Source of the DNA: Marivita hallyeonensis
Lineage (GTDB): Bacteria > Pseudomonadota > Alphaproteobacteria > Rhodobacterales > Rhodobacteraceae
DNA length: 64,000 nucleotides
Reading direction: 5' to 3'
NCBI RefSeq assembly: GCF_900129875.1
Contig: NZ_FQXC01000003.1
Span: 372,001 to 436,000, forward strand
Shown here: positions 1 to 64,000 of the stretch, piece after piece
Layout of the letters: the number at the start of each line of letters is the position of its first letter
How positions within the stretch are numbered: position 1 is the first letter of the stretch
Program-made: the position numbers and the translations under genes
The notes under the pieces: generated by a model
Told to the model about the DNA's origin: nothing
The model's input: only the letters and a program-made list of their open reading frames with translations
The model's database searches: none

Positions 1-786
1 CAGAAGGCCGAAGGCTGCGAGGCGATCTTCTGGCTCGACGAAACCCGCGCGCATGATGCGGAATTGATCAAATACGTCACGCCGATCCTCGAGGCCAAAG
101 GCGTGGCCGACAAGTTCAAGATCATGGCTCCGCGCGAGGCGACCCGCGCATCGCTTGAAACGATCCGGTCTGGCAAGAATTCGATTGCGATCACCGGCAA
201 CGTGCTGCGTGACTATCTGACCGACCTCTTCCCGATCCTCGAACTCGCCACCTCGGCCAAGATGCTGTCCATCGTGAAGCTGATGAACGGCGGTGGTCTG
301 TTCGAAACCGGTGCGGGCGGGTCGGCCCCGAAGCACGTGCAACAGCTGCAACAGGAAAACCACCTGCGCTGGGACTCGCTGGGAGAATTCTGCGCGCTGG
401 GCGAAAGCCTGCAGTTCCTCGCGGACGCCCGCAACAACGAGAAAGCCCGCGTGCTGGGCCAGGCTGTTGATGCCGCCACGCAGGGCATCCTCGACAACAA
501 CCGATCGCCTTCGCGCAAGGTGGGTGAGCCCGACAACCGCGACAGCCACTATTGGTTCGCGCGCTACTGGGCCGCGGCGCTGGCCGCGCAGTCCGACGAC
601 GCGGATCTCGCCGCGCATTTCGCGCCGATTGCGAAGGAGCTTGCCGAGAATGAAGAGGCCGTCGTGTCCGAGCTCGCCGCAGCTCAGGGCAGCCCGGCGG
701 ATCTGGGTGGCTACTACCACACCGATCCGGCCAAGACGGCGGCAGTCATGCGCCCCTCTGCGACGCTGAACGCCATCATCGGGTGA
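1..786 (+). CDS. icd: Monomeric NADP-dependent isocitrate dehydrogenase, C-terminal part
   Basis: The frame is open from the first base, so the gene enters from the left edge; 261 codons and a TGA stop are visible. The family oxidatively decarboxylates isocitrate to 2-oxoglutarate in the TCA cycle with NADP as acceptor. The visible part carries the conserved stretch [19 protein letters not shown] followed by the [10 protein letters not shown] segment characteristic of the monomeric (IDH-II, about 740 residue) form and not of the dimeric icd family. It ends with [18 protein letters not shown], the usual C-terminus. Family assignment is secure; the start and N-terminal two thirds lie outside the window. 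Confidence 0.95.
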
Positions 787-795
787 CACCGGAAA

Positions 796-821
796 GGCAC
801 GTCCGGCTGACCGGGCGTGCC
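796..821 (+). terminator. Hairpin just after icd
   Basis: An 11-base-pair stem (GGCACG, one T-G wobble, CCGG) closed by the tetraloop CTGA begins 9 bases after the icd stop. There is no long T run after it, so it may be a weak intrinsic terminator or an mRNA 3'-end stabiliser. Confidence 0.6.
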
Positions 822-1759
822 GCTACATTTGGCCTCTAAGGCCTCACGCACCGTTCGGTACGTTTTGGCGCCGTTAACGACCAAGGCGGCATACCCCCGC
901 CCACAAAGCGCTTTGCGCGGGGCGGGCTCTGCCCCTTCCGCAACACCAGAACTGACACTTCTCTCACCAGCCGGAAGGCGAACCATGAGAGACCGGTCTG
1001 AACAGGCTTCGGTAACCCCGGAGTACAGGTCCCGCGTTAAATCGCGGAGTCGAGAGAACCGTCAGGCCCAAAAGGGCGGCGCCGCTTCTTTCCATAAACG
1101 TCATCCTTGGGAACAGACCCGAGGAGCTCGGAACAAACACATCCTCGGGCGAGCGCGAGGATGACATCCCCAATGCGCGTAGGCCGGACAGACATGTCCG
1201 ACCAATTATCGTCCGTTGGCCAATCATGTCCGCTGAGCAGTTCCAGCGACAATGTCGGGCCGTAGCCGGGCCTCCGCTTTGGGGGCGGACGGCCGAATAC
1301 AGTGCAACCACGGTCCTCTGCCGCAAGCGGGACCACACGTTTCCACCCCTCTCAACCCTGTCACATCTCTCACGCCGTCGGGCACGGCGGCTCGCGTCTG
1401 CGTGCGGCGGGTGAAACGAAGCGACCCGCAGTGGCAAACACGTTTTGTTGATATGTCGCAGGACACTTGACGCCGCGTGAGCCGCGTCACGCCGCGGTGT
1501 CAATTCCAACCGTCCGACACACCCCGCAACACCCTGCATTTCCTGACCCGCACCATGGCTGTGCACCCCCGCGCAGCTCCTGATCGCGACCCCCTCCCGT
1601 CAAGTCCACATTTGCGAGAGCCACTGTGCACGAGCTGTGAGTTCAAAGGCCCCGGTCCCGCCCCTAGCTTGGAGGGTGTCGGACAGACAGTTCGGCACGA
1701 CACACACACTTCACCGCGTCACAGGACGCAGCACAGAGACAACTGAAAGGACCAAACCC
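822..1759. other. Gene-poor region with several inverted repeats
   Basis: No convincing gene was found in about 940 bases. Open frames on both strands are arginine- and serine-rich with no recognisable domain and overlap one another. The stretch contains several inverted repeats: CATCCTCG with an 8-base loop (1140-1163), CGGACA around GACA (1185-1200), and GCGTGA around GCCGCG (1475-1492), the last nested inside GACAC/GTGTC arms (1462-1501). The 3' part must hold the promoter and leader of the small-peptide genes starting at 1760. No tmRNA, RNase P or 6S landmarks were seen. Confidence 0.5.
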
Positions 1760-1966
1760 ATGAAGACCCTCATCGCAACAACCGCTCTCGCCCTCACGGC
1801 CTTCGCCGCAACCGCAGCCGTCGACACGTCCGAAATCGGCACCTACGCACCGGGCGTCGACGTCTCGACCCTGACCGACGCAGAGGTCAACACCATCCTG
1901 TCGATCATCCATTCCGGCGACAGCGAAGGCGAAAAGCGCGCCCTCGTCCAGGCTCTCGTCAAGTAA
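1760..1966 (+). CDS. Small secreted peptide, tandem copy 1
   Basis: A 68-residue protein of unknown function. Residues 1-20 look like a Sec signal peptide (Lys at position 2, a hydrophobic core, then AATAA), leaving a mature acidic peptide of about 48 residues with no cysteine. Its C-terminal half carries the core LTDAEVNT followed by IHSGDSEGEKRA, shared with the two genes downstream. The start at 1760 is preferred over longer frames because GAAAGGA lies 9 bases upstream and the signal peptide begins there; the same layout recurs before both paralogues. I do not recognise a named family; short HSGDSE-type proteins may be widespread in Roseobacters, but this is from memory. Confidence 0.8.
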   Translation: MKTLIATTALALTAFAATAAVDTSEIGTYAPGVDVSTLTDAEVNTILSIIHSGDSEGEKRALVQALVK

Positions 1967-2006
1967 CCCCCTCCCCAATCACACATATCCCGAAAGGACC
2001 AACCCC

Positions 2007-2219
2007 ATGAAAACCCTCATCGCTACAACCGCCCTCGCCCTGACCGCCCTGGCCGGTGCCGCATCCGCCTCCGTCGATACGACCGCCATCCAGAGCTACG
2101 CGCCGAATGCCGACATCAGCCAGCTGAGCCAGGCAGAGGTCAACACGCTTCTGTCCGTCATCCATTCCGGTGACAGCGAAAGCGAAAAGCGCGCCACCGT
2201 TCAGGCGCTTCTGCAGTAA
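2007..2219 (+). CDS. Small secreted peptide, tandem copy 2
   Basis: A 70-residue paralogue of its two neighbours, again with an N-terminal signal peptide (MKTLIATTALALTAL, then AGAASAS) and a mature part of about 48 residues. It keeps the core AEVNTLLSVIHSGDSESEKRA but differs from copies 1 and 3 in the preceding segment (YAPNADISQLSQ instead of YAPGVDVSTLTD) and ends in LLQ rather than LVK. The ribosome binding site CGAAAGGA sits at the same spacing as in copy 1, and only 40 bases separate it from copy 1, so the three are probably co-transcribed. Function unknown. Confidence 0.8.
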   Translation: MKTLIATTALALTALAGAASASVDTTAIQSYAPNADISQLSQAEVNTLLSVIHSGDSESEKRATVQALLQ

Positions 2220-2249
2220 CCCCACACTGACACGAAAGGACTTAAGAAA

Positions 2250-2453
2250 ATGAAAACGCTCATCACAGCTTCCGCCCTCGTCCTCACCGCCTTTGCGGCC
2301 TCCGCATCGGTGACCGCCGAAATCGGCACCTACGCACCGGGCGTCGACGTCTCGACCCTGACCGACGCCGAGGTGAACACCATCCTGTCCGTCATCCACT
2401 CCGGCGACAGCGAAGGCGAAAAGCGCGCCTTCGTACAGGCTCTCGTCAAGTGA
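2250..2453 (+). CDS. Small secreted peptide, tandem copy 3
   Basis: A 67-residue paralogue, starting 30 bases after copy 2 behind a GAAAGGA ribosome binding site. The signal peptide is MKTLITASALVLTAFAASAS. The mature part is almost identical to copy 1 at protein level, and the DNA is nearly identical too: the 50 bases from the EIGTYAPG codons onward match exactly, with about seven differences over the next 80. So the two outer copies resemble each other more than either resembles the middle one. Function unknown; the conserved C-terminal IHSGDSEGEKRAFVQAL is probably the functional surface. Confidence 0.8.
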   Translation: MKTLITASALVLTAFAASASVTAEIGTYAPGVDVSTLTDAEVNTILSVIHSGDSEGEKRAFVQALVK

Positions 2454-2490
2454 GCCACCCCACGGGCCCAAACGCCCGTACACCAAATCC

Positions 2491-2521
2491 CGCGACGCCT
2501 CACACCACCTGAGACGTCGCG
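2491..2521. repeat. Inverted repeat after peptide genes
   Basis: CGCGACG-c-CTCA pairs with TGAG-a-CGTCGCG across a 7-base loop (11 pairs with one C/A mismatch). It lies 37 bases after the third peptide gene and just before the stronger terminator, and may protect the 3' end of the short mRNA. Confidence 0.5.
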
Positions 2522-2530
2522 GACGATGAA

Positions 2531-2556
2531 AAGGCCGCCCAAAACAGGGCGGCCTT
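2531..2556. terminator. Bidirectional intrinsic terminator
   Basis: A perfect 10-pair stem AAGGCCGCCC / GGGCGGCCTT with loop AAAACA, with A residues on the left side and TTCAAT on the right. It lies between the rightward peptide genes and the leftward gene ending at 2565, so it can serve both directions. Confidence 0.75.
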
Positions 2557-2564
2557 CAATGTAT

Positions 2565-4829
2565 CTAATGGGCGGTTTCACCTTCCAGTTCGACCGTGAA
2601 GAACCAGTCTTCATCCGGGCCGCGCAGCAAGACATCGTCAGGGATGACCCCCGGTCCCGACAGGAACACGTTGGACCCGAAATGGGTGTGCAACCGTGAC
2701 AACGCTTCCATCCGTGGACCTGTCAATTCAGCGAAGAACTTCGCGTAATTCTCGGTCGCTTTCAGCTCTGTGATCTTGGCCCTGTGACATGCCACGGAAT
2801 GCGCATGCGCCGCTGCGATTTCAGGATCGGACATGAGCCGCGAGAGTTCTTCCCGCATCATCGCCAACCGAGGTTGAATCGACAGGTCTTCTTCGGCGTT
2901 GTTGTTCATGCGGAACCAGTAGGCCAGACCCTGATCGCGATCCACGTGGTTCACCCGGCCCCGGTCGCGTTTGACGAGGAAGCTTTCGGCAGAGCGCACG
3001 GCGTAGTGGTTCAGTTGCACGAGATCGTATCCGTAGGTGTCCGTCGTCGAACGCCACCCGTTGCGATACATGTCGCGCGGCAGCGGCTGTCCGGACCCGT
3101 TGACCCAGGTGATCTCTTCCCAAAGTTGCGGGTTCAGACCCTTTGGTCGATGAACCCCCATCTTCTTGAACAACCCAATGTTCTGGAAGAGCGTCTTGAA
3201 CCCCCAGGCCTGATGCGGTTTACGCGCGAACTCAGGCGCGCAGCGCAGGAACTGTTCGGTGATCGGCCGGTCGTGATAGTCGTGCACATCGCCATTGCCG
3301 AACAAGCGCCAGGTCATCGCGATCATGTTGGCGTCCGGCACAGCGGCGAACAGCGCATCCAAAGTGCCGTCGCCCACCTTGATGTTCACGAACTCATCGA
3401 CGTCGATGCAGGTCACCCATTTCGCGTCCTTGACGACGGGCTCGTCGTCCGAAGCCTGCAGCGCCGCGTGTTGGGGCTTTAACCCACTTTCGCGGAACGG
3501 GTTCTCGCGGTGCTGCACATAGCCCTTCCGCTCCAACAACTGGAGCACGGTGTCGGTGCCGTCCGTGCAGTCGTTCGTATAGACAAGAAAGTCGTCAAAC
3601 CCGATGGCGCGGTGATAGGCCAGCCATTCGAGGATGAAGGGCCCTTCATTCTTCATCGTCGTGACGATAGTGCGGCGGCCTTTGCCCTTTGGCAATTTAT
3701 CAGGCTCTAACTCAGGCATTCTGACCGGTTTGTGGCTCCAATAACCTTCGGACATCTCAAGCAGCGGCGGGTGTTCGATGAGCGAGGTTTTCGGCACGAT
3801 CTTCGAGATCGACGGCGTCGGGTGACGCAGCGCCATGTGCCGGTAGAACAGCTGAGTGCGCGTCCGGTCGGGACGCGCATTGCCGATCCGGATCAGACGC
3901 CAGATCGCCGCCTCGGGCGCTTTTGCTGGGGCGATACACCAGCGCTGTCGACCCCCCTTGGCATCGAACTGGACACAGATGTGGTCGGCAAAAAGCGTCG
4001 GTTGGTTCTTGCGGACGCGCCAAGGGTAACAGTGCCGCCCGATCAGGGCGATCACCCCGCCTTCGGCTTCAACGGCACTGTCGAACAGGTTTGGCACGTC
4101 ACTCGGAACCAGATCATGCACATCCAGGTTCGCCACCGCGCGCGCGTCGCCCAGAAAGCGCGCCCGGAGTATTTCGTAAAGCGACATCGCCCCAAGCGGC
4201 GCGTCCCAAGGCGACGCAGGCGGGATGGTCATCCGGTCTTTTCCGGGCGCTTCGGGCACACTGAACGGGTGCGCTTCGGCGGGCGCATCCGCTTTGCCGA
4301 GCGGCAGGTCGCTGGTCAGGACAAGGACGGTGCATGTGAGGCCGAAGCCCTCCAAGCGGTCCCGCAAATCCTGCACGAAATTCGGATCGGACCCTGGTTT
4401 TGACCGATCGACAATCAGCGCTGCCTGCAGGTTTTGCGTCTCGATATGGTGCTTCAGCCAGAGAGCGACGGTGTCCGCGTCTTCGCCATTGCGCACTGCA
4501 GCGAATGTGTTCAACCCTTCGAAGACATCGCGTTCGGCCTGCGCGGGCACCAAGGCAACAGGGGTTCCCGCAACCGTGAGTTCGACCGGCGCACCCGGCG
4601 CAAGTGCGAATGTCAGGCTGACCGCGCCACCGACGCTGATCTGGTCAATAAGCGTCGCCCCGGCTCCCAGAGACACAGAGGCATAATCACTTCCCGCCGC
4701 AAGAAACAGTGTCATCAAACGCTGTCCGCCGCGCGTTGTCTCCACGGCATCAAGCACGGTGACCGGCCCATGACTGAAACCTGCCATGCGGCGTTCGATC
4801 ACCCGTGGATTGCCGTGTTCACCGGTCAT
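2565..4829 (-). CDS. Two-module GT2-type glycosyltransferase
   Basis: A 754-residue protein. The C-terminal half (about residues 385-650) is a family-2-like glycosyltransferase of the Glyco_tranf_2_4 kind: it opens with TIVTTMKNEGPFILEWLAYH, has the acceptor loop YTNDCTDGT, and a metal-binding DVD in CIDVDEF near residue 475. The N-terminal half begins with a beta-rich segment and then has RNGEDADTVALWLKHH and LQAALIVDR, which look like a diverged copy of the same fold without a DxD. It probably transfers a sugar to a surface polysaccharide or protein; the acceptor is unknown. It runs in the same direction as the 322-residue relative upstream (42-base gap). An alternative start lies 14 codons downstream (MAGFSHG). 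Confidence 0.8.
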   Translation of the reverse strand: MTGEHGNPRVIERRMAGFSHGPVTVLDAVETTRGGQRLMTLFLAAGSDYASVSLGAGATLIDQISVGGAVSLTFALAPGAPVELTVAGTPVALVPAQAERDVFEGLNTFAAVRNGEDADTVALWLKHHIETQNLQAALIVDRSKPGSDPNFVQDLRDRLEGFGLTCTVLVLTSDLPLGKADAPAEAHPFSVPEAPGKDRMTIPPASPWDAPLGAMSLYEILRARFLGDARAVANLDVHDLVPSDVPNLFDSAVEAEGGVIALIGRHCYPWRVRKNQPTLFADHICVQFDAKGGRQRWCIAPAKAPEAAIWRLIRIGNARPDRTRTQLFYRHMALRHPTPSISKIVPKTSLIEHPPLLEMSEGYWSHKPVRMPELEPDKLPKGKGRRTIVTTMKNEGPFILEWLAYHRAIGFDDFLVYTNDCTDGTDTVLQLLERKGYVQHRENPFRESGLKPQHAALQASDDEPVVKDAKWVTCIDVDEFVNIKVGDGTLDALFAAVPDANMIAMTWRLFGNGDVHDYHDRPITEQFLRCAPEFARKPHQAWGFKTLFQNIGLFKKMGVHRPKGLNPQLWEEITWVNGSGQPLPRDMYRNGWRSTTDTYGYDLVQLNHYAVRSAESFLVKRDRGRVNHVDRDQGLAYWFRMNNNAEEDLSIQPRLAMMREELSRLMSDPEIAAAHAHSVACHRAKITELKATENYAKFFAELTGPRMEALSRLHTHFGSNVFLSGPGVIPDDVLLRGPDEDWFFTVELEGETAH

Positions 4830-4871
4830 ATGGCGCTCTCGTCTTGGCCAATGGCGAAGACATCCTTTCAG

Positions 4872-5840
4872 TTACAAGGCGGCTTTCAACCCTTGCACAA
4901 GTTCATCCATGTCAGGATCGATCTTCAAGGACTTCGCTTTTCGCGTATGCCAATCCACGGCGCGATCGTGCAGGTCTTTCAGCACCGGATCGGATTTGAG
5001 CTCTTTGGCCAGTTTACCAGCCTTGGTCTTGTAGCGGTCGATAGAGGTATCTTTCTCGTCGTTGAGATTGAACCGCTCCCAGTATTCCATGCCCAGAACG
5101 TGATGGGAATGATTGGCCCGGCCGCGCGCGCGCTTGACGAGGAAACTGTCCATCGACCGCAGCGCGTAGTGGTTCACTTGCGCATGCGTGAAAAGCGGTG
5201 GGTTTTCGGTACGCTCTCCGTTGATGATGTATTCTGCCCCACCCGGCAAAACACGCCGCGTGTCGGCGATATACTCTTCCAAAGACACCGGCGCGTGTAG
5301 CCCCATCCGCTGGAACTTGTGTTGATTGGTGTATATCGATTTGACCCATTTCCCCGTCTCGGGCCGATCCTTCGCGTCCCATTCAAGCTCGCCCATGCGG
5401 AATTGCTGCGTCACGGGTTTGTCGGCGAAATCCTCGATCCCGTTTGGTCCGAACACCCGCCACGGGACCGAGATTACATCCGCGTCCTCACCCGAGCCTT
5501 CGACCAGTGCCTGAACCGATCCGTCGCCCATATGGACATTGAGGTATTCGTCGACATCGCAGACGAACACCCATTTCGCCTCCATCACGATATCATACCG
5601 CCGGCTCGCCTGCCGGAGTGCCGAACGGTGAATGCCCGCGCGCCGCACGATGGTGTCGTGTTGCGTGACCAGCCCCATCTCTTGCAGGCGCAACAGGATA
5701 TCGACCGTCGTGTCGGTGCAATCGTTGGTACAAACGAGGATGTGGTCAAAGCCCAACGTCTTGTAATGCGCCACCCAGTCAATGATGTAGGGCGCTTCAT
5801 TCTTCATGGTTGAGACGACCGTGTAGGTGTCCTTGCTCAT
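4872..5840 (-). CDS. Single-module GT2-type glycosyltransferase
   Basis: A 322-residue cytoplasmic protein of the same family as the C-terminal half of its downstream neighbour. It begins TYTVVSTMKNEAPYIIDWVAHY, has CTNDCTDTT near residues 38-45 and the metal/nucleotide-sugar motif DVDEY at 95-99. The shared C-terminal landmark FLVKRARGRANHS is also present in the neighbour as FLVKRDRGRVNHV. No membrane segment is evident. It is first in a leftward pair and is divergent from the glycosyltransferases beginning at 6064; the 220 bases between hold both promoters. Donor and acceptor sugars cannot be read from the sequence. Confidence 0.85.
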   Translation of the reverse strand: MSKDTYTVVSTMKNEAPYIIDWVAHYKTLGFDHILVCTNDCTDTTVDILLRLQEMGLVTQHDTIVRRAGIHRSALRQASRRYDIVMEAKWVFVCDVDEYLNVHMGDGSVQALVEGSGEDADVISVPWRVFGPNGIEDFADKPVTQQFRMGELEWDAKDRPETGKWVKSIYTNQHKFQRMGLHAPVSLEEYIADTRRVLPGGAEYIINGERTENPPLFTHAQVNHYALRSMDSFLVKRARGRANHSHHVLGMEYWERFNLNDEKDTSIDRYKTKAGKLAKELKSDPVLKDLHDRAVDWHTRKAKSLKIDPDMDELVQGLKAAL

Positions 5841-6063
5841 CGTTGCCTCATGTCGGCGGCTCTTTGTTCGGCCGCGCCTGTCGCTTTCCCCAAGAGGTAG
5901 CGCAGCCGGTTCCCGGCAGGCAAGCGAGATGACCAGATCACCACGGTATCCTTAAAAAACTGAGTCAGATTTCACGCAGGCTACCCAAACCCAATTCCGC
6001 GTCGTAGGGTCGGGTGGACCGACGCAGACCACAAAGAAGCTGCGCGCAGTTGAGGACTTGCAG

Positions 6064-7422
6064 ATGCCACGCACACGCGAGGTTGGAACGCTCTGGATCG
6101 GGGGCCCGTTCTCCTGGATGGAGCAGCTGTGCCTGAAGTCCTTTGTCGACAAGGGTCAGAAGATCACGCTGTTCAGCTACGAGGACATCCCCAATGTCCC
6201 CGACGGCGTGATCCGCCGCGACGGGCGTGAGATCATCGATACCGACGATTTCATCAAATATGAGCGGAAGAACAGCTACGCGCTCTTTGCCGACTGGTTC
6301 CGGCTCCACATGATCCACCAGAACCCGGGCATGATCTGGGTGGACACGGACGTCTATTGCCACCGGCCAATGGATTATGACAGCGACTACGTTCTCGGGT
6401 TTGAACGTCCCGATGGGCGCACCATCAACAATGCGGTGCTCGGTCTTCCGCAACACGGCGACTTGCTCAGGACGCTTCTTGATTTCACCGAAGACCGGTT
6501 CTCGATCGCGCCTTTTCTACCCGAAGATCTTCAGGACAAGTATCGTCAGCGAGCAGAGGCAGACCGGCCCGTGCATGTGTCCGCACAACCGTGGGGTATC
6601 TGGGGCCCGTTGATGCTGACCTACTACGTCCCCAAACTGAACCTGTTGGACGAGGTCCTGCCGCTTCAGGCCTTTTATCCGATCACCTACAGGGGGCGTC
6701 AGCGCTTCTTGCGCCCGGCTTCGCTGGCTGAACGTGAACTCACCGAGGACACGACGGCCTTGCATTTGTGGGCAACCAACAAGCAACAAATCGGAGAGAT
6801 ACATCACGGCTTGCCACCGAGAGGTTCCTACCTCGAAAAGATCGTTCGGGAGCACCAGATCATGCCAGCACTGGCCCCGATCAAGGCACGGGGACGCGCG
6901 GTGTTCGCCAACGCGCTGATCGACGATCTCGATATGGACGATGTGCGATCTGTTGCTGACCTGACCGGGGAAGCCCGCAGTTTCGTTCTCGGACTGCACC
7001 AGAAATTCGGGTGCGATATCTATCTCGTGAATTGTGATCGAAGGGCGCGACTTCAAAACGCGGAGGCCGACTGGATCGCAGATTATATTGCGTTCCTGAC
7101 AGAGAACGGTGTCGCGTCAGACCGCATCAAGGTCGCGCGAACCGAAGACAACCTTGTTCCAGTAGACGTGCTCTGCAACCTGAAAGGGTTCGGAGACGTG
7201 TGGCGCATACGGTTCCTTGAACTGTTTCTTGAACGCTGCGCACGAAAGGGGACGCGCCTCTTCACGGATGTGCGGCGCGGTTCTGGCGGCGTTCGATTCC
7301 TCAAAAATCGCGGCGCGCGAACGAAACTGTCCGAACGCTTCGAAGACGGACACTATACGGTTCGCCTCCGCGTCACGCTCGAAAACGCACCTGTCAGTGC
7401 AACGTTAGGAAATGCGGCATAG
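6064..7422 (+). CDS. Glycosyltransferase with DxD motif (Gly_transf_sug type)
   Basis: A 452-residue protein. The N-terminal part resembles the sugar-binding DxD (GT32-like) glycosyltransferases: LWIGGPFSWMEQLCLKSF, then IKYERKNSYALFADWFR and the metal-binding DTD in IWVDTDVYCHRP at residues 94-96. A second region (about 285-440) with FVLGLHQKFGCDIYLVN is shared with the next gene. The start at 6064 is chosen over 6058 because the paralogue starts at the same MPRTREV and both have TTGAGGA about ten bases upstream. It sits 29 bases before the paralogue, likely in one transcript. The acceptor is unknown. Confidence 0.82.
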   Translation: MPRTREVGTLWIGGPFSWMEQLCLKSFVDKGQKITLFSYEDIPNVPDGVIRRDGREIIDTDDFIKYERKNSYALFADWFRLHMIHQNPGMIWVDTDVYCHRPMDYDSDYVLGFERPDGRTINNAVLGLPQHGDLLRTLLDFTEDRFSIAPFLPEDLQDKYRQRAEADRPVHVSAQPWGIWGPLMLTYYVPKLNLLDEVLPLQAFYPITYRGRQRFLRPASLAERELTEDTTALHLWATNKQQIGEIHHGLPPRGSYLEKIVREHQIMPALAPIKARGRAVFANALIDDLDMDDVRSVADLTGEARSFVLGLHQKFGCDIYLVNCDRRARLQNAEADWIADYIAFLTENGVASDRIKVARTEDNLVPVDVLCNLKGFGDVWRIRFLELFLERCARKGTRLFTDVRRGSGGVRFLKNRGARTKLSERFEDGHYTVRLRVTLENAPVSATLGNAA

Positions 7423-7451
7423 GATATTGCCGCGGAATTGAGGATCAGCAA

Positions 7452-9662
7452 ATGCCACGCACACGCGAGGTTGGAACGCTCTGGATCGGGGGACCGCTCT
7501 CCTGGATGGAGCAGCTGTGCCTGAAGTCTTTTGTCGACAAGGGTCAGAAGATCACGCTGTTCAGCTACGAGGACATCCCCAATGTCCCCGAAGGCGTGAT
7601 CCGCCGCGACGGGCGTGAGATCATCGATACCGACGATTTCATCAAATACGAACAAAAGAACAGCTACGCGCTCTTCGCCGACTGGTTCCGTTTGCACATG
7701 ATCCACCAGAATCCGGGCATGATCTGGATCGACACAGACGTCTATTGCCACCGGCCAATGGACTATGATGGCGACTATGTCTTCGGCTTTGAACTGCCCG
7801 GCGAACAGCGGGTCAACAACGCCGTTTTGGGCATGCCTGCCGACAGTAATCTGCTGAAGCAGATGCTGGAGTTTACCGACGATCGGTACTCCATTGCACC
7901 GTTCCTTCCGAAAAAGCGGCAGGCCGAGATGCAGAAGAAGGCCGACAAAGGCCGCCCTGTGCACATCTCGGAACAGCCATGGGGCGTCTGGGGTCCGATG
8001 ATGGTGACCTATTACGTCCATAAGCTGGGTCTGCAGGACAAGGTGCAGCCCCTGAATGCGTTCTACCCGATCACCTTCCGCGACCGGACGAAATTCATGC
8101 GACAGGCCTCCATCGCCGAGGGCCTGATCACAGAGGACACGACCGCATTGCACCTCTGGGCCTCGAACAAACGCCAGCTTGGCAATCTGCATGACGGGCT
8201 TCCACCCAAGGGATCCTATCTGAAAAAACTGGTGCGCGAGCATGACATCATGCCCGCGCTCGCGCCGATCAAGGGGCGGGGATACACGACCTTCGACGGC
8301 GCGTTGATCGATCATCTGGATCTGAAGGAGGTCACGTCGGTCGCCGATATCGCGGGCACCGCCCGCAGTTTTGTGCTGGCACTGCACCACAAGTTCGACT
8401 GTGACATCTATCTTGTGAACACCAACCGCCGCGCCAAGTTCAAGGGCGAGGACCAACCGTGGCTGGCCCCCTACATCACGTTTCTCACTGAAAACGAGGT
8501 CGATCCCGACCGCATCAAGGTCATCCGGTCCGAGGCAGACCTGCGTGCCGTCGATGTACTCTGCAATCTGCAAGGGTTCGGCCATCGGTGGCGCACTCAA
8601 TTCCTTGAAACCTTCCTCAAGCGCTGCGTGCATTCCGACACGCGTATCTTCATGGATGTGCGCAAAGGCTCTGGCGCGTTCCCGTTTCTCAAACCCTTCG
8701 GCACCAACATCCCCATCGCGACGCGGGAGGAAGACGAGGTCTCTGTCACCCGCATCTGCGTCTTTCCGAAACCACCCGAGGTTGAAGAGGATGACGCCTC
8801 CTGGGACCAGATCGCGGCGGGGTTAGCTGGCGAAAACGGCTGGTACAGGCCGGGTCCGAACGGGCACAGCTTTCTCTTCATGCCGCGCGACCCGGACACG
8901 CTTGTGGTGACCTTCGACAACCTCGATATCGCCATGACCAAACGCGAAGATCGCAGGCCATGGGGCTACAGCTTTATCGAGGATCAGGGCTGGTCGATGC
9001 TCGGCGTGCTTGCCGGCGGCTGGACCTGGTATCGCGAGCCCTGGGTCTGTGACCAGTTCGACGACCTGAAAGCGTCCGGTTTTTTCAAGCAGTTCAAGCG
9101 CGTCGTCTTCTACGGGGCGTCAATGGGCGGCTACGCCGCCTGTGCGTTTTCTCCGGCCGCACCGGGCTGCGATGTGGTCGCGATCTCACCGCAATCAACG
9201 GTCGATAAATCCGTCGTTCCGTGGGAGACGCGCTACAAGGTGGTCTGGGACCGCGATTTCACCGGCCCCTATGGCGACGCCGCCGAAGTCAGCAAATCGG
9301 CCCGGCGCGTATCGATCCTCTACGACCCGTACGAGCCCCTCGACGCCCAGCACGCGGCGCGTTTCATCCATCCCAACGTCCAACACCTCCGGGCACCGTT
9401 ACTCGGACACAGGCTTGGCAGTTCGCTGAACCAGATGGGCATCCTCAGCCCCATCATCCTCGGCGCGCTGAACGGCACGCTGACCAGTGAGGAGTTCTAC
9501 CGCATGCTCCGCAAACGCCGCGATTTCCCCCGCTACCAACGCGAGCTCTTCAACCGCGCCGTGGAAAAGGGGCATACATCGTTAGCAAAGATGCTTGGTG
9601 AGTTCATCCTGAACCAAAACCCGAACCGCGCGGTCCGTTTGGGCATGAAAGCTTTGGGATAA
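7452..9662 (+). CDS. Glycosyltransferase fused to alpha/beta-hydrolase-like domain
   Basis: A 736-residue protein. Residues 1-430 are a paralogue of the gene before it, with the DTD motif in IWIDTDVYCHRP. Residues about 445-736 are absent from that paralogue and look like an alpha/beta-hydrolase fold: a strand VVFYG leads into the nucleophile elbow GASMGG (Ser557), preceded by a tryptophan-rich segment and followed by VVAISPQS and a candidate late histidine (LLGHRLG). One enzyme therefore seems to combine sugar transfer with an acyl- or ester-acting domain, for example tailoring of a surface glycan; this is inference. The stop codon lies one base from the 3' end of tRNA-Thr. Confidence 0.8.
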   Translation: MPRTREVGTLWIGGPLSWMEQLCLKSFVDKGQKITLFSYEDIPNVPEGVIRRDGREIIDTDDFIKYEQKNSYALFADWFRLHMIHQNPGMIWIDTDVYCHRPMDYDGDYVFGFELPGEQRVNNAVLGMPADSNLLKQMLEFTDDRYSIAPFLPKKRQAEMQKKADKGRPVHISEQPWGVWGPMMVTYYVHKLGLQDKVQPLNAFYPITFRDRTKFMRQASIAEGLITEDTTALHLWASNKRQLGNLHDGLPPKGSYLKKLVREHDIMPALAPIKGRGYTTFDGALIDHLDLKEVTSVADIAGTARSFVLALHHKFDCDIYLVNTNRRAKFKGEDQPWLAPYITFLTENEVDPDRIKVIRSEADLRAVDVLCNLQGFGHRWRTQFLETFLKRCVHSDTRIFMDVRKGSGAFPFLKPFGTNIPIATREEDEVSVTRICVFPKPPEVEEDDASWDQIAAGLAGENGWYRPGPNGHSFLFMPRDPDTLVVTFDNLDIAMTKREDRRPWGYSFIEDQGWSMLGVLAGGWTWYREPWVCDQFDDLKASGFFKQFKRVVFYGASMGGYAACAFSPAAPGCDVVAISPQSTVDKSVVPWETRYKVVWDRDFTGPYGDAAEVSKSARRVSILYDPYEPLDAQHAARFIHPNVQHLRAPLLGHRLGSSLNQMGILSPIILGALNGTLTSEEFYRMLRKRRDFPRYQRELFNRAVEKGHTSLAKMLGEFILNQNPNRAVRLGMKALG

Positions 9663-9663
9663 C

Positions 9664-9739
9664 TGGTGCCGCTGAAGGGACTCGAACCCCCGACCCCATC
9701 ATTACGAATGACGTGCTCTACCAGCTGAGCTACAGCGGC
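9664..9739 (-). tRNA. tRNA-Thr (anticodon CGT)
   Basis: A 76-base cloverleaf read on the minus strand: acceptor GCCGCTG/CAGCGGC, D arm GCTC/GAGC, anticodon stem CGTCA/TGATG with loop TTCGTAA (anticodon CGT, threonine codon ACG), T loop TTCGAGT, discriminator A and an encoded CCA. It lies 78 bases after hemY on the same strand and directly abuts the stop codon of the convergent glycosyltransferase gene. Confidence 0.95.
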
Positions 9740-9817
9740 GCATTCGGTGTGGTTGCAGATGGCAGACCATCGCGAATGTGCGCCGCCATTAGCATCAGGG
9801 CGGGCGCCTGAAAAGAC

Positions 9818-11341
9818 CTATTTGGCCTTTTCAGGTTCCGGACTTTCCGGGGTTTCTGCGGCTGTGGCGGCAGGCTCGACTGTTGGATCGGTTTCGACAT
9901 CTGTCACGTCAGGGTCGATGATTTCGGCGTCTTCCGCCGTGTCTTTCGTGTCCGACTTGTCCTCGATCGCGCCGACGATCAGCGGCAGCATGTCGGCACC
10001 TGCGGGCAGGACCGTGTCGCTTTGCGGCGGCGTGGTCCAGCTGAGCGTGTCGAAGCTCTGGCAGTTGCTGCAGACCGGTGTCCACTCGGCGTGGATGGTC
10101 TTGCAATTGTCGCACACCCATTGCGGGCCACGGGGCGCTGTCAGCGCGCGTGCGAGCCAGCCGCGGACCACGGCGTCAGACGCGCCTTCGCCCCGTTCGA
10201 TGGCCGCGGCAATCGCCAAGACGCGGGTGTCGGGCTCGTTCTCGGTCAGATCGCCCAGCGCGCGACGCGCCTCGGGGAAGTCTTCCGCCGCGAGGTTCAG
10301 TTCGGCCAGAAGAAGCTTGGTTTCGCGGTGGTCCGGACGGATCATCGTGATCTGCTTGAAACGCTTGAGGCGCTCCTGCGGTGTCTCGTTCGGTTCGATC
10401 TCGGCAAAGGCCGCGGCCAGGTCAGGGTGCGGTTGCGCCTGCCATGCCTTTTTGAGGATCCGCACGGCGTATTTCGACCGCCCCTGCGCGATATAGCTGC
10501 GTGCGGCCATGGAGGCAGCGGGGATCAGGTCGGGTGACGATTTGTTGGCGGAAATCGCCGCTTCCTGCGCCTCGATCGTCTTGCCTTCGTCAAGGATGCC
10601 CTTGGCCTCTGACAGCGCGAGCACGGCATCCCGTCGCTTGTGCACGTCGCGTGGCAGGGCGCCATGCTTCAGCTTGGCGTTCAATGTCTTGCGTGCACCG
10701 CCCCAGTCGGCGGACTGCGCCTGAAGCCGCAACAGCGTGTCCTGCACCTCTTCATGCTTGGGTTTGATGGCAAATGCGCGTTCCGCCAGTTTCAGCGCGG
10801 TGTTCGTGTCACCGGCGTTCAGCTTCTGCTTCATCAATCCGCGCACGCCGACGAAACGCGTCGTGTCGTTCTGGACGAGACGCTTGTAGACCTCTTCGGC
10901 CTTTTTCTGATCGCCGGTCATTTCGGCGGCCTGTGCCGTGATCAGGTCTGTCAGTTCGGGCTTGTGCAAGTAGCGTTCCGCCTTGGACGCCTTCGCCATC
11001 GCCAAACGGCCTTCACCCGAGGCCAGCGCCATGAGCCCTTCGCTGAGCGCCTGGAACCCCTTTCTCTCGCGGTTGCGGTCGAAATACCGTGAAATCGCGG
11101 TTTCATCGCCGTTGATGAATTTCAGCGTGGCGATCAGCAACGAGAAGAGCTTGAGGAAGATCCAGACGGCAAGGATCATGACCAGCGCTGCAATCACGGA
11201 TTGAAGCGGGCCAAGCGTGAACTCGGTGCCACCTGCGGTGACCTGAATGCCGCCCTCGCTTTCCATCAGGAAACCGGCCCCAAGGGTCAGGGCGGCGACG
11301 ATGACGACAAAAAGTACGATCTTGAAAAGAGACCAAAGCAT
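9818..11341 (-). CDS. hemY: HemY-like TPR membrane protein with C-terminal zinc ribbon
   Basis: A 507-residue inner-membrane protein of the proteobacterial HemY family (linked to the heme-biosynthesis locus, not the Gram-positive protoporphyrinogen oxidase of the same name). Two membrane segments lie at about 4-24 and 47-70, followed by tetratricopeptide helices such as QKKAEEVYKRLVQND. Near the C-terminus there is a four-cysteine knuckle, CDNC (410-413) and CSNC (424-427), then an acidic Ala/Pro/Glu tail. The start at 11341 (MLWSLFK) is preferred because it begins the first membrane helix and has AAGGGGG upstream; a longer frame adds 30 Arg-rich residues. It begins 11 bases after mic60, so the two are probably co-transcribed. 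Confidence 0.88.
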   Translation of the reverse strand: MLWSLFKIVLFVVIVAALTLGAGFLMESEGGIQVTAGGTEFTLGPLQSVIAALVMILAVWIFLKLFSLLIATLKFINGDETAISRYFDRNRERKGFQALSEGLMALASGEGRLAMAKASKAERYLHKPELTDLITAQAAEMTGDQKKAEEVYKRLVQNDTTRFVGVRGLMKQKLNAGDTNTALKLAERAFAIKPKHEEVQDTLLRLQAQSADWGGARKTLNAKLKHGALPRDVHKRRDAVLALSEAKGILDEGKTIEAQEAAISANKSSPDLIPAASMAARSYIAQGRSKYAVRILKKAWQAQPHPDLAAAFAEIEPNETPQERLKRFKQITMIRPDHRETKLLLAELNLAAEDFPEARRALGDLTENEPDTRVLAIAAAIERGEGASDAVVRGWLARALTAPRGPQWVCDNCKTIHAEWTPVCSNCQSFDTLSWTTPPQSDTVLPAGADMLPLIVGAIEDKSDTKDTAEDAEIIDPDVTDVETDPTVEPAATAAETPESPEPEKAK

Positions 11342-11352
11342 GAGGCGCCCCC

Positions 11353-12885
11353 TTATTCCTGAAGAAGCTGCTGGACGAGAGCGTCCGCAGCCGTTTTCGC
11401 CTCGAGGCGTGTTTGTGCGCTGGCTTGCCAATCGGCCAGGGCGGCTTGCGCTGTTTCCGGCAACGCCGAAACTTCGGACAGCGCGGTCGCGAGATCGCCG
11501 GATCGCAAGGCCGCCTCGGTTCGGGACAGGATTGCGTCGGGATCATCCCCTTCGCGCGGCGCGACCGACCGGGCCCCCAACTGATTGGCAAAGAAGGTGG
11601 CAAGGCGGTTGGTGCCTTCGGCGTTGTCTGTCTCTGAGCTGCGAGCAGCCGACAAGGCAGCACGGGCAGCGTTTGGGAAACCGTCGATCAAAGCGCCCAG
11701 CGTTGCGATGCCATTGTCTGCATTTGCGCCAAGTGCGTCGGGCACGTCGACGCCGTTGGCGGACAGGACCGCAACCGCGTCCGCGTAGGCAGAGCCGGTG
11801 TCGAGAGCTGTCGTGATATCTGCCAGGGCGGCACGTGACGCGGCCAGTTGCGCTTGCTCTTCTGCATTCCCTTCGGCTTGGATCGCTTCCTGCGCCATCT
11901 GAGCGACTTCGGCACGCTGCGCTTCGACCTCGGCCTGAAGTTCTGCCAGGGCGCGTTCGTAGGCTTCGATTGCTTCCGGCGACACCGCCTGTTCCAAAGG
12001 CTGCCGCTCAAGCGCGTCGATGCGGGCCACGATGTTGTCGAGCTGACCGGACAGATCGGAAACTGTGCCTTGCACGGCGCTCAGCCCATTTTCGACCGGG
12101 CTGAGGTCAACTGTCGGCGGCTCTGCTCCTTCAAGCGCGGTCAGGCGGTCGGACAGGTCTGACACCGTGCCGGATTGCGCAGACAGCGCGTCGCGGATCT
12201 CGGCCTCAAACCCGTTGTCTTCGGCTGCATTGAACGGCCAGACATCCTGCGACACGTAGGCGGCGGCGCCATAACCCAGCACCGCGGCAACCGCGCCGCC
12301 AAGAAGCATGGGAACAAACCCGCCCTTCTTCTCGACCACGGTTTCCTTGATGAACTCAGGCTGCGGAGAGGCGAGCTTTGGCTCTTCTTCGAACACCGGC
12401 TCGGTGTCGTGCGGCTCTGCAGTTTCTGCCTCTTCCAAAAGACGCGCGGCATCTTCTTCCGAAATATGGTCGTCTGGGTTCCATTCCGTTTCGGCAGGCT
12501 TCTCAGCGTCGTCGGTCAGAGCCTTCTCTTCAGAAGCATCTGTGACGTCCGCGTCATCTGCGTCATCTTTCCCTGCGTCAGCATCCGTTTCGGACGTCGC
12601 CGTGTCCGTTTTTGCGGCATCGCTGTTCTTGTCGTCGGGGCCGTCCGCGTCTGTCGGTTCAGGCGTTTCAATCGCCTCGTCCGAAATGTCCGCGGTCTCT
12701 TTTTTCTCCAGGGAAGCGTCTTCGGCAGGGGCGTAGGTGTCGACAGCCTCTACGGCGTCATTCGCAATCTCGACATCGGTGGGCGTTGCATCGGACTGCT
12801 CCGGCGTCTCGGCGACTTCGGGAGTGTCGGTCGATGTATCCTGGCCTTTTGAGGAAGATTTCTGTGTGCTTTTGCGTTTCGCCAC
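11353..12885 (-). CDS. mic60: Bacterial Mic60/mitofilin homologue
   Basis: A 510-residue protein with the architecture of alphaproteobacterial Mic60: a long acidic, Asp/Glu/Ala/Thr-rich N-terminus (1-185), one membrane segment at about 189-211 (GGFVPMLLGGAVAAVLGYGA), a coiled coil of Glu/Gln/Ala heptads (about 280-365), and a C-terminal mitofilin-type helical domain. Homologues in alphaproteobacteria shape intracytoplasmic membranes and contact the outer membrane. Its position between hemD and hemY is the known conserved location, which supports the call more than sequence identity does, because the N-terminal half is low complexity. Coupled to hemY by an 11-base gap. Confidence 0.85.
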   Translation of the reverse strand: MAKRKSTQKSSSKGQDTSTDTPEVAETPEQSDATPTDVEIANDAVEAVDTYAPAEDASLEKKETADISDEAIETPEPTDADGPDDKNSDAAKTDTATSETDADAGKDDADDADVTDASEEKALTDDAEKPAETEWNPDDHISEEDAARLLEEAETAEPHDTEPVFEEEPKLASPQPEFIKETVVEKKGGFVPMLLGGAVAAVLGYGAAAYVSQDVWPFNAAEDNGFEAEIRDALSAQSGTVSDLSDRLTALEGAEPPTVDLSPVENGLSAVQGTVSDLSGQLDNIVARIDALERQPLEQAVSPEAIEAYERALAELQAEVEAQRAEVAQMAQEAIQAEGNAEEQAQLAASRAALADITTALDTGSAYADAVAVLSANGVDVPDALGANADNGIATLGALIDGFPNAARAALSAARSSETDNAEGTNRLATFFANQLGARSVAPREGDDPDAILSRTEAALRSGDLATALSEVSALPETAQAALADWQASAQTRLEAKTAADALVQQLLQE

Positions 12886-12946
12886 CGCTTATTCCTTCGA
12901 ATCTGTTGCGCTTGACGGCGCAACTGTCAACTTTACCTTACAGACG

Positions 12947-13678
12947 TCAGGTATGCCGCTCAAGCGCGACGGCGTCCGTTATCATCTGCGTCACCAATTC
13001 CACCATCCCACTTCGGTTTGGCGTCTTCGCGACTTTTGTGCGCGCGGCCATCTCGGGAGGCAGCGCCTCTGCCACAGCATTGCTGATCGCAGCGAACACC
13101 ATGTTCTCGATGCCTTCCGATTCGGCGCCAAGCTGACGCGCAGTCCGGGGAGAGAATACCGGGGCGATGATCGCTCTGTCTTGCGACAAAGCTTCCTTGG
13201 TGGTCTCGCTGAAATGCTCGAGCCGTTGTTCATATAGGACGGCTTCGCCGGTGGTCACTCCGGCCCGGGTCAACCGTTCAGCCACATCGCCAATCGCAAC
13301 TTCCCCCCTTAAGTGCATCAACGGTCCTTTGTATCCTTTTTCGAGAACGTGGCTGACAAGCTTGTCGGCCGTGCCGCCGGCCACATCCACATCAAATCCG
13401 AACTCTTGCGCCACCGAAGCGGTTCCGTCACCCACGACAATCGCCAGCTTGTCGGGTGCGCCTCCCAAGTCCCGGTATGCATCTAAGGCGTTGGCCGAGG
13501 TGAAGATCAAGCCGGCGATCTCATCGAGTGACGGCAAAGGTCCAGTCACATGGATCGAAAGCAGCGGATTGATCAAAAAATCAACAGATCGGCGCGCTGA
13601 CTCAGGAAGCGCCTCCCAAAAGGCTTGGGAGGTCGACATGGGTCGCGTCAACAGAAGAAGAGGACGTCCCGTGGCCAT
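12947..13678 (-). CDS. hemD: Uroporphyrinogen-III synthase
   Basis: A 243-residue cytoplasmic enzyme that cyclises hydroxymethylbilane to uroporphyrinogen III in tetrapyrrole synthesis. Visible family features are the N-terminal LLLLTRPMSTSQAF, the LIFTSANALDAY loop, VVGDGTASVAQEFG, and the C-terminal VFSPRTARQL segment. The frame extends 84 codons further upstream, but the start at 13678 matches the family N-terminus and leaves a sensible gap to the divergent tsaD gene. It is first in the leftward hemD-mic60-hemY set; the partner hemC is not in the window. Confidence 0.9.
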   Translation of the reverse strand: MATGRPLLLLTRPMSTSQAFWEALPESARRSVDFLINPLLSIHVTGPLPSLDEIAGLIFTSANALDAYRDLGGAPDKLAIVVGDGTASVAQEFGFDVDVAGGTADKLVSHVLEKGYKGPLMHLRGEVAIGDVAERLTRAGVTTGEAVLYEQRLEHFSETTKEALSQDRAIIAPVFSPRTARQLGAESEGIENMVFAAISNAVAEALPPEMAARTKVAKTPNRSGMVELVTQMITDAVALERHT

Positions 13679-13750
13679 ACCGTCCGCATTGTTGTGAGCA
13701 GCACCTAAGGGTGGTAACTGCTCGGCCCCATGGGCGCAACGGGACTCCCG

Positions 13751-14821
13751 ATGAAAGACACACTCACCGTACTGGGTCTGGAAAGCAGCTGTGATGACAC
13801 CGCTGCAGCGGTTGTGCGCGGGCGCGAGATCCTGTCCTCCGTCGTCGCGGACCAGACCGCGTTGCACGAAGCCTTCGGAGGCGTCGTGCCAGAGATCGCG
13901 GCGCGGGCGCATGCGGAGAAGCTCGATCACTGTGTCGAGGGTGCGCTGGGTCAGTCCGGGCTGTCGCTGGCTGACATCGATATCATCGCGGTGACGGCCG
14001 GACCGGGGCTGATCGGAGGCGTGTTATCCGGTGTAATGCTGGCAAAAGGTCTGAGCGCGGCCACGGGAAAGCCACTGGTTGGCGTGAACCACCTAGCGGG
14101 GCACGCGCTGACGCCACGGTTGACGGATGGCTTGGCCTACCCGTTCCTCATTCTGCTTGTGTCCGGTGGGCATTGCCAGTTCCTGCGGGTCGACGGGCCG
14201 ACAGAGTTCAAAAAACTCGGAAGCACCATCGACGACGCCCCTGGCGAGGCGTTCGACAAGACCGCCCGGCTTCTTGGCCTGCCTCAACCCGGCGGTCCCT
14301 CGGTCGAAAAGCACGCCCGATCCGGTGACGAGACGCGTTTTACCTTCCCAAGGCCGCTGTTGGATCGACCCGGATGTGATGTCTCGTTTTCTGGTTTGAA
14401 GACAGCCCTCTTGCGGCAGCGCGATCAACTGGTCGCCGATCAAGGCGGTCTTTACGATCAGGACGTCGACGATCTGTGCGCCGGGTTTCAGGCCTCGGTG
14501 CGGGACGTTCTGGTCGAGAAATCCCGACGTGCGTTGGCAGAGAGCCCGGGGATCTCCGGGTTTGCGGTGGCCGGGGGCGTTGCCGCCAATGGCGTACTTC
14601 GCGCCGCGTTAGAGACGCTTTGCGCGGATCAGGACGTCCGGTTTGTGGCACCTCCGCTGGCGCTTTGCACCGACAACGCCGCCATGATCGCGTTCGCCGG
14701 AGCCGAGCAATACACGGAGCGTGGCGCAGATGACCTGACCTTGGTTGCGCGGCCCCGGTGGCCGTTGGATACAACAGCAACCGCCGTGATCGGCAGCGGG
14801 CGCAAAGGGGCAAAAGCGTGA
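13751..14821 (+). CDS. tsaD: tRNA N6-threonylcarbamoyladenosine transferase TsaD
   Basis: A 356-residue ASKHA-fold protein that, with TsaB, TsaE and TsaC products, installs t6A at position 37 of ANN-decoding tRNAs. It shows the N-terminal [13 protein letters not shown], the metal-binding histidines in NHLAGH (114 and 118), the SGGHCQF phosphate loop, [10 protein letters not shown] and the C-terminal CTDNAAM with the conserved Asp. The start at 13751 (MKDTLTV) fits the family better than an ATG seven codons upstream. The stop overlaps the gpsA start by 4 bases. Its partner tsaE lies in this window at 58213. Confidence 0.93.
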
Positions 14822-15774
14822 TCGGCGTCGTCGGGGCCGGAGCGTTCGGAACGGCCCTTGCCATCGCGCTGTCCAAGACCGGCAAAGATATCGTGCTTTG
14901 GGCGCGGTCTGACCGGCAGGCGCACGAAATGGCCGAGTTGCGGTGTAATAGAGTCTATTTGCCAGATGCCCCCTTCCCGGACGGGCTCCGCGTCACGTCG
15001 GACCTGAACGAAGTGACCGCCGCGACCACACTGCTTCTCGCGGTGCCGCTTCAACACCTGCGCGGTGTTGTCGATCTGCTTTCCCCCGGGGACACACCAC
15101 TCGTCGCCTGTTGCAAAGGGATCGAACTGGCCTCGGGCAAGGGTCCCACCGGTATCATTGCCGATACGCGGCGCGATCAGACGGCAGCGGTTCTTACAGG
15201 ACCAAGCTTCGCGGCTGACATTGCCATTGGCCGTCCCACTGCGCTGACCCTCGCCTGCGCCGATGACACCGCTTCGGCCTCTCTGCAATCGACACTCACG
15301 ACGCCGTCGCTTCGTCTGTATCGCACCACCGACACGATCGGCGCCGAGCTTGGCGGTGCGCTGAAGAACGTCATGGCCATCGCCTGCGGCGCTGTGATGG
15401 GCGCGGGTCTTGGTGACAGCGCGCGCGCCGCCACATTGACACGCGGGTTTGCCGAAATGCAGCGGATCGGATCCGTGTTCGGAGCCCGGCCCGAGACCCT
15501 GTCAGGTCTGTCCGGGCTGGGTGATCTGGTGCTCACATGCACATCTGAATTGTCTCGAAACTACCGGTTTGGGCTGTCTTTGGGACGCCGGGAGGCCTTT
15601 GATCCCAAAACCACCGTCGAAGGCGCCGCCACGGCGAAGGCGATGCTACAGATCGCGAGGGACGCCAATCTTGATGTGCCAATCACCAAAACCGTGACCG
15701 CCCTTATTGACGGCGACACGCAAATCCCGGAAGCCATTGCAGAGTTGATGCAACGCCCATTGAAGGAAGAATGA
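14818..15774 (+). CDS. gpsA: NAD(P)+ glycerol-3-phosphate dehydrogenase
   Basis: A 318-residue cytoplasmic enzyme that reduces dihydroxyacetone phosphate to sn-glycerol-3-phosphate for phospholipid synthesis. The Rossmann motif GAGAFGTA is at residues 6-13, followed by GPSFAADIA, the catalytic-lysine segment GGALKNVMA, and the C-terminal [12 protein letters not shown] with SRNYRFG. The start is GTG within the tsaD stop (GTGA overlap), giving [11 protein letters not shown] directly at the N-terminus; the frame is open upstream but only with unrelated residues. It forms the second gene of a four-gene overlapping set with tsaD, yciI-like and EVE genes. Confidence 0.93.
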
Positions 15775-16050
15775 ATGCTGATTGCCCTCATTGCCCGCGA
15801 CAAGGACGGCGCTCTGGACACCCGAAAAGCAAACCGCGAGGCACATCTGGCCTATCTGGATGCCACCGGCGTGGTTGAACAGGCGGGTCCGCTTATGAAC
15901 GATCAGGATCAGATGATCGGTTCTTTGATTATCCTCGATGTCAAAGATATGGCAGCCGCACAGGATTGGGCCGACAATGACCCCTACGCCAAGGCGGGGC
16001 TGTTTCAAGGCGTTGACCTGATCCCCTGGAAGCGCGTGATCGAGCGATGA
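15775..16050 (+). CDS. YciI family protein
   Basis: A 91-residue protein of the YciI-like (dimeric ferredoxin-like fold) family: a short beta strand LIALIAR, then KANREAHLAYLDATG with the conserved histidine, AGPLMNDQDQMIGSLIIL, and the C-terminal WADNDPYAKAGLF. Family members are small, mostly uncharacterised enzymes; the DPYAKAGLF segment and the early His are the conserved putative active-site residues. It starts immediately after the gpsA stop and overlaps the next gene by 4 bases, so it is translationally coupled on both sides. No specific function can be given. Confidence 0.85.
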   Translation: MLIALIARDKDGALDTRKANREAHLAYLDATGVVEQAGPLMNDQDQMIGSLIILDVKDMAAAQDWADNDPYAKAGLFQGVDLIPWKRVIER

Positions 16051-16466
16051 AATACTGGCTTTTCAAATCGGAGCCGTCGACATGGTCCTGGGATCAACAG
16101 GTTGCCAAGGGTGACGAGGGCGAAGAATGGGACGGCGTGCGCAATTACCAGGCGCGCAACTTCATGCGAGAAATGTCGGTTGGTGACCAAGGCTTTTTCT
16201 ACCATTCGCAAAAGGAAAAGGCTGTCGTCGGCACGGTGGAGGTGATCGCCGAGGCGCATCCCGATAGCACAACCGACGATGATCGGTGGGAGTGCGTCGA
16301 TATCAAGGCGCTCAAACCCGTGAAGACGCCTGTCACCCTCGACCAGATCAAGGCAGAGCCGCGGCTTGAAGAGATGGTCCTCGTGAACAACTCGCGGCTG
16401 TCGGTTCAACCGGTGTCCGAAGAGGAATGGAGCCTCATTTGCGCCATGGCAGGTTTGACAGACTAG
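16047..16466 (+). CDS. EVE domain protein
   Basis: A 139-residue EVE domain protein (PUA-like fold). It starts KYWLFKSEPSTWSWDQQ and contains WDGVRNYQARNFMREM and GFFYHSQKEKAVVGTVEV, the standard landmarks. EVE domains resemble YTH and ASCH modules and are thought to bind modified bases in nucleic acids; aromatic residues W10-type and WDGVRNYQ line the pocket. The start overlaps the preceding YciI-like gene (ATGA), so it belongs to the tsaD-gpsA operon. Its nearness to the t6A-forming tsaD is suggestive but may reflect genome-wide conservation of housekeeping order. Confidence 0.9.
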   Translation: MKYWLFKSEPSTWSWDQQVAKGDEGEEWDGVRNYQARNFMREMSVGDQGFFYHSQKEKAVVGTVEVIAEAHPDSTTDDDRWECVDIKALKPVKTPVTLDQIKAEPRLEEMVLVNNSRLSVQPVSEEEWSLICAMAGLTD

Positions 16467-16513
16467 GCCTGGGCAGGTCAGGCTGACCGGGAGATGGTAG
16501 CGAAGGAAAGATC

Positions 16514-16909
16514 ATGGCGCTTCTCCCAATCCTTGTCGCAGGCGTTGCTGGATGGATTTTCGGAGCGATCTGGTACTCGGTCTTTGCAAAACCCTGGATG
16601 GTGGCCTCTGGGGTCGAGGTCACCGCAGACGGAAAGCCCGCCAACCAGAAGAACCCGGTTCCCTACATCATCAGCATAACATCCGCGATAATCGTGGCTG
16701 CCACGATGCAATACGCGTTTGCCATGCTGGAAATCACGACCGTGATGAAGGGCCTCACATCTGGTCTTGGCATCGGTCTGTGTTTCGCCGCGCCTTGGCT
16801 TGCCACGAACTACGGGTTCGCAGGCCGACCGTTCAAACTCACCCTGATCGACGGCGGCTACGCCACATTCGGCTCCGCCGTAATCGGCGCTGTACTGATG
16901 TTCTTCTGA
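16514..16909 (+). CDS. DUF1761 membrane protein
   Basis: A 131-residue integral membrane protein resembling DUF1761. Four hydrophobic segments are visible (about 3-25, 51-72, 80-98 and 112-131), and the first holds the family-typical GWIFGAIWYSVFAKPWM. GAAAGA lies upstream of the ATG at good spacing (GGAAAGATC). It follows the EVE gene by 47 bases with a short GGTCA/TGACC inverted repeat between, so co-transcription with that operon is possible. Function unknown. Confidence 0.8.
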   Translation: MALLPILVAGVAGWIFGAIWYSVFAKPWMVASGVEVTADGKPANQKNPVPYIISITSAIIVAATMQYAFAMLEITTVMKGLTSGLGIGLCFAAPWLATNYGFAGRPFKLTLIDGGYATFGSAVIGAVLMFF

Positions 16910-17037
16910 GAATAGGCCTCTCGTCCGGTTGCGCGCCGCCTGAGGCAAGAATGACTCACCGCGGTCAAAACAAAAAACTGCCGTAAATCAGCCTTGCGCG
17001 CTGCAAATTGTTGCGACACGCTCAAAATATGGGCGTT

Positions 17038-17496
17038 ATGAAAACATTCATGACGGGGGCGGTCTTGGCGGGGATGTGGACATCTTCAGCCACGGCAAAA
17101 GACGATCTGGTGACCCATGTCTCACAATGCGTGGGACGCATGTCGGCGCAGATCGAACATCAATGGCTCTTCCAGGACAGTCCGACCGACATGATGGAGA
17201 CGCAACGCGCGCACCTTATTGATGTTCTGCAAGCGCTCACCACGTCTGCGAATGCATCGAAGGTTCTGTCCGGCCGGATCGATGCGAAGATGGCGCATGC
17301 AACGCTTCTTACCAAAGCCGCTTTCGGGCGCGATGAGCGTTCTGCGCGATGGGCCAAACAAAGAGCGCTTCAAGCGATCCAGAACTGCGGAGATTTGGTC
17401 TTTGCGCCGGATGCACCGGGTCGGAACGTGACGCAAGACTCACCCGAGATGCCCGTTGCGACCGTGACTCAAGACACCTGGAAGACGTCTCAATAG
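17038..17496 (+). CDS. Small exported protein of unknown function
   Basis: A 152-residue protein. Residues 1-20 (MKTFMTGAVLAGMWTSSATA) look like a Sec signal peptide, so the mature part is probably periplasmic. It has two cysteines (HVSQCVGRM and IQNCGDL) that could form a disulfide, separated by a helical region with many Ala, Gln and Lys residues. I do not recognise the family. An in-frame ATG three codons upstream is a possible start. It stands alone before the urt genes, with about 300 bases between. Confidence 0.65.
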   Translation: MKTFMTGAVLAGMWTSSATAKDDLVTHVSQCVGRMSAQIEHQWLFQDSPTDMMETQRAHLIDVLQALTTSANASKVLSGRIDAKMAHATLLTKAAFGRDERSARWAKQRALQAIQNCGDLVFAPDAPGRNVTQDSPEMPVATVTQDTWKTSQ

Positions 17497-17794
17497 CCGC
17501 CACACCCCACCAACATCGCCCAAAAAACGGACAAACGCGCGCTTTGCGTCCAAAAAACAGGCGTTCCAGTCCGTTACCGCGCATTGCGAAGGCGGAGTCT
17601 GTTTCTGCGGGAACATTCGCCTGCGTAGAAATCAGCGACTGATGACGACCGTCAGTTAATAGCGTGCGACGAGGCTGGCCGTTCAATTCCAAGCCTCACC
17701 GCACTCCGCAACAGAATTGCGTCTGCGGTATCTGGGGGCCAAATCTGCTCTTGGCAAGCGCCGCGTCGCAAAACGTATGAAGGACGTTTGCATA
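17497..17794. other. Intergenic region upstream of urtA
   Basis: About 300 bases with no gene. Two direct copies of CCAAAAAAC flank an imperfect GGAC/GTCC hairpin around 17528-17563, which may end the preceding transcript. The rest should hold the urt promoter; urea uptake is usually nitrogen-controlled, but no NtrC or sigma-54 site could be identified with confidence. Confidence 0.4.
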
Positions 17795-19081
17795 ATGTCG
17801 ATGAAATTCCTCAGCACCACGGCGGCAGCCGCGCTTGCTTTCTCTACGCTGCCCGCCTTTGCGCAGGACGCCAGCTGCCCGATCAAAGTGGGTGTTCTGC
17901 ACTCTTTGTCGGGCACAATGGCCATCTCCGAGACGACGCTCAAAGACACGATGGAAATGTTGATCGATCAGCAGAACGAAGCTGGCGGTCTGCTTGGGTG
18001 TGAGATCGAAGCGGTTGTCGTGGACCCCGCGTCCGACTGGCCGCTTTTCGCGGAGAAGGCACGCGAGCTTCTGACCGTTCAGGAAGTCGACGTGATTTTC
18101 GGGTCCTGGACATCGGTCAGCCGCAAATCGGCCCTGCCGGTTCTCGAAGAGCTGAACGGTCTGATGTTCTATCCCGTGCAGTACGAAGGTGAAGAAAGCT
18201 CCAAGAACGTGTTCTATACCGGCGCCGCGCCGAACCAGCAGGCGATCCCGGCGACGGATTACTTCCTCGAAGAACTGGGCGTTGAGAAATTCGCGCTTCT
18301 GGGTACGGACTATGTCTACCCGCGGACGACGAACAACATCCTTGAAAGCTATCTCAAGGACAAAGGCATCGCCGAAGAAGATATCTTCGTGAACTACACG
18401 CCGTTTGGCCATTCGGACTGGTCCAAGATCGTGTCCGACGTCGTGGCGCTTGGTGCCGATGGCAAGAAAGTGGGCGTGATCTCGACCATCAACGGTGACG
18501 CGAATATCGGTTTCTACAAGGAACTGGCGGCGGCGGGCATTTCGGCCGACGACATTCCGGTTGTCGCGTTCTCAGTGGGTGAAGAAGAGCTCTCCGGCCT
18601 TGATACCACAAACCTCGTCGGCCACCTCGCTGCGTGGAACTACTTCCAGTCCGCCGACACCGAAGCGAACGAAGGATGGGTCACGGCATGGAAGGCCCGT
18701 ATGGGTGAGGACCGCGTGACCAATGACCCGATGGAAGCCCATTACATTGGCTTCAACATGTGGGTGAACGCGGTGACTGAAGCTGGCACCACCGATGTCG
18801 ATGCCGTGCGCGAGGCAATGTACGGCCAGGAATTCCCGAACCTGACGGGCGGAACTGCGGTCATGCTGCCGAACCATCACCTGACCAAGCCGGTGCTGAT
18901 CGGCGAGATCCAGGAAGACGGTCAGTTTGACATCATTAGCCAGACCGAGCCGGTGCCCGGCGATGCCTGGACCGATTTCCTGCCGGAATCGGCCGTATTG
19001 GTCTCTGATTGGCAGGAACTGGGTTGCGGTATGTACAACACCGAAACCTCGACCTGCGTGCAGATCAAGTCGAACTACTGA
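17795..19081 (+). CDS. urtA: Urea ABC transporter, substrate-binding protein
   Basis: A 428-residue periplasmic binding protein that captures urea for the UrtBCDE importer. After a signal peptide (to AQ near residue 23) it shows CPIKVGVLHSLSGTMAISE, the strongly conserved DPASDWPLFAEKA, VDVIFGSWTSVSRKS, and FYPVQYEGEESSKNVFYTGA, all diagnostic for UrtA rather than amino-acid (LivK/AmiC) binders. The start at 17795 is chosen because GAAGGA lies 11 bases upstream; the frame is open 26 codons further but without a signal-peptide-like start. First gene of urtABCDE. Confidence 0.94.
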   Translation: MSMKFLSTTAAAALAFSTLPAFAQDASCPIKVGVLHSLSGTMAISETTLKDTMEMLIDQQNEAGGLLGCEIEAVVVDPASDWPLFAEKARELLTVQEVDVIFGSWTSVSRKSALPVLEELNGLMFYPVQYEGEESSKNVFYTGAAPNQQAIPATDYFLEELGVEKFALLGTDYVYPRTTNNILESYLKDKGIAEEDIFVNYTPFGHSDWSKIVSDVVALGADGKKVGVISTINGDANIGFYKELAAAGISADDIPVVAFSVGEEELSGLDTTNLVGHLAAWNYFQSADTEANEGWVTAWKARMGEDRVTNDPMEAHYIGFNMWVNAVTEAGTTDVDAVREAMYGQEFPNLTGGTAVMLPNHHLTKPVLIGEIQEDGQFDIISQTEPVPGDAWTDFLPESAVLVSDWQELGCGMYNTETSTCVQIKSNY

Positions 19082-19090
19082 TTGATCAAC

Positions 19091-19114
19091 CGGTGCGTGG
19101 GAAACCACGCACCG
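19091..19114 (+). terminator. Hairpin between urtA and urtB
   Basis: A perfect 10-pair stem CGGTGCGTGG / CCACGCACCG closed by a stable GAAA tetraloop starts 9 bases after the urtA stop. There is no T run, so it is better read as an RNA-processing or 3'-protecting structure that lets the binding protein be made in excess over the membrane components. Confidence 0.6.
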
Positions 19115-19174
19115 AACCCCTCCCCTTGATATAGGGTGTGTGCCCGCACGCACCGAGAGATCGGATCTGCCCTG

Positions 19175-21133
19175 ATGCTGCGTATCGCTGCCTTTCTTGT
19201 CGCTTGCCTGACATGGATGACACCTGCCTCCGCGCAGCAGGCCGACGCGCCGATCCAGCAACTTCTTCAAACGCATAGCGAAATCCTTCTCAAAAGTTCG
19301 CGCCGCACCATTGGCCCTGCCGTCGATGCGCTGGCCAATTCCGGTCTGCCGGAAGCACAGACGGTGCTTGAGCGCTGGCAGAACAAGGAAATGTGGGTCG
19401 ATGAGGACAGCGGCTTGTTCGTCTACGCTGAAGAGGTGGACCGTGACACACTTCGGATATTCGACTTCGCCGATGGGTCGGAGATCGGTGTTGTCCCGGA
19501 CGACGGATTTGATCAGCTGAAACCCAATTCCGGCATCCGCGGGATGATCGGAACTGCCCTCGTACAGTTCCAGTTAAGCGATCCCGATCCGGCCAATCGC
19601 GCCACTGCGCTGGATGCGATCGAACGCGGGGCCGAGGAAAGCCATCTTGCGGCGCTGAGGGCCAGCATCCCGACAGAGCAAGATGAGGCTCTGTTACAGC
19701 GCAAAATGCGTCTCGAACGTCTTCTGACCATCCGCTATGGCCAGACCGACGCGGAGCGTATTGAAGCGATCCAGCATTTTGACGGTGATCTAGGCGTCGA
19801 CGTGCGCGCCGCGCTGAACCCGCTTTTGGCGGTGCGCGTGGAAGCCGCCGAGGCCTTGCCCGAAGACCCGGACATCGGGCGCGTCTTGCAGCCCGGATCG
19901 GAAGCGCTCTCGCGCGATGACGCCTATGCGCTGCTGGTCAGCGCCGATCTGGCGCAACCGCGCATCAGCCGCGCGGACAAGCGCGCGGCTCTGGTCGCGA
20001 ATATCGACGGCGGTCAGGTTGCCGGTGTTCAGGTCGCGACGCTTGACACCGAAGCGGCGCGTGACATGGCCTACGCGGCTCTTGCCGAGCAGGGTGTTGT
20101 CGAAGCGGTTGCGACCGAGGCCGAGGTGGACGAGCGCGTTGCCAATCACGTTTTCTTCGAACGGTTCATCGGCGCTCCGCCAGAAGTGGTCGTCGCTGCG
20201 CAACTGGCGCTCGCGAGCATCGAGAACAAGGTTGCGCTCAATCAGGCCGTCGACCTGTCGCTTGATGCGCTGTCACTTGCGTCGATCTATTTCCTTGCCG
20301 CCATCGGCCTTGCCATCACTTTTGGCGTGATGGGTGTCATCAACATGGCGCATGGCGAGTTCATCATGATGGGGGCGTACACGGGCTATGTCGTGCAGCT
20401 CTTCATCCCTGACTACACGCTGTCGATCCTCGTCGCGATCCCGCTTGCCTTCATGGTCACGTTCGGGGCCGGTGTAACGATGGAGCGGCTGGTGATCCGC
20501 TGGCTCTATCATCGGCCATTGGAAACCTTGCTTGCCACCTTCGGCATCTCCATCGCGCTTCAGCAGATTGCCAAGAACATCTTCGGCACGCAGGCCCGGC
20601 CTCTGACTGCGCCAGGCTGGCTCGACGGATCGTTGGTGATCAACGACATCGTGTCGATCAGCTATATCCGGATCGCCATCTTCGTCTTGGCCCTTCTGTT
20701 CCTGGCGCTGTTCCTCTTCGTGATGAACCGCACCCGGCTTGGGCTCGAGGTGCGCGCGGTGACACAGAACCCGCGTATGGCGGCGTCGATGGGGATCAAT
20801 CCCGACAAGATCAACATGCTGACCTTCGGTTTCGGCTCGGGCATCGCGGGGATCGCCGGGGTGGCGATTGGCCTTTACGCCAAGGTTACCTCGGAGATGG
20901 GCAGCGATTACATCGTGCAAAGCTTCATGACAGTGGTCGTCGGCGGGGTCGGCAACATCTGGGGCACGCTTCTGGGTGCCACGATGGTCGGCTTCCTGCA
21001 GAAAGGCATCGAGTGGCTGAATCCGTCGAACACCCTGGCGGCACAGACCTACATGATCCTGTTCATCATCCTCTTCATTCAATTCCGGCCCAAGGGCATC
21101 ATTGCCCTCAAAGGCCGGGCGGCGGAGGCGTGA
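19175..21133 (+). CDS. urtB: Urea ABC transporter, permease UrtB
   Basis: A 652-residue protein with the long N-terminal periplasmic region characteristic of UrtB. Residues 1-21 are a signal peptide (MLRIAAFLVACLTWMTPASA), then about 335 mostly helical soluble residues, then a LivH-like permease domain from about residue 360 with some eight membrane segments (SIYFLAAIGLAITFGVMGVI first) and the EAA-like loop around NPRMAASMGINPDKINMLTF. The start at 19175 fits the signal peptide; an earlier in-frame ATG adds 13 polar residues. It forms the membrane channel with UrtC. Confidence 0.92.
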   Translation: MLRIAAFLVACLTWMTPASAQQADAPIQQLLQTHSEILLKSSRRTIGPAVDALANSGLPEAQTVLERWQNKEMWVDEDSGLFVYAEEVDRDTLRIFDFADGSEIGVVPDDGFDQLKPNSGIRGMIGTALVQFQLSDPDPANRATALDAIERGAEESHLAALRASIPTEQDEALLQRKMRLERLLTIRYGQTDAERIEAIQHFDGDLGVDVRAALNPLLAVRVEAAEALPEDPDIGRVLQPGSEALSRDDAYALLVSADLAQPRISRADKRAALVANIDGGQVAGVQVATLDTEAARDMAYAALAEQGVVEAVATEAEVDERVANHVFFERFIGAPPEVVVAAQLALASIENKVALNQAVDLSLDALSLASIYFLAAIGLAITFGVMGVINMAHGEFIMMGAYTGYVVQLFIPDYTLSILVAIPLAFMVTFGAGVTMERLVIRWLYHRPLETLLATFGISIALQQIAKNIFGTQARPLTAPGWLDGSLVINDIVSISYIRIAIFVLALLFLALFLFVMNRTRLGLEVRAVTQNPRMAASMGINPDKINMLTFGFGSGIAGIAGVAIGLYAKVTSEMGSDYIVQSFMTVVVGGVGNIWGTLLGATMVGFLQKGIEWLNPSNTLAAQTYMILFIILFIQFRPKGIIALKGRAAEA

Positions 21134-21152
21134 TGATAAATTTTTGCGCTGC

Positions 21153-21226
21153 CTGCGGCATCGCCGCATGCGAGGGGCTCTGCCCCTCGCGCTCCCCGAG
21201 GTATTTTCGAAACAGAGAAGCAGGGG
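21153..21226 (+). repeat. Rhodobacteraceae-type intergenic repeat between urtB and urtC
   Basis: The 100-base gap holds two adjacent hairpins, TGCGGC/GCCGCA (21154-21168) and CGAGGGG/CCCCTCG with loop CTCTG (21171-21189), followed by CCCCGAGGTATTTTCGAAAC and AGAGAAGCA. This arrangement (a GGGG-CTCTG-CCCC hairpin, then GGTATTTTCGAAACAGAGAAG) is a pattern I recall as a common interspersed intergenic element in Rhodobacteraceae. The recognition is from memory, not a search. Confidence 0.6.
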
Positions 21227-21235
21227 GACGGCTAC

Positions 21236-22492
21236 ATGAGTGACGTCGCACTTGGGTCTGCACGAAGACCTTTTGCATTGCGCTTTCCGTCGGTCCTCGT
21301 GTTTCTGGCAATCCTGTCGATCTTTACCGTTGTGGTGACCGTCCTGTCCGAAGGGTTCGGGGTCGGTGTGATTTCGACGAGTTTCGTGAAGACCCTTGGC
21401 AAGACGCTGTGCCTGTGTCTGGTCGCTTTGGCGATGGACCTGGTCTGGGGCTATTGCGGGATCCTGTCGCTGGGGCACATGGCGTTCTTTGGCCTCGGCG
21501 GCTACGCGATCGGCATGTGGCTCATGTACGCGCGGACCGAGATCATCGTGCTCGAAAGCCTCGCGGCGGCGGAACTGCCTCCCACACCGGAAGAGGTGTC
21601 GGACGGGATCGCCACGCAGATCTTCGGCGTAGTCGGCGCGTCCGAGTTTCCGCCGATCTGGGCCTTTGCGCACTCCCTGCCGTTGCAGCTGGCAGCGGTG
21701 GTGGTGGTGCCCGGGCTGCTGGCGCTGGTGTTCGGGTGGCTCGCCTTCCGGTCTCGCGTAACCGGCGTCTACCTGTCGATCCTGACCCAAGCCATGACGC
21801 TCGCCCTGTCGCTGCACCTGTTCCAGAACGACAGCGGGTTGCGCGGGAATAACGGGCTTTCCGGGCTGCAAAACCTTCCCGGTTTAAGCGACGTCCCGCA
21901 ATCCATCGTGTCGATGTGGTTCTTCTGGGCCTCGGCGCTGGCGCTTGGGCTGGGCTACATCCTCTGCGCCTGGGTTGTGTCGGGCAAGTTCGGATCCGTT
22001 ATCCGGGCGATCCGGGACGACGAGGCGCGCGTGCGGTTCCTGGGCTACCCGGTCGAGGCGTTCAAGCTGGTGATCTTCACGCTCACTGCCGTGATCGCGG
22101 GCATCGCGGGCGCGCTCTACTATCCGCAGGCGGGCATCGTGAACCCGGCCGAGATCGCGCCCATCGCGTCGATCTACCTGGCGGTTTGGGTTGCCATCGG
22201 CGGGCGCGGCAGGCTCTATGGTGCCGTGATCGGCGCGGCGTTTGTGTCGCTTCTTTCCACATGGTTCACCGGCGGGCAGGCGCCCGACATCAACCTTGGG
22301 TTCTACACCATCCAGTGGGTCGATTGGTGGATCGTGATCCTGGGCTTGTCCTTTGTCGCTGTGACGCTCTTTGCGCCGAAGGGCATTGGCGGGCTGGTCG
22401 ACGTTTTCATCGACCGCAAGAGCCCGGACCGCCACGGTGCGGACCTTGGTCCTGATCAGGGTGCGTTGCGCGAACAGGAGGCCGAGAAATGA
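21236..22492 (+). CDS. urtC: Urea ABC transporter, permease UrtC
   Basis: A 418-residue LivM-like permease. Membrane segments begin at about residues 17, 50 and 70 and continue to the C-terminus; LVWGYCGILSLGHMAFFGLGGYAIGMWLM-type residues (W70 region), FQNDSGLRGNNGLSG and GSVIRAIRDDEARVRFLGYP are the family landmarks. It pairs with UrtB to carry urea across the inner membrane. AGGGGG precedes the ATG by about 6 bases. Its stop overlaps urtD by 4 bases. Confidence 0.93.
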   Translation: MSDVALGSARRPFALRFPSVLVFLAILSIFTVVVTVLSEGFGVGVISTSFVKTLGKTLCLCLVALAMDLVWGYCGILSLGHMAFFGLGGYAIGMWLMYARTEIIVLESLAAAELPPTPEEVSDGIATQIFGVVGASEFPPIWAFAHSLPLQLAAVVVVPGLLALVFGWLAFRSRVTGVYLSILTQAMTLALSLHLFQNDSGLRGNNGLSGLQNLPGLSDVPQSIVSMWFFWASALALGLGYILCAWVVSGKFGSVIRAIRDDEARVRFLGYPVEAFKLVIFTLTAVIAGIAGALYYPQAGIVNPAEIAPIASIYLAVWVAIGGRGRLYGAVIGAAFVSLLSTWFTGGQAPDINLGFYTIQWVDWWIVILGLSFVAVTLFAPKGIGGLVDVFIDRKSPDRHGADLGPDQGALREQEAEK

Positions 22493-23229
22493 GCACGCTT
22501 TTGGAAGTCTCTGGCGTGTCCGTGTCCTTCGACGGGTTCAAGGCGATCAACAACCTGTCCTTCCAGATCGCCGACGCAGAGCTGCGCGCGGTGATCGGGC
22601 CGAATGGGGCGGGCAAGACGACGTTCATGGACATCATCACCGGGAAGACGAAACCGGATGAGGGGCGGGTCGTGTACGGCGACAGGGGAGACAGTCTGCT
22701 CAAGATGTCGGAAAGCAAGATCGCGCAGGCGGGGGTCGGGCGGAAATTCCAGCGGCCCACCGTGTTCGAAGACCAGAGCGTTTTTGACAACCTGATGATG
22801 GCACTGAAAAAGACGCGCGGGCCTTTGGCGGTGCTCTTCTTCAAACCCTCGTCCGAGGATGAAGACAAAGTGGCGAAGCTGGCCGCAGAGATCGGTCTCT
22901 CCGGCGCGTTGCATCGCAAATCGGGCGAGTTGAGCCATGGGCAAAAGCAGTGGCTTGAGATCGGGATGCTTCTTGCGCAGGACCCGCGCCTTTTGCTGGT
23001 GGACGAACCAGCGGCGGGCATGACCCCGGCGGAACGTGAACACACGACGGACATCCTGCGGGAAGCGGCGAAGACGCGGGCGGTCGTGGTGGTCGAACAC
23101 GACATGGAATTCGTGCGACGCTTGAATTGCAAGGTCACTGTCCTGCACGAAGGCTCGGTTTTGGCCGAAGGTTCGCTCGACCACGTCACGAAGAACGAAC
23201 AGGTGATCGAGGTGTATCTTGGCCGATGA
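22489..23229 (+). CDS. urtD: Urea ABC transporter, ATPase UrtD
   Basis: A 246-residue ATP-binding subunit (LivG-like). The Walker A GPNGAGKT is at residues 37-44, the signature is LSHGQKQWLEIGMLLAQ, and Walker B is LLLVDEP followed by AAGMT. A conserved KFQRPTVFEDQSVFDN segment is typical of UrtD. The start lies within the urtC stop (ATGA), and the 3' end overlaps urtE by 11 bases, so expression is translationally coupled. It energises uptake with UrtE. Confidence 0.94.
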   Translation: MSTLLEVSGVSVSFDGFKAINNLSFQIADAELRAVIGPNGAGKTTFMDIITGKTKPDEGRVVYGDRGDSLLKMSESKIAQAGVGRKFQRPTVFEDQSVFDNLMMALKKTRGPLAVLFFKPSSEDEDKVAKLAAEIGLSGALHRKSGELSHGQKQWLEIGMLLAQDPRLLLVDEPAAGMTPAEREHTTDILREAAKTRAVVVVEHDMEFVRRLNCKVTVLHEGSVLAEGSLDHVTKNEQVIEVYLGR

Positions 23230-23926
23230 CATTCTGATAACCTCCGGTCTGACCTTGCACTATGGCGGGTCGCAGATCCTCAACGGCATCGACATGGCGG
23301 CCCGCAAGGGTGAGATCACCTGCGTGATGGGCACCAATGGCGTCGGCAAAACGTCTCTGCTCAAGGCGATTTCCGGCACGCATGCGTTTTCTGGGGGGTC
23401 GCTGACCCTGAATGGCGAGGAGATCACCTCGACCACCGCACATGCGATGGCGCAGAAAGGGGTCGGTTACGTCCCCCAAGGGCGGGACATCTTCCCCCTG
23501 CTGACCGTACGCGAGAACATGGAGACAGCGTTTGCCTGCCTGCCGAAGTCGGAACATGTCATCCCCGACCACATCTTCGAGCTATTTCCGATTTTGAAGG
23601 ACTTCCTCAACCGACGTGGCGGAGATTTGTCGGGTGGTCAGCAACAACAGCTTGCCATCGCCCGCGCGCTCATCACCAAGCCGAAGCTTCTGCTGCTGGA
23701 CGAGCCGACCGAGGGCATCCAGCCCAACATCATCCAGCAGATTGGTCGCGTCATCTCGCTTTTGCGGGAACAGGCGGAGATGGCGATCGTGCTCGTGGAA
23801 CAGTATTTCAGCTTTGCCTACGACCTCGGGGACCGCTTCTACGTCCTCGAGCGCGGTGCGGTGAAGATGAACGGCGCAAAGGCAGATTTGAATCGGGAAG
23901 AATTGCTTGCCGGAGTGTCGGTGTAG
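23219..23926 (+). CDS. urtE: Urea ABC transporter, ATPase UrtE
   Basis: A 235-residue ATP-binding subunit (LivF-like). Walker A is GTNGVGKT (38-45), the signature LSGGQQQQLAIARAL, and Walker B LLLLDEPTEGIQPNI. The only start that gives a full N-terminus is TTG at 23219; an ATG at 23226 is out of frame, so this gene probably uses TTG and overlaps urtD by 11 bases. It is the last gene of urtABCDE; no urease genes follow in this window. Confidence 0.9.
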   Translation: MADDILITSGLTLHYGGSQILNGIDMAARKGEITCVMGTNGVGKTSLLKAISGTHAFSGGSLTLNGEEITSTTAHAMAQKGVGYVPQGRDIFPLLTVRENMETAFACLPKSEHVIPDHIFELFPILKDFLNRRGGDLSGGQQQQLAIARALITKPKLLLLDEPTEGIQPNIIQQIGRVISLLREQAEMAIVLVEQYFSFAYDLGDRFYVLERGAVKMNGAKADLNREELLAGVSV

Positions 23927-24053
23927 GCGTCACATCTGGCTCAGCGGCACCCAGCATTTCGTTGACACGGGCCTGTCGGATGGCGTCTCGATAGTGGCGT
24001 TGGCTGCAAGATCGCCTTCGCACTTCAGGACCGAAATCTGAAAGGACACCGCC

Positions 24054-24461
24054 ATGTTGATCCACCGCGCCGGGGACCGGCCTTCGCAAACGCCAAGCAA
24101 TGACTATTTTACCGGAACCGTTCGGTTCGATCCGGTCGTGTCGGCCGACGATCCGTCTCCGGTCAAGATCCTGTCGGTCACATTCGAGCCGGGTGCGCGC
24201 ACGGCCTGGCACACCCATCCCGCGGGTCAGACCCTCTATGTGGTGTCAGGTCTTGGGCTGGCAGGATCCGAGGGGAAGTCGGTGCAGACCCTGCACCCGG
24301 GCGACACGGTCTGGTTCGCTCCGGGAGAGCGACACTGGCATGGCGCGTCGCCGGGCAGTGCGATGACGCATCTTGCGGTGCAGACCTCCGTCGACGGCAA
24401 GACCGCCGATTGGATGAAGCATGTCACGGATGAGGAATACAACGCCCCTCGCGCCAAATGA
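24054..24461 (+). CDS. Cupin domain protein
   Basis: A 135-residue single-cupin protein. Cupin motif 1 is visible as FEPGARTAWHTHPAGQTLYVVSG with metal-binding histidines (WHTHP), and motif 2 as HPGDTVWFAPGERHWHGA. This pattern resembles the small carboxymuconolactone-associated/quercetinase-like cupins; the substrate is unknown. GAAAGGA lies about 11 bases before the ATG. It follows urtE by 127 bases and may be a separate transcript. Confidence 0.85.
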   Translation: MLIHRAGDRPSQTPSNDYFTGTVRFDPVVSADDPSPVKILSVTFEPGARTAWHTHPAGQTLYVVSGLGLAGSEGKSVQTLHPGDTVWFAPGERHWHGASPGSAMTHLAVQTSVDGKTADWMKHVTDEEYNAPRAK

Positions 24462-24471
24462 AACTCGGCGG

Positions 24472-24491
24472 CGCGGCCTTTGAGGCCGCGC
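24472..24491 (+). terminator. Hairpin after cupin gene
   Basis: An 8-pair GC-rich stem GCGCGGCC / GGCCGCGC with loop TTGA, 10 bases after the cupin stop, followed by GCTTCATG. Probable intrinsic terminator for the rightward transcript. Confidence 0.6.
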
Positions 24492-24524
24492 GCTTCATGT
24501 GTCAAACCACCGCCGAAAAGAAGA

Positions 24525-24547
24525 TAGGTAGAGGAACCCTCTACCTA
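24525..24547 (-). terminator. Intrinsic terminator of the leftward transporter operon
   Basis: A 10-pair stem TAGGTAGAGG / CCTCTACCTA around a 3-base loop. Read leftward it is followed by TATCTTCTTTTC, a U-rich tract, and it overlaps the TAG stop codon of the permease gene ending at 24545. Confidence 0.7.
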
Positions 24548-26131
24548 CTTCTGATCTGCCCGCTTGAACGCACCCTGCACGATGCGGTCCATGACCATGG
24601 CGAGGAACAGGATGGCGAAGCCGCCCAACAGGCCCGGTCCTTTGGCTGCGAACTGAAGCGCTTCAAGGATTTCCTGACCCAGACCTCCACCGCCGATGAG
24701 CGAGATGATCACAACCATCGACAGGCACATCAGGATCGTCTGGTTCACGCCGGTCATGATGGACGGCAGGGCCAGTGGTATCTCCACATCCTTCAAAAGC
24801 TGCCACTTGGACGCGCCAAAGGCGACGGCGGCTTCCTTGATGCTTTCGGGCACACCCTTCATCCCCAACGCGGTCAGGCGGATCACCGGAGGCATGCCGA
24901 AGATGATCGTGGCGAGGATGCCCGGTGGGTTGCCCGTGCCGAAGAAGGCGATGATTGGGATCAGGTAGACGAAGGCGGGTAGCGTCTGCATCAGATCGAG
25001 CACGGGTTCGGCCATGCGGTACGCGCGTTGCGATTTGCCGAACCAGATGCCCAGCGGGATGCCGATGACGACGCAGAGAAGCACCGCCGCGCCGACAAGT
25101 GCGACCGTCTCCATGGCCAGCGCCCAGTAGCCGAGCAGTGCGGTATAGGCCATCGCCGCCACGGTGAAGATGGCCACGCGCGGCCCGGCTGCACGGTAGG
25201 CGGTGACAGCGATGACAAGCATCACCACGGGCCACGGCGACCCGTTCAGCGCAAGGGTCAGGCCGTCCAGAACCGTCCGCACGCCAGCGACGATGCCGTC
25301 GAACACGTCTCCACCAGCTGTGGCCGCGGCATCAATACGGGCTTCCATCCATGATGCGACCGCACCGAAGAGGGTGCCGTTGCCTTCGCCCAGCACCATC
25401 TCGGACACGCGTCTCTCGGGAAACTCGTCCAACAGCGCGAGCGAGTTGCTGACCGTAAACTTGTAGATGATGAGCGGCGCAATGGCGGCTGTCAGCACCA
25501 CGCCGAGGACGAGGTTGGTGGTCGACCGCCCACTCTCGGTCCCGGTGGGATCAATCCTCCAGCGTGAGTATTGCTTTTCGTAGGCGACATTGGCGTAGAC
25601 GCCCTGCGCGAGTTTGAAAAGCAACAGAAGGCCAAGCCCGAACAACAGGATACTCAGGCCCTCTGCCTGCGCCGCCTCTGCGCGTTCGAGGTTCTGGTCG
25701 ATGGCCCGCTGCATGTTCCCCGCGAGCGTTTCGAACCGCTGCGCCTGTTCTTCGGTATCGGCGGCGGCGGCTTGATCGAGGCGCTCCTGCATACGCTCGC
25801 GCTGCTGTTCGGCGCGCTCAAGGAATTCGGCCCCCAGGTTGCCCCAGAGTCCGCGCCCGATCTGTACCCAGGCGATGATTTCCAGAATGAGGAACGACCA
25901 GAACATCCCCCAGACCGCCCGGGACGAGGCCCAAAGCGGGCCCAGCACGGCGGCCCAAAAGTTGAAGGTCTTCGGAACAAGGCCGGTGTTGTCATGGATC
26001 TTGTGGAACGCGTCGACATAGTAATCGCCGTTGGGTCCGGCGAACGACTTGATCGAGCTGTCCAAGACGTCGCGGTCGACCTCGATATCCGAGGCGGCGG
26101 TGACTTTCAGGTCTGCGGTTGCGTCACTCAT
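24545..26131 (-). CDS. ProW-like ABC permease with N-terminal extension
   Basis: A 528-residue membrane protein. The C-terminal half (about 300-528) is a glycine betaine/proline-type permease with the EAA loop MKGVPESIKEAAVAFGASKWQLLKDVEIP and the downstream LPSIMTGVNQTILMCLSM. The N-terminal half is unusual: FWAAVLGPLWASSRAVWGMFW (resembling DUF2628, unverified), a helix-forming segment rich in Glu, Gln, Arg and Ala (LERAEQQRERMQERLDQA, likely coiled coil) and further membrane segments. It overlaps the ATPase gene by 8 bases. With that ATPase and the binding protein it should import a quaternary amine or other zwitterion. Confidence 0.85.
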   Translation of the reverse strand: MSDATADLKVTAASDIEVDRDVLDSSIKSFAGPNGDYYVDAFHKIHDNTGLVPKTFNFWAAVLGPLWASSRAVWGMFWSFLILEIIAWVQIGRGLWGNLGAEFLERAEQQRERMQERLDQAAAADTEEQAQRFETLAGNMQRAIDQNLERAEAAQAEGLSILLFGLGLLLLFKLAQGVYANVAYEKQYSRWRIDPTGTESGRSTTNLVLGVVLTAAIAPLIIYKFTVSNSLALLDEFPERRVSEMVLGEGNGTLFGAVASWMEARIDAAATAGGDVFDGIVAGVRTVLDGLTLALNGSPWPVVMLVIAVTAYRAAGPRVAIFTVAAMAYTALLGYWALAMETVALVGAAVLLCVVIGIPLGIWFGKSQRAYRMAEPVLDLMQTLPAFVYLIPIIAFFGTGNPPGILATIIFGMPPVIRLTALGMKGVPESIKEAAVAFGASKWQLLKDVEIPLALPSIMTGVNQTILMCLSMVVIISLIGGGGLGQEILEALQFAAKGPGLLGGFAILFLAMVMDRIVQGAFKRADQK

Positions 26132-27161
26132 CTTTGCCCCCTTGGATACCGCGCAGGAGGCGCGGTTTGGTCACGATGCCGATGTCGGTGTTGTTCTGCG
26201 TGATCACGACCGGCAGATCGGTCGTGACCGCAAGGTCGATCAACTGATCGAGGTCCGCGCCCTCATCCGCGCGCGGCGCACCGTCAAGCGATCCGGAGTG
26301 GCTTTCCATCGGCTCCATGATCGAATGCGCCTTGACCAACTTCAGTTTTGAGATGCCCTGAACGAACTCGCGCACGTAATCGTCCGCGGGGTTCATCACG
26401 ATGTCTTCGGGCGTGCCGACCTGCACGATCACGCCGTCCTTCATGATCGCGATGCGATGGCCGATCCGGATGGCTTCGTCGAGGTCGTGTGTGATGAACA
26501 GAGTCGTCTTCTTGAGCTGCGCCACAAGCGCCTTGAACTGGTCCTGCAACTGCAGGCGAATGAGAGGGTCGAGCGCCGAGAAGGGTTCGTCCATCAAAAG
26601 GATCTCTGGGTCGGACGCCAAAGCGCGCGCGATACCGACACGTTGCTGCATCCCGCCCGACAGTTCGCGCGGAAGACGGTCCTCATACCCTGTCAGGTCG
26701 ACTAGCCCCAACGCATGGTCTGAGATCGCCCAGCGTTTGGACTTGGGGACCTTCCGGATCTCCAGCGGATAGGCCACGTTGTCCCGCACCGACCGATGCG
26801 GCAATAGCGCCATGTGCTGAAAGACCATCCCGATCTGCTGCGCGCGAATGCGGCGCAGTTCGTTGGCCGAGATGGCAGAGACATCCTGTCCCAGAATTTC
26901 GATCTTGCCCGCGGTCGGTTCGATCAGCCGGTTGACGTGTCGCACAAGCGTCGACTTGCCGGACCCAGACAGCCCCATGATGCAGAAGATCTCGCCGCGC
27001 GAAACCTCAAAGCTGGCGTCCTGAACACCGACAACGCACCCGAACCGTTCCAGCACTTGTGGCTTGGTCAGACCTTCGTTGAGCACAGCTTTCATGGCGT
27101 CATCGCTGCGCTCGCCGAAGATTTTCCAGACGTTTTCTAATTTTACGACAGGGCCGTCCAC
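26124..27161 (-). CDS. ProV-like ABC transporter ATPase
   Basis: A 345-residue ATP-binding subunit of a glycine betaine/proline-type importer. Walker A GLSGSGKST is at residues 63-71, the Q loop in MVFQHMALLPHRSV, the signature LSGGMQQRVGIARALA, and Walker B EILLMDEPFSALDP. Residues about 270-345 are a shortened regulatory tail where ProV homologues have CBS domains. The N-terminal FGERSDDAMKAVLNEGLTKPQVLE segment is ProV-like. It is separated from the binding-protein gene by 100 bases that contain a terminator-like hairpin. Confidence 0.9.
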   Translation of the reverse strand: MDGPVVKLENVWKIFGERSDDAMKAVLNEGLTKPQVLERFGCVVGVQDASFEVSRGEIFCIMGLSGSGKSTLVRHVNRLIEPTAGKIEILGQDVSAISANELRRIRAQQIGMVFQHMALLPHRSVRDNVAYPLEIRKVPKSKRWAISDHALGLVDLTGYEDRLPRELSGGMQQRVGIARALASDPEILLMDEPFSALDPLIRLQLQDQFKALVAQLKKTTLFITHDLDEAIRIGHRIAIMKDGVIVQVGTPEDIVMNPADDYVREFVQGISKLKLVKAHSIMEPMESHSGSLDGAPRADEGADLDQLIDLAVTTDLPVVITQNNTDIGIVTKPRLLRGIQGGKDE

Positions 27162-27222
27162 TGGCCTCTCCTTCTCAAACCACGGGTCGTCGATCTGCCA
27201 TCAGAGGTGGCAGGTGGAAAAA

Positions 27223-27248
27223 GGGCCGCTGCGTTTCGGCAGCGGCCC
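27223..27248 (-). terminator. Internal terminator/attenuator after binding-protein gene
   Basis: Read leftward: GGGCCGCTGC, loop CGAAAC, GCAGCGGCCC, then TTTTT. This is a textbook intrinsic terminator 13 bases after the binding-protein stop and upstream of the ATPase gene, so most transcripts should end here and a minority read through. Confidence 0.8.
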
Positions 27249-27261
27249 GGTTTTGAGAGGC

Positions 27262-28224
27262 TTAGTTAGTCAGCCACTGGATGACAGTGTCTTCGTTCTC
27301 TGCAACCCACTGCCGCGCGAAGTCGGCGGCTTCGACGCCGTCCACGGCAAGGGCTTTGCCCATCGCGCTCAGGTCGTCGCCCTGCATCTGGTAGTTGCGG
27401 AACAGCGCCGCGACTTCCGGATAGGACTCTTCGAGTTCCTTGGCATAGTGCAGGTGAAGCGTGGCGCCGTTCCATGCGGTGGACGCTTCGGACTTTTCAA
27501 GCCAATCGGGATCGTCTGTCGGCTGAACGATGGTCCAGGTCGCCGGGTCATGCGCCGGCTCTTCGAGCACGTACAGATCCTGCGTCACGAAGATGTAGTG
27601 CGGGCTGTAGCAGAAACCGATCCACGGCTCGCCGGCTGTTGCCGCGTTGGCGAGGTTGGCGTAAGCGATGGTCTCTTCGTACTCGGTCAGTTCGAACATC
27701 TGGTCATAGCCATAGGACTTGGCCCGGATCTTTTCGACCACGGTCGAGGCCCAACCCGGTGCGCCGATCCACACCTCTGGCGTTCCATTGCCGTCGGTGT
27801 CGAAGATGGCGATCTTGTCCGGGTCGCTCAGATCATCGATGTGCTTGATGTCATACTCTTCGGCAATTGCCGCGGGAACACACATGCCTTGCTCGGCCTG
27901 AACCGGGTTGGTGTTCATCACAACAGAGCCGTTCTCTTTGACGTACGTGTCGTGCAGGTTCTGCTGGTTCGGCATCCAGACTTCGGGGTGCACATGCATG
28001 GAGCCGCTGTCCATCGCTTCGAACACAATCGGGTTGGTGCCGTTCTGAAGTTCGACATCAAGACCCAGGTTGTCCTCGATCACCACTTCCAGAACATGCG
28101 CCGTCGCGTTGACGGAGGCCCAGTTCGGCACGCCGATCACGATGTCGGCCGCATGAGCAGAGGTCGCCGCGCCCATCGCCACGATGGCGGATGTCGTCAA
28201 CGCTTTTGCTTTGGTCAGTTTCAT
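27262..28224 (-). CDS. ProX/OpuAC-like periplasmic binding protein
   Basis: A 320-residue solute-binding protein with a signal peptide (to AHAA near residue 26). The mature part starts DIVIGVPNWASVNATAHVL and has HVHPEVWMPNQQ, GAPGWAST and EPWIGFCYSPHYIF, aromatic residues of the kind that cage a quaternary ammonium group in the OpuAC/ProX/TmoX family. The ligand could be glycine betaine, choline, TMAO or a related zwitterion; the neighbouring enzymes point to an amino acid-like or sulfonated compound instead, so the substrate is open. GGGAAAGGA precedes the ATG. It lies 37 bases after the racemase gene. Confidence 0.85.
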   Translation of the reverse strand: MKLTKAKALTTSAIVAMGAATSAHAADIVIGVPNWASVNATAHVLEVVIEDNLGLDVELQNGTNPIVFEAMDSGSMHVHPEVWMPNQQNLHDTYVKENGSVVMNTNPVQAEQGMCVPAAIAEEYDIKHIDDLSDPDKIAIFDTDGNGTPEVWIGAPGWASTVVEKIRAKSYGYDQMFELTEYEETIAYANLANAATAGEPWIGFCYSPHYIFVTQDLYVLEEPAHDPATWTIVQPTDDPDWLEKSEASTAWNGATLHLHYAKELEESYPEVAALFRNYQMQGDDLSAMGKALAVDGVEAADFARQWVAENEDTVIQWLTN

Positions 28225-28261
28225 TGGATTATCCTTTCCCTATTGGACTTCGTCCTTGTTA

Positions 28262-29005
28262 TCAGAGAGCCGATGCTGCACGCAGCTCGCCTTCTCCGTT
28301 TGTCAGATCCGACGAATGCTCGTCAGACTTCGAAAACGCCACGGTTGCGCCCACAAGCACATCCAGCGCGTCAAACACCGGCACCTTAGCGTCGATTTCT
28401 TTCGCCAAAAGCGAAAACTCGGTGCAGCAGATACAGATCACTTCGGCCCCGTCATCCGCCATTTGAGCGGCAACATCCGTCAGTGTGTGTGCTGCGAATT
28501 CGGATGGTCCTTGCGCCTTAATGGACCGGATCGTTGCGAGAACGCGGCCAGTCTCCTTCGCATAGACAGGGGTTAGCCCTTCTTCGGCAAGTGCAGCCTC
28601 GAACACGCCGACCTGCTGCAACGCGGGTGAGCCCAGCAGTCCAACCTTGCCGCCGGGCGCAATCCGGGCAGCTTCGGCGCTGGCCAGGGCGACCATGTTG
28701 AGGAACGGCACATCGACCGCTGCAGACACCTGATCAGCGTAGTAATGCGCGGTGTTGCACGGCATCACGAGCGCTTCGGCCCCTGCCCCGACAAGACGTT
28801 GCGCCATATGCGCCAACACGGGTCCGGGGTCTTCGCCAGTCCCTTCGATAATCGCCTTGATGCGCGACGGCACCTGGGGATTGTTGTCGACCAACAGCGG
28901 CACATGATCCGCGTCGTCGCGCGCGGGAACCGCACTCACGACCTGCTGCATGAAATAAATGGTCGCCTCGGGACCCATGCCCCCCAGCACACCCACAGTC
29001 CGCAT
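28262..29005 (-). CDS. Aspartate/glutamate racemase family protein
   Basis: A 247-residue cytoplasmic enzyme of the cofactor-independent Asp/Glu racemase superfamily. The N-terminus VGVLGGMGPEATIYF, the first catalytic cysteine in MPCNTAHYY (Cys83) and the second in CCTEFSLL (Cys194) are all present, so a two-base racemase mechanism is plausible. Substrates in this family range from aspartate to hydantoins and maleate, so specificity is unknown. Its ATG shares one base with the stop of the aminotransferase gene (TGATG), showing tight coupling. A longer frame adds 22 Cys/Gly-rich residues and is rejected. Confidence 0.85.
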   Translation of the reverse strand: MRTVGVLGGMGPEATIYFMQQVVSAVPARDDADHVPLLVDNNPQVPSRIKAIIEGTGEDPGPVLAHMAQRLVGAGAEALVMPCNTAHYYADQVSAAVDVPFLNMVALASAEAARIAPGGKVGLLGSPALQQVGVFEAALAEEGLTPVYAKETGRVLATIRSIKAQGPSEFAAHTLTDVAAQMADDGAEVICICCTEFSLLAKEIDAKVPVFDALDVLVGATVAFSKSDEHSSDLTNGEGELRAASAL

Positions 29006-30207
29006 CAGGCCGCCCCTTTCTGCGTCACACGCCCCACCACATGCGCAATGATGTCCGCCACATGCGCGCAATCCTCAAGGCTGAAGGTTAGGGGAATGCG
29101 CATATCAAGCAGACCTGCCAAAATTGCATCCGTTTTGGGCAAGGTTTGTGCAGGCACGTAACGCCAGCTTTGATGGTTCGAGGTGAAACCGACGGGACTG
29201 TCCGCGCCGAACCACTTGAGTTCGACACCAAGCGCCTTTGCGCCATGAACGACCTGCTGCATCATTTCTGGCGTCGCATCGGGCATCAGGAACTGAAATG
29301 ACGACCCGACATAGCGCTCTTCCTCGGGGCGGTGTGGAACATAAACGCTGTTCACGCCGCGCAGCCGATCCGCAATCAGGTCATGGCGCGCGTTCCAGCG
29401 GTCGATATTTGTCTCTAACTGGCTCAATTGGGTCAAAAGGATCGACGCCCGCAAATTGTCCATCCGGCCCGACATGTTGGGCGTGTCCAGCCGGATATCA
29501 GTGAACACTTCTGCCGGAGGCGCCGCGCCGTGGCGTTCGTACAGCATGTACGAACCGGACAGCATGATCGCCCGCGCAATGAATTCTGCGTCGTCCGAGG
29601 TCAGAAACCCGCCTTCCCCGCTGTTGAGATGCTTGTAAGTCTGGGTCGAGAAACAGCCAGCGATACCGAAACTGCCGGATTTCTTGCCGTTCCAACTCGC
29701 CCCCATGGTGTGGGCACAGTCCTCGATCAGCGGGACGCCATGTGTCTCTAACACACCGCAAAGCGCATCCATGTCACAGAGATGCCCGCGCATGTTGGAT
29801 AGAAGCATCGCTTTGGGTGCGACCGCTTTGATCTTTGCCTCAAGGTCGTCGAGGTCGAGCACCAGATCGGCCGTGATTTCCACCAGCACCGCTTCTGCAC
29901 CGACGCCCGCAATTGCGCCCGGCACGGGGGCCAACGTGAACCCGTTGGTCAGGACGCGGTCCCCTGCCCCAATGCCCAAAGCCCGCAACGCTGTCTGCAT
30001 CGCATACCCGCCCGACGTGCAGGCCAAGCAGTACTTCGAGCCCTGATAAGCCGCATAGGCTTTCTCGAGCTCTGCCGCCGCGCCCAACTCATCACCCACG
30101 GTGTTGTAGCGGTGCAGCCGCCCGCTCCGCATCACCTCGACAGCCGCCGAGATGGCGTCTTCGGGGATCGGCTCCTGCTGGGTAAAGCTTCCGGTGAACG
30201 GCTGCAC
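29005..30207 (-). CDS. DegT/DnrJ/EryC1-family PLP aminotransferase
   Basis: A 400-residue PLP-dependent enzyme. Family features are LACTSGGYAMQTALRALGIG, the conserved Asp in LIEDCAHTMGA (Asp163), and the PLP lysine in FSTQTYKHLNSGEGG (Lys192). Relatives transaminate keto-sugars or act on small keto acids; the lack of nearby nucleotide-sugar genes and the transporter context suggest a small-molecule role here. The start is GTG at 30207, 7 bases after the preceding stop, with GGAG overlapping that stop; the frame extends 50 codons upstream but into the neighbouring gene with Arg-rich residues. Confidence 0.8.
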   Translation of the reverse strand: MQPFTGSFTQQEPIPEDAISAAVEVMRSGRLHRYNTVGDELGAAAELEKAYAAYQGSKYCLACTSGGYAMQTALRALGIGAGDRVLTNGFTLAPVPGAIAGVGAEAVLVEITADLVLDLDDLEAKIKAVAPKAMLLSNMRGHLCDMDALCGVLETHGVPLIEDCAHTMGASWNGKKSGSFGIAGCFSTQTYKHLNSGEGGFLTSDDAEFIARAIMLSGSYMLYERHGAAPPAEVFTDIRLDTPNMSGRMDNLRASILLTQLSQLETNIDRWNARHDLIADRLRGVNSVYVPHRPEEERYVGSSFQFLMPDATPEMMQQVVHGAKALGVELKWFGADSPVGFTSNHQSWRYVPAQTLPKTDAILAGLLDMRIPLTFSLEDCAHVADIIAHVVGRVTQKGAA

Positions 30208-30214
30208 GGTTGAC

Positions 30215-31252
30215 TTACTCCGCTGCAACCGCCGAGGCAGGCGCAGGCGCGTCGTAGTCGAACGCGGCCGTATAACCAAAGAGCGCAACGCCACCGCCAG
30301 TGTGCAGGAACACGATGTTCTCATCCCCTGCAAATGCACCTTTGCGCACCTGATCAATCAGCCCCGCCGCCCCTTTGCCGGAATAGACCGGATCAAGCAG
30401 GATCCCTTCCAAACGCGCGAACATTTCGATCGCGGCCAAACCGTCCTTGGTCGGAATACCGTAGCCCTCGCCCACGTAGTCCGTGTTCGCCACCACGTCT
30501 TCCCGCTGCACAACGCCCGGGCAACCCAGCTTTTCCGCTGTTTTCACAGCAAGGTTGAACACGTTCTCTTCCTGCTTGGGCTTCGGCGCCCGCACACCGA
30601 TCCCAAGCAAGGGAATATTCGCGTTGATCGCCTTGAGCCCGACTATCAGGCCTGCCTGCGTACCGGCACTGCCGGTCGCGTGCACAATACGGTCGATCCG
30701 CAAGCCCATGTTGTTGGCCTGTGTGACCAGTTCCATCGCCGCATTGGCGTATCCCAGAGCGCCGGTCGGGTTCGATCCACCGCCGGGGATAGTGTACACA
30801 TTCCGGCCCTCGGCGCGGAACCGCTCTGCCACGGTTTCCATCTCTGCATTCATATCAAGGCCGCTGCCGGGGCGCTTTTCGGCGGTCGCGCCGTGCAGGA
30901 AATCGAGGAACACGTTGCCGTTCAGATTGTAGTTCGGATCGTTCGACCCCGTGCGGTCTTCGAGAAGGATGTGGCAGTCCATGCCAAGCTTCGCTGCGCA
31001 GGCGGCTGTCTGGCGCGCATGGTTCGACTGCGTCGCGCCCTGTGTGATGACCAGATCGGCCCCCTGCTCAACCGCTTCGGCCATCAGGAATTCGAGCTTG
31101 CGGGTCTTGTTACCTCCCGTCGACATCCCGGTGCAGTCGTCGCGCTTGATCCAGATGCGCGGTCCGCCGAGTTCGGCGGAGAGGCGATCCATCGGCTCCA
31201 GCGCGGTCGGCAGATGGGCAAGGTTTACGCGAGGGAATCGGGAGAAGTGCAT
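30215..31252 (-). CDS. PLP-dependent D-cysteine desulfhydrase / L-cysteate sulfo-lyase family enzyme
   Basis: A 345-residue fold-type II PLP enzyme in the ACC deaminase/D-cysteine desulfhydrase group. It contains [19 protein letters not shown] with the PLP lysine at about residue 49, the substrate loop [28 protein letters not shown], and the C-terminal [15 protein letters not shown]. In Roseobacters the best-studied relative is CuyA, which releases sulfite and ammonia from L-cysteate; whether this copy acts on cysteate, D-cysteine or another amino acid cannot be told from sequence. The start has GGAAAGGA upstream. First gene of the leftward operon. Confidence 0.82.
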
Positions 31253-31327
31253 CAGACATCCTTTCCAAGAAGTTGGCGTATCAGTTGTGCATGTTCCAGC
31301 CGTCGTCAAATAGAAAAACCGGTGTTA

Positions 31328-31346
31328 TTATGCGTCATCTGCATAA
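31328..31346. promoter_or_regulatory. LysR-type operator between divergent genes
   Basis: A perfect inverted repeat TTATGC-N7-GCATAA, matching the T-N11-A form of LysR-family sites. It lies 11 bases before the LysR start and 75 bases before the divergent operon, placed to repress the regulator and activate the operon. Confidence 0.65.
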
Positions 31347-31357
31347 AGAGGCCTCTG

Positions 31358-32251
31358 ATGCGCATAGACTGGATCGAAGATCTTGTTGCCCTGCTCGACA
31401 GCGGAGGCGTGGCGGACGCCGCCCGCCTTCGCAACATAACACAACCTGCCTTCTCACGCCGCATCCGCGTTCTGGAAGACGTGCTGGGGATCGAGCTGAT
31501 CGACCGCAGTGTGAAACCCAGCGGCCCGTCCCGCGTGCTCCGCGACCGAGAGAGCGATCTGCGCAAACAGGCCGGAGACCTGCGCCGCCTTGTGTCCGAG
31601 ATGCGTCAGGAGCAGACACTGGGTGTTCGACAGCTGGTCATCGCCAGCCAGCATGCCATCACGACGTCGCTGGGCACCCAGATCATCAACGCCGTCGCGA
31701 AACCAAGCCATACGCATATCCGTCTGCGCTCGGCCAACCGCGATGAATGCGAAACCCTGCTTATCAGCCGTCAGGCGGAAATCGCTCTGACTTACCGGAT
31801 CAAGGCGGAACCGGCAGGAGAAGAGCAATCCTTCCTGGCGGAAGCCATCATCGGATCAGAGATGTTGATCCCGGTCTGCGCCACAGATCATGCCGAGGAT
31901 TTGATGGCCCGATTTCGCGAAGGCACGCTTCGCATCATCGGCTATCCGGCGGATGTGTTTCTGGGCGCCGCCGTCACACGCCACGCGCTATCCAATCTGC
32001 GAGACCAATGCGAGATCAGTGTCATTGCCGAAACGGGCCTTTCGACGGCAGCGCTTCAACTCGCCCAGTCAGGCCTTGGCGTGGCATGGGTGCCGGAAGC
32101 GCTCGCCCAGCCGGCCCTGCAACGCGGAGAGCTGCGTCGCCTTGTGCCAGAACTCGGTGGCATCGACATGGATTTGGTCGCCCAACGCTGGGCCTCCACG
32201 CCGAACGTCGCAACCCTTGAGGCATGGACTCGCCTCACAACAGCGCTTTGA
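31358..32251 (+). CDS. LysR-family transcriptional regulator
   Basis: A 297-residue regulator. The N-terminal winged HTH is visible as WIEDLVALLDSGGVADAARL and LRNITQPAFSRRIRVLEDVLG (residues 5-55), followed by an effector-binding domain ending in LAQSGLGVAWVPEAL. It is divergent from the sulfo-lyase/aminotransferase/racemase/ABC operon and probably senses a substrate of that pathway. The start at 31358 follows AAAGAGG; the same frame is open for 400 codons upstream but that is the antisense of the neighbouring gene. Confidence 0.88.
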   Translation: MRIDWIEDLVALLDSGGVADAARLRNITQPAFSRRIRVLEDVLGIELIDRSVKPSGPSRVLRDRESDLRKQAGDLRRLVSEMRQEQTLGVRQLVIASQHAITTSLGTQIINAVAKPSHTHIRLRSANRDECETLLISRQAEIALTYRIKAEPAGEEQSFLAEAIIGSEMLIPVCATDHAEDLMARFREGTLRIIGYPADVFLGAAVTRHALSNLRDQCEISVIAETGLSTAALQLAQSGLGVAWVPEALAQPALQRGELRRLVPELGGIDMDLVAQRWASTPNVATLEAWTRLTTAL

Positions 32252-32398
32252 CCAGAAACCTGGGTGAAAATCGAACTTCAGCCGCAACCGATCCGCCATC
32301 TGTCCACAAAAGGGCCATAAAGTGGGCTTTTGAACCTGATCAACCTATTGTAGCGTCAGAGGGTCTTGCCGTTCCCGAGATGGGCCAGCGAATAACTT

Positions 32399-33571
32399 AT
32401 GCGAAAACACTCCGATCACGATCAGGAAAAACAGCGCGCGACATTCGACAATCAGCGTCTGCAGACGTGGTTTGTCGGGATCATTGCGTTTGCCGTCATC
32501 TTGTTCCTGTTGGTACAGGCGAAGTTTCTCCTGATTTCGCTCGCGATTGCGATCATGCTGTTCTCACTCACATCAGACGCGATCAGCTATTTTCAGCAAC
32601 TCCGCATCGGCAGCGCGAAAGTGTCCATCTGGATTGCATCGACACTGGCGGTTTTGCTGATCGCAGCGATCCTGATTTCGGCCTCGGCCATCCTGCTGAC
32701 GCAGGCCAACACGGTCGTGGTCACCATCCTGCAATACGCCGACCCGGCACAGCGCGCCGTGGCCGAGCTCTTCAGCTGGATGGGCGAAGACGTGGAAACC
32801 GCTGTTCTTGAATGGCTTCAGGGTATCCGGTTCGGACCGTACCTGACATCTATGGCTGGGCAGGCGGGGAACATTGCCTCGGGGGCCGTGCTGGTGACGC
32901 TGTTCGTGGGCTTCATGTTCCTGGAACGGATCTGGTTCTCGACCAAGCTCACGAGCCTCATGGGCGACAAGGAAAGCGCCGCGCGGGTCGAGCTGATCAT
33001 TTCCTCGATCATTCACCGGGTGAACCGGTATCTGGTCGTGAAGGCGTTGATCAGCGTGCTGACCGGCGGTCTGGTCTATGCCGTGATGACGGTCTTCGGG
33101 CTCGAGCTTGCCTTTGCGATGGGTGTTTTGACCTTTGTGCTGAATTTCATTCCGAATGTCGGGTCGATCATTGCGACATTTGTCGTGGCCCTGGTGAGCT
33201 ACGTTCAGACAGGCGATACGGTCATCGGTCTTTCGCTGCTGCTGATCGTCGGCGTCTTGCAGTTCGTGGTGGGCCAGGTGCTGGATCCTCTACTGCTGGG
33301 CAAGACGTTGCGCCTGTCGTCGTTCGGCATCATCGCATCCCTTGCTTTCTGGGCCGCTGTCTGGGGCATCGTCGGGATGTTCCTCGCGGTTCCGATCATG
33401 GTGTCCATCATGATCATCTGTTCGCACATTCGTGACCTCAGACCTTTGGCAATCCTTCTGTCCAGAGAAGGCTTTCCGGATCTCGAACTTGATTTGAACA
33501 ACCCGCGGGTCGCACAGGATAAGAATGCCCCGGTCGATCTTGCCGCGCGTGCAAGAACGCCGTCAGAGTAG
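32399..33571 (+). CDS. AI-2E family (PerM/TqsA-type) permease
   Basis: A 390-residue integral membrane protein with about eight hydrophobic segments. The family landmarks are the paired N-terminal helices, LEWLQGIRF, FVLNFIPNVGSIIATF and VGQVLDPLLLGKTLRLS. Members export autoinducer-2 or other small molecules or ions; the substrate is not inferable. The C-terminus is a soluble acidic tail. The start at 32399 has no strong ribosome binding site nearby. It stands alone, 147 bases after the LysR gene. Confidence 0.85.
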   Translation: MRKHSDHDQEKQRATFDNQRLQTWFVGIIAFAVILFLLVQAKFLLISLAIAIMLFSLTSDAISYFQQLRIGSAKVSIWIASTLAVLLIAAILISASAILLTQANTVVVTILQYADPAQRAVAELFSWMGEDVETAVLEWLQGIRFGPYLTSMAGQAGNIASGAVLVTLFVGFMFLERIWFSTKLTSLMGDKESAARVELIISSIIHRVNRYLVVKALISVLTGGLVYAVMTVFGLELAFAMGVLTFVLNFIPNVGSIIATFVVALVSYVQTGDTVIGLSLLLIVGVLQFVVGQVLDPLLLGKTLRLSSFGIIASLAFWAAVWGIVGMFLAVPIMVSIMIICSHIRDLRPLAILLSREGFPDLELDLNNPRVAQDKNAPVDLAARARTPSE

Positions 33572-33610
33572 AGGCACCAAAACACGTCCAACACGCACGA
33601 GGCCCGCGCA

Positions 33611-34249
33611 ATGATCGATCTGTATACATGGACCACCCCGAACGGCCGCAAGGTTTCGATCCTTCTTGAGGAGCTTGGTGTGCCGTACACGGCGCACGCC
33701 ATCGACATCGGCAAGGATGATCAATTCGCGCCGGGCTTCCTCAAGATCTCACCCAATAACAAGATCCCGGCCATCGTCGATCAGGAGACGGGATTGTCGC
33801 TCATGGAAAGCGGCGCGATCCTCTTGTACCTCGCGCAGAAGCACCAGCGCTTCACGGTCGAGGGAGAGGAGTACTGGCGGATGGTCGAGTGGTTGATGTG
33901 GCAAATGGGCGGATTGGGTCCCATGCTGGGTCAAGCGCATCATTTCCTGAAGTTCAATCGCGGCACGTCCGACTACGCCGAAACACGTTACGGCAAAGAG
34001 GCGCAACGTCTCTATTCGGTGCTAAACACGCGGCTTGATGGCCGGGATTACGTGGCCGGAGAAGGCAACGGCGCTTACACCATCGCAGATATGGCGATCT
34101 TCCCCTGGATCGCCCGCTTCGAGTGGCAGGACATCGACCTGAACGCCTATCCAAACGTGAAGGACTGGTATCTGCGCCTAGCCGACCGACCTGCGGTGCA
34201 AAAGGGCTATCACGTGCCGAAATTCGTGTCGGATCTGCCAATGCCTTGA
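33611..34249 (+). CDS. Glutathione S-transferase (Nu-class-like)
   Basis: A 212-residue soluble protein with a thioredoxin-like N-terminal domain (TTPNGRKVSILLEELGVPY, then SPNNKIPAIVDQETG and the glutathione-binding LMESGAILLYLA) and an all-helical C-terminal domain with YTIADMAIFPWIARF. The TPNG start motif and PNNKIPAIVD resemble the YfcG/YghU group, which reduces disulfides of glutathione. It follows the permease gene by 39 bases and may share its transcript. Confidence 0.88.
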   Translation: MIDLYTWTTPNGRKVSILLEELGVPYTAHAIDIGKDDQFAPGFLKISPNNKIPAIVDQETGLSLMESGAILLYLAQKHQRFTVEGEEYWRMVEWLMWQMGGLGPMLGQAHHFLKFNRGTSDYAETRYGKEAQRLYSVLNTRLDGRDYVAGEGNGAYTIADMAIFPWIARFEWQDIDLNAYPNVKDWYLRLADRPAVQKGYHVPKFVSDLPMP

Positions 34250-34654
34250 AGCATCCGATGGCGTACTCAAGTGTCATGATCTGTGTGTTGGTCGCACACA
34301 AAAGAAAAACCCAAAAGTCGCTGTCGCGGAAAACAAGGGAGATTTGCCTTAGCTGACTCATCGCGCTGAGCGAAGAGGTTTAGCAGGCCTTCTCAATCGG
34401 GGTTTTTTTGGGGGGAGATCTCGATCAGGCGATCCATGGGAAAACTGGATGTTCCAAGTGAGATGTTAGAACGGGCAGGACCTGCCGGTTATCAAGCGCT
34501 TGACGTGAGCTTGGCACATGCCCGGGAATTGACCTTTACTGCCGCCTATCCAAGAAGACCTTTTCAACCGTCTGCTGACTGCCCCAGCCTCGTGCGATGG
34601 TCGCACGCTCGCGTCGGTGAGAAGGTAGTTCAGACGATAGGGGATTCAGGCTTT
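34250..34654. other. Intergenic region, no gene seen
   Basis: About 400 bases between the rightward GST gene and the leftward mnhG. An open frame beginning at 34436 runs into the antisense of mnhG and has no recognisable domain. A run CGGGGTTTTTTTGGGGGG lies near 34397-34414. No terminator with a clean stem was found. Confidence 0.45.
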
Positions 34655-35038
34655 CTAGACGTCCTTCGCCTCGGGCATGTTCTCGGGTGGGTCGTCGTAG
34701 ACGGACCAGCCGTAGGTGGTGGCGCTGTCTGGGAGGTCTTCTCCGTTCACGTTCCGCGCGAGGTAGGCCTTGGCGATGAAGTTCGCGGTGATTGGCGCGG
34801 TCAGGAACAGGAAGAGGGTGATCAGCAGCTCGTGGATCGAGAGGTGGCCGGTCTTGGCGTAGAAGTAGATCATCGAGGCGATGAGGACGCCACCGACGCC
34901 CAGCGTCGTCGCTTTGGTGGGCGCGTGGAGGCGCTGGAGGCTGTCCTTGAGTTTGATGAGACCATAGGAGCCGACAAAGCCGAAGATGCCGCTGATCACG
35001 AGGAAGACCGAGATGAGGAGTTCTGCTACGAAGTTCAT
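34655..35038 (-). CDS. mnhG: Monovalent cation/H+ antiporter subunit G (MnhG/PhaG)
   Basis: A 127-residue protein with three membrane segments (about 6-27, 45-62, 66-90) and the family core IGLIKLKDSLQRLHAPTKATTLGVGG-type region (SYGLIKLKDSLQRLHA). It is the last subunit of the multicomponent Mrp (Pha/Mnh) Na+ or K+/proton antiporter, needed for assembly. It follows mnhF by 10 bases in a leftward operon. The soluble C-terminal tail (YGWSVYDDPPENMPEAKDV) is a common Rhodobacteraceae feature. Confidence 0.9.
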   Translation of the reverse strand: MNFVAELLISVFLVISGIFGFVGSYGLIKLKDSLQRLHAPTKATTLGVGGVLIASMIYFYAKTGHLSIHELLITLFLFLTAPITANFIAKAYLARNVNGEDLPDSATTYGWSVYDDPPENMPEAKDV

Positions 35039-35048
35039 GCTGTGCCCC

Positions 35049-35318
35049 TCACTCGATTATGTCGCCGCGCAAGAGGAAGCGGCAATAGGCAACGGTTGAG
35101 ACGAAGCCGACCATGGCGACGAGCATCGCAGCTTCGAAATAGATCGCGGTGCCGCGCCAGACGCCGTAGAGCACCAGAAGCGCGATAACGTTGATGACCA
35201 TTGTGTCGAGCGCAAGAATGCGGTCGGCGGCGTTGGGGCCGACGGCAATGCGCCAGAGGTCCATCAGAAGCGCTACGCCATAGCAGATGGCGGCGAAGAA
35301 CAGGGCGTATTCGATCAT
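35049..35318 (-). CDS. mnhF: Monovalent cation/H+ antiporter subunit F (MnhF/PhaF)
   Basis: An 89-residue protein with three membrane helices; the core is WRIAVGPNAADRILALDTM followed by VINVIALLVLYG, the standard MnhF signature. The start at 35318 is chosen because it gives the family N-terminus (MIEYALFF) and overlaps the mnhE stop by 4 bases; the open frame continues far upstream as antisense-like low-complexity residues. Confidence 0.9.
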   Translation of the reverse strand: MIEYALFFAAICYGVALLMDLWRIAVGPNAADRILALDTMVINVIALLVLYGVWRGTAIYFEAAMLVAMVGFVSTVAYCRFLLRGDIIE

Positions 35319-35806
35319 GGGAAGATCTCCATCAGGCGCCGTTCGTAGCGGGACTTGATCTCGTCGCGCACGGCGTCGGGATCGTCGGTATGCAGGCAAT
35401 GGACCAGGATCGAGTTGCAGTCGGCGGCCAACATCGCCGAGACTGTGCCGGGGGTCATGGTGATGGTGCCCGCCAGCACGGTGATCGCCTCGGCCGATTT
35501 CAGCTCGATCTCGATCGGAATCCAGTGGGTTTTGATGTCTTCGTCTTTCTTGAAGAGGATGATCATCGCCACCTGCACATTGGCGACGATGATGTCCCAG
35601 AGCACGATCAGCCCGTATTCGATGATCTTGAGCGGACGGCTGATGCGGGGACGGTTCGGCCAGTAGGGGGCAGTGACCATCGGGATGACGAGGCCAAGGG
35701 CCGCGCCGAGGATCAGGTTGCCCAGAGTCACCGTGTTCACCAATCCGATCCATACGAGGACGAGTGTCAGGCTGAGAAACGGGTGCGGGATCAGTGTGCG
35801 GAGCAT
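35315..35806 (-). CDS. mnhE: Monovalent cation/H+ antiporter subunit E (MnhE/PhaE)
   Basis: A 163-residue protein with N-terminal membrane helices and a soluble C-terminal half with AITVLAGTITMTPGTVSAML and HCLHTDDPDAV, characteristic of MnhE. It overlaps mnhF by 4 bases and follows mnhD by 3, so the subunits are translationally coupled. Confidence 0.9.
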   Translation of the reverse strand: MLRTLIPHPFLSLTLVLVWIGLVNTVTLGNLILGAALGLVIPMVTAPYWPNRPRISRPLKIIEYGLIVLWDIIVANVQVAMIILFKKDEDIKTHWIPIEIELKSAEAITVLAGTITMTPGTVSAMLAADCNSILVHCLHTDDPDAVRDEIKSRYERRLMEIFP

Positions 35807-35809
35807 GGC

Positions 35810-37345
35810 TTATCCCTCTTCCGGCTGTTCCAGAACGGCAGCGACATAGCCGTCCCGATCAAAGAGTTGGGCGGATGTGTCTTCCAGATAGGCCGAGACC
35901 GGTCCGGCAAAGGCCGCCAGAGCCGCCAGAACGGCCAAAGCAAGCATGCTGGGGGCGACCTGTAGCGCGGTGGCGTGGTTGGGCGGGGCAACGTCCTCCA
36001 GCCCGCTATTGTCAGCCTCCGGGGTCATGGCAGTCGATTTCCAGAAGAGCGTGCTGCCCGCGCGGGCGAAGCCGAGGATGGTGAGGAGCGACCCGATCAG
36101 GATCGCGCTCCAGGCCCAGCCCATCACGCCGGGTTCGCGCATTGCGTCGAGGACCAACAGTTTGCCAAGAAAACCGCTGAGCGGGGGCATCCCGGCCATG
36201 GCGATGGCCGCAGCGAAGAAGAGAGCGGCGAAGAGGCCGTTCTGCACTGTCGCCGGTTCCGGGATCAGTCGATCCGCGCTGCGGCGGCTGACCACGAGAT
36301 CTGCGATCAGGAAAAGGCAGGCGGCGGCGAAGGTGGAGTGGACCATGTAGTACAACGCAGCAGAGGTGGCCGTGGGCGAGAACGCCGCGACCGCGACAAG
36401 CAGCGTGCCCATGGAGCCGACGACCGAAAAGCCGATGAGCGGCATCAGGCGGCGCGCGCCGAGGACGCCGATGGCACCGATGGCAATGGTCACGATGGCC
36501 GCCGGGAAAAGCCACGTGCCCGCCAGCCCTTCTGTACCCGGTATGCCGGGGCCGAAGGCGGTCGTGTGGACACGGAGAATCGCGTAAGCGCCGACCTTGG
36601 TCATGATCGCGAAGAGCGCCGCAACCGGAGCGGGCGCGTTGGCATAGGTTGCGGGCAACCAGAATTGCACCGGGAAAAGTGCCGCTTTTACGGCGAAGAC
36701 GATCATCAGAAGGATCGCCGCAACGCGCACGAGCGCGGCTTCTTCTGGGGGGATCTGCGGGATGCGCTCGGCCAGATCGGCGATGTTGAGCGTGCCGGTC
36801 GAAGCGTAGAGCGTGCCGAGCGCAAAGAGGAACAGGGTGGAGCCTGCGAGGTTCATCACCACATATTGCAGCCCTGCGCGCATGCGGTCCTTGCCACCCG
36901 AGTGGATCATCAGCCCGTAGGACGCGATAAGCAGCACTTCGAAGAACACGAAAAGGTTGAAAACGTCACCGGTCAGGAAAGCGCCGCAGATGCCCATCAG
37001 CTGAAACTGGAAGAGCGCGTGGAAATGACGGCCCCGATTGTCCCATCCTGTGGCGATGGCGTGGATCAGCACGATCAGCGCCAGCACCGTGGTCAGAAGC
37101 ACCATAAGCGCCGACAGCCGGTCGAGGACCAGCACGATCCCGAAGGGCGCAGGCCAGTTGCCAAGCTTGTAGAGGAAGGTCTCTCCGCCTGAGGCCATCA
37201 CGGCGAGACCGATGGAGATGCCCACCAGCAGGATGGTCGTGGCCACGGAGGCCGACCGCGCCAGCGTGATGTCCCAACGCATGACGAATCCGATCAACGG
37301 CGCGACCATCGCGGGCAAGACAACGGGCAGGATGATCCAATGCAT
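35810..37345 (-). CDS. mnhD: Monovalent cation/H+ antiporter subunit D (MnhD/PhaD)
   Basis: A 511-residue NuoN/M-like proton-translocating subunit with about 14 membrane segments. Seen are GDVFNLFVFFEVLLIASYGLM (the conserved membrane Glu), the lysine in FAVKAALFPVQFWLPATYANAP, and the PLSGFLGKLLVLDAM loop. It forms one of the two channel-like subunits of the Mrp antiporter. The ATG at 37345 (TGATG with the mnhC stop) is preferred over a GTG one codon upstream. Confidence 0.92.
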   Translation of the reverse strand: MHWIILPVVLPAMVAPLIGFVMRWDITLARSASVATTILLVGISIGLAVMASGGETFLYKLGNWPAPFGIVLVLDRLSALMVLLTTVLALIVLIHAIATGWDNRGRHFHALFQFQLMGICGAFLTGDVFNLFVFFEVLLIASYGLMIHSGGKDRMRAGLQYVVMNLAGSTLFLFALGTLYASTGTLNIADLAERIPQIPPEEAALVRVAAILLMIVFAVKAALFPVQFWLPATYANAPAPVAALFAIMTKVGAYAILRVHTTAFGPGIPGTEGLAGTWLFPAAIVTIAIGAIGVLGARRLMPLIGFSVVGSMGTLLVAVAAFSPTATSAALYYMVHSTFAAACLFLIADLVVSRRSADRLIPEPATVQNGLFAALFFAAAIAMAGMPPLSGFLGKLLVLDAMREPGVMGWAWSAILIGSLLTILGFARAGSTLFWKSTAMTPEADNSGLEDVAPPNHATALQVAPSMLALAVLAALAAFAGPVSAYLEDTSAQLFDRDGYVAAVLEQPEEG

Positions 37346-37698
37346 CACGGCTGGACCTCCTTGCTGTCGTCTTCTGCTTCGATATCGATCTTGTCGCTGT
37401 CGGCCTCAAGGAACGCGCCGAGGCCGATCATCACCAAGACGGCTGTCATGCCGAACGAGATCACGATGGCGGTGAGGACCAAAGCCTGGGGCAGAGGATC
37501 GGTATAGGTGGCCTCGCCATACTTCGACAGGATCGGCGACTGGTCGATGGCCAGACGTCCGCTGGCAAAGAGGAACACGTTCACCGCGTAGGACAGCAGC
37601 GCGAGACCCAGGATCACCGGGAACGTCCGGAGCCGCAGGATCAGGTAAACGCCCCCCGCCGTGAGGATGCCCACGGAGCTTGCAACGATGATCTCCAT
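37345..37698 (-). CDS. mnhC: Monovalent cation/H+ antiporter subunit C (MnhC/PhaC)
   Basis: A 117-residue NuoK-like subunit with three membrane helices: VASSVGILTAGGVYLIL, FPVILGLALLSYAVNVFLF and ALVLTAIVISFGMTAVLVMI, with the conserved DPLPQALVLTAIVI motif. The start at 37698 (MEIIVASS) gives the family N-terminus; ten extra residues upstream overlap the mnhAB gene. Acidic C-terminal tail. Confidence 0.92.
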   Translation of the reverse strand: MEIIVASSVGILTAGGVYLILRLRTFPVILGLALLSYAVNVFLFASGRLAIDQSPILSKYGEATYTDPLPQALVLTAIVISFGMTAVLVMIGLGAFLEADSDKIDIEAEDDSKEVQP

Positions 37699-37699
37699 A

Positions 37700-40561
37700 T
37701 CAGGTGCCTCCCTTCGCGTCTTCGACATGTTCGCCGGGGTCGTAATCCATCGCGGCCTCGTTCACCGTTTCCCCGGCCGAGCGCGCGATGCGGGACAGGC
37801 TGTAGAGCATCAGCATCACCGCGCCGAGAACCGTCAGGAACACGCCGAGGTCGAAGAGCATCGCGGTGGCAAGTTCGAACTCTTCGATGGGTGGCAGATG
37901 CACATAAGTGTAGGCACTTGTAAGGAACGGGCGTCCCGCCAGCCATGAGCCGACACCGGTTAGCGCCGCGATCACCACACCAAGGCCGATCATCGTGTGA
38001 TACTCGATCTTCTTGCGCTCCTGCGTCCAGGCGAACCCCGATGCCATATACTGCATCAAAAGCGCAATCGCGATCACGAGACCCGCCACAAAGCCGCCGC
38101 CGGGCTGGTTGTGACCGCGCAGGAAGATGTAGATGCCGACGACCACGGCGATCGGCATCAGAACGCGCGTCACCACCACCATCATCAGCGGGTGCCGGTC
38201 GCGGGACCGGTCCTGCGTGTAATCGGTGTTCTTCAACCGCCGTGCGGCTGGGCCATCGAGCAAGGCATGCATCAGCGCGTAGATCACGAGACCCGCGATG
38301 CCGAGCACGATGATCTCGCCGAAGGTGTCGTAGCCCCGGAAGTCCACAAGTATGACGTTCACCACGTTCGTCCCGCCGCCGCCTTCGTAGCTGTTGGCGA
38401 TGTGGTAGTCGGAGATCGTCTCGATGTCCCGCATCAGGAACGCGTAGGCCAGCGCGCCGACTCCGCCGCCTGCCGCAAGCGCAATGATCCCGTCACGGAA
38501 GCGCATGGCACCCGAGCTTTCAGCGGGTGTGACCTTAGGCAGGAAGTGCAGCGCCAGCAGCAGGAGCATGATCGTCACCGTCTCTACCGAGATCTGCGTC
38601 AGAGCAAGGTCGGGCGCAGAGAGATAGACAAACCCGGCTGAGATCGACAGACCGATGATGCCGATCAACACGAGCGCTCGGAACCGGTGGTGGTGCATAA
38701 CGACCACCGACACCGTTGCGACGACCAACATGACCCAACCGACTGCGATAACGATCGGGACGGGCAAAAGCTCCCGCGTCGGTGCGGAGAGGCCCGAGCC
38801 AGAATAGGCGATCCACCCAAGGGCGACAGAGGCGACGGTGAAGATCGCCAGATAGCGCGAAATCGCTCCGTTGTGGGTGGCATCAGTGATCCGGCGCATC
38901 AAGGCGACGACGCTCATGATCAGCGCGTCGAAGATCGCCTTCGCCTCGGGACGGGGCGTTGCGATCCACGCCTTGTCCAGTGGACGGTGCAGCAGCAGCA
39001 GGACGAGACCGCCGAGAACGGCGATGATCGACATCCACAGGGCAGGGGTTACGCCGTGCCAGATCTTGAGATGCGGGTCGAGCTCTGCGCCCGTTACAGC
39101 ACTTGCCGCCGCCCGGACGATCCCGTCCGCAAGAAACGGCGCAACGCCAATCACGATGACCAATGTGCAAAGTAGGGCGGGGGCGAGCCACATGCCCGCG
39201 GGCGGGTCATGCGGGTTCGACGGGTAGTCGTCGCGCACCGGGCCCAGGAACACGTGAGAAATGAAGCGGAAGGAGTAGGCGACCGATAAGAGCGCCCCGA
39301 ACGTCGCCAGCACCGGCACCACATAGTAGCTGTCGAGCCATTTGGTGTGAGAGGCTTCCTCGAGCATCATCTCTTTCGACAGGAACCCGTTGAACAGGGG
39401 GATGCCCGCCATGGACAGCGCCGCCACCGTCCCAATGAGGAAGGTGATCGGCATCAGGTGCCTGAGGCCGCCAAGGCGCTTGATGTCACGGGTATGCGCT
39501 TCGTGATCGATGATCCCGGCGGTCATGAAGAGTGCGGCCTTGAAGGTCAGGTGGTTGATGATGTGAAACACCGCCGCCACCGCCGCCGCCTGCGTGCCGA
39601 AGCCCAGAAGCATGGTCAGGAGGCCCAGATGGCTGACGGTCGAAAACGCCAGAAGCGCTTTCAGATCGTCCTTGAAGAGCGCGATCAGAGCGCCCATCAC
39701 CATTGTGATGAGACCCGTGGTCGCCACGATGTAGAACCACGCATCCGTGCCGGCGAGCGCGGGCCACATGCGTGCCATCAGGAACACACCCGCCTTCACC
39801 ATCGTGGCCGAATGCAGGTAGGCCGAAACCGGCGTCGGCGCCGCCATCGCGTGCGGCAGCCAGAAATGGAACGGGAACTGCGCGGATTTGGTGAACACAC
39901 CCAACAGGATCAGGATGAGCGCGGGCAGGTACCACTCGGATGCCTTGATCTGATCGCCCGCCTGCAGAATGTCCGTCAGGTTGTAGCTGCCCACGATATT
40001 GCCGAGGATCAGCATCCCCGCGATCATCGCAAGGCCGCCAGCACCCGTGACCGTCAGCGCCATCTTCGCGCCTTGACGCCCCTCGGGCAGGTGCTTCCAG
40101 TAGCCGATCAACAGGAAGGACGACAGCGACGTCAGCTCCCAGAAAATCAGTAAAAGCAGGATGTTGTCCGACAGCACGATCCCCAGCATCGCGCCCTGGA
40201 ACAAGAGCAAATAAGTATAGAACTGCCCCATCGGATCATCGCCCGACAGGTAGAACCGCGCATAGAGGATTATCAGCAGGCCGACGCCCGTGATCATGCA
40301 AGCGAAGAGCAGTCCCAGCCCATCGAGGAAGAACGATGCCGACAATCCCAGTTGCGGCATCCATTGAAGCTCTGCCTGGATGACTTCCCCCCGCATCACA
40401 TCGGGCGCGAGGATCAGCAGCATGATCAGGGCCAAAGCGGTCGGCACCGCCGTGAACCACGCGCACGCCGTCCGCCCCGCCCGGATCATGACGCCCGGCA
40501 CTAGCGCGCCAACAAATGGCAAGAGCGCAATGATGATCAGCAGCGTGCCTTCGTGGCTCAT
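37700..40561 (-). CDS. mnhA: Fused monovalent cation/H+ antiporter subunits A and B (MnhAB/PhaA)
   Basis: A 953-residue membrane protein in which the NuoL-like MnhA part (about 1-790) continues into the MnhB domain (about 800-940). MnhA landmarks are FWELTSLSSFLLIGYW with its Glu, GVFTKSAQFPFHFWLPHAMAAPTPVSAYLHSATMV-type residues near 225-250 and IPLFNGFLSKEMMLEE. The MnhB part shows RGHNQPGGGFVAGL and LMQYMASG. The A-B fusion marks the group-2 (Pha-like) Mrp type, a Na+/K+ antiporter for pH and salt homeostasis. First gene of the leftward operon mnhAB-C-D-E-F-G. Confidence 0.92.
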   Translation of the reverse strand: MSHEGTLLIIIALLPFVGALVPGVMIRAGRTACAWFTAVPTALALIMLLILAPDVMRGEVIQAELQWMPQLGLSASFFLDGLGLLFACMITGVGLLIILYARFYLSGDDPMGQFYTYLLLFQGAMLGIVLSDNILLLLIFWELTSLSSFLLIGYWKHLPEGRQGAKMALTVTGAGGLAMIAGMLILGNIVGSYNLTDILQAGDQIKASEWYLPALILILLGVFTKSAQFPFHFWLPHAMAAPTPVSAYLHSATMVKAGVFLMARMWPALAGTDAWFYIVATTGLITMVMGALIALFKDDLKALLAFSTVSHLGLLTMLLGFGTQAAAVAAVFHIINHLTFKAALFMTAGIIDHEAHTRDIKRLGGLRHLMPITFLIGTVAALSMAGIPLFNGFLSKEMMLEEASHTKWLDSYYVVPVLATFGALLSVAYSFRFISHVFLGPVRDDYPSNPHDPPAGMWLAPALLCTLVIVIGVAPFLADGIVRAAASAVTGAELDPHLKIWHGVTPALWMSIIAVLGGLVLLLLHRPLDKAWIATPRPEAKAIFDALIMSVVALMRRITDATHNGAISRYLAIFTVASVALGWIAYSGSGLSAPTRELLPVPIVIAVGWVMLVVATVSVVVMHHHRFRALVLIGIIGLSISAGFVYLSAPDLALTQISVETVTIMLLLLALHFLPKVTPAESSGAMRFRDGIIALAAGGGVGALAYAFLMRDIETISDYHIANSYEGGGGTNVVNVILVDFRGYDTFGEIIVLGIAGLVIYALMHALLDGPAARRLKNTDYTQDRSRDRHPLMMVVVTRVLMPIAVVVGIYIFLRGHNQPGGGFVAGLVIAIALLMQYMASGFAWTQERKKIEYHTMIGLGVVIAALTGVGSWLAGRPFLTSAYTYVHLPPIEEFELATAMLFDLGVFLTVLGAVMLMLYSLSRIARSAGETVNEAAMDYDPGEHVEDAKGGT

Positions 40562-40778
40562 GTCCCCGCCCTATGTGAACTCTGGCTCCGACATTGGATA
40601 ACGACCAGTGCGGGCGGTGTAAAACGGTGCTTTGCGGATCCGTGTACGGTAGTTTGACGCGCCTTGGCATGCGACCCGCGACCGGTGACTACACTTTCAC
40701 CCAGCGGAGAGCGGTGGCGTGCGGCGCCGATGCAAGCCCGTTTATGATGACGTGTCGCGTTACCCCGTGGGCACGGGC

Positions 40779-40862
40779 TCACACCATAAACGGATCGTCC
40801 AGCACGCCGACGAGCGGCATGAGGAACTCTCCGGTGTCGGGATCGATTTCCGCGTTCAGTTC
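40779..40862 (-). pseudogene. 3' remnant of a DUF4214-type secreted protein gene
   Basis: The last 24-28 residues of a short leftward frame, EIDPDTGEFLMPLVGVLDDPFMV, align (allowing substitutions) with the C-terminus of the intact gene ending at 49192, NPFDGEFLLQVIGILDSPFMT, including the GEFL core and the terminal DxPFM. The upstream part of the frame has no resemblance to the rest of that protein and no start with a ribosome binding site. I read it as the surviving 3' end of a deleted paralogue. A small intact gene of 85 codons cannot be excluded. Confidence 0.5.
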
Positions 40863-41113
40863 GTCTGGCGCGTGTTTCACATCACGCTCGCGGGAAGTGC
40901 AGGTTGGTTCTCGGCAAGTAGACTTCAGGGCCGACGATTGCGTCGCCATCCTCCTTAGCCAGAGGTACTTTTTTTCGCACGCCCCGGCGTTGCGCGGCAC
41001 ACTGCAAGTATGAACGCGATTTCCTGCCAGTTTCATCTTGAAAGCATTGCGTCAACAATGAGGGCTCAGGGTACTGCGTCCTGTGAGTGCTTAGCGCAGT
41101 GATGTCGGAAAGG

Positions 41114-41136
41114 AAGGTGACTGAGTTTGTCACCTT
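41114..41136. promoter_or_regulatory. Inverted repeat AAGGTGAC-N7-GTCACCTT
   Basis: A perfect 8-base-arm palindrome with a 7-base spacer in the AT-richer leader of the exopolysaccharide genes. Related GGTCAC and GTGACC half-sites recur nearby (about 41164 and 41251). Likely a regulator-binding site or stem-loop; the partner is unknown. Confidence 0.4.
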
Positions 41137-41522
41137 GTCCGAAACGGATGAGCGTTCTTACAGGTCACGCGGTGTGATTTGGTGACTTCAGAGATCAGTG
41201 GATTAGCATCGAGCAACTTTAGCGTAATCGACGCTCACGGGTATTCGATGTGACCTGATTACACCGCTCTGATTTAACAGACAATTTAGACCATGAAGAC
41301 CCTTACGGGTCGTTGTCGCGTCGGCTTCCTTGCGATCATGCGGTTAGCGAAGAAAGGGACAATCGCCTCATCTTGGCGGGATTCCACCTTTTTCTTTCGG
41401 TGAGGACATTGAGACCGCACGCAATTTTTGGTTGATCATTAACCATTTCTTACAACATTATGGCGCATATTGTTCTGTTTAGGCGGGTAAGCACTAATGT
41501 CATTCAGAACAGGGTTCGGGAG

Positions 41523-42152
41523 ATGGACGCGCAGACTCCAACCGAGGTGCAGAAGCGCCGGGCTCCAACAGGATTTGAGACAGGAAAACGCGTTTTCGAC
41601 ATCGTCGTCGCGGTTCTTTTGATGCCAGCACTTTTGCTTTCAGCCGCTGTGCTCACTATCCTCAATCCGTTCTTCAATCCCGGACAGCTGTTTTATCGGC
41701 AAGACCGTATGGGCCGTCATTGTGAGCCTTTCACAGCGTTGAAATTCCGTTCGATGTCGCAGCACGGCGACGGGTTAAGGGGTGCCAGCGATCCAGTTGA
41801 GCACCATCGTATTACCGGGCTTGGTCAGTTCATCAGATGCTCCCGGATCGATGAGGTGCCGCAGATCATCAATGTGCTGAAAGGCGAAATGAGCCTGATT
41901 GGGCCGCGTCCGGACTATCTTCCACACGCGCGTCAATTCATAATGACGGTTCCTGGATATCACGCGCGTCATTCGGTTCGACCCGGGATCAGCGGATTGG
42001 CACAAACCGAGGTGGGATACGTGCAGGGTCCGCTTGAGACCCGCCAAAAAGTCAGCGCGGACCTCTATTATATACGAAACACGTGCTTCATTCTGGAAGC
42101 TTGGCTCGTCTGGCGCACTCTGTGCACGATGTTTGGCTTAAAAGGCCTTTGA
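41523..42152 (+). CDS. Undecaprenyl-phosphate sugar phosphotransferase (ExoY/WcaJ-like)
   Basis: A 209-residue membrane enzyme of the bacterial sugar transferase family, which transfers a hexose-1-phosphate to undecaprenyl phosphate as the first step of exopolysaccharide repeat assembly. One N-terminal membrane segment (FDIVVAVLLMPALLLSAAVLTI) precedes the conserved LKFRSM, DEVPQIINVLKGEMSLIGPRP and PGISGLAQ motifs. The frame is open to an ATG at 41460 without a ribosome binding site; the ATG at 41523 has AGGG at suitable spacing. It appears intact, although the gene after it is damaged. Confidence 0.85.
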   Translation: MDAQTPTEVQKRRAPTGFETGKRVFDIVVAVLLMPALLLSAAVLTILNPFFNPGQLFYRQDRMGRHCEPFTALKFRSMSQHGDGLRGASDPVEHHRITGLGQFIRCSRIDEVPQIINVLKGEMSLIGPRPDYLPHARQFIMTVPGYHARHSVRPGISGLAQTEVGYVQGPLETRQKVSADLYYIRNTCFILEAWLVWRTLCTMFGLKGL

Positions 42153-42288
42153 CACTCGCTTCGCTTGCGGCAAAGCCTGAATTCTGAAAAGCAACCCGCT
42201 TAGAATAGCTGTAGGTGTTCGCGAGTTCATTCACGATTGTACCGGTTAGGATAACCGGGATCAGGGGATCCCTGCTAATTAAAATGAG

Positions 42289-42354
42289 ATTGACCTGCTA
42301 CAATTGTTTGGCACGCTCTGGCGTAGAAAATAGATCATCGCTCTTTGCGCAGCG
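42289..42354 (+). pseudogene. Detached 5' end of the Wzz/BY-kinase gene, interrupted by TAG
   Basis: Read in the frame of the gene that follows, this stretch gives IDLLQLFGTLWRRK, a TAG codon at 42331-42333, then IIALCAAVAVAIGGYYAY across 42355. LWRRK followed by a hydrophobic helix is the expected cytoplasmic N-terminus and first membrane segment of a Wzz-type protein, where a tryptophan commonly follows the basic cluster; TGG to TAG would account for the stop. There is also no ATG or GTG at the expected start (ATT at 42289). The 5' end is therefore broken or needs an unusual start plus suppression. Confidence 0.65.
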
Positions 42355-44220
42355 GTGGCTGTCGCGATTGGCGGATACTACGCATACCGAATTGCCATCC
42401 GCAAATTCTCGGCAACCACGACAATCGCCCTTCAGGTTCAGGGGTCGCAAATTGTCGATATTGAGAGTGTGGTCTCGGGCGTGTCTTCGGACTTCACCTC
42501 CCTCAACACCGAAATCGAGGTCATCAAGTCGCGAAAGCTCGGTGAACAATTGGTGCAGCGATTGAATCTTACGGCGGACCCGGACTTCAATCCGTATTTG
42601 GGCGAGCAGCCGGAGCCATTTTACCAGAGATACCTAACCGAGTGGTTCGGTATCGAACCTGAACCAATGGCTCCGCCAACAAACGCCGAAATGTTCGACG
42701 CAACCGTCGCAAACGCGATGAGCACGATCAGCGCCGCGCTTCAGAGAAACACTTACATCTTCACTGTGACCTCAAAGACTGTTGATCCACAGAAGTCCGT
42801 TCTTTTGGCCAATACTCTGGCCGACATATACATCGCGGATCAGATTGCAGTGAAGTTCGAGGCGACCGAGAACGCCGTTGCCTGGTTGTCTGATCGCGTC
42901 ACAGAGCTTGAAATCGAACTCAAGACAAAAGAGGACGAGATCAAGGAGCTCCGCGGTCGGTCAAATCTCATCAGCCCGGAAGCCTTGGAAGCGCTCAATC
43001 AGCAAGCGAACGATTTGCAGGATCGGCTTGACGATCTTCGATCCATTGCGGGCGGTGCCGAGGCGCGGCTTGCGGAATTGCGCGGACTTCAAGCGGACGG
43101 CGATCCGCAGGCAATGCGTTCCGCCTTTGCCGACCCGGTTTTGCAGAGGTTGTTTATCGACCTGCCCGCAGGTGGGTCACAGGCGCGAGATCTCTTCGGC
43201 AGTCGCTTCGCTTTGCTCGTCCAGCGAGAGGCGAATGACACCGAGCGCGCGGTTGCACAGGCGGTCTCGCTTGAGCGATCCTATGCCGAACTCCAATCCG
43301 ATATCGCCGAGAAGACGCAGGATCTTGTCGCGCTGCAGCAGTTGGAACGCGAGGCTGAGGCGACGCGTGTGTTGTACGATACGTTTTTAGCGCGCCTGAA
43401 GGAAACGACCGTGCAAAGAGGATTGCAGGAAGCCGACGCCCGTGTCTTGTCGCCTGCGATCAACGGATACTACGTCGAGCCACGAAAGACGCGAATCCTG
43501 GCGCTCTCTCTCATCTTGGGAAGCATGCTTGGTATCGGCATCGTTCTGCTTCAGCAATTCCTGCACAACGGGTTCCGCACGGCAGAAGACCTTGAGCGCC
43601 ACACCGGCATCAACGTGATGGGGCAACTGCCCAAGATGCCGATTTCGCGGCGCAATCAGCTCGTTGATTACCTTCAACGGAAACCGACATCGGTGGCGTC
43701 GGAGGCTATACGAAACTTACGCACATCGGTCGTTTTGTCGAACATCGACAATCCGCCGAAGGTCATCATGTCGACCTCGTCCATTCCGGGCGAAGGCAAG
43801 ACAACGCAAGCGATTGCATTGGCGCATAACTTCGTTGGGTTGGGGAAAAAGGTCCTTCTCATAGAAGGAGACATCCGCAGACGCGCCTTTGGTCAGTACT
43901 TCATCAACGTACCCGAAGGCGGCGTCGTTTCGGCGTTGTCGGGTGAAAAGCCTCTCGATGAAATTGTCTTCCACGACCCCACTCTCGGCGCTGACGTTTG
44001 GATGGGTCTGATGGCACGCCGTGACGTGCATGGCTTCGTTGGCGCGTCACCGGAACTGAATGCGGGCGACACAATCCGCATACTGTCAGGCCCGTTCGCC
44101 GATACCGTGGCAAAAATCGAGACACTGCAGGAAGGCGAGCGGCTTCGGATCCTAATGGACCTGATGGGTCAATCGGTGCGTATGTCCGTCGCGTCGAACC
44201 GTGTTGAGAAACTGAAATAA
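42355..44220 (+). CDS. Truncated Wzz/BY-kinase fused to NusG/RfaH-like C-terminal domain
   Basis: The largest open frame starts at a GTG and gives 621 residues. It has a Wzz periplasmic region with a coiled coil (AWLSDRVTELEIELKTKEDEI area), the second membrane helix (LALSLILGSMLGIGIVLLQQF, about 382-402) and the start of a BY-kinase: Walker A IPGEGKTT (near 477) and A' VLLIEGDIRRR (near 505). After GADVWMG (residues 545-551) the sequence switches to LMARRDVHGFVG and then a KOW-type domain (AGDTIRILSGPFAD, LMDLMGQSVRMSV, VEKL) typical of NusG/RfaH-like antiterminators. Walker B and the tyrosine cluster of the kinase are missing, so kinase function is unlikely. The GTG start is only a fallback because a TAG lies upstream in the true 5' end. 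Confidence 0.7.
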   Translation: MAVAIGGYYAYRIAIRKFSATTTIALQVQGSQIVDIESVVSGVSSDFTSLNTEIEVIKSRKLGEQLVQRLNLTADPDFNPYLGEQPEPFYQRYLTEWFGIEPEPMAPPTNAEMFDATVANAMSTISAALQRNTYIFTVTSKTVDPQKSVLLANTLADIYIADQIAVKFEATENAVAWLSDRVTELEIELKTKEDEIKELRGRSNLISPEALEALNQQANDLQDRLDDLRSIAGGAEARLAELRGLQADGDPQAMRSAFADPVLQRLFIDLPAGGSQARDLFGSRFALLVQREANDTERAVAQAVSLERSYAELQSDIAEKTQDLVALQQLEREAEATRVLYDTFLARLKETTVQRGLQEADARVLSPAINGYYVEPRKTRILALSLILGSMLGIGIVLLQQFLHNGFRTAEDLERHTGINVMGQLPKMPISRRNQLVDYLQRKPTSVASEAIRNLRTSVVLSNIDNPPKVIMSTSSIPGEGKTTQAIALAHNFVGLGKKVLLIEGDIRRRAFGQYFINVPEGGVVSALSGEKPLDEIVFHDPTLGADVWMGLMARRDVHGFVGASPELNAGDTIRILSGPFADTVAKIETLQEGERLRILMDLMGQSVRMSVASNRVEKLK

Positions 44221-44399
44221 ACTCTCGCAACAAGCCAATAGTGAAAAAAGGCCATGCGGGAGATGGCTTTCCGGCTCTAAACGGGATGCCGCTTATAACC
44301 CGTCAGCTCCTCAAGCGGAACTGTCGCGGAACTCATTTTGCGGAGACTTGATCGGGGAATTCCGAACTCTGGCAAAATAGTCCATTCCGCAAAGAAGAA

Positions 44400-44421
44400 C
44401 CGGGCCACTTTAGTGGCCCGG
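44400..44421 (-). terminator. Intrinsic terminator of katG
   Basis: A perfect 9-pair stem CCGGGCCAC / GTGGCCCGG with loop TTTA (TAAA when read leftward), 24 bases after the katG stop; leftward it is followed by TTCTTCTTTGC. Good intrinsic terminator for the leftward gene. Confidence 0.8.
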
Positions 44422-44445
44422 CGAAGTAAGTGATGTCTATCAAGC

Positions 44446-46725
<2,280 letters not shown>

Positions 46726-47637
46726 ATGATTGGTGTGACCCTCAAACAGCTTCACTACTTCGATGCGCTGGCACGCCATCAGCATTTTGGGCGCGCGGCA
46801 GAGGCGTGCGCCATCTCCCAACCTGCCTTGTCGTTGCAGATCAAGGAACTGGAGACACTGTTCGGCGCACTGCTTGTCGAACGTGGCACACGGAAGCTTC
46901 GCCTGACACCGCTCGGCGAGGACGTTTTGCGGAAGGCGCGCGAAGTTCTTGTGTCGGTGGAAGAGCTTGAAGACCTGATGCGAGCGGCACAAGGTCCGCT
47001 GGCTGGGCGGTTCCGGCTCGGCGTGATTCCCACGGTCGCCCCTTACCTCTTGCCCGATACGATTGCGGCGCTGTCGTCGCGCTTCCCGGAGATCGAGCTC
47101 GAGCTGCGCGAATCCATCACGCAGTCGCTCGTCGAGGACTTGCGCGATTCACGGCTGGACGCGGCCATCGTTGCGCTGCCGATTTCCGAACCGTCTTTGC
47201 GCGAATTCTCGCTGTTCAACGAAGATTTTGTTCTGGTGCGTCCCGCCAAGGACGCGGACAAGCCTGTGCCGGGTCCTGCCGACCTGCGCATGATGCGCCT
47301 TCTGTTGCTTGAAGAAGGCCACTGCTTTCGCGATCAGGCGCTGTCGTTCTGCGAGATGCGCCAAGCACAACCGCGACAACTCATGGAAGGCAGCTCTCTG
47401 TCTACACTTGTCCAGATGGTCGGCGCGGGTATGGGTGTGACGCTGATCCCGGAAATGGCCATGAATGTCGAAACGCGCTCTGCCGACGTCTCAATCGCCC
47501 GCTTCCCACCACCCCGCCCGTCCCGCACCATCGGCATGGTTTGGCGCAAGTCCAATCCTCTTGCGGACCAGCTGATGCAGGTCGGCGCGATTGTCCGGGG
47601 TGTGGGTCAACGCGATACGCAGAACCGAGCAAGTTGA
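46726..47637 (+). CDS. oxyR: Hydrogen peroxide-sensing LysR regulator OxyR
   Basis: A 303-residue LysR-family protein. The HTH lies at about 6-60 (LKQLHYFDALARHQHFGRAA, SQPALSLQIKELE). Two cysteines in GHCFRDQALSFCEM (Cys200 and Cys209) have the same spacing as the redox pair Cys199/Cys208 of E. coli OxyR, and the position next to katG supports the call. It should activate katG after disulfide formation. No ribosome binding site is obvious before the ATG, which may mean low or leaderless translation. Confidence 0.92.
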   Translation: MIGVTLKQLHYFDALARHQHFGRAAEACAISQPALSLQIKELETLFGALLVERGTRKLRLTPLGEDVLRKAREVLVSVEELEDLMRAAQGPLAGRFRLGVIPTVAPYLLPDTIAALSSRFPEIELELRESITQSLVEDLRDSRLDAAIVALPISEPSLREFSLFNEDFVLVRPAKDADKPVPGPADLRMMRLLLLEEGHCFRDQALSFCEMRQAQPRQLMEGSSLSTLVQMVGAGMGVTLIPEMAMNVETRSADVSIARFPPPRPSRTIGMVWRKSNPLADQLMQVGAIVRGVGQRDTQNRAS

Positions 47638-48211
47638 CTGTTTCATCGTTCGTTGAGTGGTAAGCGATCAGACCAAAGAATTTCGGGACCATAATGTGCT
47701 CCCAACAGTCACTGTGGGCGCATTGATTCACTGCTTCGGGCTGATTTGCTAAAAAACCGGAGGGTCCGGCCGACGCCGAAACCCTCCGTCCCCGCGCTCC
47801 CAAGTCACCACGCGCGTCAACTGAATATGGTTTCGGTCATCCTGACCTGCTCTGATGGGATAGCGCTTTGGGACGATTCTAACAAACGATAAGCTCTGAC
47901 ATTTTGAGTCGATTGCGGTTTGTCGGGGTGTTCGCCACACGTTTTCTAGGACAGGTGTGTTCGCGAGCGGAAGGTGCACATCCGCCCAACCCAGTCTAAC
48001 TCCGCTCGGCTGGCATCGTCTTTGAAAATTGAACGTTTCGGTCTCGAAGATAGCTTTGGTCTTTGGAGCTCTCGATGCTCAGCGAAGACTGCATTCCCTG
48101 ATCACCCAGACCGATTGTGAAAACTTCGGCTGCGAGATTCCGCTGTGTCTGTCGAAACGCAAAAGACGCCCCACGTGAGGGCGCCTTCGCAAATTGAACC
48201 GAATTGTGGCT
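47638..48211. other. Intergenic region with an orphan leftward terminator
   Basis: About 570 bases. There is no gene with recognisable domains; a 76-codon leftward frame (47749-47979) ends inside a strong terminator and is probably not translated. The right end carries the downstream region of the DUF2853 gene, including a possible hairpin GGCGCCC-type near 48165-48190. Confidence 0.45.
47751..47788 (-). terminator. Orphan intrinsic terminator, possible end of a small RNA
   Basis: Read leftward: CGGAGGGT, inner stem CGGC/GCCG, then ACCCTCCG and GG followed by TTTTTT. This two-tier hairpin plus six T residues is a strong rho-independent terminator, but the nearest leftward gene (stop at 48212) is more than 400 bases upstream of it, so it may end a separate small RNA. 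Confidence 0.6.
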
Positions 48212-48553
48212 TTAGTTGTAGACCGACTCTTTGCCGAAATGCTTGGTCAGCATGTAATAAACCACTGCGCGGTACTTGTTGCGCTCGGATTTGCCATAGG
48301 TCTCGATAACAGAGTGGATCGCATCCATCAGCTCGGGCCCGTCTTTCAGACCAAGCTTCTTGATGAGGAAGTTCTCCTTGACGGTCTCAAGTTCCGCGGG
48401 CTGGGACCCGGCGACGGTCGACGCGTCCGCGTTATAGATCGCGGGGCCGCAGCCAATCGTGACCTTGGTCAACAGGTCCATGTCCGGTGTCATCCCGCAC
48501 TTGTTCTTCAGATCATCTGCATATTGCGCGATCAATTCGTCTCTCTTACCCAT
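48212..48553 (-). CDS. DUF2853 family protein
   Basis: A 113-residue soluble protein that matches the DUF2853 pattern: MGKRDELIAQYADDLKNKCG at the start, then LLTKVTIGCGPAIYNADAS, and the C-terminal RAVVYYMLTKHFGKE. The function of the family is unknown; structures are small all-helical bundles. The ATG at 48553 is preferred over a GTG one codon upstream, with AGGGAG at good spacing. It is a single leftward gene. Confidence 0.85.
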   Translation of the reverse strand: MGKRDELIAQYADDLKNKCGMTPDMDLLTKVTIGCGPAIYNADASTVAGSQPAELETVKENFLIKKLGLKDGPELMDAIHSVIETYGKSERNKYRAVVYYMLTKHFGKESVYN

Positions 48554-48738
48554 CACTGTCTCCCTGTGAAATCACTGGTGCGCCTCCGGTTGTGCGCCCC
48601 TCGGGCGGGAAACTGGCAAAAACATCCGCATCGGGCAACGAAAAATACCGTTTTGCGTTCCACTGGCGTGTTTTCCCCCTAGAGTAGGCGCGATTGCCAC
48701 GGAATGCTGGCTTTGACGTGTAACGATGGGAGAACATC

Positions 48739-49158
48739 ATGGGTCTTTGGAATTTCATGAAATCAGCCGGACGCAAACTCGTCGGCAAGGACGATCTGCC
48801 GACGGCGGCCATTCTGGAAAAAGAGGTCGCTGATCTGGGGCTCGACACCAAGGGAGCCGAGATCAAGGTCGATGGCGACAAGGTGGTGGTGTCGGGTGGA
48901 GACATGACCCAGGAAGAGCGCGAGAAAGTCATCCTCGCTGTCGGCAATGTCGAGGGCGTCGCCGCGGTCGAAGCGGACACATCGGGTGATCCGATCTTCC
49001 ATACCGTTGAAAAAGGCGACACGCTTTGGGCGATTGCAGAGAAGACCCTCGGCAGTGGCGCGCGGTACAACGAGATTTTCGAGGCCAACCGCCCGATGCT
49101 CTCCCATCCGGACAAGATCTACCCCGGCCAAACCCTGCGCATTCCGCAGGACGCTTGA
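48739..49158 (+). CDS. LysM/BON protein, Kbp (YgaU)-like
   Basis: A 139-residue soluble protein closely following the layout of E. coli Kbp (YgaU), a cytoplasmic potassium-binding protein: N-terminal MGLWNFMKSAGRKL, a BON domain (about 25-75, with VILAVGNVEGVAAVEAD) and a C-terminal LysM domain (about 86-137, FHTVEKGDTLWAIAEK to IYPGQTLRIPQD). No signal peptide is seen, as in Kbp. The ATG follows GGGAGA. Whether it binds K+ here is inference from homology. Confidence 0.88.
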   Translation: MGLWNFMKSAGRKLVGKDDLPTAAILEKEVADLGLDTKGAEIKVDGDKVVVSGGDMTQEEREKVILAVGNVEGVAAVEADTSGDPIFHTVEKGDTLWAIAEKTLGSGARYNEIFEANRPMLSHPDKIYPGQTLRIPQDA

Positions 49159-49191
49159 GTCGATAGCGGCGGGGTGCTGACGCGAAGGTCG

Positions 49192-50733
49192 TCAGGTCAT
49201 GAACGGTGAATCGAGAATGCCGATGACCTGAAGTAGGAACTCTCCGTCAAACGGGTTCTGCGCACTCTGGAAGAAATCATCGACGGCATCGACAGCCGCG
49301 TTGAGCCCCGCTTGGCTTCCATCGAAAAGCTCCATCACGGCTTGGGCGTTTTCCACGTTCGACATGCCACGGTGAACTGCAAAGTACGCGCCAAGATCGA
49401 CCTTGTCGTTTAGATACTCTTGGTCTTCGAGTTGCTGCATGACGAAGTCGAGACCGTGCTCGATCTTCAATGGCGCTTTTGCGCCCTTCAACACTTCGAG
49501 GATGAATTGATCGCGCGATACCGCGCCGCTGTCGAGCGCCTCAACCCAGAACGCAATGCCAGACGCGTCTGGCGTTCGGCCCAGCACATTGTCGTATACC
49601 GACGTCGCAAAATCGAACGCGCTGATGCTGTCTGGGTAGGTGTCGCGCGTCTCGTCCTGATCGGTAAACAGTGCCGCCAGCTCTTTTAGGGTCGCGCCAT
49701 TTGCGTAGGCTGTGGCCCAGAAGTTGAGCCCGATGGAATCGGGGGCGCGATTGAAGTAGGCGATATACAACTCGATCAGTGCCTCGAGTGATGCACTATC
49801 CAGCGTCGCGGCACCGCTGAATTGCGACAGGTCGAAAGGTCCATCGAAAAGGTCGATTTCACTTCCGAAATCGATCAGCTCGACTCCATCCAGCGCGATG
49901 GTGCCGAGGCCAAAGAAATGATGGTCGGACACCGCGACCCCGTCAGGCCCTAGCACAACGGTGTAATGCGACTGCTCTCCATCGAAAAAAGCGATATCAG
50001 TGTCGTCGCGGCCGCTGATCCTCTTTAATCCTGCAGTGGCGGTGAGCGTGTCAGCCCCGGATGTGCCGATCAGGAATTGGTCGTTGTCGTCCGGATCAAT
50101 AATTATGACAGGTTCCGGGGCGGCTGGCATGGCGGCCGCTGGCTTGGGGTTGCTGGTCAGGGATTTTGATGTGCCCTGAAGATCGTAATAGAGGAACTGC
50201 ACGCTCAATTGCGCGTCAAGATCGGCATAGCTTACGGTATATTCCTGCGATGTGGCCCCGTCGATCGATTCGCCATCGCGCAACCATTGATACGAGATTG
50301 AATTGGTATTGATGCCGACTTCGTCGTTTACGCCGTTCGGGCGCGCCAGCAGTCGCTCGCCGATGACAGCGGTGCCAAGAACGACCAGAGGATTCAACGG
50401 CTCTACCCCGTCGGGAAGTGGTGTTCCGTCAGGCGGCACCGTCGGTTCGGGATCGCTTGTCACCACTTCGGTCGTGCCACCGAAATCCTCGTAAGTGTAG
50501 CGCACGCTGATCTGCGCGCCCTCGTCCGCCGGCGAAACGCGATAGGTCGTGGCGGTGGCACCCTCGATCACGTCACCGTCGCGCAGCCATTGAAAGGTCG
50601 CCGTGGCGTAGTTGATGCCGTCTTCGTCGCCCAGCGCGTTGGGGCGCGCGATAAGCGTTTGGCCAACGTAAGCGTCCCCGAGAATGGTGACAGGACCTTT
50701 CGGATGGTGGTTGGTCGTGTTCAGGAGGGTCAT
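49192..50733 (-). CDS. Large DUF4214 protein with Ig-like repeats
   Basis: A 513-residue acidic protein. Two tandem repeats of about 90 residues (roughly 13-100 and 110-200) share the pattern FQWLRDGDVIEGAT / YQWLRDGESIDGAT and end in a GT..(V/L)TS(D/N)P motif, resembling Ig-like or cadherin-like modules of secreted adhesins. A short GTSGADTLTA segment resembles an RTX-type nonapeptide start. DUF4214 follows (about 310-430: ELYIAYFNRAPDSIGLNFWA and VYDNVLGRTPDASGIAFW). No N-terminal signal peptide is visible, so type I secretion via a C-terminal signal is likely. Cell-surface role inferred. Confidence 0.8.
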   Translation of the reverse strand: MTLLNTTNHHPKGPVTILGDAYVGQTLIARPNALGDEDGINYATATFQWLRDGDVIEGATATTYRVSPADEGAQISVRYTYEDFGGTTEVVTSDPEPTVPPDGTPLPDGVEPLNPLVVLGTAVIGERLLARPNGVNDEVGINTNSISYQWLRDGESIDGATSQEYTVSYADLDAQLSVQFLYYDLQGTSKSLTSNPKPAAAMPAAPEPVIIIDPDDNDQFLIGTSGADTLTATAGLKRISGRDDTDIAFFDGEQSHYTVVLGPDGVAVSDHHFFGLGTIALDGVELIDFGSEIDLFDGPFDLSQFSGAATLDSASLEALIELYIAYFNRAPDSIGLNFWATAYANGATLKELAALFTDQDETRDTYPDSISAFDFATSVYDNVLGRTPDASGIAFWVEALDSGAVSRDQFILEVLKGAKAPLKIEHGLDFVMQQLEDQEYLNDKVDLGAYFAVHRGMSNVENAQAVMELFDGSQAGLNAAVDAVDDFFQSAQNPFDGEFLLQVIGILDSPFMT

Positions 50734-51216
50734 AATGCTGTGTTCAGTCAGTCTTTGGCTCCGGCGAAGCGGTCAGGCTCCATCCGGCAGGTGTGGTCTG
50801 TCTTGTCCCGGTTCGTCAGTTGTGAGTGGCGAACGAAACGGGTCGGTTGCGAATGTTCGAATAGCCGAGGTGTCGAGTGGCTGATAAGAGTGGATTTTGC
50901 ATGGCCTATCATGCCGTTGTGGCAAGGCAAGTGTGACGGGATGCAGATCGGCAGCAAATGGCCGACTGAAATATCACAGTCCCGTTAACGCCGTTCAAGT
51001 GGCGTCGACTCGGCTCGCGGTATCGGTACGGGCAGGCCATAAATCTTTGATTTATATATACAATTATTTGTCCACGTCATCGACGATCTGAGACTTTGCG
51101 TTAAGTCTGCGTTTCGCAGGCAACTCAAAGATGTTGTTGAAATGCCACAGTTGCCTGACTGTGCGGTCAAAATCCTAACAACGCCCACCCAAGACGGGCG
51201 GACGCCATCGAGTCGT
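50734..51216. other. Intergenic region, no gene seen
   Basis: About 480 bases with the promoter of the DUF4214 gene on its left and the end of ahcY on its right. Only short frames of low quality occur. A small CTGCG/CGCAG hairpin lies at 51107-51119 and an AT-rich tract (TTTATATATACAATTATTTG) at about 51050-51070. Confidence 0.45.
51182..51200 (-). terminator. Probable ahcY terminator
   Basis: CGCCC/GGGCG stem around nine bases, 16 bases after the ahcY stop; leftward it is followed by TTGTTAGGATTTTG. Weak stem, so only a probable terminator. Confidence 0.4.
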
Positions 51217-52605
51217 TCAGTAGCGGTAATGCTCCGGCTTGAACGGGCCTTCCGGCTTCACGCCGATATAGGACGCCTGTTCCGGCGATAGCTGGGTCAG
51301 CTTCACCCCGATCCGGCCCAGATGCAGACGGGCGACCTTTTCGTCGAGGTGTTTCGGCAGGATGTAGACCTTGTTGTCGTAGTTCGCACCGTTCTTCCAC
51401 AGTTCGATCTGCGCCAGCACCTGATTTGTGAAACTGGCAGACATGACGAAGGATGGGTGGCCGGTGGCATTACCAAGGTTCAGCAGGCGGCCTTCGGAGA
51501 GCAGGAGGATGCGGTTGCCCGAGGGCATCTCGATCATGTCCACCTGTTCCTTGATATTGGTCCATTTGTGGTTCTTCAGGCTGGCCACCTGAATCTCGTT
51601 GTCGAAATGGCCGATGTTGCCGACGATGGCCATGTCCTTCATCTCGCGCATGTGCTCGATGCGGATCACGTCCTTGTTGCCGGTGGTGGTGATGAAGATG
51701 TCGGCGCTGTCGACCACGTCTTCTAGCAGAACCACTTCAAACCCGTCCATCGCGGCCTGAAGTGCGCAGATCGGGTCGGCTTCAGTCACTTTCACACGCG
51801 CTCCGGCACCCGCAAGAGACGCAGCAGAGCCTTTGCCAACATCTCCGTAACCACAGACCACGGCGACCTTACCTGCCATCATTGTGTCCGTGGCGCGGCG
51901 GATGCCGTCGACGAGCGATTCCTTGCAGCCATACTTGTTGTCGAATTTCGACTTGGTGACCGAGTCATTCACGTTGATCGCCGGGAAGGGCAGCTGGCCC
52001 TCGCGCATCAGTTGATAGAGACGATTGACGCCGGTGGTGGTCTCTTCAGACACGCCTTTGATCGCGTCCCGGGTCTTGGTGAACCAGCCGGGGGACGCCG
52101 CCATGCGCTTTGCGATCTGCTTCTTGATGACCTCTTCTTCCTCGGATTGCGGCACCGGGATGATGTCCTCCCCGGCTTCGACGCGGGCACCGAGCAAAAC
52201 ATAGAGTGTCGCGTCACCACCATCGTCGAGGATCATATTGGCGCCTTCAGGGAACATAAAGGACTGGTCGAGATAGTCCCAATGCTCTTCCAGCGTCTGA
52301 CCCTTGATCGCAAAAACCGGCACACCTGCTTCGGCAATCGCGGCCGCGGCGTGGTCTTGGGTCGAGAAGATGTTACAAGATGCCCAGCGCACGTCCGCGC
52401 CCAGCGCAACGAGTGTCTCGATCAGGACGGCAGTCTGGATCGTCATGTGCAACGACCCCACAATGCGCGCGCCCGACAGCGGTTTCTCCGCTCCGTATTC
52501 CTCGCGCAGTGCCATCAGGCCCGGCATTTCGGTTTCGGCGATATCCAGTTCCTTGCGGCCAAAGCCAGCTAGCGAGATATCCTTGACGATATAGTCTTTT
52601 GCCAT
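51217..52605 (-). CDS. ahcY: Adenosylhomocysteinase
   Basis: A 462-residue cytoplasmic NAD-dependent enzyme that hydrolyses S-adenosylhomocysteine to adenosine and homocysteine in the methyl cycle. It shows [20 protein letters not shown], the NAD motif [21 protein letters not shown] with the catalytic Lys/Asp, and the C-terminal KPEHYRY that closes the active site of the neighbouring subunit. The start at 52605 (MAKDYIVKD) has AGGAG at 8-base spacing; the frame continues 57 codons upstream through the promoter. A GCAGGT/ACCTGC hairpin lies in the leader near 52637-52661, but no known SAH riboswitch was recognised. Confidence 0.95.
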
Positions 52606-52706
52606 GTCTGGCGCTCCTGAATGTCCTGCGTTTGGTCGTGCAGGTAGCACGGGGTTGCACCTGCGGCAATGCGGTGCAGATTGGTGCGCGAAAGAGGTGA
52701 TGTACG

Positions 52707-53303
52707 ATGGCAAAACCCCCAAGAGCGTGGCAGCGCATGCTGTCGGGTCGCAGGCTTGATCTGCTGGATCCGACACCTGTCGATATCGAGATCGAGGACA
52801 TCGCGCACGGGCTGGCCTTTGTCGCGCGGTGGAATGGGCAGACTTTTGGGGACTTTGCGTATTCAGTGGCCGAGCATTCGCTTCTCGTGGAGACGTTGTT
52901 CACGCGGCTGAGTTCGAAAGCCAGCGCCGCGGAGCGGTTGACCGCGCTTCTGCACGATGCACCGGAATACGTGATTGGCGACATGATCTCTCCGGTCAAA
53001 TCGGCGGTCGGGCCGGGATATGGTGCGTTGGATGATCGGTTGTCAGCGGCGGTGCATATCCGGTTCGGTTTGCCAGCAGTGACCCCCGCACGGCTGAAGA
53101 AACAGATCAAGAAGGCAGACCGCATCAGCGCATGGATGGAAGCGACCCAGATCGCCGGGTTTACGCGGGCGGAGGCCGACAGGTTCTTCGGTGCGCCCGA
53201 CCTGGACTTGATTGCGGATCTCCAAATTGTATTGCGGCCGCCGGTCGAGGTCCGGAGCGAGTTCACCGCGCGTCATGCAAAGCTTCTGGAGCAGATGTCA
53301 TGA
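52707..53303 (+). CDS. HD-domain phosphohydrolase (YfbR-like)
   Basis: A 198-residue HD-fold metal-dependent phosphohydrolase. The metal ligands are visible as His57 (AEHSLLV), His83-Asp84 ([12 protein letters not shown]) and a later Asp138 (KKADRISAW). The IGD-SPVK segment (residues 90-98) is typical of the YfbR/YedJ-type nucleotide phosphatases, so 5'-deoxynucleotidase activity is plausible. GAGGTGA precedes the ATG. It is divergent from ahcY and coupled to the next gene by a 4-base overlap (ATGA). Confidence 0.85.
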
Positions 53304-53788
53304 TTGCCGTGCGTCGGGCCGGTATTCTGGACGCGCGGGAGATGGCGGAACTTCTGAACGCGATCATCCGCAAGGGTGGCACGACTGCGTTCGTCACAGA
53401 GATCGACAGGGATACGATACTTGGCTGGTTTGCGAAGGTTCCGAACAGATCGGTCTGGCATGTGGCCGAGGATGCGGACGGGGTGATCCTTGGGTTTCAA
53501 TCGATTGAACCGCACCCAGACCTCCCACCGGATGCGTGCGATATCGCAACATTCGTGAAACTCGGGCAGACCGGGCTTGGCATCGGATCAAAGCTGTTCG
53601 AGGCGTCCCAGCAGGCCGCCATTGGACTGGGCTATGCCTGGATCAACGCCACGATCCGCGCCGACAACACCGGGGGCCTGACGTATTACCAAAGCCGGGG
53701 CTTCGAGGATTATGCGCGGCACAGGGACGTGCCACTTGGCAATGGTCAGATCGTCGACCGGATCAGCAAGCGCTACGACCTCACGTAG
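53300..53788 (+). CDS. GNAT-family N-acetyltransferase
   Basis: A 162-residue acetyltransferase. The acetyl-CoA loop is seen as VKLGQTGLGIGSKLFEAS, and NATIRADNTGGLTYYQSRGFEDY is the usual beta-bulge and C-terminal motif. It resembles phosphinothricin-type acetyltransferases, but the acceptor is not inferable. The start overlaps the stop of the HD gene. The same frame continues upstream inside the HD gene without an adequate start. Confidence 0.85.
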   Translation: MIAVRRAGILDAREMAELLNAIIRKGGTTAFVTEIDRDTILGWFAKVPNRSVWHVAEDADGVILGFQSIEPHPDLPPDACDIATFVKLGQTGLGIGSKLFEASQQAAIGLGYAWINATIRADNTGGLTYYQSRGFEDYARHRDVPLGNGQIVDRISKRYDLT

Positions 53789-53808
53789 GTCGAACAAGCA
53801 TGTCGGAC

Positions 53809-54363
53809 TTAGCGGGGGCTGCGCTTGGCCAGAATGCGCTGCAGGGTCCGGCGGTGCATGTTCAACCGTCGCGCGGTCTCGGACACGTTGCGATCGCACA
53901 GCTCGTAGACCCGCTGGATGTGTTCCCAGCGCACGCGGTCGGCGCTCATCGGGTTTTCCGGCGGCGGGGGCAGGTCGTCGCCCTTGGCCAGCAGCGCGTT
54001 GGTGATGTCGGTGGCGTCAGCGGGCTTGGACAGGTAGTCGGTTGCACCGATCTTGACGGCGGCGACCGCGGTTGCAATCGCACCGTAGCCCGTGAGCACG
54101 ACAACCCGGCTGTCCGGGCGCTTTTCACGGATCACTTCGACCACGTCGAGGCCGTTTCCATCCTCAAGCCGCAGGTCAACAACGGCGTAGGCGGGTGGCC
54201 GGGCGGTTGCGATGGCCGAGCCAGCCGTCACTGACGGGGCGGTTTCAACCTCGAACCCGCGTTTTTCCATGGCCTTGGCAAGGCGTCTCAGAAATGGCTC
54301 GTCATCATCGACGAGAAGCAGGCTCTTGTCTTCACCGATGTCTTCCGCAGTGCGCTCGCTCAC
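53809..54363 (-). CDS. regA: Redox response regulator RegA/PrrA/ActR
   Basis: A 184-residue response regulator that controls photosynthesis, respiration, nitrogen and carbon genes in alphaproteobacteria. The receiver (about 12-125) has the phosphoacceptor Asp63 in AVVDLRLEDGNG; the C-terminal Fis-type HTH is the hallmark NVSETARRLNMHRRTLQRIL. The four-proline linker PPPPENPMSADRVRWEHIQRVYE is conserved in all RegA proteins. The GTG at 54363 is chosen because GGGAGGG precedes it and MSERTAEDIG matches related starts. It is 79 bases downstream of senC, in a leftward pair; regB is divergent. Confidence 0.94.
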   Translation of the reverse strand: MSERTAEDIGEDKSLLLVDDDEPFLRRLAKAMEKRGFEVETAPSVTAGSAIATARPPAYAVVDLRLEDGNGLDVVEVIREKRPDSRVVVLTGYGAIATAVAAVKIGATDYLSKPADATDITNALLAKGDDLPPPPENPMSADRVRWEHIQRVYELCDRNVSETARRLNMHRRTLQRILAKRSPR

Positions 54364-54442
54364 GTGGTTCCCTCCCGTGCGATCCATTGACGCACAGTAA
54401 TAGTGCCGTTTTTTTCAACATCAACGGGCAATTGGTCGGCAT

Positions 54443-55060
54443 TCACGAGCGTTCGATGAAACAGGCTGTTCGCTCGGCGACCATTTCGGGGGACAATTCA
54501 CGACGAAAGAACTCAACGAAGCCATCTTCGGGCAGCACGAGATAGCTGAAGGTCGAGTGATCCACGAGGTAGTATTCGTCATCGCCGGGTTGGCGTTTGA
54601 AGTAGGTTCGGTAGGCTTGGCTTGCTGCCTTTACTTGTTCCTCTGAACCGGTCAGACCGATCATGTCCTCGTGCAGGTTGGCCGCGAAATCGCCGACAAC
54701 TTCGGGTGTGTCGCGGTTGGGATCGACTGTAATGAAGATCGGGGTCACGTCGTGGCCCATCTCGCGCAACAGATCGACGGCCTCGGCATTGCGCACCGTG
54801 TCCAGCGGGCAGACATCGGGGCAAAACGTGTACCCGAAATAGATCAGCGACGGCTTCGTGATCACATCAGCGTCTGTCACGGTTTCTCCGGAGGAATTGA
54901 CCAGCGTAAACGGCCCTCCGATCTGACCTGCGCCTCCGGCAACCTGTGTCGACCGACACGAGGCGTATTTGTCGCCATCGCCCACGGGCATGGTGGCATA
55001 CCAAATCCCACCGATCAAAGCGCAGATCGCAACCACCGCAGAAACAACCGCCAACCGCAT
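54443..55060 (-). CDS. senC: SCO1/SenC/PrrC copper-binding protein
   Basis: A 205-residue membrane-anchored thioredoxin-fold protein that supports cytochrome oxidase Cu assembly and, in RegB systems, transmits a redox signal. An N-terminal helix (LAVVSAVVAICALIGGIWY) anchors it; the copper site is Cys80 and Cys84 in TFCPDVCP with His168 in LVDHSTF. The start at 55060 has AGGGGG upstream; the next in-frame ATG at 55081 is weaker. It lies between regA and regB in the order seen in Rhodobacteraceae. Confidence 0.92.
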   Translation of the reverse strand: MRLAVVSAVVAICALIGGIWYATMPVGDGDKYASCRSTQVAGGAGQIGGPFTLVNSSGETVTDADVITKPSLIYFGYTFCPDVCPLDTVRNAEAVDLLREMGHDVTPIFITVDPNRDTPEVVGDFAANLHEDMIGLTGSEEQVKAASQAYRTYFKRQPGDDEYYLVDHSTFSYLVLPEDGFVEFFRRELSPEMVAERTACFIERS

Positions 55061-55178
55061 GCCACCCCCTTTTTGAGTCATTCCAACAAAGCACTTCTCA
55101 TCGCTGGTGCCTCGCGTATGGTCTTCTGTTGTCGACGTAAGGATTATCTGATCCGACACAAGCGGCGAAAGGGCGCAG

Positions 55179-56564
55179 ATGACGCAATCTGAATTCGGTC
55201 TGTTTCAGGAGCGCCAGCGGGGCAGCTTCATCCGCTTGCGGACAATGATCTGGCTGCGCTGGTTCGCCATCGTGGGCCAACTGACCGCGATCACTCTGGC
55301 GCAGAGGCTTTACAATCTGCAGCTCGAACTTGGGCTGTGCTATCTTGCCATCGGCGTTTCCATCGTGGGAAACCTAATCGCGATCTTCGTATTCCCTGAA
55401 AACAAGCGTCTCAACGAGGCCGAGAACTTTCTCATGGTTCTGTTCGACCTCTTGCAGCTGAGCTTCCTGCTGTACCTCACAGGCGGGCTGCACAATCCGT
55501 TCACGATCCTCATTATTGGACCCGTGATCGTCTCGGCCACGATCATGACGCTGCGATCCACGCTCATTATCGGGACCACGGCATTGGCTCTGGTCACGCT
55601 GATGGTCTTCTTTCATCTCCCTTTGCGAACTGAGCAGGGTTTCATCCTGCGCATCGCCGATGTCTTCGTGTTCGGTCAATGGGTCGCCATCACCATCGCG
55701 GTCATCTTCCTATCGCTCTACGCTCGGCAGATCACCGATGAGATGACAAGCATGGGCGATGCGGTGGTCGCGACGCAGATGGCGCTGAGCCGGACGCAGA
55801 TGCTCAACAATCTGGGCGGCGTGGTGGCGGCCGCGGCCCACGAGCTGGGCACACCATTGGCCACGATCAAACTCGCGAGCGCGGAGTTGATCGAAGACCT
55901 CGATGATAGGCCTGATCTGCAGGAAGACGCCCGTCTGATCCGGGAACAGGCGGACCGGTGCCGCGACATCCTGCGGTCCATGGGACATGCCGGGAAAGAG
56001 GACCTTCACATCCGAACCGCGCCCTTGGCCGAGGTGGTGCGCGAAGCCGCAGAGCCGCATTTGCAGCGCGGCAAGGATGTTCTGATCGAAGCCGTCGCAG
56101 AGGAAGGTTTTGCTGGTCCGCAACCCGAAGCACTTCGATTGCCAGAGGTGATCCACGGATTGCGGAACCTGATCCAGAATGCAGTCGATTTCGCACGCGC
56201 GACAGTTTGGGTTGAAGCGCGGTGGAATGACAAGACCGTATCGATCCGGATCATGGACGATGGTCCGGGTTACCCATCGAACATGCTTGGTCGGATCGGC
56301 GATCCGTTTGTCAGGAACCGCCGCACGGAACGGGACCGGAAGGCAAGGCCGGAATACGAGGGGATGGGGCTTGGCCTTTTCATCGCGAAAACGCTGCTTG
56401 AAAGGTCGGGCGCCGAGCTGAGTTTTGCCAATGGCAATGAACGTGCAAACGGAAGCAAGTATCGCGGCGCAGTGGTCGAAGCGGTTTGGCCCTACGCTGC
56501 AATCGTGCCACCCGCCCGGGCGAAGGGCGAAGGCATCGGCGAAAATCGGCCCTTCGATTTATGA
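55179..56564 (+). CDS. regB: Redox sensor histidine kinase RegB/PrrB
   Basis: A 461-residue membrane sensor kinase. Six membrane segments occupy about 23-180; the conserved ubiquinone-binding loop GGLHNPF is at 102-108, the phosphoacceptor is His221 in AAAHELGTPLATI, and the redox-active cysteine is Cys261 in EQADRCRDIL, matching RegB. The ATPase domain shows RNLIQNAVDFA and DDGPGYP and the G-box GMGLGLFIAKTLL. It is divergent from senC-regA and should phosphorylate RegA. Confidence 0.95.
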   Translation: MTQSEFGLFQERQRGSFIRLRTMIWLRWFAIVGQLTAITLAQRLYNLQLELGLCYLAIGVSIVGNLIAIFVFPENKRLNEAENFLMVLFDLLQLSFLLYLTGGLHNPFTILIIGPVIVSATIMTLRSTLIIGTTALALVTLMVFFHLPLRTEQGFILRIADVFVFGQWVAITIAVIFLSLYARQITDEMTSMGDAVVATQMALSRTQMLNNLGGVVAAAAHELGTPLATIKLASAELIEDLDDRPDLQEDARLIREQADRCRDILRSMGHAGKEDLHIRTAPLAEVVREAAEPHLQRGKDVLIEAVAEEGFAGPQPEALRLPEVIHGLRNLIQNAVDFARATVWVEARWNDKTVSIRIMDDGPGYPSNMLGRIGDPFVRNRRTERDRKARPEYEGMGLGLFIAKTLLERSGAELSFANGNERANGSKYRGAVVEAVWPYAAIVPPARAKGEGIGENRPFDL

Positions 56565-56644
56565 CCCGGCGCCACCTGTCTTAACGAATCGTTAATCGTC
56601 TCACCGTTGAATACCTGGGAATACGCGCAGCGGTGGTTGAACCC

Positions 56645-58162
56645 ATGTCCCTTTTCGCCTTCTCAATGCTTGTCGGCATCGCCTGTGCCTGGATGATATG
56701 GCTCGTGCTGTGGCAAGTGTCCCGTTTCAAGGTGGAACGGGGCGCAGACACCCCCGGGGAACTTCACACGATTGCCTTGCTGTTTCGTGACGGGCGGCTG
56801 ATAGATGCGGATGACGCCATCTGGCCACTGCTGTCGACAAATAAAGAGGACAGCCCTGATTGGGAGGATGTGAGATCTGCCCTACTGCCCCTCACACCGG
56901 ATCTTCCCGTTAACCTTCCCACGTCACCGCTGCGTGTGGCGCACAGCGCAGGTCCACATGTCCTTGTCGATGTCACCCAAAACGCGACGCGCATCACCTT
57001 CAGCCCGATCACCGGCCATGATGCCGACTGGTTTCAGGCGCGCCAGAACGAGGTCGCCGTGGCACAGTTGAAGCCGGCCCTCGCCTATTCGCCGAACCCG
57101 ATCTGGTTGTTGAATGCGGATGGGCGCGTGCTTTGGGGGAATGACGCGTTTCACGATCTCGCGCAGATCCAGGATGGCACTGACGCATTTGCTGCTCACG
57201 TATCGGAGATGCTGCAACAGAATGCGCTTCAGCGGTCGCACCGCGTGTCTGTTACACATCCGCAAACGCATGTGACCCGTTGGTTCGAGGTTTCCACCCG
57301 AACGACCGACGCGGGCGAGTTGCACTTCGCCACGGCGGTCGATGCTGTGGTGCAGGCGGAAGAGGCGCAGCGGAACTTCGTGCAGACATTGTCCAAGACC
57401 TTCGCGAACCTAACCACCGGATTGGCGATCTTCGACCGCAACAGACGGCTCGCCTTGTTCAATCCCGCGTTGATTGATCTGAGTGGTCTGTCCGCAGAAT
57501 TCCTCAGTGGTCGGCCAAATCTTTTCGAATTTTTCGACAAGCTCCGCGAACATCAGATCATGCCCGAGCCCAAGAACTACGACAATTGGCGCGAATGCAT
57601 GGCGAAACTGGTTGCTGCGGCAAGTGACGACCGGTTTCGGGAGACATGGACGCTTGTCGGTGGTCAGACATTTGACGTGACCGGCCGCCCTTACCCGGAC
57701 GGGGCTATCGCGTTCCTGTTCAATGACATTACGGCGGAAGTGTCTCTAACTCGGGGCTTTCGGACCGAATTGGAAACGATGCAATCGGCCATCGACGCGA
57801 TGGAGGATGCGGTTGCGATCTTCAACCAACAGGGCGTTTTGACCGTCTGCAATGCCGCCTACAAGGCGCAGTGGAATGTCGATCCCGACACCTGTCTGAC
57901 CGAGGCCACGATCCTTGACGCAACACAGGAATGGAAGTCTGCCTTTCATCCGAACCCCATCTGGCCGGAGTTAAGGGACTTCGTGACAAGCACGACGGAG
58001 CGCGCAAGCTGGGACAGCGAGTTGCGGTCCAGAGATGGCCGCGAGGTGATCTGCCGGATCGATCCGATTTGTTATGGCTCCACCATGATCCGGTTTTCGC
58101 ACCCTACCCGACGCCGCATGGACGACACCGACACAGAGCCATTGCAGATCGTTTCGGCCTGA
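56645..58162 (+). CDS. PAS-domain protein lacking a kinase
   Basis: A 505-residue protein with an N-terminal membrane segment (about 7-26) and two or three PAS-like domains: a degenerate one (about 55-120), PNPIWLLNADGRVLWGNDAFHDL (about 145-260, PAS fold), TGLAIFDRNRRLALFNPALIDLSGL (about 270-375), and EDAVAIFNQQGVLTVCNAAYKAQW (about 385-490). No HisKA, HATPase, GGDEF or EAL region follows, so it is a sensor without its own output, possibly a partner for a kinase. The ATG at 56645 is used; the frame extends 4 codons upstream to a GTG. Confidence 0.7.
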   Translation: MSLFAFSMLVGIACAWMIWLVLWQVSRFKVERGADTPGELHTIALLFRDGRLIDADDAIWPLLSTNKEDSPDWEDVRSALLPLTPDLPVNLPTSPLRVAHSAGPHVLVDVTQNATRITFSPITGHDADWFQARQNEVAVAQLKPALAYSPNPIWLLNADGRVLWGNDAFHDLAQIQDGTDAFAAHVSEMLQQNALQRSHRVSVTHPQTHVTRWFEVSTRTTDAGELHFATAVDAVVQAEEAQRNFVQTLSKTFANLTTGLAIFDRNRRLALFNPALIDLSGLSAEFLSGRPNLFEFFDKLREHQIMPEPKNYDNWRECMAKLVAAASDDRFRETWTLVGGQTFDVTGRPYPDGAIAFLFNDITAEVSLTRGFRTELETMQSAIDAMEDAVAIFNQQGVLTVCNAAYKAQWNVDPDTCLTEATILDATQEWKSAFHPNPIWPELRDFVTSTTERASWDSELRSRDGREVICRIDPICYGSTMIRFSHPTRRRMDDTDTEPLQIVSA

Positions 58163-58212
58163 ACGCCCACGACACGTCTTGCAGCCAAACACGCGGCAGG
58201 TAATCTGCCGCC

Positions 58213-58686
58213 ATGACCGAACACCGCGCGGCTTTTCTATCACATTCCCCGGAAGACACCGCGCATTTCGCTGAGCGTTTGGGAGAGTTGCTTGTCGCGG
58301 GTGATTGCGTTTTGCTCTCGGGCGGCATCGGTGCGGGGAAAAGCCACTTTGCGCGCGCACTGATCCTGTCCCGGCTGCCTGTGCCAGAAGATATCCCCTC
58401 GCCGACCTTCACTCTGGTACAGACATACGATTTGCCGGAATGCGAGCTTTGGCATGCAGACCTGTATCGCCTCGGAGACCCGGATCAGATCGTGGAGCTA
58501 GGCCTTCTTGATGCGTTCCAAACAGCGATTTGTCTGATCGAATGGCCGGACCGGCTGGGTGATCTGACTCCGCATGATGCTCTGCACATCGCCTTTGATG
58601 ATCCAGCCAAAGACGACACGCGTGAGGTCACTCTAAGTTGGACATCCGATCGCTGGACAGCGCCTTTGAAAGCCGTTTTGCCATGA
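58213..58686 (+). CDS. tsaE: tRNA t6A-pathway ATPase TsaE
   Basis: A 157-residue P-loop ATPase that works with TsaB and TsaD in t6A synthesis. Walker A is GGIGAGKSH (37-45), then SPTFTLVQTYD, HADLYRL and LIEWPDRL, all diagnostic. It is separate from tsaD, which lies about 44 kb away in this window. The stop overlaps the next gene's ATG, so the downstream chain is coupled. Confidence 0.92.
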   Translation: MTEHRAAFLSHSPEDTAHFAERLGELLVAGDCVLLSGGIGAGKSHFARALILSRLPVPEDIPSPTFTLVQTYDLPECELWHADLYRLGDPDQIVELGLLDAFQTAICLIEWPDRLGDLTPHDALHIAFDDPAKDDTREVTLSWTSDRWTAPLKAVLP

Positions 58687-59657
58687 CCAACGTCGGAGCA
58701 TTTCTGTCCGAACACGGGTGGTCGACGGCGCGGCAACAACCGCTTGCAGGAGACGCGTCATCCCGGCGGTATATCAGGGTCTTTTCAGGCGAAAAGCGCG
58801 CAATTTTGATGGTCGATCCGCAGGACGATACGGGACGGTTTTCAGCCCTCTCTCAACACCTGTCGAAGATCGGCCTTTCGGCACCGCAGGTCTATGCGCG
58901 AGCCCCGGGTCTGATGCTTCTGGAAGACTTCGGAGATGACCAGTTCGCGCAAACCATTGCCCGCGATCCGACACGGGAGAGCCCGCTTTACAGGGCGGCT
59001 ACGGATGTTCTGGTTCACCTCGAAGGAAAGCCGATCCCGTCCGGTCTACACACGCTCACGCCAAACGGTCTTGCTGATATGCTGGAGCCTGCATTCACGC
59101 ACTATCTTCCGGCCATTGGGCAAACGGAAACGAGTCGGCGGAATGAGATCATTCATCGTTTCACTGACCTGTTTCACATGCATTTGCCCACCGAAAACGT
59201 ACTGGTGCTGCGGGACTATCATGCGGAAAACATGATCTGGTTGCCGGATCGCGATGATGTGCAGCGCGTTGGCTTGCTGGATTTCCAGGACGCTGTCATC
59301 GGGCCTCCGGTCTACGATCTTGTGTCGCTCTTGCAGGACGCACGCCGCGACGTGTCGCCTGCATGCCAGAGTGAAACGCTGAACCACTTTGCGGAAGCGA
59401 CCGGTCGATCCATGGATGTCATTCTGCCGCTGTTTCACCTACTTGGCGTGCAACGCAATCTTCGCATCCTTGGTGTGTTTGCGCGACTGGCTGCGGATCG
59501 CGGCAAGCCGGGTTACATCGACCTGATCCCACGGGTCTGGGGTCATACCAAAACAAGTTTGGCGGCACCCGTGATGGAACCGCTAGCGCCGCTCATTCAA
59601 GACTGTTTCCCGGAACCGACCGCAGAGCGGCTTCGGAGGATGAAAACCCATGCCTGA
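58683..59657 (+). CDS. amgK: Anomeric MurNAc/GlcNAc kinase AmgK
   Basis: A 324-residue aminoglycoside-phosphotransferase-fold kinase. The catalytic loop [12 protein letters not shown] and the metal-binding DFQDA segment ([12 protein letters not shown]) are clear. Next to a MurU homologue it is best read as AmgK, which phosphorylates the anomeric position of MurNAc in peptidoglycan recycling and bypasses de novo UDP-MurNAc synthesis. The start at 58683 overlaps the tsaE stop (ATGA); the frame continues 15 codons upstream within tsaE. Confidence 0.9.
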
Positions 59658-60330
59658 CGCCGTGATGCTATTTGCAGCGGGGTTTGGCACCCGGATGCGG
59701 CCGTTGACGGACCACCGTCCCAAGCCGTTGATCGAGGTGGCGGGCACGCCGCTGATCGATCACGCTATGAAATGGGTGCGGGACTTCGGCCCATCGCGCA
59801 TTGTCGTGAACGCGCACTACAAGGCGGACCAGATCGAGCGGCACTTTGATGGCACGGATGTCCGTGTCGTGATCGAGGCGCCTGAGATACTGGACACCGG
59901 AGGAGGACTGAAGGCGGCGCTTCCGCTCCTTCAGGCGGACCCGGTCTTTACGATGAACACGGACGCCGTGTGGCGGGGTCCGAACCCGCTTGAGGTTCTC
60001 AGCGATGCCTGGACCAATGACATGCATGCACTGCTGCTCTGCGTACCAACGGCGCGCGCCATGGGGCACGACGGCGGCGGTGATTTCGATATTGCGCAGG
60101 ACGGAACGGCGACCTGGGGAAACGAAACAATATACTCGGGTGTTCACATTCTCCGCACAGATCTCGTGTCTAACAGGGCGGAAATCGTCTTTTCCTTGAA
60201 AGCCGTCTGGGATGATCTGGAGGCCACGGGCGCGTTGCGCGCGGTCGAATATCCGGGGCTCTGGTGCGATGTGGGGCATCCGGGCGGAATTGAATTGGCC
60301 GAAGCCATGTTGGCAGGTCACGATGTTTGA
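59650..60330 (+). CDS. murU: MurNAc-alpha-1-phosphate uridylyltransferase MurU
   Basis: A 226-residue nucleotidyltransferase. It starts [23 protein letters not shown], the nucleotide-binding signature of sugar-1-phosphate nucleotidyltransferases, and has ETLDTG-like [13 protein letters not shown] and a metal-binding FTMNTDAVW. Short length and the partner AmgK upstream identify it as MurU, making UDP-MurNAc directly. It overlaps amgK by 8 bases and addB by 8 bases. Confidence 0.9.
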
Positions 60331-63268
60331 GCCGTCATCAAAACCACGGCTTTTCGCACTGCCTCCAGGCGCGGATTTCGCGGAAGAGCTTGTGCGCGGC
60401 CTGAAATCGCGTCTGGCAGGACAACCGCCCGAAGCCATGGCGAAGGTCGAACTCATTCTCAACACCCGCCGGATGCAGCGCCGGATCGAGACAATCTTTG
60501 ACAGCCACGGTGCGGGTTTTCTTCCACGCATTCGCCTGATCACCGATATCGCCGACCCAGTTGATCTGGCGAGGTTGCCGAAACCCGTGCCCGCGTTGCG
60601 TCGACAGCTGGAGCTGGCTGAGTTGGTGAAAGGACTTATCGCGGCTGACCCAAGCATCGCGCCGCGTTCTGCAGTCTACGACCTCGCGCAGTCACTGAAC
60701 GCGTTGCTGGACGAGATGCAGGCCGAAGGGGTGGCGCCAGACGACATCCGCGCGCTGGACGTCACCGACCAGTCGGGACATTGGGAACGCGCCTTGCGCT
60801 TCCTGAACATCGTCACGCAATACGTCGATCCGGACCCGGAAAGCCCCGATGCCGCAACGGTGAAGAGGCTTGCGCTGGAACAACGGCTGCAAAGATGGAC
60901 ACACACCCCGCCCGATCATCCCGTGATCGTTGCCGGGTCAACCGGATCGCGGGGGCTTGCCTTCCGTTTGATGACTGCCGTGTCACGTTTGCCGAATGGT
61001 GCAGTGGTCTTGCCTGGTTTTGATGTCGACATGCCGGACCACGTCTGGGACACGCTGCGTGGTGACGTCAAAAACACAGAGGCGATGCAGGGCGAAGATC
61101 ACCCACAGTTTCGCTTCGCGCGGCTGATGGAGACGCTCGACATCCGGAACAGCGATGTTGCCGCCTGGACCGATACTCCGCCCCCCTGCCCCGAACGCAA
61201 TGCGTTGGTGTCGCTGTCTTTGCGACCTGCTCCGGTCACGGATCAATGGCTCGAAGATGGGCCGCGATTACCGTCACTGGAAAACGCGATTCAGTCTCTA
61301 ACACTGCTGGAGGCGCCCCATCCGCGGGACGAGGCGCGCGCCATTGCCTTGCGCCTACGGCATGCGGCAGAGGACGGTGTGACCGCAGCATTGATCACGC
61401 CCGACCGGATGCTGACCCGACGGGTGACCGCCATGCTGGACCGTTGGAACATCCTGCCCGACGACAGTGCCGGCACGCCCGCGCAATTGACGGCACCGGG
61501 TCGCTTCCTACGCCATGTTGTGAGGATGCAGGCGCAGGGCCCAACGGCAGAGGCCTTGCTGACCATCCTGAAAAACCCGCTGTGCCACTCGGGGGCCGAC
61601 CGTGGGCAGCATTTGCTGTGGACCGCAGAGCTTGAACTCTTCATTCGCGACAAGGGCGTGCCCTATCCGACCCTGAATAGGCTCAAGGTGTGGAAAAAGG
61701 CCGAAGAGGCTGCAGACTGGCTTGGATGGATCGAGGCGCACTTGCTGCAACCGTCCACCGACGGCAGCAAGGGTCTCTCAGACCATATCTCGCACCACCT
61801 GCATCATGCAGAGGCGATTTGCGCAGGCTCGACAAGTGAGGATGCATCCGAGCTTTGGGCAAAGGAGGCTGGAAAGACCTGTCGGAGTGTCTGTGACACG
61901 TTGTTGGAGAATGCCGGGTTCGGCGGCCGCATGTCGGTCACCGATTATGCCGATCTGTTCGACACGGTCCTGCGTGGCGAAGAAGTGCGCGACCGCGATG
62001 CGCCGCATCCGCGCATCCTAATCTGGGGCACGATCGAAGCGCGGGTCATGGGTGCGGATCTCGTGATCCTGGGCGGACTCAATGAGCAAGTGTGGCCAAG
62101 CGTACCGGCAGCCGACCCTTGGCTGAACCGTCGCTTACGTCAACAGGCCGGACTGCTGCTGCCGGAGCGGCGGATCGGCTTGTCCGCGCATGACTTTCAG
62201 CAGGCGATTGGAGCAAAGGAGGTCTGGTTGACCCGGGCCGAGCGTTCGGATGATGCCGAAACCGTGCCGTCCCGCTGGCTCAACCGGTTGACGAACCTGA
62301 TGCACGGCCTTCCGGGTCAGGGCGGGCGAGAGGCGTTGAAGCACATGAAAGCGCGCGGCGATCATTGGCTCGACCTCGGCAAGGCGCTTGAAGAACCGAT
62401 GCACCAACCACTTGCCCGCCGTCCGTCGCCCGTGCCGCCGGTGATCGCCCGGCCGACAGAACTGTCGGTGACCAACATCGAGCGCCTGATCCGAGATCCT
62501 TACGCGATCTACGCGTCGAAGGTCCTGAGATTGCGTATGCTGAACCCGATACAACATATGCCAAACCCAATGGCGCGGGGAATTCTGATCCATTCGGTGT
62601 TCGAAAAATTCGTCTCTAACACGGCCAAAAACCCGGATGCTGTGACGCTTGATCATCTTCTTGAGACGGCAAAAACCGTTCTGGATGATACGGTGCCCTG
62701 GCCCGCCGACCGCGTTCAATGGCGTATTCGGATCGAAAAGATCGCGCGATGGTTCATCGAAAACGAACGGGCGCGAAGGCGGGACAGTCAACCGGTTCTG
62801 TTCGAGAAAACCGGCGCAATCGACCTCGCAAATGCACCGTTCCGGGTGACGGCCAAGGCCGACCGGATTGACATCAATACGCTCGGTCAGGCGTTGGTGT
62901 ACGACTACAAGACCGGAACGGCACCGTCGCAGGAGCGTCAGAAAGCGTTCGATGTGCAGTTGCTTGTGACCGCTGCGTTGGTTGTCGAGGGTGGCTTCAA
63001 GGACATTTCCCCACGCGGGGTGGCTGACGCGCGGTACATCTCGTTGTCCGGTGAGGGAAACGAGGTGCCAGCGCCGCTCGCGGACTGCCCACCTGAGCGG
63101 GTTTTGGCCATGTTAGAGACGCTTATCGCCGCATATCGTGACCCTGACATGGGCTACACGGCGCGCAACAAGATGCACAAGGACAGCTTTGGATCGGACT
63201 ACGACCAGCTGTCCCGATTTGGCGAGTGGGACGTGTCTGACACGGCCCAAAAGGTGTTCCTGTCGTGA
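60323..63268 (+). CDS. addB: AddB, double-strand-break repair helicase-nuclease subunit
   Basis: A 981-residue subunit of the alphaproteobacterial AddAB enzyme that processes DNA ends for RecA-dependent recombination. The N-terminal region is helicase-like ([20 protein letters not shown]), and a C-terminal PD-(D/E)XK nuclease domain (about 735-950) has [28 protein letters not shown], and the metal-binding [11 protein letters not shown]. The start at 60323 overlaps murU by 8 bases; the frame continues 37 codons upstream inside murU. Coupled to addA by GTGA. Confidence 0.93.
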
Positions 63269-64000
63269 TCCGGGATGACGCGACCGAAGCGCAAGTGCGC
63301 GCCGCCGATCCGACGGCCTCGACCTGGCTTGGCGCCAATGCCGGATCGGGCAAGACCCGTGTCCTGACCGACCGTGTGGCGCGTCTGTTGCTCGGCGGAA
63401 CAAGGCCCGAGCACATCCTGTGCCTCACCTTCACCAACGCCGCAGCGAGCGAAATGCAGAACCGTCTCTTCCGGCGCTTGGGCGAGTGGGCCATGCTGGA
63501 CGACAAGGCTCTGACTCGGCAACTTTTGGAGTTAGGTGAGAGCAAAGAGGCGTTGGACACCCCGTTCTTGTCCCGTGCCCGAACGCTATTCGCGCGGGCG
63601 ATCGAAACACCCGGCGGACTGCGCATTCAGACCATCCATGCCTTCTGTGCCTCGATCCTGAGACGATTCCCTCTCGAAGCCGGGGTGAGCCCGCAGTTTC
63701 AGGAAATCGACGACCGCGCCGCGCAGTTGCTGCGCGAGCAAGTTCTGGATGACATGGCGCTGGGTCCCGATGCGGATCTGGTGGCCGAGATCGCAAGAAT
63801 TGCGTCCAACAATCCACTGCAAGAGTTGGCGGAGAAGGTGATCGCCCACCGGGATGGATTTTCGCCCGCTCTGGATCGAACGGCCCTGCTTGAGCGCTAT
63901 GGTCTCAAGCCGGACGACACGATGGCGAGGGTACTGGCCGTTGTGTTTCCGAGTGACGAGCAGGCGTTTTTAGCTGGTTTAGTCTCTGATTTGCGTGCCG
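63265..64000 (+). CDS. addA: AddA, double-strand-break repair helicase, N-terminal part
   Basis: The first 245 codons of a UvrD-like helicase; the gene runs off the right edge with the frame still open. Walker A GANAGSGKT is at 23-31, followed by ILCLTFTNAAASEM (motif Ia), and IQTIHAFCASILRRFPLEAGV, typical of AddA. The GTG start overlaps the addB stop (GTGA), so the two subunits are translationally coupled. The nuclease domain expected at the C-terminus is outside the window. Confidence 0.93.
   Translation, partial: MIRDDATEAQVRAADPTASTWLGANAGSGKTRVLTDRVARLLLGGTRPEHILCLTFTNAAASEMQNRLFRRLGEWAMLDDKALTRQLLELGESKEALDTPFLSRARTLFARAIETPGGLRIQTIHAFCASILRRFPLEAGVSPQFQEIDDRAAQLLREQVLDDMALGPDADLVAEIARIASNNPLQELAEKVIAHRDGFSPALDRTALLERYGLKPDDTMARVLAVVFPSDEQAFLAGLVSDLRA

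Follow-up and report, generated by a model that had tools for sequence, protein, structure and literature searches.

Wzc/ExoP-type BY-kinases (polysaccharide biosynthesis tyrosine autokinases) have an intact start, a Wzz domain with the first membrane helix, a GNVR region, and a kinase domain with Walker A, A', and B motifs that ends in a C-terminal tyrosine cluster. NusG-family proteins are described in passages of a published account (PMC7593976) as binding RNA polymerase through an N-terminal NGN domain and as contacting Rho or ribosomal protein S10 through a KOW domain. A specialised NusG paralogue, annotated as 'transcription termination/antitermination NusG family protein', is found in the exopolysaccharide loci of Rhodobacterales. 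In Rhodobacterales loci L113–L116, L122–L127, and L034, no more than ~8 kb separates the specialised nusG from the Wzc-type kinase gene; their order and orientation vary. The pair on plasmid pTHAF40_a of Roseivivax sp. THAF40 has the same order, on one strand, as the locus described here, but consists of two separate intact genes 80 bp apart, with no fusion.

In the window (the whole 64,000-nucleotide stretch of Marivita hallyeonensis DNA that was analysed), parts of both genes occur in one open frame. Residues 1–551 of this frame resemble a Wzc/ExoP-type BY-kinase (Wzz part, GNVR, and Walker A/A'), but its N-terminus is broken, with the start lost and the first membrane helix apparently cut, and Walker B, the remainder of the kinase, and the tyrosine cluster are absent. 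Its tail resembles the linker and KOW domain of the specialised NusG paralogue, but has no N-terminal NGN domain. We consider it very likely that the frame is a recent chimeric pseudogene in which illegitimate recombination joined the front of a Wzc-type kinase gene to the end of a specialised nusG. The features of the segment are as follows (G003 and G007 are genomes of the same genus).

41460–42152, + strand: bacterial sugar transferase, open frame of 230 aa (PF02397, E 6.3e-49)
42202–42354, + strand: decayed kinase 5' end, in frame with the chimeric frame; stops TAG 42247, TAA 42280, and TAG 42331
42355–44220, + strand: chimeric frame, GTG start, 621 aa
42355–44007, + strand: Wzz/GNVR regions and front of the BY-kinase domain (profile matches, identity to the G003 and G007 kinases)
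44004–44007, + strand: junction, three bases common to both parents (GGT 44005–44007 against G003; GGG 44004–44006 against G007)
44008–44220, + strand: NusG-type linker and KOW domain (KOW, RfaH, and NusG C-terminal matches; 62–64% identity to the G003 and G007 NusG over 69 residues)

Domain content of the chimeric frame

The GNVR match (residues 327–401) is the sole Pfam match above its curated cut-off. The Wzz match lies below cut-off and starts at profile position 26 of 91, whereas the G007 kinase matches from position 1. The AAA_31 match (residues 470–512), also below the Pfam cut-off, covers profile positions 3–45 of 177, whereas that of the G007 kinase reaches position 137. The translation contains SSIPGEGKTT and LIEGDIRRR, which we take to be Walker A and Walker A', respectively; both are present in the intact G003 kinase and, slightly changed, in the G007 kinase. 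Walker B, the remaining kinase domain, and the C-terminal tyrosine cluster are missing. The tail of the frame (residues 567–619) corresponds to the C-terminal ends of the RfaH (108–158 of 159) and NusG (118–171 of 172) models from Pfam and NCBIfam. Searched alone, the tail gives a KOW match of 19.5 bits, under the Pfam cut-off of 22.3; the intact NusG of G003, at 20.6 bits, is also under it. The NGN domain (PF02357), present in the G003 NusG, is not among the profile matches of the frame.

The original prediction, drawn from the letters alone, had the BY-kinase sequence run through Walker A and A' and change after GADVWMG, near base 44007, into the linker and KOW domain of a NusG/RfaH-type protein, with loss of Walker B and the tyrosine cluster. 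The translation and profile matches confirm the first point and bear out the others: the stretch of kinase past GADVWMG is absent, and the proposed split at about residue 550 was right within a few bases. A 3' half unlike NusG is excluded by the KOW, RfaH, and NusG matches and by the identity to the NusG proteins of relatives.

Intact parents and the junction

In a protein search of 61 genomes, including that of the window, both genes were found whole and separate in G003 and G007. The full-length kinases of these two genomes (frames of 742, 763, and 746 aa) match the chimeric frame only up to residue 552–553, and their NusG proteins, encoded separately in frames of 185 and 183 aa, match it only from residue 542–543. 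Identity to the kinase part is 71.4% for the G003 kinase and 71.6% for the nearer of the G007 copies. For the KOW part it is 62% with the NusG of G003 and 64% with that of G007; these two NusG proteins share 70% identity with each other.

At the DNA level, local alignments place the end of kinase-side homology at 44007 (G003) or 44006 (G007) and the beginning of nusG-side homology at 44005 (G003) or 44004 (G007). A short shared word of this kind is a typical trace of illegitimate recombination, although three bases may also match by chance.

A sugar transferase gene lies directly upstream of the kinase gene in G003 and G007, the same arrangement as in the window, where the encoded protein is 62% identical to that of G003 and 60% identical to that of G007. 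The window copy looks undamaged and may still serve another locus, though not necessarily. The specialised nusG has a conserved, divergently oriented neighbor in G003, G007, G102, and G285, whose 161-amino acid product matches nothing in Pfam at E 0.01.

L034:16571–17056, − strand: 161-aa nusG neighbour, also at L033, L114, and L120

Missing halves of the parent genes

The genome is a draft of 4.19 Mb in 20 contigs, rated 99.99% complete. The last ~118 codons of the G007 kinase (residues 609–726) were unmatched in it except for weak hits at three places. By eye, two of these lie in another polysaccharide locus, distinct from this one, that has a 500-amino acid Wzz-like protein and a separate 351-amino acid ATPase, and the third is a ParA/ParB pair. 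From the G003 NusG, only residues 90–170 match at the relic, and the N-terminal half was not found in the genome. There was one further match, of 31% identity, beside a gene that reads by eye as ribosomal protein L1; we take this to be the presumed housekeeping NusG. Within window positions 40401–44500, tblastn with the kinase end, NusG, and the 161-amino acid neighbour returned the known parts and chance matches only.

Gene order in relatives and origin of the joint

The kinase gene is followed by nusG on one strand in four relatives: G397, pTHAF40_a, G102, and G178. In these, the positions equivalent to the two breaks are 748, 746, 3435, and 7920 bp apart, respectively, in alignment coordinates. 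A sugar transferase also precedes the kinase in G102 and G178. In a fifth relative, G181, nusG also follows the kinase on one strand, but that kinase is just 33% identical. None of these five co-oriented relatives is from the genus of the window. Other arrangements were also seen. The nusG gene is divergent from a sugar transferase–kinase pair in G003, Marinovum algicola pMaD9, and G105, convergent with the kinase in G150, and upstream of the kinase in Loktanella salsilacus (H8) and P. pseudonitzschiae; in G007, the two genes are on different contigs.

A single deletion in the co-oriented order, kinase then nusG, leads to the order in the window, whereas the divergent order of G003 requires an inversion rather than a plain deletion. 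We favor a deletion, without regarding it as proven. It had been proposed that a deletion removed the rest of an exopolysaccharide cluster and so fused the genes on either side. A rearrangement joining separate genes is well supported by the intact parents, the missing halves, the sharp joint, and the lack of a second case among the matches listed, and a deletion is its simplest form. That the rest of a cluster once lay between the two genes is not supported in that form, as only 746–748 bp, 3.4 kb, or 7.9 kb separates the breaks in co-oriented relatives and the genes are divergent in G003.

A less probable variant of the same explanation, though one that deserves some weight, is an inversion whose two breaks fell within the kinase gene and within a divergent nusG, followed by loss of the reciprocal joint. 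G003 belongs to the same genus, is among the closest relatives of both halves, and carries both genes on one contig in the divergent order (~2.3 kb from start to start), an order also seen in pMaD9 and G105; flipping the G003 stretch between the breaks would bring the sugar transferase, the kinase front, and the KOW part onto one strand. However, this route requires two events, neither missing half was found in the genome, and neither the reciprocal joint of NusG front and kinase end nor the 161-amino acid gene was found at 40401–44500.

By the preferred route, the genes for a Wzc-type kinase and a specialised NusG, which in relatives reside in exopolysaccharide loci, would have been joined at three shared bases by illegitimate recombination. 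The simplest course would be a deletion between co-oriented neighbors, with a probable size of 0.75–8 kb to judge from the relatives. That the joint is in frame is happenstance, and the kinase gene has additionally lost its start and acquired in-frame stops.

The site of the segment

The segment lies between two genes, both named by reading their translations:

37700–40561, − strand: MrpA-like antiporter gene, upstream of the segment
44446–46626, − strand: katG, downstream of the segment

The spacing between mrpA and katG is 0.2–2.2 kb in 12 of the 16 other genomes of the genus. In G013 the distance is 19.5 kb, in G006 and G008 the two genes are far from each other, and no katG match was obtained for G014. 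We compared the 12 intervals, that of G013, and the flanks in G006 with window positions 35001–48000 by blastn. Only the flanking genes matched, with no match to the sugar transferase, kinase, or nusG in the 12 intervals or in that of G013. This variable site either acquired the 3.9-kb segment in this lineage or lost it in the others; the segment, seen here only in the genome of the window, looks like the remnant of a larger locus. The GC content at third codon positions is lower in the genes of the segment (0.59–0.66) than in the flanking genes (0.80–0.82) but equal to that of the kinase and nusG genes that are whole in G003 and G007 (0.60–0.66).

The mrpA–katG interval (L098, L101–L112) varies within the genus, measuring 0.2 kb in G007, G015, and G011 and 0.7–2.2 kb in nine others. 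In three genomes inspected by eye, a frame of 431 or 450 amino acids that reads like a sensor kinase occurs in the intervals of G016 and G003, and G005 is without it. The genes in the G013 interval read, by eye, like a copper-resistance set. In the window itself, the non-coding gap between mrpA and the sugar transferase gene contains, at 40785–40880 on the − strand, a 32-residue in-frame likeness to the C-terminus of a DUF4214 protein encoded at 49192–50733 (41%, E 4e-5 when 898 bases were searched); this may be what is left of a related gene.

The broken 5' end of the kinase gene

Kinase homology extends in frame upstream of GTG 42355, where the translation reads NEIDLLQLFGTLWRRK, a stop, and IIALC. 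The translated match to G007 kinase residues 2–608 begins 51 codons 5' of the GTG and crosses two TAG codons and one TAA. In an alignment with five intact N-termini, TAA 42280 and TAG 42331 are located in or at the edge of a conserved stretch around EIDL...LWRxK, and TAG 42247 falls in the variable extreme N-terminus. GTG 42355 itself sits, by eye, within the first membrane helix. The kinase part is shortened at both ends, with the start lost and the first membrane helix apparently cut; the 5' break was a point missed in the original prediction. Because the start has been lost, stops have been acquired, and halves of both genes are missing, the relic can yield no full-length Wzc and no full-length copy of the specialised NusG.

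Distribution of the fusion

Sets of 17 genus, 394 family, and 385 class genomes were searched, each including the genome of the window. The sets overlap, and the larger two were sampled evenly from bigger groups. The query was the whole frame for the genus and a 165-amino acid stretch across the joint for the family and class, for which up to nine candidates per genome were scored (E ≤ 1e-8 for the class). Matches were obtained in 214 of the 394 family genomes, and those listed are the strongest, down to ~46 bits. Among the matches listed, the fusion was present end to end only in the genome of the window, that is, in 1 of the 17 genus genomes and in no other of the family and class genomes. 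The protein search of 61 genomes likewise showed the fusion in the genome of the window alone. A very diverged fusion could escape the family and class searches.

Several alignments continued beyond the joint. Those with G005 (C152), G306, and G269 ran well past it (frames of 711, 785, and 820 aa); all three proved to be ordinary kinases, each keeping a C-terminal part of its own and matching neither KOW nor NusG. Overruns of ~5–20 residues were seen, for example, with G181 and G170 in the family search and with G573 and G446 in the class search. The long kinase frame of G388 (at least 1098 aa) has an extension that, by eye, looks like non-coding read-through and not NusG. The kinase of a Loktanella MAG, the only locus to come from a contig scan, is 46% identical and matched to residue 555, without the KOW part.

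A search of plasmids matched 540 records, and among the 25 matches listed, no single annotated gene covers both parts. Records H2, H3, and H8 carry them as two annotated genes. P. pseudonitzschiae plasmids aligned to query residue 591, and one of these (H9) holds a 707-amino acid kinase and a separate nusG. After the genus, family, class, and plasmid searches, we reject a true conserved domain fusion. The architecture shared by several species, which had been named as the observation that would point to one, was found, among the matches listed, in this genome only. A literature search that looked for work uniting NusG, exopolysaccharide, and Rhodobacteraceae returned no such paper from the collection searched.

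Constraint and age

A FastTree phylogeny was calculated for 22 kinases at least 45% identical, with duplicates dropped by hand. The window kinase has a terminal branch of 0.157, shorter than the 0.189 and 0.247 of its two closest relatives, G003 and G007, respectively. Of 59 sites invariant in the 21 other kinases, one is changed in the window kinase; none of 17 invariant sites is changed in a 47-sequence set that includes some duplicate records of the same genome. The frame remains open over 1.86 kb, there is no excess of change at conserved kinase sites, and the nearest relatives are too diverged to date the loss. As far as its sequence indicates, the kinase gene was evidently under constraint until recently. 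The event looks recent because conserved sites have hardly decayed. Such conservation of the kinase part fits recent inactivation but also retained constraint.

Discussion

With the start, most of the kinase, and the NGN domain gone, the best reading of the frame is a recent non-functional chimera, and it very probably does not encode a working fusion protein.

The alternative raised in the original prediction, a working membrane-anchored module for antitermination or transcription-translation coupling, would place the Wzz part in the membrane and let the KOW domain recruit the ribosome or Rho. The frame is open across the joint, the residues of the KOW part and kinase front are well conserved, and passages of PMC7593976 contain the hypothesis that the KOW domain of RfaH may interact with membrane components. 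However, the start is lost, the first membrane helix is apparently cut, stops lie upstream, the domain that binds RNA polymerase according to those passages is missing, and the architecture is confined, among the matches listed, to one genome. We regard this alternative as very improbable.

An assembly misjoin of two real loci is an equally poor prospect. The genome is a draft in 20 contigs, but a misjoin should have left the kinase end and NusG front elsewhere, and neither was found despite the rated completeness. The joint is also well inside contig C13, at about base 416007 of a contig that extends to at least base 652855. Least probable of all is that the chimera is translated from GTG 42355 and has gained a function, in which a one-helix Wzz periplasmic bundle would be combined with a cytoplasmic KOW domain binding S10 or Rho at the membrane.

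Read as a recent chimeric pseudogene, the relic is itself ordinary, a further chimera of the deletion type from an exopolysaccharide locus that varies. It calls for caution in automated annotation, where the 621 open codons might be entered as a kinase or a fusion protein, and it serves as a pointer to the recurrent neighborhood of Wzc-type kinase and specialised NusG in the exopolysaccharide loci of Rhodobacterales.
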